Source of the DNA: Chloroflexota bacterium
GTDB taxonomy: Bacteria; Chloroflexota; Dehalococcoidia; Bin125
Reading direction: 5' to 3'
DNA length: 50,502 bases
Assembly (NCBI GenBank): GCA_028875225.1
Contig: JAPPFB010000015.1
Location: 1 to 50,502 of the forward strand
Shown here: positions 1-50,502 of the stretch, one piece after another
Position numbering within the stretch: the stretch's first letter is position 1
Layout: each line of letters opens with the position of its first letter
The notes under the pieces: generated by a model
Seen by the model: only the letters and a program-made list of their open reading frames with translations
Database searches by the model: none
Told to the model about the DNA's origin: nothing
Position numbers and translations under genes: made by a program

Positions 1-53
<53 letters not shown>

Positions 54-55
54 AG

Positions 56-847
56 GTGGTGACCGCTGGGGAGTCCCCCTTCAGTCGCTTCGCGACAGCT
101 TCCCCCCAGAGGGGGGAAGCGGAATCAATTGGCAATCTCTCGCAGGCCGCCCGTCTCGGCCTGGGCATGATCAAGGACATCGGACCCGAGTCGGCCCGGC
201 TGATCGTGGAGGAGCGCGAGGCGCGCGGCCCGTATGCGGATGCGGGTGAGCTGGTCCGGCGGACCGGGCTGAAGCCGCAGTCGGTGCGATCGTTGATCGA
301 GGCAGGGGCGTTCGACGCCGTCACGCCCAATCGACGCGAGGCGTTCTGGGAGGCGGGACTGTCGATCCGCCCCGCCAGATCCGGGCAGCGGGCCTTTCCG
401 GTGCACGGCTCGGAGGCGCCGCCGCGATTCGACGACTTCACCGACTACGAGAAGATGGTTGGCGAGTACCAGACGCTGGGCATCTACCCGCGCGGTCATG
501 TGATGGAGTTCATCCGCCCGACGCTGGATACGGGCGTGCTGACGACGGCTGCGGTCTACGACTGCGAGGACGGTGCGCGGATCCGCGTGGCCGGCTGGCC
601 GATTGCGCGGCAGCACCCGCGCGGGCAGGACGGCACGGTGTTCGTCACGATTGAGGACGAGACTGGCGATGTGCAGTCGATCGTCTGGCCGAAGGTCTTC
701 GCCCGGTGCCGGCGGGCGCTGTCGAACCAGTTGATCCTGCTGCAGGGCCGGATCGACCGCTGGGACGGGACGACCAACGTCGTGGCCGAGCGGATTGACG
801 CCATCGGCGCCGACATCCGCATGCCCTCAGCCCACGACTGGCACTAG
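56..847 (+). CDS. dnaE2: Error-prone DNA polymerase DnaE2-type, C-terminal fragment
   Basis: This is the C-terminal ~245 residues of a bacterial PolIII-alpha-like polymerase of the DnaE2/ImuC translesion type; complete members exceed 1000 residues. The helix-hairpin-helix region is visible (RLGLGMIKDIG, then RLIVEEREARGPYADAGEL and GAFDAVTPNRREAFWEAG). An OB-fold follows (VFVTIEDETGDVQSIVWP), and the protein ends soon afterwards in SAHDWH. That resembles the SRDFH-like end of DnaE2 and lacks the longer tail of replicative DnaE. The first ~25 codons derive from a palindromic intergenic repeat (71-121) and a poly-C run, so the GTG at 56 is probably not a true start. Genuine family sequence begins near codon 25-30. 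Either the contig broke inside the gene or a repeat interrupted it. No imuA/imuB partner is visible downstream. Confidence 0.8.
   Translation: MVTAGESPFSRFATASPQRGEAESIGNLSQAARLGLGMIKDIGPESARLIVEEREARGPYADAGELVRRTGLKPQSVRSLIEAGAFDAVTPNRREAFWEAGLSIRPARSGQRAFPVHGSEAPPRFDDFTDYEKMVGEYQTLGIYPRGHVMEFIRPTLDTGVLTTAAVYDCEDGARIRVAGWPIARQHPRGQDGTVFVTIEDETGDVQSIVWPKVFARCRRALSNQLILLQGRIDRWDGTTNVVAERIDAIGADIRMPSAHDWH
71..121 (-). repeat. Palindromic repeat family B, copy 1
   Basis: Read on the minus strand this is stem 1 (CTTCCCCCCTCTGGGGGGAAG), then CTGTC, a small stem GCGAAGCG, then ACTGAAGGGGGACTC. The same architecture recurs at 21474-21517, 21534-21579 and 50452-50499. This copy is translated in frame at the 5' end of the dnaE2 fragment. 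Confidence 0.75.
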
Positions 848-965
848 CCTCTGCTGTCACAGCGCGGACGCAGTCTCCCGACGGACGCGCGCCAGATTCT
901 CTAGTCTCGACGCACAGCAGGCAGCCGCGGAAGGCCGCGGCCTGCGATAGAGAAAGCGCCTGGCC

Positions 966-2189
966 ATGACTTCCGGCATCACCGATCGCATCAAGGTGAT
1001 CGATGTCGACACGCATATTTCGGAACCAGAGGACCTCTGGACCTCTCGGGTCTCGTCGAAGTGGGGTGATCGGATCCCGCATGTGATCAAGGCCGGCGAT
1101 GCCGGTGCCTCGGGCGACGCGTCGATCGTGCAGAATGTCTCAATCGACCGCGGCGATAGCGATGACATTTGGATCGTTGACGGTAAGCCGGGAATGCCGA
1201 CAGCGCTGCTGGCCTGGTCGGGGCACAACGAGCACTGGCCGCAGCATCCGCACACGCTGGCTGATGCGCACGCGGCGGCCTACGACCCGCAAGCCAGGCT
1301 CAAGCTGATGGATGATGTCGGCGTGCACGCGAACCTGCTGTTTCCCAACGTCGGCGGCAGCCGGCAGTACCTGAACATCGCCCGCTCCGAGCCGGAGTTG
1401 GCGCTCGAGTGCTGCCGCGCCTACAACGACTTCCTGACCGAGTGGTGCAGTGCGGATCCGAACCGGCTGCTGGCCCAGGTCAGCCTCCCGCTCTGGGACA
1501 TCCCGGCCTGTGTCGAGGAGATCGAACGCAATGCCGCCGCCGGCCACAAGTCGGTGATGATGACCTATCAGCCCGACGGCTATGGCTTGCCCTGGTTGGC
1601 CGACGAGCACTGGGATCCGATTTGGAACGCGACACAAGACGCGGGTCTGCCGATCACGTTCCACATCGACGCAGGCCGCGAGATGAACGTCTGGCCGGGC
1701 TACGATCCGGCGACGTTTCTCGTCAAGGTCACGATCATGAGCTTCCTCGGCAACACCGATGCAATCTCGGAAGTAATCTTCTCCGGCCTCTGCCACCGAT
1801 TCCCCAACCTTGATTTCGTCTCGGTCGAGAGCGGAATTGGCTACATCCCCTACCTGTTGGAGTCGATGGACTGGCAGTGGATCAACCTCGGCATGCACCG
1901 CGCCCATCCCGAACGCGAGCTACTGCCCAGCGAGTACTTCTACCGCCAGGTCTACGGCAGTTTCTGGTTTGAGCAAGATTCTGCACTGCGAGTGATTGAC
2001 CTCATCCAGGACAACGTGATGTACGAGACAGACTTCCCGCATCCCACCAGCATCACGCCGGGCGCGTTCGAGTTCTCCGAGTCGGCGAGCGAGAATCTGG
2101 ATCGCAAGTTTGACAGCAGCGGCATCTCGGAGGAGATTCTGGAAAAGGTCCTGCATGACAATGCCGCGCAGGTCTACAACCTTGACTGA
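966..2189 (+). CDS. Amidohydrolase 2 family metal-dependent hydrolase
   Basis: A 407-residue TIM-barrel protein of the amidohydrolase-2 (ACMSD-like) family. The N-terminus has the metal-binding strand VIDVDTHISEPEDLW. Mid-protein FHIDAGREMN supplies a conserved His, and the C-terminal YETDFPHPTS carries the final Asp expected in this superfamily. Relatives hydrolyse or decarboxylate carboxylated aromatic or ring-cleavage products; the substrate cannot be told from sequence. Only a weak ribosome binding site precedes ATG 966, but the N-terminal motif lies immediately after it, so the start is well supported. It reads in the same direction as the hydrolase remnant and esterase that follow. No signal peptide, so cytoplasmic. 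Confidence 0.85.
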   Translation: MTSGITDRIKVIDVDTHISEPEDLWTSRVSSKWGDRIPHVIKAGDAGASGDASIVQNVSIDRGDSDDIWIVDGKPGMPTALLAWSGHNEHWPQHPHTLADAHAAAYDPQARLKLMDDVGVHANLLFPNVGGSRQYLNIARSEPELALECCRAYNDFLTEWCSADPNRLLAQVSLPLWDIPACVEEIERNAAAGHKSVMMTYQPDGYGLPWLADEHWDPIWNATQDAGLPITFHIDAGREMNVWPGYDPATFLVKVTIMSFLGNTDAISEVIFSGLCHRFPNLDFVSVESGIGYIPYLLESMDWQWINLGMHRAHPERELLPSEYFYRQVYGSFWFEQDSALRVIDLIQDNVMYETDFPHPTSITPGAFEFSESASENLDRKFDSSGISEEILEKVLHDNAAQVYNLD

Positions 2190-2563
2190 CGCCCGTCGCG
2201 ATCGGACGCAACCCCGAACGCGCCGCCGGTTTGCTGATGGCCGACACGGTGATCGGCGTGGGCAACGAGGACATTCTGGCCGAGCTGCAGACTCAGCAGG
2301 CGACCGCCCGCAGCGCGCTCGGCGACCGCGGCGCCAATGTCATGGTCGGTCCGGAATACGAACAGCGATCCCCTGAGGGACTGTTCCTCTACAACACGAT
2401 CCGGGCGCTCAACCCGCCGCTGAACGTGGGCAGCGCGCTGAGTTCGACCGAGGGCGCCGCCACCTACGAGGAGATGGCCAACCTGACCATTCCCGTCATC
2501 TTTCTCGTCGGCGCGGAAGACCGGCTAGCCCTATACGAGCCACTGGTCAGGAGCGTGCGATGA
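2186..2563 (+). pseudogene. Remnant of an alpha/beta hydrolase, truncated at both ends
   Basis: The frame opens right after a TGA at 2183. It reads VAIGRNPERAAGLLMADTV, which matches the segment that normally follows the nucleophile elbow (HPERVAGLVLADT in relatives). It continues to NLTIPVIFLVGAEDRL, the strand carrying the catalytic Asp. The N-terminal half (oxyanion loop and Ser elbow) is missing, and so is the C-terminal catalytic-His segment. The first possible starts are TTG 2231 and ATG 2237. A degraded gene is the best reading; a short translated leader is possible because its stop TGA overlaps the next gene's ATG (ATGA at 2560-2563). Confidence 0.65.
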
Positions 2564-3600
2564 GCCGGTTGGCTGAGGATCCTCGGATCGACCCTCGGTT
2601 CAAAGCCGTGTTTGGAGGAATGGCTCCGTTCCCGCTGCCGAACTTTGACTCCCGGGAAGCCCTGATCGCCGCGATGAACGCGCCGGAAGTCCTCAAGGGC
2701 CTGCGCGAGGCGCAACTGTTCACTGAACAAGAAGCCGAGGCCGTCGCGCCATCTGCGGGACTGACCATCACGACCGAGCGCTTCGTGTCGGAGCCGGACG
2801 GCAACACGATTCAGCTCTCGCTGATGCGTCCCCAATTGGGCGGCCAGTCTGATGACCCGTTGCCCTGCGTGTACTACATCCACGGCGGCGGCATGGCGGT
2901 CACGTCGGCCTTCGATCTGGGTTACCAGGCCTGGGGACGGATGATTGCGAACCAGGGTGTGGCCGTGGCGCTGGTTGACTTTCGCAACTGCGTGGTCCCA
3001 TCTTCGGCTCCGGAGATTGCGCCGTATCCGGCCGGACTGAACGACTGCGTCTCAGGGCTGAGGTGGCTGATCTCGGAAGCGGATGAGTGGGGAATTGATG
3101 CCAATCGGATCGTCGTCTCGGGTTCGAGCGGCGGCGGCAATCTGGCGTTGGCGATGGGTCTGCGCCTGACCCGCGAGGGCGATGCGGGGCTGATCAGGGG
3201 GCTGTACGCGATGTGTCCCGACATCGCGGGGAGCAGGCCGCGCGACGACCTGCCGTCGTCGATCGAAAACAACGACGTCTGGCTGGATTCGCACAGCAGC
3301 TTCAGCAGACTGGGCTACGGCATTGAGGCGTTCGAGGCGCGGGATCCGGAAGCCTGGCCGCTGTATGCGAGCGAACAGCATGTCCAGGGCTTTCCCGAAA
3401 CCGTGATCAGTGTGAACGAGTGCGACCCCTTGCGAGACGAAGGGATCGAGTTCTACCGGCTGCTGTTGCGGGCCGGTCAGCGTGCGCGCTGCCGACAGAT
3501 CATGGGAACGATCCACGGCGGCGACAACATGGTCCTGCCCTGCACCGACCTGGCGCTGGCGACGGCGCGAGACATCGCAGCGTTCTGCCGCGACGATTAG
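2560..3600 (+). CDS. Alpha/beta hydrolase of the hormone-sensitive-lipase type
   Basis: A 346-residue esterase/lipase of the HSL (alpha/beta hydrolase fold-3) group. HGGG at residues 108-111 forms the oxyanion hole. The elbow GSSGGG at 188-193 places the nucleophile at Ser190. The acid is probably the Asp in NECDPLRDEG and the base the His in GTIHGGDNM. Members hydrolyse short acyl esters; the natural substrate is unknown. The start overlaps the stop of the preceding hydrolase remnant by ATGA, suggesting translational coupling. The 3' end overlaps the convergent CoA-transferase by 4 bp. No signal peptide, so cytoplasmic. Confidence 0.88.
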   Translation: MSRLAEDPRIDPRFKAVFGGMAPFPLPNFDSREALIAAMNAPEVLKGLREAQLFTEQEAEAVAPSAGLTITTERFVSEPDGNTIQLSLMRPQLGGQSDDPLPCVYYIHGGGMAVTSAFDLGYQAWGRMIANQGVAVALVDFRNCVVPSSAPEIAPYPAGLNDCVSGLRWLISEADEWGIDANRIVVSGSSGGGNLALAMGLRLTREGDAGLIRGLYAMCPDIAGSRPRDDLPSSIENNDVWLDSHSSFSRLGYGIEAFEARDPEAWPLYASEQHVQGFPETVISVNECDPLRDEGIEFYRLLLRAGQRARCRQIMGTIHGGDNMVLPCTDLALATARDIAAFCRDD

Positions 3601-4868
3601 CGTCTTTGCCTTCGACGTCGACTTGACATCGGTTGGCGCGGGCTCTTCTGGGCCTCGACCTCGGCGATCTGCTCGGTGCTGAAGCCCAGTTCCGACATGA
3701 CCTCGGACGTGTGCTGGCCGAGTTCGGGGAACCAGGGCTTGGCGCTGGGCGGAGTTTTGTTGAACTGTGCGAAGTTGCCGGCCATGCGCCGTTTGCCGAC
3801 GCCTGGGACATCCTTCTCGACGATGTAGCCGTTCGCCAGCGCCTGCGGGTCGGCGATCACGTCCTCGTAGTTGAAGACGCGCTGGTACATGATGTGCTCG
3901 CGGCGCTCGTCGAAGAACTCTTCCCACTCGTCGGTGGTCCGGTTCTTCATCGCTCGCGCCATGTGCGGCCGCAGGAGCTTCGACTGCTCGACCCAGCGGA
4001 AATCGCTCAGCGGCGAGCGCTTCTGACTCTCGTTCCAACGCGGGTCAGTTCCGATTTCAGGGATCCCGCCGAACTCGCAGAACTCCTGCCAGACCTCGTC
4101 GCCCTGCACGTCGACGTGGAAGGCGCCGCCGTCGGCGGTTACGTAGGTGCCGGCGCTGCCGGGCACGTTGGGATGATGCGGTCCCTCGCGCGAGAGCAGG
4201 TTGCCCGAAATCGAAGAGTGGTTCAGTTCCCAGGCCTGCATCCAGACCATGACGCCGTAGGCGGAGGTGCGGACTTTCTGCCCAACCCCGTGCAGTTCGC
4301 GGGCGGCCAGAGCGGTCATGATCGCGAGGGTGAGGCCCATCGCCCCGGAGGTGTCGCCGATCACGCTGCCGGCGATCATCGGTTGGGACTCAGGTTCGCC
4401 GACCATGTTGGCGATGCCGCTGCGGACCTGGGCGTACTGGTCGGTCATGCGCTTGTTGCGGTCCGGGCCTTCGTGTCCGAATCCGTTGGCGATGCCGTAG
4501 ACCAATCGCTCGTTGCGTTTCGCGAGTTCGTCGTAGCCGAGTCCCATGCGCTCCAGCGAGTCCTCCCGGAAGTTGCTGACGAACACGTCGGCACGATCGA
4601 CGAGGCGCATCAGCACCTCGCGCCCAACCTCGGTATGCACATCGAGCGCGATTGAGCGTTTGCCGTGGGAGACGGAGAGGAACTGTGCGCCGGGCGTCTC
4701 GGGCGGTGCGGTCCAGTTGACGCCGGTGTGCCAGCGATTGGGGTCGCCGCCGGGCGGCTCAACCTTGACCACGTCGGCGCCCATGTCGGCCAGGAATCCA
4801 CCGACCAGCGGTCCCTGGATGGCGATTGCGAATTCAACGACCCGGAGGCCTTCGAGCGGTTCTGGCAT
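3597..4868 (-). CDS. CaiB/BaiF family (class III) CoA-transferase
   Basis: A 423-residue class III CoA-transferase. The N-terminus LEGLRVVEFAIAIQGP and the glycine-rich FLADMGADVVKVEPPGGDP are classic for the family. HGKRSIALDV follows, and Asp172 in VIGDTSG is the likely catalytic aspartate that forms the acyl-anhydride. These enzymes transfer CoA between carboxylic acids without free intermediates. It is the first of three paralogues in the window (also near 20.2 and 23.0 kb). The C-terminal ~20 residues are basic and low complexity (SSRRRRQRR), which is unusual. Its substrate is not predictable, though genes around it suggest catabolism of organic acids. Confidence 0.9.
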   Translation of the reverse strand: MPEPLEGLRVVEFAIAIQGPLVGGFLADMGADVVKVEPPGGDPNRWHTGVNWTAPPETPGAQFLSVSHGKRSIALDVHTEVGREVLMRLVDRADVFVSNFREDSLERMGLGYDELAKRNERLVYGIANGFGHEGPDRNKRMTDQYAQVRSGIANMVGEPESQPMIAGSVIGDTSGAMGLTLAIMTALAARELHGVGQKVRTSAYGVMVWMQAWELNHSSISGNLLSREGPHHPNVPGSAGTYVTADGGAFHVDVQGDEVWQEFCEFGGIPEIGTDPRWNESQKRSPLSDFRWVEQSKLLRPHMARAMKNRTTDEWEEFFDERREHIMYQRVFNYEDVIADPQALANGYIVEKDVPGVGKRRMAGNFAQFNKTPPSAKPWFPELGQHTSEVMSELGFSTEQIAEVEAQKSPRQPMSSRRRRQRR

Positions 4869-5016
4869 GTGGGCGACTCACGTTTCCGCCGCGATCATAG
4901 GGTCGCCGGGTTGCGACTGTCGGATGCGGTCGGCGCGACACGGCCGTGAAGGGGATCGTTGGTAAGCTGGTCGGGTCTGGTTCGGGCCGCCCGCGGGCCC
5001 TCCCATTGGACCCCTG

Positions 5017-6738
5017 ATGAGTCACGCCGCCCCGAACACTCCGACTGCCGCGACGGTTGGGTTCGCGCTGCCGCAGCGCACCAAGATGTTGATTCTGGGC
5101 AGCGCGGTCGTGGCGATGTTCCTTTCGGCGGTGCAGCATTCGATCGTGGCGACGGCGACGCCGGTGTTGGCGGCCGACCTGGGCCGGATCGACCTGATCG
5201 CCTTCATGGAATCGGCCTTCATGGCGACCTCGGTGCCGGCCGTGGCGATCGCCGGACGCCTGTCCGACGTCTATGGCCGCAAGCCGTTCCTGCTGGTGGG
5301 ATTGGTGATCTTCGCCGGCGCGACGGCGCTGGCCGGATTCGCGACCTCGATGGAGATGCTGATCGGCTTCCGGGCGCTGCAGGGCATCGGCGGCGGCATC
5401 CTGATGGGCAACACCTTCTCGATCTCGGGCGACCTCTTCCCGCCCTCCGAACGCGCCAAATACATGGGCATCTTTGCGGCGGTCTTCGGGGTCGGTGGAT
5501 TGGTCGGGCCGTTGCTGGGCGGACTGATCGTCGATGCGCTCAACTGGCGCTGGGTCTTCTGGTCGATCCTGCCGCTGGCGGCGCTCGCGTTCGCTTCAAT
5601 CGCATTCATCATGCCCTGGCTGCGGCCGCCGCCTCGGAAGGTAGTGATCGACTGGCTGGGCATCGGGGCGATGCTGTTGGCGCTAATGCCGGCGATGCTG
5701 GCGCTGGGTCTCGTGTCGACCGGGACGCCGTGGCTGGATCTCAAGACGCTGGCGCTGTTTGGGGTGTCGGCAGTTGGCGTCCTGGCGTTCGTGGGCGCGG
5801 AGCGCGCAGCCAGGGAGCCGATCCTGCCCGGCGTGTTGTTCGCCAATCACACGTTCCGTGTCGCGGCTCTCGTCATGACCGTGATCGGCGGGGGCTTGTT
5901 CGGGGTGTCATTCTTCCTCGCCTATTTCATGCAAGGCGTGCTGGGCTACACACCGACCGCTTCAGGGTTGCTGCTGAGCACCCAGATCGTCTCGCTCGTG
6001 ATCGCGGCGACGATTGGCGGCCAGATCGTGTCGCGCACGGGCCGCTACAAGGCGATGTCCGCGGTGGCGACAGTGATCATCGTGATCAGCGGCTGGCTCA
6101 TGACCCAGTTGGGAACCAGTACGGGCGCGGTCGACGTGATCTGGAGGCTGGTCCTGTTCGGCGCCGGACTCGGCACCCTCTATCCCGCCCTCATGACCGC
6201 GGCGCAGAACGCACTGCCGCAGAGCATGCTGGGCACGGTTTCCGGGGCGACGCAGTTCTTCGAGGAAATGGGAGCGATCATCGGCGTCACCCTGGTCGGC
6301 GCGCTGGTGACGGGACGGCTGACGAGCGAGCTGGCGGCCCGTCTGCCCGCCGACCTCGCCGCGCGCGCCGATCCGACGCAACTGCTGAGCGAGGAGGCCA
6401 GCAGCGGACTGTTGACCGAGATCGGCGAGGCAGGGTTCCTGCAAATCCTCGAGACGCTGCCGGAGGCACTGGCCATCGCCATCACCAGCAATTTCTGGCT
6501 CTCAGTCGGAGTCGGGGTAGTCGCGTTTTTCGCTGTGCTCACTCTGCGCGAGAAACGGCTGCGTACCGGCGAACTCGACCTGCCCGAGGTTCCGGAAGGC
6601 GCATTGGCCGCATCGCCGGAGGATGAGATTCTGGCGCCGGTGCTGGCGTCCAATGGCGGCGGCTGGACCAATGATCCAGCGCCGGTGGCTCGGATCAGGC
6701 CTCAGCGGTCAGTGGTCGGCAGAAACGGGGCCCCTTAA
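5017..6738 (+). CDS. MFS transporter, DHA2 (14-TM, EmrB/QacA-like) drug:H+ antiporter
   Basis: A 573-residue integral membrane protein with about 14 hydrophobic segments. The loop between TM2 and TM3 carries MFS motif A (GRLSDVYGRKPFL). The antiporter-type motif region follows in TM5 (GVGGLVGPLLGG). A soluble loop near residues 440-480 precedes the last TM, and the tail is a hydrophilic ~55 residues. Family members export hydrophobic toxic compounds, lipids or metabolites using the proton gradient. The ATG at 5017 directly precedes the N-terminus. The 148-bp gap upstream, between divergent genes, could hold promoters, but I see no clear boxes. Confidence 0.9.
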   Translation: MSHAAPNTPTAATVGFALPQRTKMLILGSAVVAMFLSAVQHSIVATATPVLAADLGRIDLIAFMESAFMATSVPAVAIAGRLSDVYGRKPFLLVGLVIFAGATALAGFATSMEMLIGFRALQGIGGGILMGNTFSISGDLFPPSERAKYMGIFAAVFGVGGLVGPLLGGLIVDALNWRWVFWSILPLAALAFASIAFIMPWLRPPPRKVVIDWLGIGAMLLALMPAMLALGLVSTGTPWLDLKTLALFGVSAVGVLAFVGAERAAREPILPGVLFANHTFRVAALVMTVIGGGLFGVSFFLAYFMQGVLGYTPTASGLLLSTQIVSLVIAATIGGQIVSRTGRYKAMSAVATVIIVISGWLMTQLGTSTGAVDVIWRLVLFGAGLGTLYPALMTAAQNALPQSMLGTVSGATQFFEEMGAIIGVTLVGALVTGRLTSELAARLPADLAARADPTQLLSEEASSGLLTEIGEAGFLQILETLPEALAIAITSNFWLSVGVGVVAFFAVLTLREKRLRTGELDLPEVPEGALAASPEDEILAPVLASNGGGWTNDPAPVARIRPQRSVVGRNGAP

Positions 6739-6767
6739 CAGCGCTCGTGCCAGTTGGTGAGTTTCTG

Positions 6768-7685
6768 ATGGCGATTGTGTTCAAGACTCCGGGCGCCAGG
6801 ACGATGGACGCCCTCAATGCTGCTTCCCAAGTGGTTGAGACCTCCCGCGGAACCGTGGAGTTCGCACTCCACGGCGACGCGCCGTACGTGCTGATCTTTC
6901 ATGGCACGCCGCAGGGGCACCACGCCAGTTTCATGGGTGAGCCGTTCGAGGCGGAGGGCTTCGGCACGATCACGCCGTCGCGGCCCGGCTATCTGCGGAC
7001 GCCGCTCGAGACCGGTCGCACGTTCGCCGAGCAGGCCGACGCCGCGGCCGCCCTCCTGGACACACTGGGGATCGACCAAGTCGCCGCATACGGCGTTTCG
7101 GGCGGCGGTCCGAGCAGCATCGAGTTTGCGGCGCGACATCCCGATCGGGTCGCGTGCCTGGTGCTCGAGGTCGCGATCTCGCAGCGGTTCGCTCCCGACG
7201 TCTCTCCGTTGATCCTGATGCTGGCCAGAAGTTCGATTGCATTCAGGATCCAGGCTCGGCTGCTGCGCTGGTTTCCCCGATTTGCCGTGAGCCAGATGAT
7301 GAAGGTAGAGAGCACGCACGATTCTGCAGAGGTCGCACGGATTACGGCGGACGTCGTTGGCGATCCTGACAAGATGGACATTCTGCGCCGCCTCGCCGAG
7401 GGTCCGCCGTTTGGCATGCTGCGCGCGGGATTCGACAACGACCTGGAGCAGTTCGCATCGATCGCGCAGCTGCCGCTGGATCGAGTCAACTGTCCCACCC
7501 TGGTGGTGCACGGGACACATGACGGGGACGTTCCGTTCGCTCATGCCGAGCACTCGGCCGCCGGGATTCGGGACGCCGAGCTGTTCACGGTCGAGAACGG
7601 TTGGCATCTGCTGCGATTGAGCGATGGCGACGACGCCTACCTGCGCGCCGAGATCGACTTCCTCAGGCAACACTTGCTCGGGTAG
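6768..7685 (+). CDS. Alpha/beta hydrolase
   Basis: An alpha/beta hydrolase of 305 residues from ATG 6768, which has GGTGA 8 nt upstream; a GTG at 6747 is an alternative start. The oxyanion segment is IFHGTPQG (43-50). The elbow is YGVSGGG with nucleophile Ser111. The acid is the Asp in VVHGTHDGDVPF and the base the His in NGWHLLRL. This is the lipase/epoxide-hydrolase/C-C-hydrolase-like subgroup, and the substrate is unknown. It follows the MFS gene by 29 bp on the same strand, so co-transcription is plausible. Confidence 0.85.
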   Translation: MAIVFKTPGARTMDALNAASQVVETSRGTVEFALHGDAPYVLIFHGTPQGHHASFMGEPFEAEGFGTITPSRPGYLRTPLETGRTFAEQADAAAALLDTLGIDQVAAYGVSGGGPSSIEFAARHPDRVACLVLEVAISQRFAPDVSPLILMLARSSIAFRIQARLLRWFPRFAVSQMMKVESTHDSAEVARITADVVGDPDKMDILRRLAEGPPFGMLRAGFDNDLEQFASIAQLPLDRVNCPTLVVHGTHDGDVPFAHAEHSAAGIRDAELFTVENGWHLLRLSDGDDAYLRAEIDFLRQHLLG

Positions 7686-7762
7686 ACTCGCCGACCGTCG
7701 CGGCGTCATTGGCTACATTGCTCAGGTCAGGCAGTGAGTCTGTGGATTGAAGGCCTCAACCG

Positions 7763-8659
7763 ATGACACAACGGACCGACGCGTTTCCGGAACTGCAACG
7801 CGACCTTCGCTTTTTCCCGCTGGGCGTCGATCAGCCGGCGAACCTGTCGACGGAGCAGATTGAGCAATACAACGACAAGGGCTACGTCTTTCCGATCGAC
7901 ATCTTCTCGCGATCGGAGATTGAATCGGTCCGCGGTTACTTCGACGAGCTGCTGCCGAAGGCGTTGGAGGCAGGCTGGAACAGCTACGAGCTGACCAACT
8001 GGCACAAGCACTGCCAGGGCGTCTGGGACATCGTCACCGACAGCCGGATCATCGACATCATGGAGGACATGCTCGGCGAGACGGTGATTCTGCGTCACAG
8101 CCACTTCTTCGCCAAGCTGCCCGGCGACGGGATGCGCGTGAGCTGGCACCAGGACGCCTCGTACTGGCCGATTACGCCGAGCAAGGTGGTTTCGGCTTGG
8201 TTGGCGATCGACGACTCGGACCTGGGCAACGGTGCGATGCAGGTGATTCCTGGTTCGCACCTCCAGGCCCAGGTCGAGTTCCGCGACAGCACCGAGGACG
8301 AGCACAACGTGCTCAATCAGACGGTCGAGAACCCCGAGGAACACGGCGATCCTCCGGTCGCCCTCGAACTCAAGGCCGGTCAGATCTCATTGCACAGCGA
8401 CTGGGTGCTGCACGGTTCGGAGCCGAACGACTCGAACCGCCGCCGTTGCGGCCTGGCGATGCGCTATCTGTCCAAAGATGTCCGCGCCTACAACGGCTGG
8501 AACGAGAACTCGATCATCTGCCGCGGCGAAGAACCGACGGGACACTGGGCGCATCACCCGCGTCCGGACGGAGAGCTGATCCCGGTCAAAGACGGCAGCG
8601 ACGATCCGACCTCGATCAGTATGGAGCAGCGGGACGGCGGCAACGGAATCAGCCGTTAG
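7763..8659 (+). CDS. Phytanoyl-CoA dioxygenase (PhyH) family oxygenase
   Basis: A 298-residue Fe(II)/2-oxoglutarate-dependent dioxygenase of the PhyH family. The iron ligands are His129 and Asp131 in WHQDASYW, with the distal His217 in VLHGSEPN; the Arg run just after (SNRRR) is positioned to bind 2-oxoglutarate. MQVIPGSHL is also typical. Family members hydroxylate phytanoyl-CoA, small metabolites or secondary-metabolite scaffolds, so the substrate here is open. PhyH families are expanded in sponge symbionts and SAR202-type bacteria (general knowledge). It lies 77 bp downstream of the alpha/beta hydrolase on the same strand. Confidence 0.88.
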   Translation: MTQRTDAFPELQRDLRFFPLGVDQPANLSTEQIEQYNDKGYVFPIDIFSRSEIESVRGYFDELLPKALEAGWNSYELTNWHKHCQGVWDIVTDSRIIDIMEDMLGETVILRHSHFFAKLPGDGMRVSWHQDASYWPITPSKVVSAWLAIDDSDLGNGAMQVIPGSHLQAQVEFRDSTEDEHNVLNQTVENPEEHGDPPVALELKAGQISLHSDWVLHGSEPNDSNRRRCGLAMRYLSKDVRAYNGWNENSIICRGEEPTGHWAHHPRPDGELIPVKDGSDDPTSISMEQRDGGNGISR

Positions 8660-8673
8660 CAGGGCCCCGTCGT

Positions 8674-9039
8674 TCAACCCAGGATTCGTTGCACCAGATC
8701 GTGACTGGGCGGCCACAGGGACCATCGAGGTCGCAGTCGCGATTCGTCGTCTGCCGGACCGACGTTGCTGTCGTCAGATGGCGTTGCGCGGCCGGACGGC
8801 ATGGCGATTAGCGAGTGATGCGAGACATGACAGGTCTCGCACCAGAAAGAACAGCGAAGCACCTCCGGGTTGCCAAAATACGGCGTGATTCGCTCCACTG
8901 TGACCTGATGGCCGTCGTGGCCCCATTCGCGCAGTTCGCGATTGGCCAGTTGTACCAGTCGACCCAGGCTGCGGCCGGGATGTTCAGTACGCAAGTTGAG
9001 TTGCTTGAGCGCGATCCAGACAGATTCCGTCGTCAGCAC
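8674..9039 (-). CDS. Small hypothetical protein with a Cys/His cluster
   Basis: A 121-residue frame from GTG 9039 that I do not recognise. The sequence looks protein-like (ESVWIALKQLNLRTEHPGRS, LGRLVQLANRELREW) and holds a Cys/His cluster, RCSFWCETCHVSHHSL, that could bind zinc. Coding-like sequence continues upstream in the same frame (RSRGPQYVPHAEADEV) to a TAA at 9091-9093. Beyond the TAA an ATG at 9150 opens a further 19 in-frame codons. The intact gene may therefore once have begun at 9150 and been broken by a nonsense mutation, or translation may start at the GTG. The opposite-strand frame at 8815-9180 looks like a shadow. The rest of 9040-9231 holds nothing else I can name. Confidence 0.45.
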   Translation of the reverse strand: MLTTESVWIALKQLNLRTEHPGRSLGRLVQLANRELREWGHDGHQVTVERITPYFGNPEVLRCSFWCETCHVSHHSLIAMPSGRATPSDDSNVGPADDESRLRPRWSLWPPSHDLVQRILG

Positions 9040-9231
9040 TTCATCCGCCTCCGCATGAGGAACATACTGCGGCCCCCGGCTCCGCCGGTGTTAGACACGG
9101 CTCTGTTTGGCGGCGATTGTGGACGAAGTGGATGCAGGTCCGGTGCTCATCAGGATCGCGCCTCGTTCGCAGCGTGGTGAGAATCGTTAGCCTCGGGTGG
9201 GCGCGCTCGCGCAGACTCTGAGGAGCTGGAA

Positions 9232-10848
9232 ATGGAACTGCTATTCACCGGCGGACGTGTGCTGACCATCGATGCGATGGATCGGATTGTCTCGGGCGTC
9301 GCCGTGCGCGACGGGCGGGTCATCGCGGTCGGCGACAGCGCCGAGGCGCGTGCAGCGGTCGGGCCGGACGCGGTGCATGTCGATCTGCGCGGTCGGGCGC
9401 TCGTGCCCGGATTCTGCGACCCGCATAATCACTTCTCAATGACCACGTTCGAGCCGCGTTCGGTCGATTGCCGCCGCCCGCCGCTGGCGAGCAAGTCGGC
9501 CGTGCTCGACGCGATCGCAGCGGCGGCGTCCGGCAGCCCAGACGGGCAGTGGATCTGGGGACTCGGCTTCTCCCAGAGCGAACCCGGCGTCGTCAGCGAC
9601 GACATGCTGTTCCGGCACGAGCTCGACGAGGTCGCCCCCAACAACCCGGTCTGCGTGATGGACTCTTCCTATCACGCCTGCTACGCCAACTCGGCGGCAT
9701 TGGCGATGGTTGGCATTGATCGCGACACGCCCGATCCGCGAGGCGGGAACATTCTGCACGACGACAGCGGCGAGCCGAACGGCGTGCTCTGGGAGCGGGC
9801 GATGGATCCGGTCCACCACGCCACGATGCGTTCGTACATCGATACGTTCGGTCCGGACGTGGTAGCAGGGCTGGTGGAACAGAACTCGCTGCGCCATCTC
9901 TCGCACGGAATCACGAGCGTGGGCGACGCGCTGGTGATGCCCGAAAGCGCGGAGATCTATCGGCTCACGGACGAGCGCGGCCAGTTGCCGATCGCCATTC
10001 ATCAGATGCGCGGCGGCCCCGGTTTCTTCGCGGCGCCCGAGGACGCCGCTGTCGGCGCCTACATGGAGGATGACGTCTCGGACCGCCTGCGCGGCGGGAT
10101 TGTCAAGATCTTCATGGACCCGGTCTGGCCCTCTCCGGCGATGGAACTCTGCCATCCCGATGGCACGACCGAGCCAATCGGCGAGCCCTACTACGGGCAG
10201 GAAGAGGTCGATCACCTGGTTCTTGATGCGGCGTCACGCGGATTGCAGGTCGCGATTCATTGCATCGGTAACCGCGCGGTCGAACAGGGGCTGAACGCCT
10301 TCGAGCGGGCCCTGCGAGAGACTCCCGGTGAGGATCGGCGCTTCCGGATTGAACACTTCATGTTCGCGACGAATGAGCAGATTGAGCGTGCCCAGTCGCT
10401 TGGAGTGATGGTCTCGCATCAGCCGCCGTTCCTGCATCTGATTGGCGACTACTTCGAGCAGATGACTGCCCAGCCTGGCCTTGACACCGTGCCGATGCCG
10501 TATCGCAGCATGCTGGATGCCGGCGTCCACGTCGCTTCGGGATCCGACTTCCCCTGCGCGCCGGTGCCGCCGCTGCTGGGGCTGTTTGGACTGACCACGC
10601 GAACCTCGCACGACGGCACGGTGATCGCCGCCGACGAGGCGATCTCACCGCTCGAAGCGCTGCGCACCTACACGATCAACTCAGCCGCAGCGATGTTCCG
10701 CGATCACGAAGTAGGCTCCATCGAAGTCGGTAAGCGTGCCGACCTGGTCGTGCTCAGCCACGATCCGACGCTGGTCGACTCGAACTACATTCGGGAAATC
10801 GTGGTGCAGCAGACCTACGTTGACGGCGAGTTGCTGTACTCGGTCTAG
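9232..10848 (+). CDS. YtcJ-type amidohydrolase (amidohydrolase 3), paralogue 1
   Basis: A 538-residue amidohydrolase-3 family enzyme. The N-terminal beta domain (LLFTGGRVLTIDAMDRIVSG) leads to the metal site PGFCDPHNH with His65 and His67. Later ligands are His in VAIHCIGNRAVEQ, His in FRIEHFM and Asp in ASGSDFPCAP. YtcJ-like enzymes hydrolyse N-acyl or amide bonds; the substrate is unknown. GGAG precedes ATG 9232. Its closest relative is the gene at 15365-16972. The C-termini share near-identical blocks such as MFRDHEVGSIEVGKRADL, and both genes point the same way around the minus-strand sterol-related block. It converges on the Rieske gene with an 8-bp gap. Confidence 0.9.
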   Translation: MELLFTGGRVLTIDAMDRIVSGVAVRDGRVIAVGDSAEARAAVGPDAVHVDLRGRALVPGFCDPHNHFSMTTFEPRSVDCRRPPLASKSAVLDAIAAAASGSPDGQWIWGLGFSQSEPGVVSDDMLFRHELDEVAPNNPVCVMDSSYHACYANSAALAMVGIDRDTPDPRGGNILHDDSGEPNGVLWERAMDPVHHATMRSYIDTFGPDVVAGLVEQNSLRHLSHGITSVGDALVMPESAEIYRLTDERGQLPIAIHQMRGGPGFFAAPEDAAVGAYMEDDVSDRLRGGIVKIFMDPVWPSPAMELCHPDGTTEPIGEPYYGQEEVDHLVLDAASRGLQVAIHCIGNRAVEQGLNAFERALRETPGEDRRFRIEHFMFATNEQIERAQSLGVMVSHQPPFLHLIGDYFEQMTAQPGLDTVPMPYRSMLDAGVHVASGSDFPCAPVPPLLGLFGLTTRTSHDGTVIAADEAISPLEALRTYTINSAAAMFRDHEVGSIEVGKRADLVVLSHDPTLVDSNYIREIVVQQTYVDGELLYSV

Positions 10849-10856
10849 GAGACCGG

Positions 10857-11987
10857 TCAGGCGGCGGGAGTAGAACGCTCGCGAGGTGAGCGCGCCTCGG
10901 CTGCGTCGGTTGCCGTCGAGGGCTCGTTGGGCAAGAACTGCTGGTACCAGCGGCGCATCTGGTGAACGGGACCGTCGTCCCGGCAGAGGATCGGTCGAGG
11001 CACATAGACCTTGTCCTGCCAGATCGCGGCATCCTGAGTCAGCTGCGACGCCCAGTTTCCGATCACGTACCAGACCAGCCAGCGGGGCATCTTGCGATCG
11101 GCGAACCAATGGAGGTCGATCTGTTGCTCCAGCGGGCTGATCGGCAGAAAGGTCTGATACATCACAATCTCGCCGCGCCCGGGTAGTGCAATGCGGAAGA
11201 GGAGCAAGCTGCCGGGCCCGTAGTAGGAGACCCGCGCTCGCGCGTAACTCCAGTCGTACTCGCGACCGAGGATGCGGAGAGCGACTTCGTCATCGAAGTG
11301 CATCAACCACGGAGCGTCTTCGTCGAGTGTCCATTTTGCTGTGTGGACAAGATCGACCTTCGGGACCGGAATCTGCGTCCAGGGCAGGCGAAACTTGCCG
11401 TGCAGCGGTTGAAAGTGTGCCGTGTCGACGGCGTTCTCGGCGATCTCGATGATGTGCATGCCAACTCGGCCGACATCGCGGTGTCCACGGAACACGAAGC
11501 TGCCCTCGTCGACTTCGGGGATTCGCGGCACCGGATAGGGCGGAGGATTGAGTTCGGTGCTCGCCGAGCCATCGGCGCGGTGAAAGAGGAACAGCTGACC
11601 GTGTACCTCCTCCAGTGGATACGTGCGCGCCGGCGTCCCCGCAGGAGGGTGTTGGCTGTAAGGAATGTGCTCGACGCTGCCGTCGCCGGCGAACTGCCAC
11701 TGGTGAAACGGACACTCGATGCAGTCGCCGCGAACCTGCCCGCGCGCCAAATTGGCGCCCAGATGCGGGCAGAATGCGTCCATCAGGTGGATCTCGCCGC
11801 TCTCCCGCTCACGCCAGAGCACGAACTGCTTGCCCAGACATTCAAGCCCGCGAATCTCGCCGCGGCGGAGCGAATCGGTCGAGGCCAGTCGATACCAGCC
11901 CGTCGGGTAGGGATACGGGTAGTCCTGAGCTCGGCGCGCCTCAAGCAGCGACGACGGCTCCTGGCGTCTGGATCTGAAGCTGATCAT
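10857..11987 (-). CDS. Rieske non-haem iron oxygenase, DAF-36/Neverland - KshA-like sterol oxygenase
   Basis: A 376-residue Rieske-type oxygenase. The [2Fe-2S] ligands are Cys73/His75 (FCPHLGANLARG) and Cys92/His95 (GDCIECPFHQWQF). The mononuclear iron site is in ENAVDTAHFQPLHG, with His191, His196 and nearby Asp188. Near the C-terminus QDAAIWQDKVYVPRPILC and RRWYQQF are shared with the cholesterol 7-desaturase (DAF-36/Neverland) and 3-ketosteroid 9-alpha-hydroxylase (KshA) families. The N-terminal GWYRLASTDSLRRGEIRGLE also fits. Likely role: desaturation or hydroxylation of a sterol nucleus; the position cannot be told from sequence. Its ATG overlaps the stop of the sterol methyltransferase (ATGA, 11984-11987), implying translational coupling. 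No ferredoxin or reductase partner is nearby. Confidence 0.82.
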   Translation of the reverse strand: MISFRSRRQEPSSLLEARRAQDYPYPYPTGWYRLASTDSLRRGEIRGLECLGKQFVLWRERESGEIHLMDAFCPHLGANLARGQVRGDCIECPFHQWQFAGDGSVEHIPYSQHPPAGTPARTYPLEEVHGQLFLFHRADGSASTELNPPPYPVPRIPEVDEGSFVFRGHRDVGRVGMHIIEIAENAVDTAHFQPLHGKFRLPWTQIPVPKVDLVHTAKWTLDEDAPWLMHFDDEVALRILGREYDWSYARARVSYYGPGSLLLFRIALPGRGEIVMYQTFLPISPLEQQIDLHWFADRKMPRWLVWYVIGNWASQLTQDAAIWQDKVYVPRPILCRDDGPVHQMRRWYQQFLPNEPSTATDAAEARSPRERSTPAA

Positions 11988-13015
11988 GATCCATCACCAC
12001 CCCCGACCGGTTTGCGAGCGTGGACCAGGAAACTGGGAGTGAAGATCTCCAGTTCGCCGCCCTCGACCAGGGCGTCGGCGGCGACGTTGAGAAACGAGGC
12101 GGTTTCGCTGGTTCCCGCCGGAGCGATCCGCACCAGCTCCAGGAACTTCGTCACGGTCGCCGTGAACCCGCGGCCGATCGGAGTCCGGGCCCACGAAGTG
12201 AACGAGAAATCGCGTCCCTGCAGCGCCATGTACCAGGGCGTGTCCGGATTGCCGTACTCGGCCTGTTGGTCGATCGCCTGGATGATCTCGAAGCCGGCTT
12301 CCTCAACCGTCTCCACCTGCCGTTCCGTGGTCAGCAGGTCCGGCACCGCATTGTTCGTCTCGATGTCCTTGCGAATCCGCAGGTGACGTGGGTTCGTAGG
12401 ATCGAATTTGTCGGTGAAGCACCAATCGACGATCGCGATCTCGCCGCCTGGCTTCAAGAGGCGGTAGAGCTCCTGGAAGAGCAGCAGGTTGTTCGGCGCG
12501 TGACAGACGGCCTCGAAGGAATAGACCGCATCGAACGTCTCATCCTCCAGCGGCACATCCATGAAGTTGGCGTAGAGGAAGCGGCAGGTCTTGCTCAGAC
12601 CCGCCTTCGCTACCAGCCGCTCGCCTCGCGAAATCTGTTCGGGGCTGAAGTTGATCCCGGTGATGTTGGCCCCGCTCGCCCGCCCGATCGTGATCATCGG
12701 ACCGCCGACCCCGCATCCAAGGTCCGCCACTTCCATCCCCGGCTTGAGCTGCAGGATCTCTCCGATTTCCTCGTCGTGCCGCCGTTGGGACTCGACCAGG
12801 CTCTCCCCGGGCCGCCTCGGCGAGAAGTGGAAAGTCGTGCCCCAGCCGAACACATAGAACCGCGTGACGGCGTCATAGAAGCGGCTGACCAGCTTCGGTT
12901 GCTCCGCGATCCGGGCGGCGTCCTCCTGCGATTCGCTCAGTTGCTGAATCTGGTGGTAGTCGCGCAGCGCCTCGCGAGGGTTGCCGCTGCGTCGTTCGTC
13001 TACATCGGTTGGCAC
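11984..13015 (-). CDS. Sterol 24-C-methyltransferase homologue (Erg6/SMT-like)
   Basis: A 343-residue SAM-dependent methyltransferase matching eukaryotic SMTs throughout. YDAVTRFYVFGWGTTFHFS (47-65) is the sterol-binding Region I (YEYGWGSSFHFS in Erg6). DLGCGVGGP (98-106) is SAM motif I. FEAVCHAPN (167-175), LLKPGG (186-191) and DWCFTDKFDPTNPRH (197-211) follow. DTPWYMALQG and the closing GGELEIFTPSFLVHARKP are SMT C-terminal signatures. Predicted reaction: methyl transfer from SAM to a delta-24 sterol side chain. I choose GTG 13015, with AGGTGA just upstream; the frame runs open to 13180 but then overlaps the DUF1330 gene. It sits 46 bp after DUF1330 and overlaps the Rieske gene by ATGA. Other small-molecule methyltransferases are possible but less likely given Region I. 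Confidence 0.87.
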   Translation of the reverse strand: MPTDVDERRSGNPREALRDYHQIQQLSESQEDAARIAEQPKLVSRFYDAVTRFYVFGWGTTFHFSPRRPGESLVESQRRHDEEIGEILQLKPGMEVADLGCGVGGPMITIGRASGANITGINFSPEQISRGERLVAKAGLSKTCRFLYANFMDVPLEDETFDAVYSFEAVCHAPNNLLLFQELYRLLKPGGEIAIVDWCFTDKFDPTNPRHLRIRKDIETNNAVPDLLTTERQVETVEEAGFEIIQAIDQQAEYGNPDTPWYMALQGRDFSFTSWARTPIGRGFTATVTKFLELVRIAPAGTSETASFLNVAADALVEGGELEIFTPSFLVHARKPVGGGDGS

Positions 13016-13061
13016 GGCGTCACCTGGCCTCTCAGAAGGCTCCCGGAATCTGCGAGCTGTG

Positions 13062-13355
13062 TCAGCCCTGGTAGCCGGCCGCCACGACAACGCTGGACCG
13101 CACCGCTCGCAGGCGAAGCTCATCGAGCCCGGTGTACTTGGCCGAACGGACAAACGCCGCAGCGCCGTCGTCGCTGTCAAAGGACATGATTACCAGCCGC
13201 TGCGGCGTCCAGTCGCCCTCGATCACATCCAGGTCGCTGCCGCGCACGAGGAACGTGCCGCCCTGTGCGGTGACGGCCTCGTAGATTTTCTCCGCGAACT
13301 CAGCGAACGCATCGTTGTCGATCACCTCGGTGTCAATGACCAGATAGCTACTCAT
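13062..13355 (-). CDS. DUF1330 family protein
   Basis: A 97-residue protein of the dimeric alpha/beta-barrel (ferredoxin-like) DUF1330 type. Characteristic segments are FAEKIYEAVTAQGGTFLVRG, then VIEGDWTPQRLVIMSFDS and a C-terminal LRLRAVRSSVVVAAGY. The biochemical function of the family is not established; related folds bind small ligands or act as monooxygenases. A purine-rich site (GAGAGGG) lies about 9 nt before ATG 13355. It begins the tight minus-strand unit with the sterol methyltransferase and Rieske oxygenase, which makes a role in sterol handling possible but unproven. Confidence 0.8.
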   Translation of the reverse strand: MSSYLVIDTEVIDNDAFAEFAEKIYEAVTAQGGTFLVRGSDLDVIEGDWTPQRLVIMSFDSDDGAAAFVRSAKYTGLDELRLRAVRSSVVVAAGYQG

Positions 13356-13418
13356 CTCGACAAACCCTCTCTGTTGCGACCGGGCTCATTGCCCAGTGTT
13401 GACCTGATGAGATCGCAA

Positions 13419-13446
13419 ACGGTTCGCGTTCACTAACGCGAACCGT
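13419..13446 (-). terminator. Perfect 12-bp hairpin overlapping the stop of the permease-like gene
   Basis: ACGGTTCGCGTT at 13419-13430 pairs perfectly with AACGCGAACCGT at 13435-13446 around a 4-nt loop. The TAG stop of the permease-like gene (13433-13435, minus strand) falls in the loop and at the stem base. Only three T residues follow on the minus strand, so it is not a classic intrinsic terminator. It could protect a 3' end, attenuate transcription into the DUF1330-SMT-Rieske unit, or be a protein-binding site. Confidence 0.55.
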
Positions 13447-15169
13447 CGACCTCGACCGTCACGATATCAACACCGTAGTACTTCCGATGCCGCACTGACG
13501 ATGCGTAGAAGCGCAACAGCCGGAACGAGATGTCGCCTACGTCCGGCTCCTCGGCCTGCTCGCTCAGATATGCGATTCGATCCTCCAGGTTTTCCTCCGA
13601 GAACAGGGCCAGGAACTCCAGCTCGACCGTGCCGCCGGCCGGCCGCGCGATCAGCACCAGGCGAGGCGGCTGATCCGACTCGTAGTCGTCGCGCAGGTTC
13701 AGCATGGCCGAGAGCGTCTCCTCCCCCGCCGCGTGCAGACCGTCGATTGACGCCTGGTCCCAGCGCAGATCGGCGCCAAGCTGGCGCAGGAATGCCTCGA
13801 TGCCTGGCAAGGCCGATACGTCCAGCTCGGTCTCGAAGCGCCGAGGCCGGGGACGGGAGCCGGCCAGCTCAAGGATCACAGTCATCAACACGGCCGCCGA
13901 CACGCCGAAGACCACGCCATTGCCCAGCGTCGCGCCCCAGGTGCCGCCGATCACGTCGGCCAGGATGTTCTGGCTCTGCAACCCGACCGCGATCGAGAGC
14001 GAGGTCCCGACTATGGCGGCTCGCTGCCGGTTGAGTCCGTCTCGCATGACGGTGCGCATGCCCTCGACGAAGAGCAGTCCCATGATCACCAACAGCAGCG
14101 CGCCGCTGACCGGTCGTGGAATCGTGAGCAGAATGGCCACGATCTTGGGCAGCAGCGCGGCCACGATCAGCATCACCCCGATCACAATCCCTACGCGCCG
14201 GGCGGCCACTCCGGTGAACTGAAACAGCGAGATGGTCGAAGGGAGATAGGCGATCGTTGGCGGGGTGCCGGCAATCCCCGAGAGGAGGATGGCGATTCCG
14301 CCCACATTCAGGGTGCGCTGCACCCCGCGAAAGTCGATGCTGCGCGGCTCGCGCCGTGAGGCCTGTTGAATCGCCGCTCCCTCACTGCTGGAGCGAACCG
14401 CGACGACGGCGCTGACCACCAGGAAGACCAACAACAGCGCCCAGAAGTCCTCGTCCAGCACCGACCCGAATCCGGGCCAGCCCGAAACCTCCGGTAGATC
14501 GAACCAGGGCGCGTCGAGCGCTCGTTGGATGTCGTACACGCCCAGCGGCACGGCGATCGCGCAGCCGCCGATCAGGGCGATCGGCAAGGCCCAGAGTCGC
14601 CAGAGGCCGCTGCCCAGCAGCATCAGCAGGGCGGTGATGGCCAATGTCGCCAGTCCCACAACAGGGCCAGCCCCGTCGCCGGCGCCGACGGGGACATCGT
14701 TGAGCCGTCCGAGCGCAATCGGCATCGCCGACAGGGCAATCATCATGAAGGCGACGCCCGAGACGACCGGCGTGATCAGCCGGCGCAGCTGGGCCAGGCG
14801 GGCAGCCACGACAAACTGAATCGGAGAGGACGCAATGACCAGGCTCGACATCAGCGCCAGCCCGCCCTGCTCGACGGCCAGCACGCAGGCCGCGAGAAAC
14901 GGAACGCCCGATCCCATCAGCAGGACGTGTCCCGGTCCCAGTCGGCCGATCTTCGATGCGTGCAGCGCCGTGGAGACGCCGGCCACGATCAGCGCGCCGA
15001 CAATTGCCCAGGTCATGTAGCTGCCGTCGTCGTTGAACGCCGCCGAGAAGATCACCACGAAGGTGACCACGTTGGAGACGATCAGGACCATGCCCTGAAC
15101 GGCAACGTTGACCGTCAGCAGCGGCGGAACGCGCTCGTCGGGCTCGTAACGAATGTGTTCGTTGGCCAC
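13433..15169 (-). CDS. NCS2-like nucleobase permease fused to a GHKL/RsbW-like C-terminal domain
   Basis: A 578-residue protein. Residues ~15-435 hold about 12-14 hydrophobic segments arranged as in the xanthine/uracil (NCS2) permease family, including GTPPTIAYLPSTIS (301-314) and FTGVAARRVG (318-327), where NCS2 proteins have a PTT.Y.EN.G motif followed by LTGVASRRV. The usual Glu-Asn is replaced by Pro-Ser, so transport specificity may differ. Residues ~445-578 form a soluble domain with EETLSAMLN (483-491), resembling the N box of GHKL/RsbW ATPases but degenerate; a regulatory role is possible. It is 77 bp upstream of DUF1330 on the same strand, with a strong hairpin between, so it may be a separate transcript. 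A link to sterols is not shown. Confidence 0.75.
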   Translation of the reverse strand: MANEHIRYEPDERVPPLLTVNVAVQGMVLIVSNVVTFVVIFSAAFNDDGSYMTWAIVGALIVAGVSTALHASKIGRLGPGHVLLMGSGVPFLAACVLAVEQGGLALMSSLVIASSPIQFVVAARLAQLRRLITPVVSGVAFMMIALSAMPIALGRLNDVPVGAGDGAGPVVGLATLAITALLMLLGSGLWRLWALPIALIGGCAIAVPLGVYDIQRALDAPWFDLPEVSGWPGFGSVLDEDFWALLLVFLVVSAVVAVRSSSEGAAIQQASRREPRSIDFRGVQRTLNVGGIAILLSGIAGTPPTIAYLPSTISLFQFTGVAARRVGIVIGVMLIVAALLPKIVAILLTIPRPVSGALLLVIMGLLFVEGMRTVMRDGLNRQRAAIVGTSLSIAVGLQSQNILADVIGGTWGATLGNGVVFGVSAAVLMTVILELAGSRPRPRRFETELDVSALPGIEAFLRQLGADLRWDQASIDGLHAAGEETLSAMLNLRDDYESDQPPRLVLIARPAGGTVELEFLALFSEENLEDRIAYLSEQAEEPDVGDISFRLLRFYASSVRHRKYYGVDIVTVEVDGSR

Positions 15170-15364
15170 TGTCGTCGCCTGTCCCGCACCTCTCCGGCCG
15201 CGGCAATCAATCCGAGCGTTCGCATCCGCCGCGAACGAACGCGGTTAGCTTCTCGGAACCGAACCGCCGCCTCAGGCTACGGCCTTGGGCCATAAGTCAT
15301 GGCGTCACGGAGCCGGTTCGTTAGCCTCTGACCGATCCAGGGTCCGTTCCTCGAGGAGGCGAAT
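15170..15364. promoter_or_regulatory. Divergent intergenic region with inverted repeat
   Basis: This 195-bp gap separates the minus-strand permease-like gene from the plus-strand amidohydrolase, so it should hold promoters for both. CGTTCGC at 15218-15224 and GCGAACG at 15232-15238 form a 7-bp inverted repeat with 7-nt spacing, a plausible regulator site. GAGGAGG just before 15365 is a strong ribosome binding site. I cannot assign -35/-10 boxes. Confidence 0.35.
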
Positions 15365-16972
15365 ATGGAACTGCTCTTCACCGGTGGACGCGTGTTGACG
15401 ATGGACGGACTCGATCGGATTGTGTCCGGAGTCGCCGTGCGCGACGGCAGGATCATCGCCGTCGGCGACAGTGACGAGGTGCGAGGCACTGTCGGCCCCG
15501 ACGCGACGCAGATCGACCTGCGCGGCCGCGCCCTGACTCCCGGTTTCATCGATCCGCACAACCACTTCTCGATGACGACCTTCGAGCCGGTCTCGGTCGA
15601 CTGCCGGATCCCGCCCCTGGCCGGCAAGCCGGCCGTGCTCGACGCCATCGCCGCCGCAGCCGAGGCGGCGCCAGCCGGCCAATGGGTCTGGGGACTCGGA
15701 TACAGCGCCCGACACGCCAACGGCGGCTGGCTCACCCGCTCCGAGCTCGACGACGTCGCGCCCGACAATCCGGTCTGCATAATGGACTACTCCTACCACG
15801 CCAGCTACGCCAATTCGGCTGCGATGTCGATCGCCGGGATCAACTTCGAGACGCCCGATCCGCGCGGCGGCCAGATCCTGCGCAACGAGAGCGGCGAAGC
15901 GACCGGCATGCTCTATGAACGCGCCTCCGATCTCGTCCATCACGCGTCGATGCGATCGCACATCGACACACTTGGCCCGGAGATCGTCGCCGACCTGGTC
16001 GAGCAGAACGCGCTGCGGCACCTCTCGCACGGCGTCACCAGCGTCGGCGACGCCGTCGTGATGCCCGAGAGCGCCGAGATGTACCGCCTCGCCGACGAAC
16101 GCGGCAAGCTGCCGATCGTGATCCACCAGATGCGCGGCGGTAACGGCTTCTTCGCCGCGCCCGAGGCCGCCGCCAACGGCACTTTCCTGCAGGACGACGT
16201 CTCCGACCGGCTGCGCGGCGGGATCGTCAAGCTGTTCATGGACCCGGTCTATCCCTCGAACGCCCTGCGTAAGTGCCACGCCGATGGCACCTTCGAGGAC
16301 GCGGGCGAGCCCTACTACAACCAGGACGAGGTCGATCAGCTGGTGCTCAACGCTGCCTCGCACGGGCTGCAGACCGCGATTCACTGCCTCGGCAACCGCG
16401 CCATCGAGCAGGCGCTCAACACCTACGAGCGCGTCCAGCGCGAGATCCCGCGCAGCGACGCCCGGTACCGGATCGAGCACTTCTTCTTCGCCGACCCGGG
16501 CCAGATGGAGCGCGCCGCCTCGCTGGGCGTGATCATTTCGCACCAGCCGGCCTTCCTCTACTCGGTCGGCCAGGGCTTCGTCGACTTCATCGCCGACGCC
16601 GGCCTGACGATCCCGCCGCTGCCCTACCGCTCCTTCCTCGATGCCGGCGTCACCGTCGCCTCCGGCTCCGACTTCCCCTGCGCCCCGGTCGAACCATTGA
16701 TCGGCCTCTACGGCCTCACCGCCCGCCGCTCTCGGGAAGGCGACGTAATCGCCGAGGAGGAAACTCTCTCACCGCTCGAAGCCCTGCGAACGCAGACGAT
16801 CAACTCCGCCGTCGCTATGTTCCGAGACCACGAAGTCGGTTCAATCGAGGTCGGCAAGCGAGCCGATCTGGTCGTCCTCAGCCACGACCCAACGCTGGTC
16901 GATCCGGAGTCGATCCGCGACACCTCCGTGCAGCAGACGTACGTGGATGGGGAGCTGTTGTACTCGGTCTAG
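15365..16972 (+). CDS. YtcJ-type amidohydrolase (amidohydrolase 3), paralogue 2
   Basis: A 535-residue amidohydrolase-3 family enzyme with the same architecture as the 9232-10848 gene: TGGRVLTMDGLDRIVSG, the metal site PGFIDPHNH, TAIHCLGNRAIEQ, YRIEHFFF and ASGSDFPCAP. Whole stretches are shared with paralogue 1, for example GVAVRDGR and MFRDHEVGSIEVGKRADL, so the two arose by duplication. Codon choice here favours GCC/CGC somewhat more than in paralogue 1. A strong GAGGAGG site precedes ATG 15365. The substrate is unknown. Confidence 0.9.
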   Translation: MELLFTGGRVLTMDGLDRIVSGVAVRDGRIIAVGDSDEVRGTVGPDATQIDLRGRALTPGFIDPHNHFSMTTFEPVSVDCRIPPLAGKPAVLDAIAAAAEAAPAGQWVWGLGYSARHANGGWLTRSELDDVAPDNPVCIMDYSYHASYANSAAMSIAGINFETPDPRGGQILRNESGEATGMLYERASDLVHHASMRSHIDTLGPEIVADLVEQNALRHLSHGVTSVGDAVVMPESAEMYRLADERGKLPIVIHQMRGGNGFFAAPEAAANGTFLQDDVSDRLRGGIVKLFMDPVYPSNALRKCHADGTFEDAGEPYYNQDEVDQLVLNAASHGLQTAIHCLGNRAIEQALNTYERVQREIPRSDARYRIEHFFFADPGQMERAASLGVIISHQPAFLYSVGQGFVDFIADAGLTIPPLPYRSFLDAGVTVASGSDFPCAPVEPLIGLYGLTARRSREGDVIAEEETLSPLEALRTQTINSAVAMFRDHEVGSIEVGKRADLVVLSHDPTLVDPESIRDTSVQQTYVDGELLYSV

Positions 16973-17012
16973 AGCCTGCTCAGACGGTCCGTCCCGCCGC
17001 GCCGCAACGATC

Positions 17013-17045
17013 TGTCATTCCCGCGCCAGAGCGCGGGAATCTCGC
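17013..17045 (-). repeat. Palindromic repeat family A, copy 1 (possible bidirectional terminator)
   Basis: ATTCCCGCGC (17017-17026) and GCGCGGGAAT (17031-17040) form a perfect 10-bp stem with a 4-nt loop. It lies between the convergent amidohydrolase and VOC genes. On the minus strand it reads GCGAGATTCCCGCG..., matching the copies at 44755 and 44891. It may serve as a terminator, but no T-run follows. Confidence 0.6.
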
Positions 17046-17104
17046 TGGGTGCAGCACAAACGTCAAACTGGTGTAGATCAAGTCGAATGAGGCAATTGCT
17101 GGCG

Positions 17105-17575
17105 TCACCCCGAAACTGGGGGACTGGCAGCCCGACGCAGAGGCTCGATCTCAATCTTGACCATCTGTAGCAGCGCGTCCATCACCGCGACCGGCGCCGC
17201 CTCCATCAACTCCGGCAGCTCCGCCGGCACGATCTGCCAGGACAGGCCGAACGGATCCTTGAGCCAGCCGCATTGCTGCTCTGTTCCGCCGCTCGAAAGT
17301 CCGTACCAGTAGTGGTCAATCTCCTCCTGCGTCTCGCACGAGACGACGAACGAGACCGCTTCAGTGAACCTGAACATCGGCCCACCGTCGAACGCGGTCA
17401 TGCGTTGACCGTTCAGCTCGAAGTTCACGATGGCGCCGTCCTCGCCGGGACCGGAGGGGATCCGCTCGATGCTGATAACCCTGGAGTTGGGAAACAGCGA
17501 GACATACAGGTCGACTGCTGCCTGGGCGTCGTGGTCGTACCAGAGGTGTGGCGTGATCTTCTGCAACTCGGTCAT
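17105..17575 (-). CDS. VOC superfamily protein (PhnB / 3-demethylubiquinone methyltransferase-like)
   Basis: A 156-residue protein of the PhnB-like VOC (glyoxalase/bleomycin-resistance) group. ITPHLWYDHDAQAAVDLYVSLFPNSRV is replaced here by its key parts: the WYDHDAQAA entry and SLFPNSRV, then ELNGQRMTAFDGGPMF, GWLKDPFGLSWQIVP and DALLQMVKIE near the end. I chose ATG 17575 because the family motif begins six residues later; an upstream extension to 17671 is unlike the family. Members are small metal-binding proteins of mostly unknown activity. It converges with the amidohydrolase and is divergent from the TIMP-like gene. Confidence 0.85.
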   Translation of the reverse strand: MTELQKITPHLWYDHDAQAAVDLYVSLFPNSRVISIERIPSGPGEDGAIVNFELNGQRMTAFDGGPMFRFTEAVSFVVSCETQEEIDHYWYGLSSGGTEQQCGWLKDPFGLSWQIVPAELPELMEAAPVAVMDALLQMVKIEIEPLRRAASPPVSG

Positions 17576-17734
17576 GGCTGAGGCCGTTTCGAAATCTGGT
17601 TGGGGTTCGTCTCGCGATTGTCGCTGATCGTAAAACGTCCCGGCGCCGCATCGGGAACGGATCCGAAACATCGGCAGCGGCGTACATTGAGTTGGTTGGC
17701 GCGGGAGGGTCTGGCGGTCGCGGAGCAGTCAATC

Positions 17735-18328
17735 GTGGGTTTGCGCATCCTGTTGCTCGTGTCGATGATTGGGCTCTGGTTCGTCGTGACACCGGCGAGC
17801 ACCTACGCCTGCTCGTGCGCGCCCCCCGGCACGCCGCTAGAGGCGCTGGCCGAGTCGGAATTGGTATTTCGCGGCACGGTCACGTCGATCGGGCCGTCCG
17901 ATGAACCCGGTGTACTCAGGGTCGACTTCAATGTCGCCACGGTCTGGAGAGGTGCGGAGGTGGAGACGATCTCGTTGACTACCCAGCAGGACACGGCGGC
18001 TTGCGGCTATCCGTTCGAGGAGCGCGTCGAGTACGTGGTCTACTCCTGGAACGGCGTCGATGTCGCGCGCTGCAGCCGCACCGCGCCGGTGGAGTTCGCG
18101 GATGAAGATCTGGATGCGTTCGCGGTGCCGGATCAGAGCATCGCGCTCGCCAGCTTCCCGAACTCGGGCAACGGCGGTCTCGCCGATGTGGAATCGCCAC
18201 CAGACCGGGCGGCTGCGATCGCGGTGGTCGTCGCAACTGGGGCGATCCTGATCGGCGTCGCCGGAGCGCGGATGTACGTTCGCCGACACGACAGAGTGCG
18301 GAACGCGGCTAAGGTTGACCGCACCTGA
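17735..18328 (+). CDS. Secreted/membrane TIMP-like (NTR-like) domain protein
   Basis: A protein of 197 residues from GTG 17735 (GGAG 9 nt upstream; the frame opens earlier). A hydrophobic signal sequence (ILLLVSMIGLWFVV) ends at ASTYA, followed at once by CSCAPP (Cys26, Cys28), the mature N-terminus typical of TIMP/netrin-like domains. SELVFRGTVTSI and VATVWRG are also family features. Two more Cys (TAACGY and ARCSRT) could pair with the first two. A C-terminal TM (AIAVVVATGAILIGVAGA) with a basic tail anchors it, so the domain faces outward. Function in bacteria is unknown; inhibitor or binding roles are inferred only from the fold. Confidence 0.7.
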   Translation: MGLRILLLVSMIGLWFVVTPASTYACSCAPPGTPLEALAESELVFRGTVTSIGPSDEPGVLRVDFNVATVWRGAEVETISLTTQQDTAACGYPFEERVEYVVYSWNGVDVARCSRTAPVEFADEDLDAFAVPDQSIALASFPNSGNGGLADVESPPDRAAAIAVVVATGAILIGVAGARMYVRRHDRVRNAAKVDRT

Positions 18329-18352
18329 GATCACAGAACCGGAGGAGGCGTC

Positions 18353-18781
18353 GTGGCGACCAACAGTCTGGCGGCAGGCAACGCAGAGTCGACGGAGCGA
18401 TTGTCGGCGCTGGTTGGCGGATTCAGCGCGGAAGATATGCAGCGCTCCCTCGGCGGTGGCTGGACGATCGGGTTCGCGCTGGCGCACCTCGCCTTCTGGG
18501 ACGCGCGACAGGTCGCGGCCCTGCAGCGCATGTCGCGGGGCGAAGCGTTCCCCGCCGAGGATCTCGCAACCAACGCCGCGCTGGAAGCGATCGCCGCCGC
18601 CTTCAATCCCAAGACGATTGGACAGGCAGCGGTCGGCGCGGCGCAACAGCTCGACGCCCTCGTCGAGTCGCTGACCGCCGAGCAAGTCAACGCACTCACA
18701 GATTCCGGCAAGTCCTACGCCATCGACCGCGCACCGCACCGCGAGGAGCACATCCGCCAGATCGAGCAAGCCCTCAGCTGA
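18353..18781 (+). CDS. DinB-like metal-binding four-helix protein
   Basis: A 142-residue helical protein of the DinB_2 / mycothiol-maleylpyruvate-isomerase superfamily. The first metal His is in LAHLAFWDAR and the C-terminal pair is in APHREEHIRQIEQ. A strong GGAGGAGG lies just before GTG 18353. Such proteins use a three-His metal site, often for thiol-dependent transferases in bacteria that use bacillithiol or mycothiol; the specific substrate is unknown. It follows the TIMP-like gene by 24 bp on the same strand. Confidence 0.8.
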   Translation: MATNSLAAGNAESTERLSALVGGFSAEDMQRSLGGGWTIGFALAHLAFWDARQVAALQRMSRGEAFPAEDLATNAALEAIAAAFNPKTIGQAAVGAAQQLDALVESLTAEQVNALTDSGKSYAIDRAPHREEHIRQIEQALS

Positions 18782-18785
18782 GCGC

Positions 18786-19448
18786 TCAAGGTCTCCAGAT
18801 CGTCCCTTCGCAGACCTTTCCGCGCCACGACTCGACCGACGTCACGAACCGCCAGGCGTCCGGCGCGGCATAGTCCACCGTCAGTTCGGCCAGACCGCTC
18901 AGACGTCCGGTCGCCGCGCGTTGTTCGATGGTCTGAAACGAATCGAATGAACGCCGGGTCACCCTGCCGAACATCGGCATCGCGAAGCCGGAATTGATCT
19001 GACACACCGTGATTCGCTCCGTGTACTCACCAACGAACGACCGGGTATCCAGCGTCAACACGTCGTGGGCCGCATCCCGGTACGGCGCGGCATTGAGCAT
19101 GCGCATCAGGCGTTGTTCCGAGAGCCACAGGAACGTCCGTCGATTGAGAAACTCGTACCACTGCTGCGGCGAGATGCCGTCCAGGCCAGCCGCCAGGTGC
19201 TTCGGCGGCATCGGCCACTGGTCCCGAATCACGGCCGTCCCATGGGTCGGATGGCTGATCGGCACGCCCTCTGGACGCCACTGCGTTTCGATCTTCCGCC
19301 GCCTCGGACCATCAATCTCGAACAAGTCCAGGAGCGCCCTCGTGCTCAGCAGTCCATGCTCACGAACGCTGCGCCAGCTGCCCGCCTCCGCCATGTGATA
19401 GAGGCGCGGGTAGAGCGCCGAGAAGCGATCCGCCAGGTCGCTGCTCAT
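18786..19448 (-). CDS. DUF7002-like hypothetical protein
   Basis: A 220-residue protein resembling the DUF7002 family. Visible features are ALYPRLYHMAEAGSWRSVREHGLLST at the N-terminus (key residues LYHM, W, GLLST), then QWYEFLNRRTFLWLS and VLTLDTRSFV. The LYH...GLLS pattern is reminiscent of ADP-ribosyltransferase-like folds (for example RNA 2'-phosphotransferase or DarT), but no catalytic set can be confirmed by eye. It converges on the DinB-like gene with a 4-bp gap and is 34 bp downstream of the vapC stop on the same strand. Confidence 0.6.
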   Translation of the reverse strand: MSSDLADRFSALYPRLYHMAEAGSWRSVREHGLLSTRALLDLFEIDGPRRRKIETQWRPEGVPISHPTHGTAVIRDQWPMPPKHLAAGLDGISPQQWYEFLNRRTFLWLSEQRLMRMLNAAPYRDAAHDVLTLDTRSFVGEYTERITVCQINSGFAMPMFGRVTRRSFDSFQTIEQRAATGRLSGLAELTVDYAAPDAWRFVTSVESWRGKVCEGTIWRP

Positions 19449-19482
19449 CGCCGTGGCTTCGACTGCTCAACAGATCGTTTCA

Positions 19483-19884
19483 TCAGAGGCCTCGTTGCCA
19501 AGCGGGTTCGATGTCGGTCAACGCAAAGTCATCGCCCTTGAAGAGCAGCGGTTCGCCAAATGTCGCAGCGAGACCATAGACGACGCAGTCGCCGAAGTTG
19601 AGCTTGGCCGGGTGATTCCTCTTGCCGAACCGCTGCCACGCCTGCCGAGCGGCCTGGATCTGCTCGAACGAGACAGGCACCAGCTCCACGTTCGCCTCGG
19701 CAAGCAGTGGTTCGAGCAGGTCTTCGGCCGCCGGGCCACCCCTATTGTTGAGCGCGATGGTCGTTTCCAGCAGCGAGATCACCGACATACGGCAGTCCGG
19801 CGTTGTCACCAGGACTCTTGAGAACTCGTCCGCTTCCGGCTCTCCCAGCAAGATTGCGACGATCACCGATGTGTCGACAATCAA
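19483..19884 (-). CDS. vapC: PIN-domain toxin VapC
   Basis: A 133-residue PIN-domain ribonuclease. The N-terminal acidic residue is in MIVDTSVIVAILLGEPEA, the central acidic residues follow VISLLETTIALNNRGG, and the C-terminal acidic site is LNFGDCVVYGLA. VapC toxins cleave tRNA or rRNA when released from their antitoxin. The start overlaps the end of the antitoxin gene by 4 bp. This pairing and the length fit a type II VapBC module. Confidence 0.9.
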   Translation of the reverse strand: MIVDTSVIVAILLGEPEADEFSRVLVTTPDCRMSVISLLETTIALNNRGGPAAEDLLEPLLAEANVELVPVSFEQIQAARQAWQRFGKRNHPAKLNFGDCVVYGLAATFGEPLLFKGDDFALTDIEPAWQRGL

Positions 19885-20141
19885 TGGGGTTGCCCGTTCT
19901 CGTCGTACAAGAACTCGTTCATTTCTTCGGTGGTCATGAGCTGGGTACCCTGTGCCTCCGCGAGGCTTCGAGCCTTCGACGCGATGGCCCCGATTCGTCC
20001 AATCGTTGCCTGGATCTCGCGCTCGCGTTCAACCGCGAGGTTCACCGCCGTGGCCAATGCTTCTTCGGGCGAGGCGCCGGTAAGCTCTCCAAGCTCAATC
20101 AGCAGTCGGCAAGTCTCTTCGTTCTCGATGGTGAGGGGCAT
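19881..20141 (-). CDS. vapB: VapB-type antitoxin (Rv0623-like)
   Basis: An 86-residue antitoxin. MPLTIENEETCRLLIEL with LTGASPEEALATAV is the DNA-binding and dimer region of the Rv0623-like VapB family, and the charged C-terminus (MTTEEMNEFLYDENGQPH) would bind the toxin. The open frame extends to 20264, but ATG 20141 matches the family N-terminus. ACCCT-G-AGGGT at 20170-20180, 29 bp upstream, is a possible operator for autoregulation. Confidence 0.85.
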   Translation of the reverse strand: MPLTIENEETCRLLIELGELTGASPEEALATAVNLAVEREREIQATIGRIGAIASKARSLAEAQGTQLMTTEEMNEFLYDENGQPH

Positions 20142-20169
20142 GGTGCGCTCGCTGTCCGCTCGGGAGGGC

Positions 20170-20180
20170 ACCCTGAGGGT
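20170..20180 (-). promoter_or_regulatory. Small palindrome upstream of vapB (possible operator)
   Basis: ACCCT and AGGGT are separated by one base in the 92-bp gap between the divergent vapB and CoA-transferase genes. VapB proteins usually repress their own promoter through short inverted repeats. The arms are only 5 bp, so chance is a real alternative. Confidence 0.25.
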
Positions 20181-20233
20181 ATCGGGCTCGACTAGCCTAT
20201 GAGCGCAGATCGCTGTCGGTGGAAGGGGTGCAT

Positions 20234-21451
20234 GTGGCGACGAAACAGCCAACCGATATGCCACTGCTCAAGGGACTCAAGGTCGTCGAGATGGCGACCT
20301 GGCTGTTCGGTCCGATGAGCGCCTGCATCCTCAGCGAGATGGGCGCCCAGGTCGTCAAGGTCGAGCCGCATGAAGGCGATCCGATGCGCGGCCTGATTCA
20401 CCGCCTGCACGACGGCGTCGACTGGGTCTTCGAGATTCCCAACCGCAACAAGCGCAGCGTGGCGCTCAACGTGCGAACGCCCGAGGGCATCGACGCGTTA
20501 CGGCGACTCCTGGCCGACGCCGATGTGTTCATCGTGAACCTGCGCCGCGGCGCGCTCGAACGGCTTGGCATTGACCACGCCTCGATCAAGGCGGATCATC
20601 CGCGCCTGATCTACGCCCACGCCACCGGCTACGGCACCGAAGGTCCCGACATCGACCGCCCCGCCTTCGACGAGCTCGCCTACTGGGCTCGCGGCGGATT
20701 CATGGAGACGCTCGGTCCGCCCGACAGTGAACCGATCCGACTCGTCGGCGCAATGGGCGACCTGCCCAGCGCGATGAATCTCTCGACCGCGATCTTCGCC
20801 GCGCTCTACCAGCGCGAACTGACCGGCGAAGGCCAGTTCGTCACCTGCTCGCTCTACGGCGGCGGGATTTGGGCCAACGGCTTCGCGATCCAGGGGGCGC
20901 TGGCCACCGGCCAGAACTTCCCCCGCTCGGACCGCTACAGCGCCTTCAATCCGCTCTACAACTCCTACCGTTCGTCCGACGGCAAGTGGATGCAGCTCGC
21001 CATGATCCAGGAAGAGCGATTCTGGGGCCCATTCGCCGAGGCCATCGATCAGCCAATCCTGACCGAGGATCCGCGCTTCGCCGAGGCGTCGGTGCGCCGC
21101 AAGCACATCCGAGAAGCGGTGGAGGTGATCGAACAGCGAATCGGTCAAGAGCCGCGGGACCATTGGGCCGCGATCTTCGACGCCCGGGATTTCCCCTGGG
21201 CGCCGGCGGCGGACTCCGTGGAGATCGCCAATGATCCACAGGCGGCCGCCAACGGCTACGTGCGGACGATGCAGCATCGGACGGCGGGAGACTTCAAGAT
21301 CTTCGGCCTGCCCTTCCAACTCGAACAGGCCCCGACCGAAACGCGCAGCAGCGCGCCTGAACTCGGTGAGCACACCGAGATGGTGTTGGAGGAGTTGGGC
21401 TACGACTGGGATGAGATCGCCGGAATGAAAGCGTCCGGCGTGATTCCGTAG
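20234..21451 (+). CDS. CaiB/BaiF family (class III) CoA-transferase
   Basis: A class III CoA-transferase of 405 residues from GTG 20234, which has GAAGGGG upstream; the frame allows GTG 20219. Family motifs are LKGLKVVEMATWLFGP, SEMGAQVVKVEPHEGDP, NKRSVALNV and the likely catalytic Asp176 in GAMGDLPSA. C-terminal LGEHTEMVLEELGYDWDEIA is typical. It is divergent from the VapBC operon. An amidohydrolase follows on the same strand after a repeat pair. The acid substrate is unknown. Confidence 0.9.
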   Translation: MATKQPTDMPLLKGLKVVEMATWLFGPMSACILSEMGAQVVKVEPHEGDPMRGLIHRLHDGVDWVFEIPNRNKRSVALNVRTPEGIDALRRLLADADVFIVNLRRGALERLGIDHASIKADHPRLIYAHATGYGTEGPDIDRPAFDELAYWARGGFMETLGPPDSEPIRLVGAMGDLPSAMNLSTAIFAALYQRELTGEGQFVTCSLYGGGIWANGFAIQGALATGQNFPRSDRYSAFNPLYNSYRSSDGKWMQLAMIQEERFWGPFAEAIDQPILTEDPRFAEASVRRKHIREAVEVIEQRIGQEPRDHWAAIFDARDFPWAPAADSVEIANDPQAAANGYVRTMQHRTAGDFKIFGLPFQLEQAPTETRSSAPELGEHTEMVLEELGYDWDEIAGMKASGVIP

Positions 21452-21473
21452 TGAGGCCAGCCAGCGAATCCCG

Positions 21474-21517
21474 CTCCCCCTCGCAGGGGGAGCTGCCGAA
21501 GGCTGAGGGGGTCCCTC
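21474..21517 (+). repeat. Palindromic repeat family B, copy 2a
   Basis: CTCCCCCTCGCAGGGGGAG followed by CTGCC, a short GAAGG and CTGAGGGGGTCCCTC. It shares layout with the copy at 50452. It is in head-to-head arrangement with copy 2b 16 bp later. Confidence 0.75.
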
Positions 21518-21533
21518 CTGGCAACGGCTGTCC

Positions 21534-21579
21534 GACCCCCTCTGTCACTCCGTGACATCTCCCCCTGTGAGGGGGGGAG
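21534..21579 (-). repeat. Palindromic repeat family B, copy 2b
   Basis: On the minus strand it reads CTCCCCCCCTCACAGGGGGAG, ATGTC, ACGGAGTG, ACAGAGGGGGTC. Together with 2a it forms an inverted pair able to fold into one long cruciform, just upstream of the ribosome binding site of the next gene. Confidence 0.7.
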
Positions 21580-21598
21580 AAAGGAGACGTGAAAAGAA

Positions 21599-22519
21599 AT
21601 GTCAGAGATCATCGACTTCCGAGTCACCCTGCCGCCGCGCGAGTACTCCGATCCGTCGGGCGACGGTGATGAGCGCCTTAGCGACCGCGATTACCTGGCC
21701 AACTACAACCGGATCTACACGCGCGAACGCGGCGGCGGTTCCGACGCTGCGGCGATGGTCGCCGCGATTTCGGAAGCCGGCATTGATCGCGCTGTACTCC
21801 AGGCCGAGTGGGCAGCCGGCGACTACCGCGCCATGAACGACGCCGTGCATCGGATCGTGGCGGGGCATCCTGAGGTGCTCACTGGCTACGTCACCGTCAA
21901 TCCGGCCGCCGGCGATAACATGGCGGCGGTCGTGGAAGAGGAAGTGCGCGAGCGCGGCGCAACGGGCGTCAACCTGCAACCGTTCTCATACCGCGTGATG
22001 GCCAACGACAAACGTTTCTATCCGCTCTACTCCAAGTGCCAGGAACTCGGCGTCCCGGTCACGATTCACTCCTCGATCAACTTCTCCAACGACCGTTCCA
22101 TCGCTTACGGCCGTCCCCTGGTGCTCGATGAGATCGCCTGCGATTTCCCCGACCTGAAGATCGTCGCCAATCACGGCGGCTGGCCCTGGGTCAATGAATT
22201 GGTCGCGGTCGCCTGGAAGCACGCCAACGTCTACATCGAGATCGGCGCAGTCGCGCCCAGGTACATCGGCACGCCGGGTACCGGCTGGGAAACGCTGATG
22301 CACTACGGCAACACGTCCTTGCTCAGCGACCGCGTCCTCTTCGCCACCGACAACATGATCCCGTATCAGCGTGCCGTGTCGGAGTTGCAAGACCTGCCGC
22401 TCAAGGATCATGTCAAGGAAGGCTGGCTCGGCGAGAACGCCGCTCGGTTGCTGGCTCAGGTCGAGGATCGCCTGGCTGCCGGCGGATATCCACCCGGCGC
22501 CCGGCCGAACTCTGTTTAG
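21599..22519 (+). CDS. Amidohydrolase 2 family metal-dependent hydrolase
   Basis: A 306-residue TIM-barrel protein of the amidohydrolase-2 family. The N-terminal strand is unusual, IIDFRVTLPPREYSD, without the common HxH pattern. GVNLQPFSY, VTIHSSINF (conserved His), VANHGGWPWVNE (conserved His) and LFATDNMIPY (terminal Asp) follow. Loss of the first two His may mean altered metal binding, as in some decarboxylase relatives. AAGGAG lies 12 nt before ATG 21599, directly after the inverted repeat pair. Function is unknown; it may act with the preceding CoA-transferase. Confidence 0.8.
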   Translation: MSEIIDFRVTLPPREYSDPSGDGDERLSDRDYLANYNRIYTRERGGGSDAAAMVAAISEAGIDRAVLQAEWAAGDYRAMNDAVHRIVAGHPEVLTGYVTVNPAAGDNMAAVVEEEVRERGATGVNLQPFSYRVMANDKRFYPLYSKCQELGVPVTIHSSINFSNDRSIAYGRPLVLDEIACDFPDLKIVANHGGWPWVNELVAVAWKHANVYIEIGAVAPRYIGTPGTGWETLMHYGNTSLLSDRVLFATDNMIPYQRAVSELQDLPLKDHVKEGWLGENAARLLAQVEDRLAAGGYPPGARPNSV

Positions 22520-22545
22520 CATGGCTCAAGGGCGGTAACAGCGAA

Positions 22546-23025
22546 ATGGCCGACTTCGTTCGCCGGAGAGTCCGAGTTGCGTCCCTGTCAGTCCTCGTGG
22601 CCGTGACCGTCCTGTTCATGGCAGCTTGCGGCAGCGGAGACGAAGAAGACTACGCCGCGTCGCAGACCCACGATGAGCACGATTCAGCTCCAGCTGCAGT
22701 TGTCGCGGGCGAGCACTCAGAGACCGGCCTCGAGGGCAAGAAGCTGTTCGCGGCCAACTGCACGCAATGCCACGGCGAGAATGCGATGGGCACCAATCAG
22801 GGCCCGCCGCTGGTGCACGTGATTTACGAGCCCGGGCATCACGGCAACGCCAGTTTCGTGATCGCCGTCGCCCGAGGCGTCCGCGCGCATCATTGGGATT
22901 TCGGCAACATGCCCGCCATCCCCGAGTTGTCGATCGATGAGATCAACCAGGTCATCTGTTACGTGCGAGAACTGCAACTCGCCAACGAGATCATCGACGA
23001 GATTCCAGCCGCCACCCGTTGCTAA
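22546..23025 (+). CDS. Lipoprotein-type cytochrome c
   Basis: A 159-residue single-haem c-type cytochrome. The signal peptide (VASLSVLVAVTVLFMAAC) ends in a lipobox with Cys28, predicting a lipid anchor on the outer face of the cytoplasmic membrane. A charged linker rich in His/Glu/Asp follows. The haem site is CTQCH (72-76), and the axial Met is probably Met122 in FGNMPAI. ELSIDEINQVICYVREL is the usual C-terminal helix. It is an electron carrier, but no oxidase or dehydrogenase partner lies nearby. It begins 26 bp after the amidohydrolase. Confidence 0.88.
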   Translation: MADFVRRRVRVASLSVLVAVTVLFMAACGSGDEEDYAASQTHDEHDSAPAAVVAGEHSETGLEGKKLFAANCTQCHGENAMGTNQGPPLVHVIYEPGHHGNASFVIAVARGVRAHHWDFGNMPAIPELSIDEINQVICYVRELQLANEIIDEIPAATRC

Positions 23026-23031
23026 GCGGTC

Positions 23032-24231
23032 CTAGCCGACGACACCGGCTTCCCTGAGCCTGGCAATCTCCTGCGGAGCGCAGCCAATCTCTTCAAGCAG
23101 CGAATCTGTGTCCTGACCCAGCTCCGGGCCGAGGCACTTCACGTGTCCCTGGACGCCGTTTGCGCGGATTGGTGATCCCACCGTGGTCAGCGTGCCGAAG
23201 CGGACGTCCTCGTACTGGACGATGTACTCGTTGGCGGCGGCCTGCTCGTCTTGGGCGATCATCGGGTAGTCCTGGATTAAGGTGCTGGGCACCTCTTCGG
23301 CGTCGAACCGGGCCGGCCATGCGGCGGCGGGACGCTCGGCGATGGCCGTTGCGACCTCGCCTCGGAGTTCTTCCAGGTTGTCGTTGCGGTCGGCGAGTGT
23401 GGCGAATCGGTCGTCGGTGACCAGGTCTTCGCGCTCGAGCGCGCGGCACATCGGGACCCAGCGGTCGGTGATGTAGCCAACGAACAGCCAGTCGCCGTCG
23501 GAGCCCTGTGCCTGGAGGGTGAACATGTTGGAGATCGGCATGTTCCTCGCGGACGGGACAATATTGCCGTTCGCGATGGCGTTGATCGCGGGCGCACGAC
23601 CCCAGATCTGGCTGCCGTAGAGAGAGGTCTGCACCAACTGCGCCTCGCCGGTCCGCTCGCGCGCGACCAGGGCGCTGGCAATGGCGAAGGCGAAGATCAT
23701 GCCGCCCGTCTGGTCGGGATCGGGCGCGGCCACGTTCGCGTAGGGTTTGACCCCGTTCTCGCTGCGGACGCCGTTGGGCCACATGCCGCCGCCGGCCGCT
23801 CCGGCGACCGAGGCCCATGAGGTCGCGTTCGCGCGCGGACCCTTCGGGCCGAACCCGCTCGCGCTCGCGTAGACCAGCTTCGGATTGCGCTGCTTGAGAT
23901 CTTCCCAGCCGAGGCCGAGCCGATTCATCACGCCGGGCTTGAAGTTCTCGGTGACCACGTCGACCCGCTTGACCAGTTCGTAGACCAGGTTGCGGCCATC
24001 TTCCGAGCGCAGGTCGACGGCGATGCTGCGCTTGCCCCGGTGGTGGGTGTGGAAGTACTGCGAGAAGCCATCCTCGCGCTTGCCGACATGACGTGACGGG
24101 TCGCCGACCCTGAGCCGTTCCACCTTGATCACCTCGGCGCCGAGGTCGGACATCAGCACGGTGGCCGAGGGTCCCTGCTGAAACTGGGTGAAGTCGAGCA
24201 CGCGAATGCCGTCGAGCAGTGGGCGGGTCAT
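23032..24231 (-). CDS. CaiB/BaiF family (class III) CoA-transferase
   Basis: A 399-residue class III CoA-transferase. LLDGIRVLDFTQFQQGPSA, SDLGAEVIKVERLRVGDP, GKRSIAVDL and NFKPGVMNRLGLG are all present. The catalytic Asp is likely in AAPDPDQTGG (171 or 173). The third paralogue in the window; it diverges from the enolase-superfamily gene by an 80-bp gap. GGAGG lies 9 nt before ATG 24231. The substrate is unknown. Confidence 0.9.
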   Translation of the reverse strand: MTRPLLDGIRVLDFTQFQQGPSATVLMSDLGAEVIKVERLRVGDPSRHVGKREDGFSQYFHTHHRGKRSIAVDLRSEDGRNLVYELVKRVDVVTENFKPGVMNRLGLGWEDLKQRNPKLVYASASGFGPKGPRANATSWASVAGAAGGGMWPNGVRSENGVKPYANVAAPDPDQTGGMIFAFAIASALVARERTGEAQLVQTSLYGSQIWGRAPAINAIANGNIVPSARNMPISNMFTLQAQGSDGDWLFVGYITDRWVPMCRALEREDLVTDDRFATLADRNDNLEELRGEVATAIAERPAAAWPARFDAEEVPSTLIQDYPMIAQDEQAAANEYIVQYEDVRFGTLTTVGSPIRANGVQGHVKCLGPELGQDTDSLLEEIGCAPQEIARLREAGVVG

Positions 24232-24311
24232 GGTTCTGGCCTCCAGAGCAATCGTCAGATACTGCGAATATACGCGCCGCTAGTCTCGCCTGACGGAGAG
24301 AGGTCAATGCC

Positions 24312-25418
24312 ATGCAGATCACCGACATCACCTGTACGCCGCTGACGATCGGCAAGAGCCTGTTGAGAATCGTGACCAATGCCAGACTCGAAGGCTGGGC
24401 CGAGGTTCCGGGCGGCAACTACAACCTCAGCTCAAAGACGGCCGTGTTCGAGGCCTATCTCGAAACCGACATCAAGCGAGCCCTGCTCGGCGAAGACCCG
24501 CTGCTGATCGACCGGCACTGGGAGACGCTGGCACTGGGCCGCGGCGAGCGCATGTACAAGTTGCCCGGCTGGGTCGTGGGCGTGGTCGACGTGGCGCTCT
24601 GGGATCTGATGGGTAAGGAGACGGGCCTGCCGGTGCACACGCTGATGGGCGGAGCGCGCCGCACCGACATCCCGCTCTACTGGAGCACGGGATCGGGGTG
24701 GCGAATGCAGCCCGAGGAGATGTTGGAGTTGGTCCGCGAGGGCAAGGAGCAGGGGTACGAATCGTTCAAGATTCGCATGGACTGGCGCGGCTGGCGCCAG
24801 GACATCGACCCGGAGAAGGACTTCCAGATCTTCAAGCTGGTGCGCGAGTACCTCGACGAGGGCCAGTACCTCGGCTTCGACGCCAACAACGGCTACTCGG
24901 TCTCGACCGCGATCCAGCAAGGCCGCCGGTTCGAGGAACTCGGCATCGACCACTTCGAGGAGCCAATTCCGCACTACGACCTGCCCGGCCTGAAGCAGAT
25001 CTCCGATGCGCTGGATGTCGCCGTTTCGGCCGGTGAACAGGACGCATTCCGCTGGTGGTTCGAACACCTCGTGCTGCTTGGAGACGTGGACATCCTCCAG
25101 CCTGACATCCTCAACGCCGGCGGCCCCAGCGAGGTCAAGCGCATTTTCGAGATGGCGACGGTGTTGAACAAGCCGGTGATGCCGCACAGTCCCCAGGCCG
25201 GAATCAACTCAATGGCCTCGCTGCACGTCTACGCGACGGTGCAGAACGCAACGCGGCCGCACGAATACTCGGAGGAGTTTTCCGGTCCAATCGACGATGT
25301 GGCCGAACTGTATGGAGAGTCGGTCATTCCCAGCAACGGCCGCATCCAGCTCAGCGACCGGCCGGGCTACGGGATCGAGTTGAATGAGTCGGAAGTGGAG
25401 CGGTTGACGGTCCGCTAG
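24312..25418 (+). CDS. Enolase superfamily (mandelate racemase/muconate lactonizing type) enzyme
   Basis: A 368-residue enolase-superfamily protein with an N-terminal capping domain and a C-terminal barrel. Barrel residues: Lys153-Ile-Arg155 (KxR in place of the common KxK), metal ligands Asp190 (GFDANNGYS), Glu216/217 (FEEPIPHYD) and Glu242 (SAGEQD), then Asp265 (LQPDILNAGG) and the base His292 (MPHSPQAGI). This is the mandelate-racemase-like subgroup with an Asp-His dyad, typical of sugar-acid dehydratases. The exact sugar acid cannot be told. The stop overlaps the convergent PIN toxin gene by 4 bp. Expansion of this superfamily is reported for SAR202 bacteria (general knowledge). Confidence 0.88.
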   Translation: MQITDITCTPLTIGKSLLRIVTNARLEGWAEVPGGNYNLSSKTAVFEAYLETDIKRALLGEDPLLIDRHWETLALGRGERMYKLPGWVVGVVDVALWDLMGKETGLPVHTLMGGARRTDIPLYWSTGSGWRMQPEEMLELVREGKEQGYESFKIRMDWRGWRQDIDPEKDFQIFKLVREYLDEGQYLGFDANNGYSVSTAIQQGRRFEELGIDHFEEPIPHYDLPGLKQISDALDVAVSAGEQDAFRWWFEHLVLLGDVDILQPDILNAGGPSEVKRIFEMATVLNKPVMPHSPQAGINSMASLHVYATVQNATRPHEYSEEFSGPIDDVAELYGESVIPSNGRIQLSDRPGYGIELNESEVERLTVR

Positions 25419-25840
25419 CTCGTCTCGTACTCCCATGGATTGATGATCTCGACGCCAAGTGCCCCAAAGTCGGTCACGTCGCGGGTCACCACCGTCATCT
25501 CGTTCGCTATCGCCGTGCCGGCGATCAACGCGTCCGCAACATCGACCGGTCGTCCGTTGCGAAGAGCCTCTGCTCGCGAAACTGCAGCGAACTCGGCCGC
25601 CAAACTATCCAGTGGAACGATGCGATTCTCGAATGCCGAAAGAAACTGGTAGTGATCTTCATACATGCGTTCCCGGCGACGTCCATCCGGGAGCTGTTGC
25701 AGTCCGAACTCCAGCTCATGCAGTACGACTGCCGAAAGCCACTGGTCGGCACGGAGATCCAGGAAGGCAGCTACCTGAGGCTCGGGACTGTCTCTGGTCA
25801 GTTCTGAGACGACATTGGTGTCAAGCAGATAGCCACTCAC
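25415..25840 (-). CDS. PIN-domain toxin (VapC/FitB-like)
   Basis: A 141-residue PIN-domain ribonuclease of the FitB-like type: YLLDTNVVSEL with the first Asp, then VVLHELEFGLQQLP, ADALIAGTAIANEMTVVTRD and FGALGVEIINPWE. The acidic residues needed for Mg-dependent RNA cleavage are present. The start overlaps the antitoxin by 4 bp (25837-25840), a typical toxin-antitoxin coupling. Confidence 0.9.
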   Translation of the reverse strand: MSGYLLDTNVVSELTRDSPEPQVAAFLDLRADQWLSAVVLHELEFGLQQLPDGRRRERMYEDHYQFLSAFENRIVPLDSLAAEFAAVSRAEALRNGRPVDVADALIAGTAIANEMTVVTRDVTDFGALGVEIINPWEYETS

Positions 25841-26199
25841 TTGCTGCCTGGGTCATCGTCGTCAATTTGCGATAATTCTGGTTCAGCCCCGTCTTCTTCA
25901 CGAATCGAAGGGTCCGAACCTCGCTTTGGGACGTTGTCATAGATGCCGCGTGGCATCTTCGTAAGCAGATACTGACTGATGGACATCCCGGCCGATTGCT
26001 CCTCCTGAGGTGCACCGCCCACTTGCGCTTCTGGAGGAGGAACGCGGTTGAGCCAGGCATCTTCAGGAACAATGATGTAGCGCTTGCGACTGCCGATTCG
26101 CTGCGGCCCTTCGATTTCGGCTAGTCGCAGAATCTCGGGCAGCTTCTCCTTGGCTTCGGCAATCGTCCAGGCGGTGCCTTCGGCTTCCCTGATGCTCAT
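25837..26199 (-). CDS. Phd/YefM-like antitoxin with extended C-terminus
   Basis: A 120-residue antitoxin. The Phd/YefM fold shows in WTIAEAKEKLPEILRLAE and GPQRIGSRKRYIIVPEDAW. It is longer than usual (~80-90): a ~70-residue tail includes GMSISQYLLTKMPRGIYDN and ends in a very acidic region (IREEDGAEPELSQIDDDD), which may neutralise the toxin. GGAGG precedes ATG 26199. A perfect palindrome (26214-26240) lies 15 bp upstream. Confidence 0.8.
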   Translation of the reverse strand: MSIREAEGTAWTIAEAKEKLPEILRLAEIEGPQRIGSRKRYIIVPEDAWLNRVPPPEAQVGGAPQEEQSAGMSISQYLLTKMPRGIYDNVPKRGSDPSIREEDGAEPELSQIDDDDPGSK

Positions 26200-26213
26200 C
26201 GCCGCCTCCTGGC

Positions 26214-26240
26214 CCTAGACTGGATGACCACCAGTCTAGG
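26214..26240 (-). promoter_or_regulatory. Perfect 10-bp inverted repeat: toxin-antitoxin operator or terminator
   Basis: CCTAGACTGG (26214-26223) and CCAGTCTAGG (26231-26240) are perfect inverted arms 7 nt apart. They lie just upstream of the antitoxin start and downstream of the BVMO stop, both on the minus strand. Operator for antitoxin autoregulation is favoured because no T-run follows; a terminator for the BVMO transcript is the alternative. Confidence 0.5.
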
Positions 26241-26286
26241 CCCGATCAACCTCGGGGGGACGCTCTCTCTGCTTCAGATCAAGAGC

Positions 26287-27930
26287 CTAGTCGGCCAGGA
26301 CCGGTTCCTTGGCCTCGCTCTGGATGAAGCCGGGGTAGTCGGTGCTGGCGATCTCTTCGCAGCGCTCTCGGTAGACGCCCACGCCGCCGGCGTAAGGCAT
26401 AAAGACCCTCGGCTTGCCGGGGATGTTGGCGCCCAGGTACCACGAGTCGGCCAGCATGTACATCGTCTGTTCGGCGACGTCGTTGACGTGCTGGACCCAT
26501 TCCTCTTCGGCCTCAGGTGTGACATCAACCGTGGCGACGTCGCGCTCGCTGAGGTACTCGATGAAGTCCGAGACCCACTCGACGTGCTGCTCAATTGAGA
26601 CCGGCATGTTGCTCAGCACCGAGGGTGAGCCCGGTCCGGTGATCATGAACAGGTTGGGGAACTCGGTCGTGGCGATCCCGAGATAGGTCTTGGGACCCTC
26701 ACTCCACTTGTCCTTCAATGCCACCCCGTTGCGGCCGGTGAGGTCGATGTTGAAGAAGGTGCCGGTCATCGCGTCGTAGCCGGTGGCGAAGACGATGACG
26801 TCGAACTCGTACTCCTGGCCGTCGGCGGTGCGCAGACCGGTTGGCGTGATCTCCTCGATCGGGAAGTGGCGAATGTCGACCAGATCGACGTTGTCGCGGT
26901 TGTAGGTGTCGAAGTAGTTGGTGTCGATCAACGCGCGCTTGGAGCCGAACGGGTGGTCGCGGGGCAGCAACTTCTCTGCGGTGTCGGGATCCTTGACGAT
27001 TTCGCGAATCTTGCTGCGGATGAACTCCGAGGCGGTGTCGTTGGCGCGTCGGTCGACGGCGATGTCGCCGTAGGACTGGAAGAGGAAACGGAAGCCGCCG
27101 AGCTCCCAGAGCTCCTCGAACTTGGCGCGGCGCTCCTCGTCGCTTACTTCAAGGGCGGATTCTTCGGAGAATTCGACGGGGAAGCCGGCGAACGAGACCT
27201 TGGACTGCTGCATGATCTCGGTGTAGTTGGCCTTGACCTCCTTGAGGAACTCCTGGTCCACGTTCTCGTGCCGCGCCGGAATCGTGTACTGCGGGGTGCG
27301 CTGGAACACGGTCAGGTGCTCGGACTCGCGGGCGATCACCGGGATCGACTGCACGCCGCTGGAGCCCGTGCCGATCACGGCCACGCGCTTGCCGGCGAAG
27401 TCGACGCCCTCATGCGGCCAGGCTCCGGTGTGGTGCCAGTCGCCCTGGAACGAGTCGAGACCCGGGATCTGCGGAATCTGTCCCGTCGAGATGCAGCCGA
27501 TTGCCGTGACCACATACTTGGCGGTGACGCGGTCGCCCTGGTCGGTCTCGACCTCCCAGAGGTTGGTGTCGTCGTTGAAGTGAGCCGCGGTAACGCTGGT
27601 GTTGAACTGGATCCCGCTGCGCAGATCGAAGCGGTCGGCGACGTGGTTGAGGTACTCGAGGATCTCGGGCTGCTCCGGGTACTTGCCGCTCCAGTTCCAC
27701 TCCTGCAGCAGGTCGTCGTCGAAGGAGAAGCAGTAGATGTAGCTCTCCGAGTCGCAGCGCGCGCCGGGATAGCGGTTCCAGAACCAGGTGCCGCCCACAC
27801 CGCTGCCGCGTTCGTAGACCTGCGTGGTCATGCCCAGGTCATCGCGCAGCTTCTTGAGCATGTACATGCCGGCGAAACCGGCTCCGATCACCACTGCGTC
27901 GACGTGCTTGGTTGCCGTGGAGTCTGCCAT
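26287..27930 (-). CDS. Flavin-containing Baeyer-Villiger-type monooxygenase
   Basis: A 547-residue class B flavoprotein monooxygenase. The FAD-binding motif is VVIGAGFAGM (Gly16, 18, 21). The BVMO fingerprint FxGxxxHxxxWP is present as F161, G163, H167, W171, and the NADPH motif is VIGTGSSG (187-192). GVGGTWFWNRYPGARCD is typical of cyclohexanone/phenylacetone/steroid BVMOs. It should insert oxygen next to a ketone to give an ester or lactone, in the cytoplasm. I chose ATG 27930 (GGAGAG upstream); a start at 27975 is less likely. The ketone substrate is unknown, but steroid or terpenoid ketones are plausible. An esterase gene lies 89 bp upstream. Confidence 0.92.
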   Translation of the reverse strand: MADSTATKHVDAVVIGAGFAGMYMLKKLRDDLGMTTQVYERGSGVGGTWFWNRYPGARCDSESYIYCFSFDDDLLQEWNWSGKYPEQPEILEYLNHVADRFDLRSGIQFNTSVTAAHFNDDTNLWEVETDQGDRVTAKYVVTAIGCISTGQIPQIPGLDSFQGDWHHTGAWPHEGVDFAGKRVAVIGTGSSGVQSIPVIARESEHLTVFQRTPQYTIPARHENVDQEFLKEVKANYTEIMQQSKVSFAGFPVEFSEESALEVSDEERRAKFEELWELGGFRFLFQSYGDIAVDRRANDTASEFIRSKIREIVKDPDTAEKLLPRDHPFGSKRALIDTNYFDTYNRDNVDLVDIRHFPIEEITPTGLRTADGQEYEFDVIVFATGYDAMTGTFFNIDLTGRNGVALKDKWSEGPKTYLGIATTEFPNLFMITGPGSPSVLSNMPVSIEQHVEWVSDFIEYLSERDVATVDVTPEAEEEWVQHVNDVAEQTMYMLADSWYLGANIPGKPRVFMPYAGGVGVYRERCEEIASTDYPGFIQSEAKEPVLAD

Positions 27931-28019
27931 CTTCGTACTTCTCTCCGGCTCGGACCAGGTCACGATCCGAGCCACTGATTTCCTTCGCTGAGGCGAAACG
28001 ACCGATCAGCAAAAGTCTA

Positions 28020-28973
28020 CTACCTGGCGGCCGCCGGCTGCTGGACGACCACCGCGCGAATGGCCTTGACGACATGCTGGAATCCGCGTTCGCTGCCGGG
28101 CAGCATGAGCAGGGTGAAGAACCCGTGCATCTGTCCCGGGTGCCGTTGGAAGTTGACCGGCACGCCGGCTTCCTCCAGCCGTCGGGCGTATGCTTCGCCC
28201 TCGTCGCGCAGGACATCGTGCTCCGCGGTGAGGACGACCGCCGGGGGCAACCCTGAGAGATCGTCGGCCCGCAGAGGAGAAGCATCCGGTTCGCTGCGGC
28301 GCTCGGCGTCGGGCACGTAGTGGTCCCAGAACCAGACCATCGCTTCCTTGGTCAGCAGGAGCTCGTTTTCGGGATCGTCGTACGAGGGCCGGTCGAAGTC
28401 GGCGTCGGTGACCGGGTAGATCAGCACCTGCAGCGCAATCTCGGGGCCGCCTCGGTCGCGTGAACGGCGAGCAACGACGGCGGACAAGTTGCCGCCCGCG
28501 CTGTCGCCGGCCACGAACAGAGGCACCTGGCGGCCAGCAATGTCCTCGACGTGTTCGGCGACCCACTCCAACGCGGCGTAGCAGTCGTCCGCTGCGGTGG
28601 GATAGCGGTGCTCGGGAGCCAACCGGTACTCAACGTTGACGACGGCGCAAGAGGTGCGCTCAGCCAGTTTTCTGGCCATCGTGTCGGTCTCGTCGATCGA
28701 GCCGATCACCCATCCGCCACCGTGGTAGTAGACGATGATGCCGGGTGGATGGTCGTTTGGAACCAGGACGCGCAGGCTGAACGAACCGTCGTCCTGCTCA
28801 ATCGTGTGCTCCTCAACGCGAGCCATGGGCGGCGCCGGGCCGGCCATCTCGGCGATTGCGCCACCGAACCCCCGGGCTTCCTCGGGCGTCATTTCGTGCA
28901 GCGGTTTGGCATCGGGGTCAGCGCCTTCAGCCATCGTCTGGATAAGCATGGTCGTCGCGGGGTCGAGTGCCAT
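28020..28973 (-). CDS. Alpha/beta hydrolase of the hormone-sensitive-lipase type
   Basis: A 317-residue esterase of the HSL family. HGGG at 84-87 forms the oxyanion hole, GDSAGG has nucleophile Ser158, the Asp is in LTAEHDVLRDEG and the His in HPGQMHGF. YRLAPEHRYPTAADDCYAAL is a signature of the group. I chose ATG 28973 with AGGAG 6 nt upstream rather than 29036. It could hydrolyse esters or lactones made by the neighbouring BVMO on the same strand, a pairing often seen in ketone catabolism; this is inference. Confidence 0.9.
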   Translation of the reverse strand: MALDPATTMLIQTMAEGADPDAKPLHEMTPEEARGFGGAIAEMAGPAPPMARVEEHTIEQDDGSFSLRVLVPNDHPPGIIVYYHGGGWVIGSIDETDTMARKLAERTSCAVVNVEYRLAPEHRYPTAADDCYAALEWVAEHVEDIAGRQVPLFVAGDSAGGNLSAVVARRSRDRGGPEIALQVLIYPVTDADFDRPSYDDPENELLLTKEAMVWFWDHYVPDAERRSEPDASPLRADDLSGLPPAVVLTAEHDVLRDEGEAYARRLEEAGVPVNFQRHPGQMHGFFTLLMLPGSERGFQHVVKAIRAVVVQQPAAAR

Positions 28974-29135
28974 TCGCTGCTCCTGAGTTTCGCTCGCCAG
29001 GAATTCCTGTTTGGTTGGAGATCGGTAACGCTGCAAGGGTAATGGGAGACCGTGATTTCAAGAAGAACCCGATAGAGGTTCGAGGTCGGAGAGCGTGCGC
29101 TACTGGGCTATGGCGATGGCGGTTGCGCGTGAGCC

Positions 29136-29690
29136 ATGATCGGAGACACCATAATCCCGGTACGCGCATCCAAAGCGCATGCCGAAAAGAGCAGCGGAGC
29201 ATTGTTGTACTCGGAAGACGTATTCGCCCAACGCCGGTTTGCGATTGTCGTGGCTGCCATAGCTGTTGCATGTGTGGGGGGAGGCCTCTGGCTGTTGTTG
29301 GGCGCCAATCAGGTAAGTGACGGCGTCGGCCTGCTCGCGGCCGGAACCTTGTTGGCCGGGATTCTGCGCTTGTTCGCTGTCTTGCATGTCAGGGTTCAGA
29401 ATGAAGGCCTGCACGCTCGATTCGGACCATGGGGGCTCAATCTGCCGGCAGGGCAGATCGACTCCGCACGTGCCGAGACGTATCGCTGGGGGTCCTACTA
29501 CGGCTGGGGAATGCGCTGGGGCCGGGACGAAGGCCGCCCCGGCCGCGCGATGTCGGTGCCATTTCTGCGCAGTGGCGTCATTGTGGAGACGAAGGAAGGC
29601 GGCCGTCACTACATCAACAGCCGCCGCCCAGAAGAACTTGCAGCGGCGGTCAACCGGATCGCCGAGGACCTTGACGGCGCGAAAGTGTGA
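29136..29690 (+). CDS. Two-TM membrane protein with a PH-like domain
   Basis: A 184-residue protein with two adjacent TM segments (FAIVVAAIAVACVGGGLWLLL and VGLLAAGTLLAGILRLFAVL). A beta-rich domain follows (VRVQNEGLHARFGPWGLN, then VIVETKEGGRHYINSRRPEELAAAV) resembling bacterial PH (bPH/DUF3093-like) domains. The domain probably sits in the cytoplasm. Function is unknown. It is divergent from the HSL esterase and convergent with the RelE/Phd pair. The first ~30 residues are not conserved-looking, so the start is uncertain. Confidence 0.65.
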   Translation: MIGDTIIPVRASKAHAEKSSGALLYSEDVFAQRRFAIVVAAIAVACVGGGLWLLLGANQVSDGVGLLAAGTLLAGILRLFAVLHVRVQNEGLHARFGPWGLNLPAGQIDSARAETYRWGSYYGWGMRWGRDEGRPGRAMSVPFLRSGVIVETKEGGRHYINSRRPEELAAAVNRIAEDLDGAKV

Positions 29691-29749
29691 GTGAACTCTT
29701 GGTCAGCGCACAGGAACCATGAGTAACACATCGCACCTAGGGAACGGAT

Positions 29750-30079
29750 CTACCTCTGCAACAGGCGCTGCACGAGCAGCGCCCGGATGTCGCGCCGACC
29801 GTCGGCGATCAGTTGGACAATGACTGTTGCGTCCGTCACCGTGTAGACAATCCGGTATGGGCCGGCGAGCACCTGGCGATGGGAGCGAGCGCCCTGGTCG
29901 AGCACCTCGTTGACATAGGAGCCGCGTTCCGGAAACTCGGCGAGGCTGTCCGCCCGTTGCCGAACCGACGCCACGACAGATCCCGCCCGCGCCGGAGAAT
30001 CTGCTAAGTCGATGTACTCGCCGATCCCTTCAAGATCGGCTTCCGCCTCGTCCGTGAAACGGACGCGGTAGGTCGTCAC
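29750..30079 (-). CDS. RelE/ParE family toxin
   Basis: A 109-residue toxin of the RelE/ParE superfamily. YRVRFTDEAEADLEGIGEYI is the N-terminal strand-helix, and RQVLAGPYRIVYTV and IVQLIADGRRDI are the central strands of the fold. Which target it hits (ribosome-bound mRNA or gyrase) is not evident. The start overlaps the antitoxin by 4 bp. Confidence 0.88.
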   Translation of the reverse strand: MTTYRVRFTDEAEADLEGIGEYIDLADSPARAGSVVASVRQRADSLAEFPERGSYVNEVLDQGARSHRQVLAGPYRIVYTVTDATVIVQLIADGRRDIRALLVQRLLQR

Positions 30080-30339
30080 GTCGCGGGCCAGCGCTTCTGC
30101 AGTCGCTCGAACACCTCGTCGGCTGGCTTGGTCCTGCCCTGGCGAACGGACTCTTCGCCAATCGCCAGAATGGCGAGTAACGCGGCTTTCTCGGTGATTT
30201 GGAACTGCTCGTAGCTCATCACGACAGCCACCGGCTTGCCGTCCCGGGTCAGGACGTGCGAATCTTCGTCGTCGGCGAGGCAGCGCACAATCTCATCTGC
30301 GTTTTCGATGAACTCGCTGAGTGGGTACTTCCGTGCCAT
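30076..30339 (-). CDS. Phd/YefM family antitoxin
   Basis: An 87-residue antitoxin: ARKYPLSEFIENADEIVRCL, then DSHVLTRDGKPVAVVMSYEQF, the usual Phd/YefM core. The C-terminal helix (EESVRQGRTKPADEVFERLQ) should bind the RelE-like toxin. ATG 30339 has GGGAG close upstream; the frame extends to 30387. An inverted repeat GACCCA/TGGGTC (30359-30385) lies 20 bp upstream. Confidence 0.87.
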   Translation of the reverse strand: MARKYPLSEFIENADEIVRCLADDEDSHVLTRDGKPVAVVMSYEQFQITEKAALLAILAIGEESVRQGRTKPADEVFERLQKRWPAT

Positions 30340-30358
30340 TGTGAGTCTCCCTCTGCTC

Positions 30359-30385
30359 GACCCAATGGAATCAACATAGTGGGTC
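30359..30385 (-). promoter_or_regulatory. Inverted repeat upstream of the Phd-RelE pair (possible operator)
   Basis: GACCCA (30359-30364) and TGGGTC (30380-30385) are 6-bp inverted arms with 15-nt spacing, centred about 33 bp upstream of the antitoxin start. The minus strand also reads TTGACC here, a possible -35 box, but I see no matching -10. Confidence 0.3.
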
Positions 30386-30392
30386 AAGGAAC

Positions 30393-32105
30393 TCAGGCAT
30401 GCAGAGCTTCACCGCGATGCAGTCGCGCGGCCGTTTCGTAGGTCTGGCCCATGGAGCGGACCGTCGGCGCGTGGGCGGTGAGGAATCGGCTCGCGCCGAT
30501 CAGCACGTCGTCGGCTTCCGGCCGGTCGCCAAAGCGGTCGACCAGGCGGAGAGCGGCGTCGTAGATCTGGAACGAGTGGAAGCCGGCGTCCTCGCGCAGC
30601 AGCGCGGTGCCCAGCGTCCGCACGACCTCGTCTCGCTGACCACCGGCGAGCAGGTCGGCCACCGACTGTCCGGTCTCGTCGACCTGTTGCTGCCGGTCGA
30701 AGTGATCGAGCAGATCGTCGGTCGAGGTGGAGCCGCCGTTCGGTTCCGGTCGTGGCTGGCGCGGCATGTTGAGGAAGCGCTCGAGATAGACCGAGGCCGC
30801 GCCGTCGAGGATGCCGCGGGCCAGCTCGCGGGAGGGCGCCCTCTGCATCGCCCGGTCGACGGCGTTGGTGTAGGTGAACGTGTGGTGGACGGTGTTCCAG
30901 TCGCCGAACTCGTTGGAGATGTGGAAGTGCAGCGGCCTGCGGGCCGCCGCGTAGGCGACGGTGGCGCTGAGCTCCGTCAGCGGCGCGCCGGCGCGGGCGG
31001 CGTCGACGATCCTGCGCAGCGAACGGTCGGGCGTGTCGTCGAGGATCGATTCCGCGACGGGTCGGTGTTCGTCCCAGGATTCGTTGCGTTCTCCGCCAAT
31101 GGCGAGCGCCTCGTCCAGCGCCTCGCCGGCCTCGTCGAGCAGTTGCGGGAGGTCGACCGGATGCTGCCAGGCGGAGGTTTCCTCCATCCGCTGGGCGCCG
31201 GTGATGGTCGGAATGATCGAGCTGAGCACGTCGGGCGCAGTGTCCCAGCCGACCACGTCGAGCAGCTCGCAGGCCTTGTTGGCGAAGTCGAGCGTGTGTC
31301 CGACGTCCATGAAGGTGTGATCGGTGGAAGCGGCGAAGAGCAGGTCCGCCAGCTGCGACTCGTTCAGGCCGGCGACGGCGGCGGTCCGCAAACAGCGCTC
31401 AGCCGCGTCGCGTGATCGCACCTCGGCGAATCTGCGGAACCAGGTACGGAACTGATCGGGCCGATCTTCATCGGTGTCGAGCGCGGCGATGTCGAAGTCG
31501 GGCGGCTGCCCTTCGACGCTGCGTGCGACGTGGACGACGCCGTGATAGAGCGCCCGCGGCCGGTCTTCCGCCGCGAGATGCGGCAGCACGTTGGCCATCG
31601 CCGTGAGGATTGAGAGTCCGCTGGACCAACCGGCGGCGCGGTTCTTGACGCCGAAGCGGGCCGCTTCGGCGAGAACGAGATCTTCGCGTCCGGCTTCGCA
31701 CAGTCCAATCACCGATTTGGCGATGACGAGACGGAGGTTCTGCTCAAGACCCTCGGAGAGTTTGCGCGTGCAGTGCGCGACGACTTCTTCCTCCTGCGGT
31801 TCCGGATCGAGCCAGATGTCGCCGTCGCGGATCTCGGCGCGGAAGGCGGCGACGTCGTCGGCGAAGAGGTCGAAGGCGCAGCCGCCGGAGAGATCGAACT
31901 TGGCGTGATGCCAGTGACAGGTCAGGATGCCGTCGGCCACGGTCCCCTGGCTGAGCGGGAAACCCATGTGCGGGCAGCGATTGTCAACGGCGAAGACCTG
32001 CTCGCGGTGCCAGAAGACGGCCGCGGTGCGTTGACCGGTGGAGACGACGCGCACGCCGTCGCGCTGCAGTTCCTCCAGCGAACAAACTCGTACGGTGGCG
32101 TTCAT
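30393..32105 (-). CDS. Rieske [2Fe-2S] domain fused to a large helical domain of unknown function
   Basis: A 570-residue protein. Residues ~5-100 form a Rieske domain with Cys44/His46 (RCPHMGFPLSQG) and Cys63/His66 (CHWHHAKFDLSGG). The remaining ~450 residues are mainly alpha-helical with an unidentified fold. It includes His-rich stretches HGVVHVAR, STDHTFMDVGHTLDFANKA, RRPLHFHISNEFGDW and NTVHHTFTYTNAVD. Recurrent HxxxxHTxDFxNKA-type and HHTFTYxNAxD-type motifs suggest an internal repeat and possibly a metal site. This is not a standard Rieske oxygenase: the usual C-terminal iron domain is absent. It could be a redox enzyme or electron carrier of new type. No signal peptide. Confidence 0.7.
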   Translation of the reverse strand: MNATVRVCSLEELQRDGVRVVSTGQRTAAVFWHREQVFAVDNRCPHMGFPLSQGTVADGILTCHWHHAKFDLSGGCAFDLFADDVAAFRAEIRDGDIWLDPEPQEEEVVAHCTRKLSEGLEQNLRLVIAKSVIGLCEAGREDLVLAEAARFGVKNRAAGWSSGLSILTAMANVLPHLAAEDRPRALYHGVVHVARSVEGQPPDFDIAALDTDEDRPDQFRTWFRRFAEVRSRDAAERCLRTAAVAGLNESQLADLLFAASTDHTFMDVGHTLDFANKACELLDVVGWDTAPDVLSSIIPTITGAQRMEETSAWQHPVDLPQLLDEAGEALDEALAIGGERNESWDEHRPVAESILDDTPDRSLRRIVDAARAGAPLTELSATVAYAAARRPLHFHISNEFGDWNTVHHTFTYTNAVDRAMQRAPSRELARGILDGAASVYLERFLNMPRQPRPEPNGGSTSTDDLLDHFDRQQQVDETGQSVADLLAGGQRDEVVRTLGTALLREDAGFHSFQIYDAALRLVDRFGDRPEADDVLIGASRFLTAHAPTVRSMGQTYETAARLHRGEALHA

Positions 32106-32209
32106 GGCAGTCCTCCAGTCCTGACTTGAAGGCTATCGATGAGAACACGATGATGCGTGAAGAGAGCGGTGCGATTTCGTCCGAACGGGGATGGTACAGG
32201 AGTCCCAAC

Positions 32210-33244
32210 ATGACCGATGCAGCGACTTCCGGCCGCCCCAGGGGCGTTCACCTGGTGGGCAGCGTGCCGCTCGCCGACAGCGAAGCAGTGTTTCGCGAAG
32301 TCTCGGCGAGCCTTGGCGATCGCCTGAGGCGCGTACCCGACGGCGAGACCGGGATCCGGACGAACTGGATTCAGTGGCAGTTTCCGCTGCTGCTGGAAGT
32401 TCCGGAGTTCGAGTCGGCGGATGAGCCGGCGGGACCGTTCGGAGCCAGGCTGCAACTGCGCCCCGGTGTGATCCAGGATGACATCGGCTTTCCCGAACTC
32501 GGCTACCGCGCGGCGGCGCTCGAGTCGTACGCCGTATTCACCCGACTGAAGCGGGAAGGCGTGATCGGAGAGAACGTCCGCTTCCAGGTCTGCCTGCCGA
32601 CGCCGCTGGCGGTGATTCACGTTCGTTTTGTGCCTCGTGACCAGGAGGCCGTCGAACTGGCCTACGAGCGCCAGCTGCTTGAGGAGTTGGATGGGTTGCT
32701 GGACATCATTCCGGCCGAAGAGCTGGCGATTCAGTGGGACACGGCGGTGGAGTTCGCCATTCTTGAAGGACTGTTGCCTTCGTTCCTGGTCGACGCCGAG
32801 GCAGAGATCGTGGATAGACTGGTTCGGTTGGCCGATCACGTGCCGGCTGGAGTCGAGACCGGTTTCCACCTGTGCTACGGGGACGTCGAGCATCAACACT
32901 TCATCGAACCCGTCGACACGACGAAGCTGGTCGGCGTCGCCAACGGCGTCTGCGCCGGCGTCGACCGATTGGTCGACTGGATCCACATGCCGGTTCCTCG
33001 GGGTCGCAACGACGACGCCTACTTCGCGCCGCTGAAGGGGTTGCAGTTGCAGCCCGAGACCGAGCTGTATCTCGGGCTCGTGCATCTGACCGACGGCGTC
33101 GATGGAACTGAGGCGCGTATCGCCGCCGCGCGGCGGGCGGTTCCCGAGTTTGGCGTGGCGACGGAGTGCGGCTTCGGCCGGCGGCCGGCGGAGACGATTC
33201 CCGCGCTGCTCGACGTGCACGCGATCGTCGCCGATCCCGCCTGA
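32210..33244 (+). CDS. MetE/UROD-like TIM-barrel protein
   Basis: A 344-residue barrel protein related to the catalytic half of cobalamin-independent methionine synthase (MetE) and uroporphyrinogen decarboxylase-like enzymes. GVHLVGSVPLADSEAVFREV starts the barrel. His220-Leu-Cys222 (FHLCYGD) and Cys320 (TECGFGRR) match the zinc-ligand positions of MetE, so methyl or alkyl transfer to or from a thiol is plausible. The N-terminal MetE domain is absent. ATG 32210 has AGGAG 7 nt upstream and is preferred to 32126. It is divergent from the Rieske-fusion gene and followed by an OmdA-like gene. Confidence 0.75.
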   Translation: MTDAATSGRPRGVHLVGSVPLADSEAVFREVSASLGDRLRRVPDGETGIRTNWIQWQFPLLLEVPEFESADEPAGPFGARLQLRPGVIQDDIGFPELGYRAAALESYAVFTRLKREGVIGENVRFQVCLPTPLAVIHVRFVPRDQEAVELAYERQLLEELDGLLDIIPAEELAIQWDTAVEFAILEGLLPSFLVDAEAEIVDRLVRLADHVPAGVETGFHLCYGDVEHQHFIEPVDTTKLVGVANGVCAGVDRLVDWIHMPVPRGRNDDAYFAPLKGLQLQPETELYLGLVHLTDGVDGTEARIAAARRAVPEFGVATECGFGRRPAETIPALLDVHAIVADPA

Positions 33245-33262
33245 CGAAGCGGAGCGTCGAGC

Positions 33263-33529
33263 ATGACAAAGCCAGAGTCGGGACTGTCACGCCCAATTCA
33301 ACCGATGCCTGCAGCCGTCAAAGAGGCACTGGAAGAGCACGGTCTGGTTGCGGCTTACCAGGCGCGACCGCCGTACCAGCGCAACGACTACCTGGGCTGG
33401 ATCAATCGGGCCAAACGACCGGAGACCAAAGAGCGCCGCCTGCGACAGATGCTGTCCGAACTCGAACAGGGCGATGTCTATATGAAGATGGATTGGCGGA
33501 CCGGTCGAGCAGACGTCCACGGCGATTGA
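33263..33529 (+). CDS. OmdA/YdeI-like protein
   Basis: An 88-residue protein matching the bacteriocin-protection YdeI/OmpD-associated family (OmdA domain): FEAR-type PPYQRNDYLGWINRAKRPET, then RRLRQMLSELEQGDV. The family function is poorly known. It starts 18 bp after the MetE-like gene and lies 61 bp before a VOC gene, all on one strand, so a small operon is likely. Confidence 0.75.
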   Translation: MTKPESGLSRPIQPMPAAVKEALEEHGLVAAYQARPPYQRNDYLGWINRAKRPETKERRLRQMLSELEQGDVYMKMDWRTGRADVHGD

Positions 33530-33590
33530 TGGCCCAAATCGGTAGATTTGGAATCAGAGCAAAGCGCACGCGCCGGCAAAGGGGGAGACC

Positions 33591-33968
33591 ATGCCGTTGC
33601 AACTCGACCACACCATCGTGCCGGCCTTCGACAAGGAACGGTCGGCCCGGTTCATCGCCCGGATCTTCGGACTCAGCTATGAAGGAACCTGGGGACACTT
33701 CGCTCCGGTCAAAGTCAACGAGACGCTGACGTTGGACTTCGACCACTCGGACAGCCCTGGCTCGAATCACTACGCGTTCCTCGCCTCGGACGAGGAGTTT
33801 GACGACATCCTGCAGCGGGTCAAGGACGAGGGCATCGCCTTCGGCAGCGGTCCCGGTTCACGAACCGACGGCCGGATCAATCACCGCCACCAGGGCCGAG
33901 GCTTCTATTTCGACTGCGAGAACGGCCACGTGTGGGAAGTGATCACCCACACGTACATCACCGACTAG
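33591..33968 (+). CDS. VOC (glyoxalase/bleomycin resistance) family protein
   Basis: A 125-residue VOC protein. LDHTIVPAFDKERSARFIA, then FAPVKVNETLTLDF, SNHYAFLASDEEFDDIL and GRGFYFDCENGHVWEVIT are family features. Metal ligands would be His near the N-terminus (LDHT), His in NHYAF and Glu in HVWEVIT. The substrate is unknown. GGGGGAG lies 7 nt before ATG 33591. The stop codon region overlaps the convergent enoyl-CoA hydratase by 11 bp. Confidence 0.85.
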   Translation: MPLQLDHTIVPAFDKERSARFIARIFGLSYEGTWGHFAPVKVNETLTLDFDHSDSPGSNHYAFLASDEEFDDILQRVKDEGIAFGSGPGSRTDGRINHRHQGRGFYFDCENGHVWEVITHTYITD

Positions 33969-34824
33969 GGGCGTCTTCGTAGCCCTGATCGCGTTCTCGT
34001 TTGAAGGCGGCCCAGCCTTGATCTTCTCGGATTCTCTGTCGTCCGGTTCCGACTGTGTCTTCGGCTTCAAGCAGGTCGCGCAGTGAGTCGTTGTCCCGAT
34101 AGCGGACGGCGTCGATCAGGCCCATCTGCTCGTAGACCAGGTTGACGAGGCGCTTGTTGAGTCTGACCACCGAGGGCGGCAGTGATGCGAGCTTGGCAGC
34201 CAATTCGGTGGCTGCGTCTTCGAGTTGATCGTCGGGCACGACGCGGTTGACGAGGCCCATCCGGAGGGCGTCCTGGGCCTCGATCACTTCGCCCAGCAGG
34301 AGCACTTCCTTGGCCTGCTTCTGACCGGCGAGGAATGGGGTGATCAACACGGGAATGCCGAAGCCGTGGCGGATCTGGATTTCTCCCAGCCGGGCGTTGT
34401 CCGAGGCGATGGTCAAGTCGCAGACGCCGGCCAGCTCGCAGCCCTGTCCGACCGCATGGCCGCGGACGGCGGCGACCACCGGTTTGGGGAACGACCAGAT
34501 TCGCATCAGCACGTCGAGCGAGTCTGGCGCCGGTTCGTCGTCGGGGTACAGGGACGACCACAAATCGCCGCCGGCGGAGAATGCGCGGCCGGCGCCGGTC
34601 AGGATCACAGCTCGAACGTCGTCGTCTGCTTCCGCCTCGTCGAGGGCGGCGTCGAGCAGACGCATCAGATTGCGATTGATCGCGTTGAGGACAAGCGGTC
34701 GATTGAGCGTGATTCGGGCGACCCCGTCGGCAGATTCGTAGCGCACGTCGTCGGGCGACGGCGGTGGGATGGGAATGCCATGGGGCGTCTGTTTCCAGGT
34801 TGAGGTGTCCGGTTCGGTCGTCAT
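33958..34824 (-). CDS. Enoyl-CoA hydratase/isomerase family protein
   Basis: A 288-residue crotonase-fold protein. GVARITLNRPLVLNAINRNL, VRAVILTGAGRAFSAGGDLW (oxyanion hole), PVVAAVRGHAVGQGCELAGVCDL and the helix ARLGEIQIRHGFGI are typical. The position of the second catalytic Glu is not obvious by eye, so hydratase versus isomerase activity is open. ATG 34824 has GGAGG 7 nt upstream; the frame extends to 34917. Role: acyl-CoA metabolism, in line with the CoA-transferases in the window. Confidence 0.88.
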   Translation of the reverse strand: MTTEPDTSTWKQTPHGIPIPPPSPDDVRYESADGVARITLNRPLVLNAINRNLMRLLDAALDEAEADDDVRAVILTGAGRAFSAGGDLWSSLYPDDEPAPDSLDVLMRIWSFPKPVVAAVRGHAVGQGCELAGVCDLTIASDNARLGEIQIRHGFGIPVLITPFLAGQKQAKEVLLLGEVIEAQDALRMGLVNRVVPDDQLEDAATELAAKLASLPPSVVRLNKRLVNLVYEQMGLIDAVRYRDNDSLRDLLEAEDTVGTGRQRIREDQGWAAFKRERDQGYEDAPSR

Positions 34825-34937
34825 GCTGCCGCCTCCATCGTCGGGCGGAACGGTATCACGCCTTCCAACTCCGCTGGGGCCGGCGCTCTCGTAGACTCCG
34901 TTGCGACAATCAACCATCTGAAACAGGCAGGTCCCTC

Positions 34938-35783
34938 ATGCCAACCGACACGCCGACGATCGACTGCCAGGTTCACGCCTACGACCGCAACAACGAGGAA
35001 AACTTTCGCTCCGTGCTGGCCGGGCCGGCGACGGTGACCGGCGAGGAGATGGTCGCGGCGATGGACGCCGTCGGTGTGGACGGCGCGTTGTTGATCTCGC
35101 CGTACACGATCTACGGCTACGACTCCAGCTATTGCGAGGGCGTGCGCGACCGGCACCCGGACCGGTTCGGACTGATCAAGCCGTTCGATCTCAACGCCGC
35201 GAATCTCGGAGCGGAGGTCGATGCCTGGGCGGAACGTCCGGGCGTCGTCGGGGCGCGGATCGTGCTCAGTTTCGAGGGCGTCACCGCCGACCATCCCGGA
35301 CTCGACCAGGTGCTGGAAGGGGGAGCGCGGACGGGACTGCCGATCAACGTGCTTTGTTGGGACCAGCTGTCGGTCCTGGCCGCGCTGGCGCGTCGGCATC
35401 CGCAGACGCAGCTCGTGATCGACCATGTCGGCCTGCAGCAGCCGTTCGCTCCGCCCCCGCCGGACGAGCCGTGGGCGGAACTCGACGGGGTGCTGTCGCT
35501 GGCCCAGTTCGACAACGTCGCGATCAAGATTTCGGGCGCCTGCACGCTGTCGCACGAGCCGTTTCCCTATCCCGACATCTGGGCGCCGCTGAGTCAGATC
35601 TTCGAGGCCTACAGTCTCGACCGCTGCCTGTGGGGCACCGACTGGACCCGAGCGACCAACCTGCTGACCTTCGAACAGGGCGTCGAGGCGTTCCGGGTGA
35701 CCGACTCGCTGTCCGACGACGAGCGGGCGACGCTGATGGGCGGATCGCTGCAGCAGGTCTACGGCTGGACGCCCGGCGCCTAG
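34938..35783 (+). CDS. Amidohydrolase 2 family metal-dependent hydrolase
   Basis: A 281-residue TIM-barrel protein. TIDCQVHAYDRNN supplies the first metal-binding strand. VGARIVLSF, LVIDHVGLQQPF (conserved His) and LWGTDWTRA (terminal Asp) follow. It resembles lactonase/decarboxylase members such as 2-pyrone-4,6-dicarbaxylate hydrolase-like proteins. I use ATG 34938 because the family motif starts eight residues later; the frame is open from 34764. It is divergent from the enoyl-CoA hydratase, 113 bp apart. Confidence 0.85.
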   Translation: MPTDTPTIDCQVHAYDRNNEENFRSVLAGPATVTGEEMVAAMDAVGVDGALLISPYTIYGYDSSYCEGVRDRHPDRFGLIKPFDLNAANLGAEVDAWAERPGVVGARIVLSFEGVTADHPGLDQVLEGGARTGLPINVLCWDQLSVLAALARRHPQTQLVIDHVGLQQPFAPPPPDEPWAELDGVLSLAQFDNVAIKISGACTLSHEPFPYPDIWAPLSQIFEAYSLDRCLWGTDWTRATNLLTFEQGVEAFRVTDSLSDDERATLMGGSLQQVYGWTPGA

Positions 35784-35879
35784 CTGCACGGAGTCCACTC
35801 ATTTTCCCACTGGAAACCCGCGCGTAGTCGCTCGATGAAGTCGCCCAGCGAATGGAGACCTTTTCACAACCCAATCAAA

Positions 35880-36036
35880 GTCGGCCCCGCGTAGGCGGGG
35901 CCCGTTGGCCCTGATCCGGTCGTGCTGCCCCCGCCTCCGCGGGGGCGACTTCTTCAAGGGATTACGCAAGAGTCTCCGAAGGCGGGGGCGACGCAATCGG
36001 ATAGGAAACGCCGGGCCCCGCCTGCGCGGGGCCGAC
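35880..36036. repeat. Composite palindromic repeat, family C
   Basis: GGCCCCGC/GCGGGGCC hairpin at 35883-35902, GCCCCCGC/GCGGGGGC hairpin at 35927-35946, and a second GGCCCCGC/GCGGGGCC hairpin at 36014-36033. The first and last 25-bp units (35880-35904 and 36012-36036) are inverted copies with one mismatch. They fill most of the 307-bp gap between the amidohydrolase and SDR genes, which are convergent, so it may also end transcription. The rest of the gap shows no gene. Confidence 0.7.
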
Positions 36037-36090
36037 TCCGGGTGCGTGGCGCTGGTCGCCTCCGGAGGAGCAACGGGGCGGTGGAGTTCC

Positions 36091-36909
36091 CTACTGAGGT
36101 CGATCTTCGTCGTGCCACTCGTTGAACATTGAGGTGCGGCCGCCGTCGACGACGAGGTCGTGGGAGTTGACGAAGCGGCCGGCGTCGCTGGCGAGGTAGA
36201 GAGCCGCCTCGGCGATGTCCTCGGAGAGGCCGGCGCGAGTCATGGGCGTGGCTCGCGAGAGGTTGTAAGTGAGCTTGGTCATCTTGCGGGCGTTCTCCTC
36301 GTCGGAGAGCGTGTTGGCGCGAGCGGAGCCGCCGTAGAAGATCGGCGTGGCGATCGCGCCGGGCGAGATCACGTTGACGCGGATGCCATAGCGTCCCAGT
36401 TCGACGCCGGCCAGCTTGGAGTAGTGCGTCATCGCAGCCTTGAGCGCTGAGTACAAGGGGTCGCCCTGGCGATAGCGAATTGCGGCAATGCTCGAGTTGT
36501 TGATGATCGAGCCGCCGCCGGCGGCCTTCATCGGTTCGATCGCGTAGCGGATACCCAGCATCGCGCTGCGCAGCAGCAGGTGGACGCCATAGTCGATGTC
36601 CTCGCTGGTAATCGAGTCGAACGGCCCGCGGGTTGGTCCGCCGGCGTTGTTGAAGAGGATGTCGAGCGATCCGAACCGGTCGACGGCCAGGTCGATCGAG
36701 GCCTTGATGTCCTCCTCGCGCATCACGTCGGACTCGTGATAGACGGCGCTGGGACCCAGCCGCTCGGCCAGGGCGGAGCCCTTCTCGCGGGATCGGCCGG
36801 TGAGGACGACGCTGGCGCCCTCGGCGACGAACAACTCGGCCGTGGCCGCGCCGATCCCGCTGGTGCCTCCGGTGATGACCGCGACCTTGTCCTGCAGACG
36901 TTGACCCAT
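36091..36909 (-). CDS. Short-chain dehydrogenase/reductase (SDR)
   Basis: A 272-residue classical SDR. The nucleotide-binding TGGTSGIG lies near the N-terminus, then NNAGG. The catalytic Ser is in INNSSIAAIRY and the Tyr-x-x-x-Lys in LYSALKAA. ISPGAIATPIFYGG and VNSHDLVVDGGRT complete the fold. It should oxidise or reduce an alcohol/ketone with NAD(P). ATG 36909 has AAGGAG upstream; an extension to 36993 is rejected. It is divergent from another SDR. Confidence 0.9.
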   Translation of the reverse strand: MGQRLQDKVAVITGGTSGIGAATAELFVAEGASVVLTGRSREKGSALAERLGPSAVYHESDVMREEDIKASIDLAVDRFGSLDILFNNAGGPTRGPFDSITSEDIDYGVHLLLRSAMLGIRYAIEPMKAAGGGSIINNSSIAAIRYRQGDPLYSALKAAMTHYSKLAGVELGRYGIRVNVISPGAIATPIFYGGSARANTLSDEENARKMTKLTYNLSRATPMTRAGLSEDIAEAALYLASDAGRFVNSHDLVVDGGRTSMFNEWHDEDRPQ

Positions 36910-37024
36910 GATGTGCTCCTTGTTCGGCAGGGTAGCGAGGGCCAGTTGACGCCCTCCCGAACCACCAATGGGCTGGGCTAGGATTTGCGCCATTGAGACT
37001 GCTTGGGAGGGTCAGGTGACATTC

Positions 37025-37813
37025 ATGGCCGAGGGACGACTGTCGGGCAAGACGTGCGCTGTGACCGGCGCGGCCAGTGGGATTGGCCGGGCGATCGCGG
37101 TGCGGCTGGCCAACGACGGGGCCCACGTGGCCGTGATCGACCAGAACCGGGCCGGAGGGTTGCTGGTGACGGAGCAGATCGAGTCGGCCGGGGGAGCGGC
37201 CTCCGCCTGGGAGTGCGATGTCGCCCAGCGCGGCAGCGTGCGTTCGACCCTGGAAGCGATTGCCGAAGCGACGGGCGGGCTGGACGTGATTTTCAACAAT
37301 GCCGGAATCGCCGAGATTCGACCGTTCATGGAGGTCGAGGAGGCGCACTGGGATCGGCTGATGACGGTCAACGGGCTGGGTGTGCTGATCTGCATGCAGG
37401 AGGCCGCTCGGCTGATGATCGAGCAAGGGCACGGCAAGATCGTGAACACCTCCTCGATCGCGGGCAAAGAGGGCTACGACATCCAGCCGCACTACTCCGC
37501 CACGAAGTTCTCGGTGGTGGCGCTGACACAGGCGGGAGCGCGCGCGTTTGCGCAACATGGGATCACCGTCAACGCGATCTGCCCAGGGATCGTTGAGACC
37601 GAACTGTGGGAGGGTCTGGACGAGGACTTCATGCGCTCTGGCATCACCGAGCGTCCGGGAGAGGGAATGGAGCGGTTCGGCGAGCGCATCCTGCTGGGTC
37701 GCACGGCGACTCCGGAGGACATGGCCGGGCCTGCGGCGTTCCTCGCCTCCAGCGATTCCGACTACATCACCGGTCAATCGCTGATCGTCGACGGGGGCAT
37801 GGTGTTGCAATAG
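37025..37813 (+). CDS. Short-chain dehydrogenase/reductase (SDR)
   Basis: A 262-residue classical SDR. CAVTGAASGIGRAIA binds the cofactor, FNNAGIAEIRP is the NNAG motif, Ser is in VNTSSIAGKEG and the catalytic Tyr/Lys in YSATKFS. ITVNAICPGIVETELW and GQSLIVDGGMVLQ close the fold. Asp in VAVIDQNRAG at the end of the second strand suggests NAD preference. AGGTGA lies 5 nt before ATG 37025; GTG 37016 is an alternative start. It is divergent from the SDR upstream (115 bp apart), and gcvT follows. Confidence 0.9.
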   Translation: MAEGRLSGKTCAVTGAASGIGRAIAVRLANDGAHVAVIDQNRAGGLLVTEQIESAGGAASAWECDVAQRGSVRSTLEAIAEATGGLDVIFNNAGIAEIRPFMEVEEAHWDRLMTVNGLGVLICMQEAARLMIEQGHGKIVNTSSIAGKEGYDIQPHYSATKFSVVALTQAGARAFAQHGITVNAICPGIVETELWEGLDEDFMRSGITERPGEGMERFGERILLGRTATPEDMAGPAAFLASSDSDYITGQSLIVDGGMVLQ

Positions 37814-37934
37814 TCCGACCGATTGGCAAGCGCTGAACACTACCCGTTCGGGATTCATAACTGCGTCGAGTGAAATAGAAGACTTCAATGGTGAAGGCAA
37901 GACGTGCTCAATAGCACTGGCTACAGTGTGTTGG

Positions 37935-39044
37935 ATGACCGACCAAGAATCTGGAAGCCCGCTTGTGCATCTGGCGCTGCGCGAGCGGCATCTGGCCCAG
38001 GGCCCGCGCTTCGCACCGTTCGCCGGCTGGGAGATGCCGCTCCAGTACGAGGGCATCGTGGCCGAACACCTCGCGGTGCGCGAACGCGTCGGCGTGTTCG
38101 ACGTGTCTCACCTGGCGCGGGCGTGGGTCGAAGGACCTCAGGCGGGTGAGCTGTTGCGCTCGGTGACGACGTTCGATGTCACCTCCTTACCTGAGGGTCA
38201 GGCGCATTACTCGCTCTATTGCAATGAGGCCGGCGGGATCGAGGACGACGTCTTCATCTATCACCTGCCCGGCGATCGCTGGCTGGTGATCCACAACGCC
38301 GCCAACGCCGAGCGCGACTTCGAACGGCTACAAGCCGTCGCGGGGAGCGCGGCGTCGGAGGTCACGCCGAACACCGTGATGCTCGCCGTCCAGGGACCGG
38401 AGGCGATTGCGTTGCTGGGCGCGGTCCTGAGCGAGGAGATTCCGTCGATGCAGCCGAGGCAGTGCGCCGAGCTGGACTGGCGGGGGACCTCGGTACTGTT
38501 CGCCCGCACGGGTTACACGGGAGAAGACGGCGGCGAGTGCATCGTTGACGCAGAGAATGCCGGCGACCTGTGGGACGCGCTCACCGAGGCCGGCGCGACG
38601 CCGGCGGGACTGGGCGCGCGCGACACGCTGCGGCTCGAGGCGGCGCTGCCGCTGCACGGCAGCGACATCGATGCATCGACGCATCCCTACGAGGCGGGAC
38701 TGGGATTCGCGGTCAGCCTCGACGACGGCGCGCCGTTTACGGGTCGCGAGGCGCTCGCCGAGTTGAAGGCGCAGCCGCGAACCCGTCGCCTGTCGCACCT
38801 GGCCGCCCGGGGGCGCGGGGTGATCCGGGCGGGATTCGACGTGCGTGAGGCGGGCGGGACGGAACCGATCAGCTGCTTGACCAGCGGGGGACATAGTCCC
38901 AGCCTGCGCATCGGGATCGGCATGGCTTACCTGCCGGTCGAACTGGCCAAGCGGGGCGCCATGCTTGAGGTTGACGTCAGGGGACGGTCGCTGCCGGTCG
39001 AAGTGGTTCGCCGCCCGTTTTATCGAAAGTCTGAGGATGACTGA
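37935..39044 (+). CDS. gcvT: Aminomethyltransferase (glycine cleavage T-protein)
   Basis: A 369-residue T-protein that moves the methylene unit of glycine from the H-protein lipoyl arm to tetrahydrofolate, releasing ammonia. FAPFAGWEMPLQYEGIVAEH near the N-terminus is a classic GcvT motif. VREERVGVFDVSH-like VRERVGVFDVSHLA, GIEDDVFIYHL and RTGYTGEDGGE are also typical. It is the first gene of gcvT-gcvH-gcvPA-gcvPB with gaps of 2 bp or overlaps. ATG 37935 is chosen, with GTG 37926 possible. Its ribosome binding site is weak. I found no glycine riboswitch in the 121 bp before it. Confidence 0.93.
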   Translation: MTDQESGSPLVHLALRERHLAQGPRFAPFAGWEMPLQYEGIVAEHLAVRERVGVFDVSHLARAWVEGPQAGELLRSVTTFDVTSLPEGQAHYSLYCNEAGGIEDDVFIYHLPGDRWLVIHNAANAERDFERLQAVAGSAASEVTPNTVMLAVQGPEAIALLGAVLSEEIPSMQPRQCAELDWRGTSVLFARTGYTGEDGGECIVDAENAGDLWDALTEAGATPAGLGARDTLRLEAALPLHGSDIDASTHPYEAGLGFAVSLDDGAPFTGREALAELKAQPRTRRLSHLAARGRGVIRAGFDVREAGGTEPISCLTSGGHSPSLRIGIGMAYLPVELAKRGAMLEVDVRGRSLPVEVVRRPFYRKSEDD

Positions 39045-39046
39045 CC

Positions 39047-39445
39047 ATGGAATACGACATCCCGGAAGATCTGCTCTACACCTCGGACCACGAGTGGTTG
39101 CGTCGCGACGCCGATAGCCAGGACGAGGTCACGATCGGCATCACCGAGTTCGCCCAGGAACAGCTGGGCGACGTGGTCTACCTCGAACTGCCGGCCGAGG
39201 GCGCCGAGTTGACGTCCGGCGCACCGTTCGGCGAGATCGAGTCGGCCAAGACCGTGGCCGAATTATTCGCGCCGGTCAGCGGCGAGCTGATCGGCGTCAA
39301 TGGGGAGTTGGAAGAGCGTCCCGAACTGGTCAACGAGTCGCCCTTCGACGAGGGCTGGATCGTGCGCGTGCGAATCTCGGACGCAGCGGAGCTGGACGAC
39401 CTGCTGGACGCCGACGCCTACCGGGCGTTGATTCCGGAGGACTAG
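39047..39445 (+). CDS. gcvH: Glycine cleavage system H-protein
   Basis: A 132-residue lipoyl carrier protein of the glycine cleavage system. YTSDHEWLRRD is the family start, and the lipoylated residue is Lys68 in GEIESAKTVAELFAPVSGE. NESPFDEGWIVRVRI is the typical end. It carries the aminomethyl group between P-, T- and L-proteins. It begins 2 bp after gcvT. The L-protein (dihydrolipoyl dehydrogenase) gene is not in the window. Confidence 0.95.
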   Translation: MEYDIPEDLLYTSDHEWLRRDADSQDEVTIGITEFAQEQLGDVVYLELPAEGAELTSGAPFGEIESAKTVAELFAPVSGELIGVNGELEERPELVNESPFDEGWIVRVRISDAAELDDLLDADAYRALIPED

Positions 39446-39447
39446 CG

Positions 39448-40794
39448 GTGAGCTCGCCGCACCCGTACATTCCTGCGACCGAGGCGGACCGGGCGCGGAT
39501 GCTGGAGCGCATTGGCGTCGACGACCTGGACGCCCTGTTTTCGGACCTGCCGGCAAGCTTCCGTGATCCGGCGATCGACCTGCCGCCCGCGCTGACCGAA
39601 CCGGAGCTGATGGCGCTGCTTGCCAATCGGGCCGGCCAGAATGCGTCGCCGTCGCGTCCCAACTTCCTCGGCGCGGGGGCGTACCGACGCTCGGTGCCCT
39701 CGATCGTCCCGTACCTGGTCAGCCGCTCGGAGTTTTCGACCGCGTACACGCCGTATCAGCCGGAGATCAGCCAGGGCACATTGCAATCGGGATTCGAGTT
39801 TCAGTCGGTCGTCTGCGAGTTGACCGGCATGGACGTGGCCAATCTGGGACTCTATGACGTCGCCAGCGCGACGGCCGAAGCCTGCCTGATGGCCGCGCGC
39901 GCGACGAAGCGGCAGGCGGTTTGCCTGCTGGAACCGATTCATCCCGGCACGGCCGGCGTGGTCAAGACGTACGCGCGCGGAGCAGGCCTGCGCGTGGACA
40001 CCGCCGTCTCCGCCGACGAGATCACCGACGAGCACGCTTGCCTCGTCGTGCAGCAACCCGACTTCCTGGGAACCATCGTCGATCTCGAACCGCTCGCGGA
40101 TGCAGCGCACGAGACCGGAGCGCTGCTTGCGGCGGTCGCCGATCCGTTTGCGCTGGGCATGCTCAAGGCGCCGGGCGACGCCGGGGCGGACATCGTCACC
40201 GGCGAGGGCCGCGATCTGGCCGGCGCGCCCGCGTTTGGTGGTCCGTCGCTGGGATTGTTCGCGGCGGGTCTGCCCTATCTGCGGCAGATGCCCGGCCGGA
40301 TCGTTGGCCGGACCAGGGAACTCCATCCGCCGGACGACGGCGAGCCGCGCACCGGCTATGTGCTGACCCTGCAGGCGCGCGAGCAGTTCATCCGGCGTGA
40401 ACGGGCGACGTCCAACGTCTCGACGGCGCAGGCGCTGATCGCGCTGGGCTTCACGATCGCCGTCCAGGCGCTGGGTCCGCGAGGACTGCGCGAGTCGGCG
40501 GAGTTGTGTTACCAGCGCGCGCACGACGCCGCACGCCGGATCGGCGCTCTGCCTGGTTTCGCGGTGCCAGAGCGTGGTCCCTGGTTCCAGGAATTTCTGG
40601 TTCGCGGGCCAATGTCGGCGCCAGAACTGAGCGCGGCGTTGTCGGAACGCGGCATCGCGGCCGGGCTCGACGTTACCGATCGGCCGGAGCCCGAGGCCCG
40701 CGATGCGCTGCTCTTCTGCGTGACCGAGGCGACGCCGGATGCGCACGTTGAAGCGCTGATCGACGCGCTGGCGGCGATTGGAGACGGGGCATGA
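39448..40794 (+). CDS. gcvPA: Glycine dehydrogenase (decarboxylating) subunit 1
   Basis: The N-terminal subunit of a two-subunit P-protein, 448 residues. YIPATEADRARMLERIG and SFRDPAIDLPPALTEPEL are the family N-terminus. YTPYQPEISQGTLQSGFEFQS and MDVANLGLYD follow, and the PLP-enzyme fold continues to the end. Together with GcvPB it decarboxylates glycine and loads the H-protein. GTG 39448 starts 2 bp after gcvH. The split P-protein is typical of Chloroflexota, Firmicutes, Thermus and archaea, which helps place the organism. Confidence 0.94.
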   Translation: MSSPHPYIPATEADRARMLERIGVDDLDALFSDLPASFRDPAIDLPPALTEPELMALLANRAGQNASPSRPNFLGAGAYRRSVPSIVPYLVSRSEFSTAYTPYQPEISQGTLQSGFEFQSVVCELTGMDVANLGLYDVASATAEACLMAARATKRQAVCLLEPIHPGTAGVVKTYARGAGLRVDTAVSADEITDEHACLVVQQPDFLGTIVDLEPLADAAHETGALLAAVADPFALGMLKAPGDAGADIVTGEGRDLAGAPAFGGPSLGLFAAGLPYLRQMPGRIVGRTRELHPPDDGEPRTGYVLTLQAREQFIRRERATSNVSTAQALIALGFTIAVQALGPRGLRESAELCYQRAHDAARRIGALPGFAVPERGPWFQEFLVRGPMSAPELSAALSERGIAAGLDVTDRPEPEARDALLFCVTEATPDAHVEALIDALAAIGDGA

Positions 40795-42299
40795 CGGCGC
40801 CCGGGCCCGGACGAGAGGATTTTGGCGCGCGGCTGAGCGTGGATCGGAGCGTGCCTGGTCGGCGGGCGGTCGATGTTCCGACCTGGCGCGGCGCAAAGAC
40901 GTCCCTTCCCGATGCATCGCTGTTGCGCGACTCTCTGGCTCTGCCGGAGATGAGCCAGGGCGAACTGGTTCGCTACTACACGGCGCTTTCGGAGCGCAAC
41001 TACGGGATCGATTCCGGCACCTACCCGCTCGGTTCCTGCACGATGAAGTACAACCCCAAGGTCAACGATCTGATCGCCTCGCAGCCGGGTTTCGCCAACG
41101 CGCATCCGCAAGCTCGCGAAGAGGATGCGCAGGGCACGCTGCGCACGTTGCTCGAGCTTCGCCATGGTCTGGCGGAGGTCACCGGTCTGGCGCATGTCAG
41201 CCTGGCCCCGGCGGCCGGAGCGCAGGGCGAGCTGGCCGGCGTGCTGATGATCTCGTCGGCGCTGGAGGATCGAGGAGAACTGGGCCAGCGGCGGCGGATC
41301 CTGGTCCCCGACTCGGCGCACGGCACCAATCCGGCCACCGCGGCGATGGCCGGCTACACCGTGACGCATCTCCCGACGGCCGAGAACGGTTCGCTCGACC
41401 GCGCCACGATCGAGCAGGAACTCGACGAGACCGTCGCGGCCGTCATGGTCACGGTGCCGAACACGCTCGGACTCTGGGAACAGGGGATCGAGGAGGTCGC
41501 CGGACTGATCCACGATGCCGGCGCGTATCTCTACGCGGACGGCGCCAATCTGAACGCGATCATGGGCCGCGTACGCTACGGCGATCTGGGCTTCGACGTG
41601 GCCCATCTCAATCTGCACAAGAGCTTCAGCACGCCGCACGGCGGCGGCGGACCCGGCGCGGGACCGGTCTGCTGCACGGAAGAACTGGCGCCGTATCTGC
41701 CGACGCCGGTCGTCGAAGAATGCGACGACGGCGTCGTCCGGCTGGCCGCGCCGGAGCGCAGCATCGGTCGGCTGCAACAGTTCCACGGCAACGTCGGTGT
41801 CTTGCTGCGCGCCTACGCCTATCTGCGCGCGCTGGGACTGGATGGTCTGTGCGCCGTCTCCGGTCAGGCGGTGCTCAATGCCAACTATCTGCGCACGCTG
41901 CTGCACGGTCACTACGACCTGCCTTACGACCGACCGGTGCTGCATGAAGTGGTCTTCTCCGGCTCGCGCCAACGCCGCGAGCATGACGTGCGCACCTACG
42001 ACATCGCCAAGCGCCTGATCGACCACGGCTTCCACCCACCGACGGTCTATTTCCCCCTGATCGTCCCGGAGGCGCTGATGATCGAGCCGACAGAGACCGA
42101 GCCGCCCGAGGCGATCGAAGCGCTCGCCCAGGCGCTGAACGCAATCGCCGAAGAAGCGGCCGACGATCCGGACACATTGCACGGCGCGCCGTGGAGCGCG
42201 CCGATCGGCCGGCTCGACGAGACCACGGCGGCGCGCCGTCCCGTGTTGCGCTGGCAGGACGTCGGCGTATCGGAGGCGGTGTCCCGGATGTCTCGGTAA
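40791..42299 (+). CDS. gcvPB: Glycine dehydrogenase (decarboxylating) subunit 2
   Basis: The C-terminal subunit of the split P-protein, 502 residues. Lys277 in HLNLHKSFSTPHGGGGPG binds PLP. YPLGSCTMKYNPK, SAHGTNPATAAMAGY and FYPPTVYFPLIVPE-like FHPPTVYFPLIVPEA are hallmarks. It overlaps gcvPA by ATGA, so the subunits are probably made in equal amounts. It catalyses the glycine decarboxylase step with GcvPA in the cytoplasm. Confidence 0.95.
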   Translation: MTAPGPGREDFGARLSVDRSVPGRRAVDVPTWRGAKTSLPDASLLRDSLALPEMSQGELVRYYTALSERNYGIDSGTYPLGSCTMKYNPKVNDLIASQPGFANAHPQAREEDAQGTLRTLLELRHGLAEVTGLAHVSLAPAAGAQGELAGVLMISSALEDRGELGQRRRILVPDSAHGTNPATAAMAGYTVTHLPTAENGSLDRATIEQELDETVAAVMVTVPNTLGLWEQGIEEVAGLIHDAGAYLYADGANLNAIMGRVRYGDLGFDVAHLNLHKSFSTPHGGGGPGAGPVCCTEELAPYLPTPVVEECDDGVVRLAAPERSIGRLQQFHGNVGVLLRAYAYLRALGLDGLCAVSGQAVLNANYLRTLLHGHYDLPYDRPVLHEVVFSGSRQRREHDVRTYDIAKRLIDHGFHPPTVYFPLIVPEALMIEPTETEPPEAIEALAQALNAIAEEAADDPDTLHGAPWSAPIGRLDETTAARRPVLRWQDVGVSEAVSRMSR

Positions 42300-42342
42300 G
42301 GCGAGTACGCTCACTTCTGGATGAAGTGGTAGACGATTCGCC

Positions 42343-43446
42343 ATGGCCAACCGACCGCTGGCTCAACTCAGGGAGCGCCGACCGGATCTGGCGGGCAACG
42401 CCGAATCGACGCTGCCGCGATTGTTGGAGCCACTCGTCTGGGGGACGCTCACGGCCGGTCTGATTGCGCTGGTGCTGGTCAATCTGGCGCTGGGCGCGTT
42501 TGACGTCGATATTCCGAGAATCATCGGAGTGCTGTTCGGCAAGCTCGGGATCGACCTCGGCATCGAGTACTCCGCCCGCGAAGAGGCGGTCGTCTGGGTG
42601 ATCCGCGTGCCGCGGATGCTGATGGCGGCGGCGGTCGGAGCCGGCCTCGGAATCTCCGGCGCGGCGCTGCAGGGCCTGTTCCGTAATCCACTGGCCGACC
42701 CGGGACTGATCGGCGTCTCCAGCGGCGCCGCCTTCGCGGTCGCGGTGTCGGTGGTCGTCGGCATCTCCACATGGGGACTGTTCGCGCTGCCGCTGGCCGC
42801 ATTCTTGGGCGGGTTGACGCTCACGTTTCTGATCTACGGATTCGCTCGACGCAGCGGCCGCGCCCAGATGGCGACGATGTTGCTGGTCGGCATCGCGGTC
42901 AATGCGTTGCTTGGGGCGGCGATCAGTTTCATCATCTCCTTTTCCGACGACGAGGAGCTGCGCGACATCGTCTTCTGGCTGCTGGGCAGCCTGGCCGGTT
43001 CGCTGTGGGAATACGTGTACTCGGCGGGACCGTTGATCCTGTTTGCGGTCGCAGTGCTCATTCGTCAGGCGGGCGCGCTGAACCTGTTGTCGCTGGGCGA
43101 CGCCGAGGCGCGGCATCTTGGCGTGCCGGTACAACGAACCCAGCTTCTGATCGTCACGGCCGCCGCGATGGCAACGGGCGCGGGCGTGGCGGTCGCCGGT
43201 GTGGTCGGATTCATCGGGCTGATTGCGCCGCACATCGTGCGTCTGGCGGTCGGGCCCGACCACAAGCGTCTGATGCCGGCCAGCGCCATGGCGGGAGCGA
43301 TCCTGGTGCTGGGCGCCGACCTGGCCGCGAGAACCATTGCAGCGCCGGCGGAACTTCCGCTCGGCGTGCTCACCGCGATGATCGGCACGCCGGTCTTCCT
43401 CTTCCTGATCGACCGCTCGCGCCGCAGCCTGGCATCCGGATTCTGA
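42343..43446 (+). CDS. FecCD/BtuC-type ABC transporter permease
   Basis: A 367-residue permease with about 9-10 TM segments of the iron-siderophore/cobalamin/haem FecCD family. RVPRMLMAAAVGAGLGISGAALQGLFRNPLADPGLIG is shown by its key parts RVPRMLMA, GAALQGLFRNPLA and LIGVSSGA. FIGLIAPHIVRLAVG and a closing GTPVFLFLIDRSRR are signature elements. It would pair with an ATPase and a binding protein, neither of which lies within the window, so it is an orphan here. It follows gcvPB by 43 bp and may be co-transcribed. Confidence 0.9.
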   Translation: MANRPLAQLRERRPDLAGNAESTLPRLLEPLVWGTLTAGLIALVLVNLALGAFDVDIPRIIGVLFGKLGIDLGIEYSAREEAVVWVIRVPRMLMAAAVGAGLGISGAALQGLFRNPLADPGLIGVSSGAAFAVAVSVVVGISTWGLFALPLAAFLGGLTLTFLIYGFARRSGRAQMATMLLVGIAVNALLGAAISFIISFSDDEELRDIVFWLLGSLAGSLWEYVYSAGPLILFAVAVLIRQAGALNLLSLGDAEARHLGVPVQRTQLLIVTAAAMATGAGVAVAGVVGFIGLIAPHIVRLAVGPDHKRLMPASAMAGAILVLGADLAARTIAAPAELPLGVLTAMIGTPVFLFLIDRSRRSLASGF

Positions 43447-43515
43447 CAGACGCGCTTCGATAGGCTGTCCGTCGGAACTCATTCCTCCCCAGAACCCTGA
43501 GAAACGCGGTGCAGC

Positions 43516-44646
43516 GTGAAGTCACGACAGATTCGCTCCAAGGTGACCAGCGACGGGCAACTCATCCTGTTACTCGAAGACGTGGAGGTTCCGTCCCCCG
43601 GGCCGGACGAGGTCGTCGTGCGGGTCGAGGCGTCGCCGATCAACCCGTCCGATCTGGGGCTGCTGATCGGTCCGGCCGACATGAGCCGGGCTCAAGCGTC
43701 TGGAACGTCCGATTTTCCCGTCGTCACGGCCCCGATTCCGTCCGCGATGTTGCCGTCGCAGGCCGACCGCTTCGACATGTCGCTGCCCGCCGGCAACGAA
43801 GGGGCGGGGGTCGTGATCGCTGCCGGTTCGAGCGAGGCAGCCCAGGCGCTACAGGGCAAGACGGTGGCGGCGATCGCCCGGGAGATGTACTCGCAGTACC
43901 GGGTCATGCACGTCTCACAGTGCCTGCTGCTGCACGAGGGCACCACAGCCAGAGAGGGCGCTTCCTGCTTCGTCAATCCGCTGACGGTGCTGGGCATGGT
44001 CGAAACGATGCGGCTGGAAGGACACACGGCGCTCGTCCATACCGCCGCGGCGTCGAATCTCGGCCAGATGCTGCAGAAGGTCTGCAACGACGAAGGCATC
44101 GCCCTGGTCAACGTCGTGCGTCGTCCCGAGCATGTCGAGCTGCTGCGTGGGATCGGCGCGCGGTACGTCTGCGACACGAGCTCAGACACGTTCGAAGACG
44201 ATCTGATTGCTGCGTTGACCGAGACCGGCGCGACCCTGGCGTTCGACGCCACCGGCGGCGGTCCGCTGGCCAATCAGCTGCTGCATGGCATGGAAGTGGC
44301 GGCGAAAGCCAAGGATCCCGGATTCAATCGCTACGGGTCCAACGTGCACAAGCAGGTCTACATCTACGGCGGCCTCGACACCTCGCCGACGGTGCTGCAT
44401 CGCAGCTATGGGCTCGCCTGGGGTCTGGGCGGCTGGTTGCTGACGCCGTTCCTGGAGCGGGTCGGACAGGAGGCGTCGGAGCGCTTGCGACAACGAGTCG
44501 CCGACGAGGTCACGACCACGTTCGCGAGCGACTACGCCAGGGAAATCTCGCTGGCCGAAGCGCTCGACCTCGACAACATCGCCGTCTACAACCGGCGCGC
44601 CACCGGCGAGAAGTACTTGATCAATCCCAACAAGGACATCGGCTGA
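43516..44646 (+). CDS. Medium-chain dehydrogenase/reductase (quinone oxidoreductase-like)
   Basis: A 376-residue MDR protein. VEVPSPGPDEVVVRVEASPINPSDL is the catalytic-domain start (seen in its parts PGPDEVVVRVEASPIN and PSDLG), then AGNEGAGVV. The nucleotide-binding domain has HTAAASNLGQML and FDATGGGPLANQLL. Zinc-ligand cysteines are not evident, so it is more like the zinc-free quinone-oxidoreductase or crotonyl-CoA-reductase-like branch. The substrate is unknown. GTG 43516 is the start. Confidence 0.82.
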   Translation: MKSRQIRSKVTSDGQLILLLEDVEVPSPGPDEVVVRVEASPINPSDLGLLIGPADMSRAQASGTSDFPVVTAPIPSAMLPSQADRFDMSLPAGNEGAGVVIAAGSSEAAQALQGKTVAAIAREMYSQYRVMHVSQCLLLHEGTTAREGASCFVNPLTVLGMVETMRLEGHTALVHTAAASNLGQMLQKVCNDEGIALVNVVRRPEHVELLRGIGARYVCDTSSDTFEDDLIAALTETGATLAFDATGGGPLANQLLHGMEVAAKAKDPGFNRYGSNVHKQVYIYGGLDTSPTVLHRSYGLAWGLGGWLLTPFLERVGQEASERLRQRVADEVTTTFASDYAREISLAEALDLDNIAVYNRRATGEKYLINPNKDIG

Positions 44647-44754
44647 GATTGCTGGCGAACCTCGCCAGTGGCCGCCCACCCACCAAATCTCGTCGAACCG
44701 GAGCTTGCCGCGGCAATCTCGCCATGATGTGTACTGACGTCCGTGCTGGACGGT

Positions 44755-44787
44755 GCGAGATACCCGCGACAGGCGCGGGTATGACGG
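44755..44787 (+). repeat. Palindromic repeat family A, copy 2
   Basis: GCGAG, then ATACCCGCG (44760-44768) and CGCGGGTAT (44774-44782) around a 5-nt loop, then GACGG. Same layout as the 17013 copy on its minus strand. Confidence 0.65.
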
Positions 44788-44890
44788 GCTGATCTCTGGG
44801 GGCGGTGCGGTTGCCGATGCCGATCGCGGTCTGGGCCCCGCGTCGAGCGCGGGGCATCGGAGGGGGTTGGCGGAGACTGTGCGGAGTGAG

Positions 44891-44923
44891 GCGAGATACC
44901 TGCGACAAGCGCCGGTATGACGG
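44891..44923 (+). repeat. Palindromic repeat family A, copy 3
   Basis: GCGAG, then ATACCTGCG (44896-44904) and CGCCGGTAT (44910-44918) around a 5-nt loop, then GACGG. The arms have one mismatch pair. It is a direct repeat of copy 2, 136 bp away. Confidence 0.6.
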
Positions 44924-44959
44924 GGTCGTTTGAGCTCTATTGCGCGATGGGTATCGAAC

Positions 44960-45720
44960 CTATCCCCGGCCGTAGAGCGGCATCTTCGTCGCCATCACCG
45001 TGATGAACGGCACGTTGGCGTCGAGCGGCAGGTTGGCCATGTAGACAATGGCGTCGGCGACGTGCTCGACGTCGAATGTCGGCTCCGCCATCCGCTCGCC
45101 GCTGGGTTGCGGCACGCCGCGACCCATACCTCCGGTCATCTCGGTCAGCGCGTTGCCGATATCGATCTGTCCGCCGGCGATGTCGTACTTGCGGCCGTCG
45201 AGCGCGATCGACTTGGTCAATCCGGTGAGCGCGTGCTTGGTCGCGGTGTACGGAGACGAGTTCGGCCGCGGACGATCGGCCGAAATCGAGCCGTTGTTGA
45301 TGATCCGCCCGCCGCGCGGATCCTGATCCTTCATGATCCGGAACGCCTCCTGCGTGCAGAGGAACGCGCCGGTCAGGTTCAGATCGACGACCCGTTGCCA
45401 TTGTTCGAGCGTGAGGTCCTCCAGCAGGACCGGCGGGGCGCCGCCGCCGGCGTTGTTGAACAGCATGTCCAGGCGTCCGTAGGTCTCACGCACTTGCGCG
45501 AAGAGCGAGGCAACCCCATCGGCGGTGCTGACATCGGCGGCGACCGCCAGCGTCCGGGCTGCGTCGTCGCCGGCCATCGACTGGGTCTCTTCGAGCCGCT
45601 CCATGCGTCTACCGTTGAGCACCACCGTCCAGCCGTGTCTGAGCAATCCCAGCGCCGACGCCCGACCAACGCCCGACCCTGCTCCGGTGATCACTGCAAT
45701 TCGTCCAGTTGCCGAGTCTG

Positions 45721-45724
<4 letters not shown>
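44960..45724 (-). CDS. Short-chain dehydrogenase/reductase (SDR)
   Basis: A 254-residue classical [20 protein letters not shown] binds the cofactor; NNAGGG, the Ser in [11 protein letters not shown] and the Tyr/Lys in YTATKHA form the active site. Its Arg-rich second strand (NGRRMERL) suggests NADP. It overlaps the hydroxypyruvate-isomerase-like gene upstream by ATGA, so the two enzymes are likely to act on the same pathway, perhaps a sugar acid or hydroxy-acid route. Confidence 0.9.
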
Positions 45725-46506
<782 letters not shown>

Positions 46507-46577
46507 GGCGGCATACTAGGGGCTGCTCAAGACCCCGCTGACTGGCGTCGGGCTGAGCGGGTCGGCAGGAACTCCGC

Positions 46578-47093
46578 ATGGACCAGACCTACTTCTCGGC
46601 AAAGGTCGAAAAGCGCGTCAGCGCCATTCACGGCCGAGGCCTGTTCGCCCGCGAGCCGATCGCCCGGGGCGAGGTCGTCGTGGTCAAGGGCGGCTATGTC
46701 ATGACCAGGTCTCAACGGGACGACGTCGCCCGTGAACTGGGTCCGGCCGAGATCCAGATCACCGAAGACCTGCACATCGGACCCATCACGCCGGAGCAGC
46801 GCGAGGGCGGGATGATGCATCTCAACCACTCCTGCGAGCCCAATCTCGGCCTGCAGGGACAGATCGTCTTCGTCGCCATGCGCGACATCGCCGAAGGCGC
46901 AGAACTGACCATCGACTACGCCATGACCGACGACGAACCATACGAGATGCCCTGCGACTGCGGCGCCGAGACCTGCCGAGGCGTCATTACCGGCTACGAC
47001 TGGAGACAACCCATCCTGCAGCGCAAGTACGACGGCTATTTCTCCTGGTTCATCCAACGACGACTGGATCGGACAGGCAGCGGAGATGCCTGA
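46578..47093 (+). CDS. SET-domain protein (lysine methyltransferase-like)
   Basis: A 171-residue compact SET-domain protein. HGRGLFAREPIARGEVVVV opens the domain. NHSCEPN (83-89) and ELTIDYA (109-115) form the SAM and knot motifs, and a post-SET cysteine cluster CDCGAETCRG (126-135) follows. The catalytic Tyr is Tyr114. SET domains methylate protein lysines; in bacteria the target is generally unknown. No pre-SET region. It is divergent from the isomerase gene with a 71-bp gap, and a thioesterase follows on the same strand after 96 bp. The eukaryote-like family suggests horizontal transfer in the distant past. Confidence 0.88.
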   Translation: MDQTYFSAKVEKRVSAIHGRGLFAREPIARGEVVVVKGGYVMTRSQRDDVARELGPAEIQITEDLHIGPITPEQREGGMMHLNHSCEPNLGLQGQIVFVAMRDIAEGAELTIDYAMTDDEPYEMPCDCGAETCRGVITGYDWRQPILQRKYDGYFSWFIQRRLDRTGSGDA

Positions 47094-47189
47094 CCCTCTC
47101 GGGAGTTTGGCCGCAGAAAGCGGATAGATTCGCCGCTCGTCCCTGCCTAGGTTGTCGGTATCGGCACCACAATGAATCGAGGGTGACTC

Positions 47190-47663
47190 ATGGATCAATG
47201 GCCCAGGAACGAGTCTCGCCAGGGACTGGCGGAATGGATCAACCAACAATCCAGTGAAGAGACCCTGATGGACCGCTTGGGGATGCGTGTCACGGAGGCA
47301 GGACCTGAGCGGGTCGTCGTGGAATTGCCTGTGCATCCTGGCGTCTTCACCCCTCAGCGCCACGTCCATGCGGGTGCCATGATCGCTCTGGCCGACACCG
47401 CCGCCACCTGGGCCGCGATGGCTTCCTATCGCAGTGAGTTGGAGCCGGACCAGTTGCCGGTCGCGGTGGCCATTTCCAGCCAGCTCGTCGCCAACGTCAG
47501 CCAGGGTCTGCTGATAGCCGAGGCGACCGTTCCCCATCCTGGTCGCACGTTGCTCGCTGCGACCACCCGGATCACCAATGGCGACGGCAAACTGCTCGCG
47601 CTCGTCAACTCCACCCACTTCGTCCGCGCGCCGTCGCAACCGGTGCCGACGCATTCCGCCTAG
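47190..47663 (+). CDS. PaaI-type hotdog-fold thioesterase
   Basis: A 157-residue hotdog thioesterase. LGMRVTEAGPERVVVELPVH is the first strand pair. HVHAGAMIALADTAATWAAM holds the catalytic loop with the Asp/helix seen in PaaI/YbdB-like enzymes. VNVSQ-type LVANVSQGLLIAEATVPHPGRTL and the closing FVRAP follow. It hydrolyses acyl-CoA thioesters, perhaps to recover CoA. ATG 47190 is preceded by GAGGGTGA, and Ada follows on the same strand. Confidence 0.88.
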   Translation: MDQWPRNESRQGLAEWINQQSSEETLMDRLGMRVTEAGPERVVVELPVHPGVFTPQRHVHAGAMIALADTAATWAAMASYRSELEPDQLPVAVAISSQLVANVSQGLLIAEATVPHPGRTLLAATTRITNGDGKLLALVNSTHFVRAPSQPVPTHSA

Positions 47664-47682
47664 CTCAACGGAACACACTGCG

Positions 47683-48798
47683 ATGCCTGGGACTGCCATG
47701 CCAGAGACCACACGGCACACAGAACCGCTGAGCTCGGACCGCGAGCGGTTGTGGGCCGCCGTGCAGACAAGGGATGCACACTTCGACGGCCACTTGATCT
47801 ATGCGGTGCGCTCCACCGGCATCTACTGTCGGCCCAGTTGCCCCAGCCGTCGACCACGCCGGGCTCAGGTGGCGTTCTTCGCGACACCGGATGAAGCGCG
47901 TCTCGCGGGTTATCGCGCATGCCGCCGCTGCCGGCCGGACGAAGCAGGCGAGGACGCCAGGCTGATTCCGCGCGCCTGCGAGTACATCGACACTCGGATC
48001 GACGCTGACGACGCTCTGCCATCGCTGACCGAACTGACGAATGAGCTTTCAGTCGCGCCAGCTCGGCTCCGACGCGTATTCAAGCAGCACACCGGCCTCA
48101 CCCCAATCCAGTACGCCCGTGGACGCCGCCTGGCCCGATTCAAATCCAGGCTCCGGGATCAGGCAAGCGTCGCCGATGCGATGTACGACGCAGGGTACGG
48201 CTCTACCAGTCGCGTGTACGAGACAGCCAACGCGCAACTCGGTATGACTCCGGCCAGCTATCGCAAGGGAGGCGCCGGGGCCGTCATCCGCTTCGTCGTC
48301 TCGCAGTCCACCTTCGGCGGCTTGCTGGTTGCCGGAACGGCCACCGGCATCTGCGCCGTCAAACTCGGTGACGATCCTGACGCGCTCATCGACGAACTGC
48401 ATGACGAGTTTCCTGCCGCAGCGATCGAGCGCCTGGAGAGCAGCCAACACGATCGGCAATCGTCTGGACTGCATGGCTGGCTGGACGCGATCTTGAGCTA
48501 CCTCGATGGGCACAGGGAGGACATCGACCTACCGCTGGACGTACATGCAACCGTCTTCCAGTGGCGGGTCTGGCGGAAACTCCAAAGCATCCCGCCGGGC
48601 CAGACGAGAACCTACGGCGAGCTGGCCCGGGAACTGGATCAACCCGGAGCCAGCCGCGCCGTAGGCCAGGCCTGCGCGAGCAACCCCGTGGCGCCCATCG
48701 TGCCTTGCCACCGCGCGATCCGCGCAGACGGCAGCCTCGGCGGATACCGCTGGGGAATCCAGCGCAAAGTGCGCCTGTTGGAACTGGAGCGCCGATAG
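47683..48798 (+). CDS. ada: Ada: bifunctional methylated-DNA repair protein and regulator
   Basis: A full Ada of 371 residues from ATG 47683 (47698 is an alternative; the frame is open from 47578). The N-terminal zinc cluster is Cys49, Cys53, Cys80 and Cys83, with the same spacing as Cys38/42/69/72 of E. coli Ada; the first is the methyl-phosphotriester acceptor. An AraC-type HTH (LTELTNELSVAPARLRRVF, YARGRRLARF) follows. The C-terminal O6-alkylguanine transferase domain has the acceptor Cys in VPCHRAIRADGSLGGYRWG. It repairs alkylated DNA and, when methylated, activates its regulon. No alkA or alkB lies next to it. Confidence 0.94.
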   Translation: MPGTAMPETTRHTEPLSSDRERLWAAVQTRDAHFDGHLIYAVRSTGIYCRPSCPSRRPRRAQVAFFATPDEARLAGYRACRRCRPDEAGEDARLIPRACEYIDTRIDADDALPSLTELTNELSVAPARLRRVFKQHTGLTPIQYARGRRLARFKSRLRDQASVADAMYDAGYGSTSRVYETANAQLGMTPASYRKGGAGAVIRFVVSQSTFGGLLVAGTATGICAVKLGDDPDALIDELHDEFPAAAIERLESSQHDRQSSGLHGWLDAILSYLDGHREDIDLPLDVHATVFQWRVWRKLQSIPPGQTRTYGELARELDQPGASRAVGQACASNPVAPIVPCHRAIRADGSLGGYRWGIQRKVRLLELERR

Positions 48799-48817
48799 AG
48801 GGCAATCTGAGGTCCGC

Positions 48818-50377
48818 CTACGGCCGCCAGGTCGGACCCGAACCGGGGCCAAGCTGAGTCTTGATCACGCCCTGGGCCAGCTCGACGAAATCACAGAGCC
48901 GCGCCCGCGTCTCGCGCGGATCGATCAGATCCAGCCCGCTCGCCTCAGCCGTGCGGAACGGCGACGAGATCCGCTGGAACGTCTCCTCCAGCTCCAGTCG
49001 CTTGGCCTCCGGATCGTCCGCTGCCTCAATCACGCGGCGGAAGGCGGCCGAGGTGCCGCCCTCGATGTGCATCGATCCCCAATGTCCCGAGACCCAGGCG
49101 AAGCGCCGATACAGATGCGGCCCGGGACGGTACTGCAGGCTGCCGGCCAAACCGAACGACTGCCGGCAGATGAACGAAATCCAGGGCATCTTGCTGTGAA
49201 TGATCGCGTGCACCAGCCGCGACCCCGCCCGTTCGATCCCCTGTTCCTCCGACATCGGACCGACCAGGAAGCCCGGATCGTCCATCAGCACGACCATCGG
49301 AATGTGGAACGTGTCGCAGAGCTGCACCAGCCGCGTCGACTTCTCCGCCGCGGCGACGTCCATCGATCCGCCGCGCTGATACGGATTGTTGGTCATCACG
49401 CCGACCGGATAGCCGTGCGCCCGGCCCAGACCCACGATCCGCGACGTCCCGTAGTCCGGCGCGATCTCGAAGAACGAATCCTCGTCGAGCACGCCCTCGA
49501 GAATCACCCGCACGTCGTACGGACGCCGCTTGTTGCGAGGGATCAGCGAGAGCAGCCGCTCGTCGCGACGATTGGGATCGTCCGACGTGTCGCCGCGCGG
49601 CGGCATCTCCCAGACGTTGTCGGGCAGGTAGCTGAGGAACTGCTTGACCTGCTCGATCGCCGCCGGCTCGTCCTCGGCGACGTTGTCGACTACCCCGCTG
49701 ATCCGCGTGTGGATCGCGTGGCCGCCGAGATCCTCCTTGTCGATCTCCAGTCCCAGCGCCGCCTTGACCACCGGCGGACCACCGGGAAAGACCTGTCCCG
49801 TGCCCTTCGCGATCACGCTGAAATGACTCAGCGGCGGGATCGGCGCGAGCCCGCCGGCCGCTGGACCGAGCACCGCCGAGACCACCGGCGACACGCTGAG
49901 AATCTTGCAGTAATCCTCGAACTGACCGCCGTCGGGGATGTACGTGCGTCCCAGATCCGAGAACTCGGTCACGCTGCCGCCCGCCCCGTCGATCAGGTTG
50001 ACCAGCGGCAGCTGCAACTCGGCCGGACCGGGATGGCCGTGGCCAATGTCGACCCCGCCGTCGTCGGTCCGCGCAGACCCGCCGCGCACGGTGAAGTCCT
50101 GTCCGCGCACGAACACCCGCCGACCGTTGACCTTGGCCAGACCGCGCACGCTGCTGACCGGCGTGAACGAGACCAGCTCGCCCCGCTCGTCGTACGTCCC
50201 CCGACCCTGCAGCTTGCCCAGCTCATCGAAGCTGCCCGGATCGGCCAGCAGCGCAATCCGCTCGCGCACCGTCAGCTTGCCCTGCGAGTGCTGCCGCCCG
50301 ACCCCGTAGTCCCCGCCCATCTGCTCCTTCAGCGCATGCCGACGCGCCAGTTCATCGATTTCCTGCTGCCAGCTCAT
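48818..50377 (-). CDS. Acyl-CoA carboxylase beta (carboxyltransferase) subunit
   Basis: A 519-residue carboxyltransferase of the propionyl-/methylcrotonyl-CoA carboxylase family. The N-terminal crotonase-like half has QGKLTVRERIALLADPGSF and NLIDGAGGSV; the C-terminal half has GVMTNNPYQRGGSMDVAAAEKSTRL in its parts VGVMTNNP and AAAEKSTRL. MVVLMDDPGFLVGP, a variant of the usual DVPGFLPG loop, and GIERAGSRLVHA follow. It transfers carboxyl from biotin to an acyl-CoA. The biotin carboxylase alpha subunit is not in the window. Which acyl-CoA is used cannot be told. Confidence 0.9.
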   Translation of the reverse strand: MSWQQEIDELARRHALKEQMGGDYGVGRQHSQGKLTVRERIALLADPGSFDELGKLQGRGTYDERGELVSFTPVSSVRGLAKVNGRRVFVRGQDFTVRGGSARTDDGGVDIGHGHPGPAELQLPLVNLIDGAGGSVTEFSDLGRTYIPDGGQFEDYCKILSVSPVVSAVLGPAAGGLAPIPPLSHFSVIAKGTGQVFPGGPPVVKAALGLEIDKEDLGGHAIHTRISGVVDNVAEDEPAAIEQVKQFLSYLPDNVWEMPPRGDTSDDPNRRDERLLSLIPRNKRRPYDVRVILEGVLDEDSFFEIAPDYGTSRIVGLGRAHGYPVGVMTNNPYQRGGSMDVAAAEKSTRLVQLCDTFHIPMVVLMDDPGFLVGPMSEEQGIERAGSRLVHAIIHSKMPWISFICRQSFGLAGSLQYRPGPHLYRRFAWVSGHWGSMHIEGGTSAAFRRVIEAADDPEAKRLELEETFQRISSPFRTAEASGLDLIDPRETRARLCDFVELAQGVIKTQLGPGSGPTWRP

Positions 50378-50451
50378 GAGAATCTCCCTCGGTGACCAAT
50401 CCTCCGACAGACTAGGCGTGATTGACCACAGCAGACCCGCACGTAAACCGC

Positions 50452-50499
50452 TCCCCCTTGCAGGGGGAGCTGTCCCGTAGGGACTGAGGGGGTCCCTCG
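50452..50499 (+). repeat. Palindromic repeat family B, copy 3
   Basis: CTCCCCCTTGCAGGGGGAG, CTGTC, CCGTAGGG, ACTGAGGGGGTCCCTC. It is the cleanest copy of the family and lies at the contig's right end. Copy 1 is at the left end, which fits assembly breaking at a repeated element. Confidence 0.75.
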
Positions 50500-50502
50500 G
50501 CC

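Follow-up and report, generated by a model that had tools for sequence, protein, structure and literature searches.

A Rieske domain fused to a helical domain without matches in Pfam, NCBIfam, or PHROG

What does a Rieske [2Fe-2S] domain do when the rest of its chain resembles no standard oxygenase? This question is raised by a gene at positions 30393 to 32105 (minus strand) of the window, by which we mean the whole 50,502-nucleotide stretch of Chloroflexota DNA analyzed here. The initial annotation, with exactly these coordinates, had described a Rieske module joined to a His-rich helical region and had proposed a new type of redox enzyme. The open reading frame (ORF) comprises 570 codons with an ATG start and belongs to a 3.2-Mb genome of 29 contigs, whose near relatives are Dehalococcoidia/Chloroflexota MAGs. 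Comparison with 10 close relatives revealed 343, 200, and 2160 substitutions at codon positions 1, 2, and 3, respectively, which indicates strong purifying selection on the protein. Together with the homologues described below, these data identify the ORF as a genuine, conserved, and old gene.

The N terminus carries a Rieske [2Fe-2S] domain of the ferredoxin type (BphF/CarAc-like; residues 4 to 104, positions 31794 to 32096, minus strand). Pfam model PF00355 matched these residues with an E value of 8e-16 (58.2 bits, against a gathering score of 20.3), and it also matched 27 of the 27 family members scanned. In a VIA structure comparison of the full-length predicted model, the Rieske part aligned at a Z score of ~17 with 2de5_D, 1vck, and 3dqy; the proteins matched at this level were CarAc, BphA3/BphF, and the toluene dioxygenase ferredoxin, and the toluene-4-monooxygenase (T4MO) ferredoxin was also among the matches. 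Judging from the motifs CPH and CHWH, the cluster ligands are C44 (31974 to 31976), H46 (31968 to 31970), C63 (31917 to 31919), and H66 (31908 to 31910; all minus strand). These residues are kept in 29/29 alignment rows that span the Rieske part. For residues 1 to 104, the Rieske ferredoxins CarAc, BphF, NdoA, and T4MOC are closest in both sequence and fold. However, these are free proteins of ~105 residues, whereas in the close family the Rieske domain described here occurs only in fused form.

The presence of a Rieske domain and a second domain on one chain recalls the alpha subunits of Rieske oxygenases (RO), such as dicamba monooxygenase, KshA, and NdmA, with which the proposed path from the Rieske cluster to iron would also be held in common. 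The catalytic domain of the RO subunits has an alpha/beta helix-grip fold and a 2-His-1-carboxylate iron site; in contrast, our protein is predicted to be all helical in this part and has no second Pfam domain. RO chains aligned with residues 1 to 105 only in the full-length structure search. Moreover, neither the protein nor the 27 members matched the RO catalytic domain in Pfam at E values up to 10, in keeping with the original remark that no standard oxygenase domain follows the Rieske module. If the protein is active, its similarity to RO alpha subunits would be convergent.

Distribution of the family

Homologues that are 87 to 97% identical occur in the same genus and in one other genus of the same family, many others are ~60 to 70% identical across the class, and homologues with ~38 to 49% identity are found in other Chloroflexota, in Halobacteria, and on plasmids. 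The plasmids are those of archaea and cyanobacteria (Halorussus, Haladaptatus, Nostoc, Aulosira, and Gloeothece) and of other bacteria (Microvirga, Sinorhizobium, Paraburkholderia, Priestia, and Metabacillus); no homologues were detected in viral contigs and phage records. The family is present in five groups: Chloroflexota, Halobacteria, Cyanobacteria, Bacillota, and Pseudomonadota (alpha and beta). In the tree, the Haloarchaea, Bacillota, and Cyanobacteria each formed one fully supported group, and the Chloroflexota did not. Within the close family the helical domain is invariably fused to a Rieske domain, except in matches cut by contig ends. Databases label these proteins merely as "Rieske (2Fe-2S) protein." Our literature search, which covered a minority of subscription journals, found neither a published function for the Rieske-fused family nor a publication linking Rieske to questin oxidase.

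Three Chloroflexota relatives of about 540 to 570 amino acids lack the Rieske domain (L116, 4723 to 6435, plus strand; L117, 4233 to 5945, minus strand; and L076, 2 to 1618, minus strand). They have no Pfam match and are homologous to the helical domain, as indicated by an hhalign E value of 3.5e-11 at an identity of 18 to 21%. These relatives share the helical domain and the four histidines discussed below, but they carry Glu, not Gln, at position 513 and have other neighbours. In two genomes, the Rieske-less gene and a downstream malate synthase G-like ORF overlap at the start of the latter; the third gene is divergent from an aminotransferase. Separately, the Rieske-fused homologue of Halosimplex pelagicum R2 (complete genome) is broken into two ORFs (L066, 6146 to 8407) with one internal TGA, and from its sequence it may be a pseudogene.

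Predicted fold of the helical domain

The helical domain (residues 105 to 570, positions 30396 to 31793, minus strand) gave no match to Pfam, NCBIfam, or PHROG models. Outside the Rieske part, the 27 homologues searched against Pfam produced scattered weak matches at most. No di-iron family was matched, either by the protein in Pfam and NCBIfam or by the 27 members in Pfam. A lone weak match to CMD/AhpD (PF02627), obtained for 1 of the 27 members at an E value of 0.92, was rejected, and CxxC is absent from the helical domain. Searching PDB sequences with a profile of the domain returned chance matches to designed and repeat proteins, which were also rejected.

AlphaFold2 modeled the full chain with a pTM of 0.86 (22-row alignment) and the helical domain alone with a pTM of 0.91 and a pLDDT of 90.3 (24 rows), and the C-terminal part was all helical in these models. 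The fusion of a Rieske domain with a helical region, as initially annotated, was confirmed. The model of the helical domain was compared with 987 PDB chains using VIA-align. The top match was BTG13 (7y3y; Z score of 16.4 over 327 residues, 4.3 Å), followed by AflY (8yxs; Z score of 15.4) and the hydroquinone dioxygenase PaD (8z4r and 8z4q; Z scores of 13.8 and 13.7), scores that should be read with the tool's own warning that helical models without kinship can reach a best Z of ~14. These alignments covered 327 to 333 residues with an rmsd of 4.3 to 4.7, and 8yxs and 8z4q were present in the full-length structure search too. Below the BTG13 family came fragments of MgsA (Z scores of 12 to 13 over 92 to 95 residues), and all remaining matches had Z scores of 6 or less. 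We consider the fold match convincing because three distinct proteins of one family top the list over ~330 residues, after which the scores drop sharply. In a plain Foldseek search with the helical domain alone, the BTG13 family was absent among the matches listed; those matches (channels and transporters, E values of at least 0.03, TM of ~0.1) were rejected as noise. According to the model, the helical domain has the fold of the BTG13/AflY/PaD dioxygenases, fungal non-heme-iron enzymes that cleave rings.

Relationship to PF14027

A search for PF14027, the questin oxidase-like family also known as DUF4243, among 400 Chloroflexota genomes yielded one bona fide member, and further relatives were found on plasmids of Streptomyces, Nonomuraea, and Rhizobium. 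Since a profile built from these seven sequences matched PaD (2.6e-7) and AflY (1.4e-5) in the PDB, the PaD and AflY structures are those of PF14027 relatives. The seven-sequence alignment contains four conserved histidines, in the motifs NHGPM, HGVI, HxVT, and DEH-x-I-K. HxxK is present in this alignment as well as in PaD (EDDGHMCK) and AflY (HDDGHVAK). Bona fide PF14027 genes ("questin oxidase family") occur frequently on Rhizobium plasmids, with 79 records matched; in the Rhizobium copy that we aligned (L144), Ser replaces the HxxK lysine.

At the sequence level, PF14027 matched neither the 570-residue protein nor any of the 27 family members, even at an E value of 10, and hhalign against seven PF14027 members was insignificant (probability of <1%). 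Because this similarity is undetectable, we describe the Rieske-fused family by its fold, as BTG13-like, and refrain from assigning it to PF14027. The initial annotation had considered that the helical part might match a known enzyme family, such as questin oxidase-like proteins with known function. Such a match exists in fold, with BTG13, AflY, and PaD at the top, but not in sequence, and no family member of known function was found. The claim of a new redox enzyme type is therefore partly supported and, given the fold match, narrows to a new fusion, in which a Rieske domain is joined to a fold already known from dioxygenases.

Internal duplication and conserved histidines

Two similar-looking motifs in the helical region, DHTFMDVGHTLDFANKA (residues 262 to 278, positions 31272 to 31322, minus strand) and VHHTFTYTNAVDRA (residues 406 to 419, positions 30849 to 30890, minus strand), had suggested an internal duplication. 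We compared a profile of residues 210 to 309 (repeat 1; positions 31179 to 31478, minus strand), which contain H270, with a profile of residues 345 to 432 (repeat 2; positions 30810 to 31073, minus strand), which contain H408. hhalign reported a probability of 88%, an E value of 3e-6, and a score of 36, compared to a highest score of 19.0 in 100 column-shuffled controls. The duplication is genuine and beyond chance. As the alignment pairs G269-H270 with H407-H408, the original impression of two similar motifs was correct. Residues 460 to 570 were evaluated as a third repeat and rejected; their register fits (H510 against H270), and their score of 14.8 lies within the shuffled range.

Repeat 1 also resembles the C-terminal fragment of MgsA (2r9g, 3bge, and 3pvs; Z scores of 12 to 13, 92 to 95 residues, rmsd of ~2 to 2.5 Å), and 2 of the 27 homologues weakly matched Pfam MgsA_C (best E value, 0.024). 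Repeat 1 and the MgsA/RarA C-terminal fragment may represent a shared helical module; the likeness concerns the local fold of this repeat alone and brings no evidence of shared function. MgsA_C was rejected as the identity of the helical domain, as the match is local, involves one repeat, and leaves the whole domain unexplained.

Conservation was counted over 30 homologue rows from five phyla, plus the 3 Rieske-less Chloroflexota relatives. Exactly 4 of the 17 histidines in the helical domain are conserved in 29 or more of the 30 homologues, and the same four are the only well-kept histidines in 3/3 Rieske-less relatives. They are H270 (31296 to 31298; 30/30), H408 (30882 to 30884; 29/30), H510 in REDAGFHSFQ (30576 to 30578; 30/30), and H545 (30471 to 30473; 30/30; all minus strand). 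In the predicted secondary structure, each is located in or adjoins a helix end. H263 and H407, which are part of the two motifs, are kept less well (25/30 and 27/30), and the distant relatives have other residues at these positions. The suggestion of conserved histidines that could bind a metal holds; H270, H408, and H510 are proposed ligands, and H545 is a proposed fourth.

By local motif and order, H270 would be equivalent to the PF14027 histidine of HGVI/HPVI, H408 to that of VHxVTAP, and H510 to that of EDDGHxxK. For H270 and H510, this register is consistent with the offsets measured from the ends of the structural alignments. The assignment of H545 to the HxxK histidine was dropped, since the end offsets (7 versus 45 to 50 residues) and the correspondence of REDAGFH with EDDGH favour H510; no PF14027 counterpart of H545 was seen. 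In the register given by motif and order, Q513 (30567 to 30569, minus strand) would occupy the position of the HxxK lysine; it is Gln in 30/30 Rieske-fused rows and Glu in 3/3 Rieske-less relatives. The HxxK lysine of BTG13 is carboxylated, and we take the lysine set against Q513 to be this residue. W160 (31626 to 31628, minus strand), which is Trp in 30/30 rows, would by order only stand in the place of the first PF14027 histidine (NHGPM).

Set beside BTG13, AflY/HypA, PaD, and GedK, the protein shares a fold over ~330 residues (Z scores of 13.7 to 16.4, predicted model), several conserved helix-end histidines that appear to follow the same order, and an acidic stretch ahead of the histidine (REDAGFH versus EDDGH). 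It differs from the PF14027 dioxygenases in its N-terminal Rieske domain, in the lack of significant sequence similarity, in the probable replacement of the HxxK lysine by Gln and of the first His by Trp, and in the additional, invariant C-terminal H545.

Proposed function and alternatives

We propose, with a probability of roughly one half, that the protein is a self-wired, Rieske-fed, and probably mononuclear non-heme-iron oxygenase. The Rieske motif, the fold match, the repeat, the obligate fusion, and the four conserved histidines are computed results, from which we infer an iron, a single site, an electron path, the use of O2, and a substrate. An unlinked NAD(P)H ferredoxin reductase would deliver electrons to the ferredoxin-type Rieske [2Fe-2S] domain, which lies on the same chain as the BTG13-fold helical domain. 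The cluster would in turn reduce one iron in a pocket built from the repeat helix ends, with H270, H408, H510, and probably H545 as ligands. O2 would be activated on an aromatic or quinone-like substrate, and in this genus the product could pass to the neighbouring alpha/beta hydrolase. Because the position of the HxxK lysine appears to be taken by Gln513, the iron site would be altered with respect to that of the PF14027 dioxygenases.

Fungal PF14027 enzymes cleave hydroquinone rings that have been pre-reduced by a separate reductase (GedF/GedK) (PMC9890505). Since their substrate is an already reduced hydroquinone and an electron donor is unneeded (PMC9890505), this chemistry does not account for the role of a Rieske domain. 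A built-in Rieske domain could replace the separate pre-reduction, or it could permit a different, reductive O2 chemistry. The latter leads to a more tentative reading, in which the family represents a separate class of Rieske oxygenases, evolved independently of the first, with its cluster wired on one chain to a His-rich iron site of the BTG13 type within an all-helical domain. Such a class would perform reductive O2 chemistry, in contrast to its PF14027-like cousins, which act on pre-reduced hydroquinones, and would span Haloarchaea, Chloroflexota, Cyanobacteria, Bacillota, and Proteobacteria. If this is true, a Rieske domain has been combined with an unrelated fold of dioxygenase type, and the same electron wiring has arisen twice; to our knowledge, the single-chain Rieske oxygenases have one catalytic fold. 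A protein from five phyla that carries a generic database label would also acquire a name and a testable function, and the four conserved histidines make the oxygenase idea directly testable by mutation.

Alternatively, the helical domain could hold a di-metal site (di-iron or similar) with one metal per repeat, reduced by the Rieske cluster in the manner of toluene-4-monooxygenase. The duplication is genuine, di-iron hydroxylases are known to be served by Rieske ferredoxins, with the T4MO ferredoxin among our Rieske matches, and conserved acids accompany the four histidines: D273, E309, D402, and E505 are kept in 30/30 rows, and D262 and D506 are kept in 27 to 28 of 30. However, most of these acids, unlike the four histidines, are not retained in the Rieske-less relatives (D262 is), the sequence shows no pair of ExxH di-iron motifs, and the predicted fold matches BTG13-type dioxygenases, which are described as mononuclear, rather than a di-iron four-helix bundle. 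The arrangement of the four histidines, two from the repeats and two C-terminal, suggests that they fit a single site as well as or better than a di-metal one. We therefore regard a di-metal site as unlikely.

It also seems improbable that the helical domain has a scaffolding, sensory, or regulatory role and that the Rieske domain simply carries electrons to, or acts as a redox switch for, another protein. Stable gene partners are absent across phyla, an AsnC-type regulator precedes the gene on three haloarchaeal plasmids, and the MgsA C-terminal fragment resembled by repeat 1 is non-catalytic, all of which would suit such a role. Nevertheless, the four histidines are retained near-completely over five phyla, a pattern expected where catalysis or metal binding takes place, and catalytic proteins are better matches to the whole domain than scaffolds are.

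A non-oxygenase function, in which the cluster exchanges electrons with a (hydro)quinone in the helical pocket and the protein acts as a quinone reductase or oxidase, appears quite unlikely. In its favour, contact between Rieske domains and quinols is familiar from bc1 complexes. PF14027 relatives, too, use hydroquinones (PaD, going by title; GedK, PMC9890505). On the other hand, the four conserved histidines point to a metal site in addition to the cluster, and Rieske domains of the ferredoxin type, to which this one belongs, usually feed oxygenases. Finally, a strict PF14027 questin oxidase that gained a Rieske domain and kept the same hydroquinone ring cleavage would agree with the fold match to BTG13/AflY/PaD and with three histidines alignable by order and local motif, but it is very unlikely given that 0/27 members reach PF14027 at an E value of 10, that the hhalign probability is below 1%, and that Gln occupies the inferred position of the HxxK lysine.

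Electron donor and gene neighbourhood

As a candidate electron donor for the proposed Rieske-fed oxygenase, the genome encodes one ferredoxin-reductase-type protein with Reductase_C (2.8e-9), a domain of Rieske-ferredoxin reductases; no FAD_binding_6 reductase was found in the genome. In the genus, the minus-strand order is the Rieske-fused gene, an alpha/beta hydrolase (Abhydrolase_3; 28020 to 29036), and an FMO/Baeyer-Villiger-type monooxygenase (26287 to 27975), the latter two being of a catabolic type and possible partners in this genus only. The hydrolase gene was on the same strand, 19 to 3170 bp downstream, in 14/14 genus loci where it was found, and the FMO/Baeyer-Villiger-type gene followed it in 12 genus loci. 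Outside the genus, neighbours differ and no conserved operon was detected. Hydrolases near other members span Abhydrolase_3, Abhydrolase_1, and DLH; an alpha/beta hydrolase was therefore rejected as a general partner, and none can be named. The lack of a conserved neighbourhood beyond the genus weighs against the oxygenase proposal.

On the other side of the Rieske-fused gene is a divergent ORF of 372 amino acids (32126 to 33244, plus strand), for which no Pfam match was found at 1e-5 and which is conserved in the genus (64 to 88%). The AsnC-family regulator of the three haloarchaeal plasmids is encoded just upstream on the same strand (L138, 7320 to 7916; L148, 5771 to 6361; and L152, 5699 to 6289). 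Between the Rieske-fused gene and the hydrolase gene in the window there is a probable toxin-antitoxin pair (RelE/antitoxin type, identified by eye; 29750 to 30387), and a second probable pair (PIN/antitoxin type, also by eye) is located at 25415 to 26199. The spacer between the Rieske-fused gene and the hydrolase gene varies among relatives over the range given above, as if cassettes come and go.
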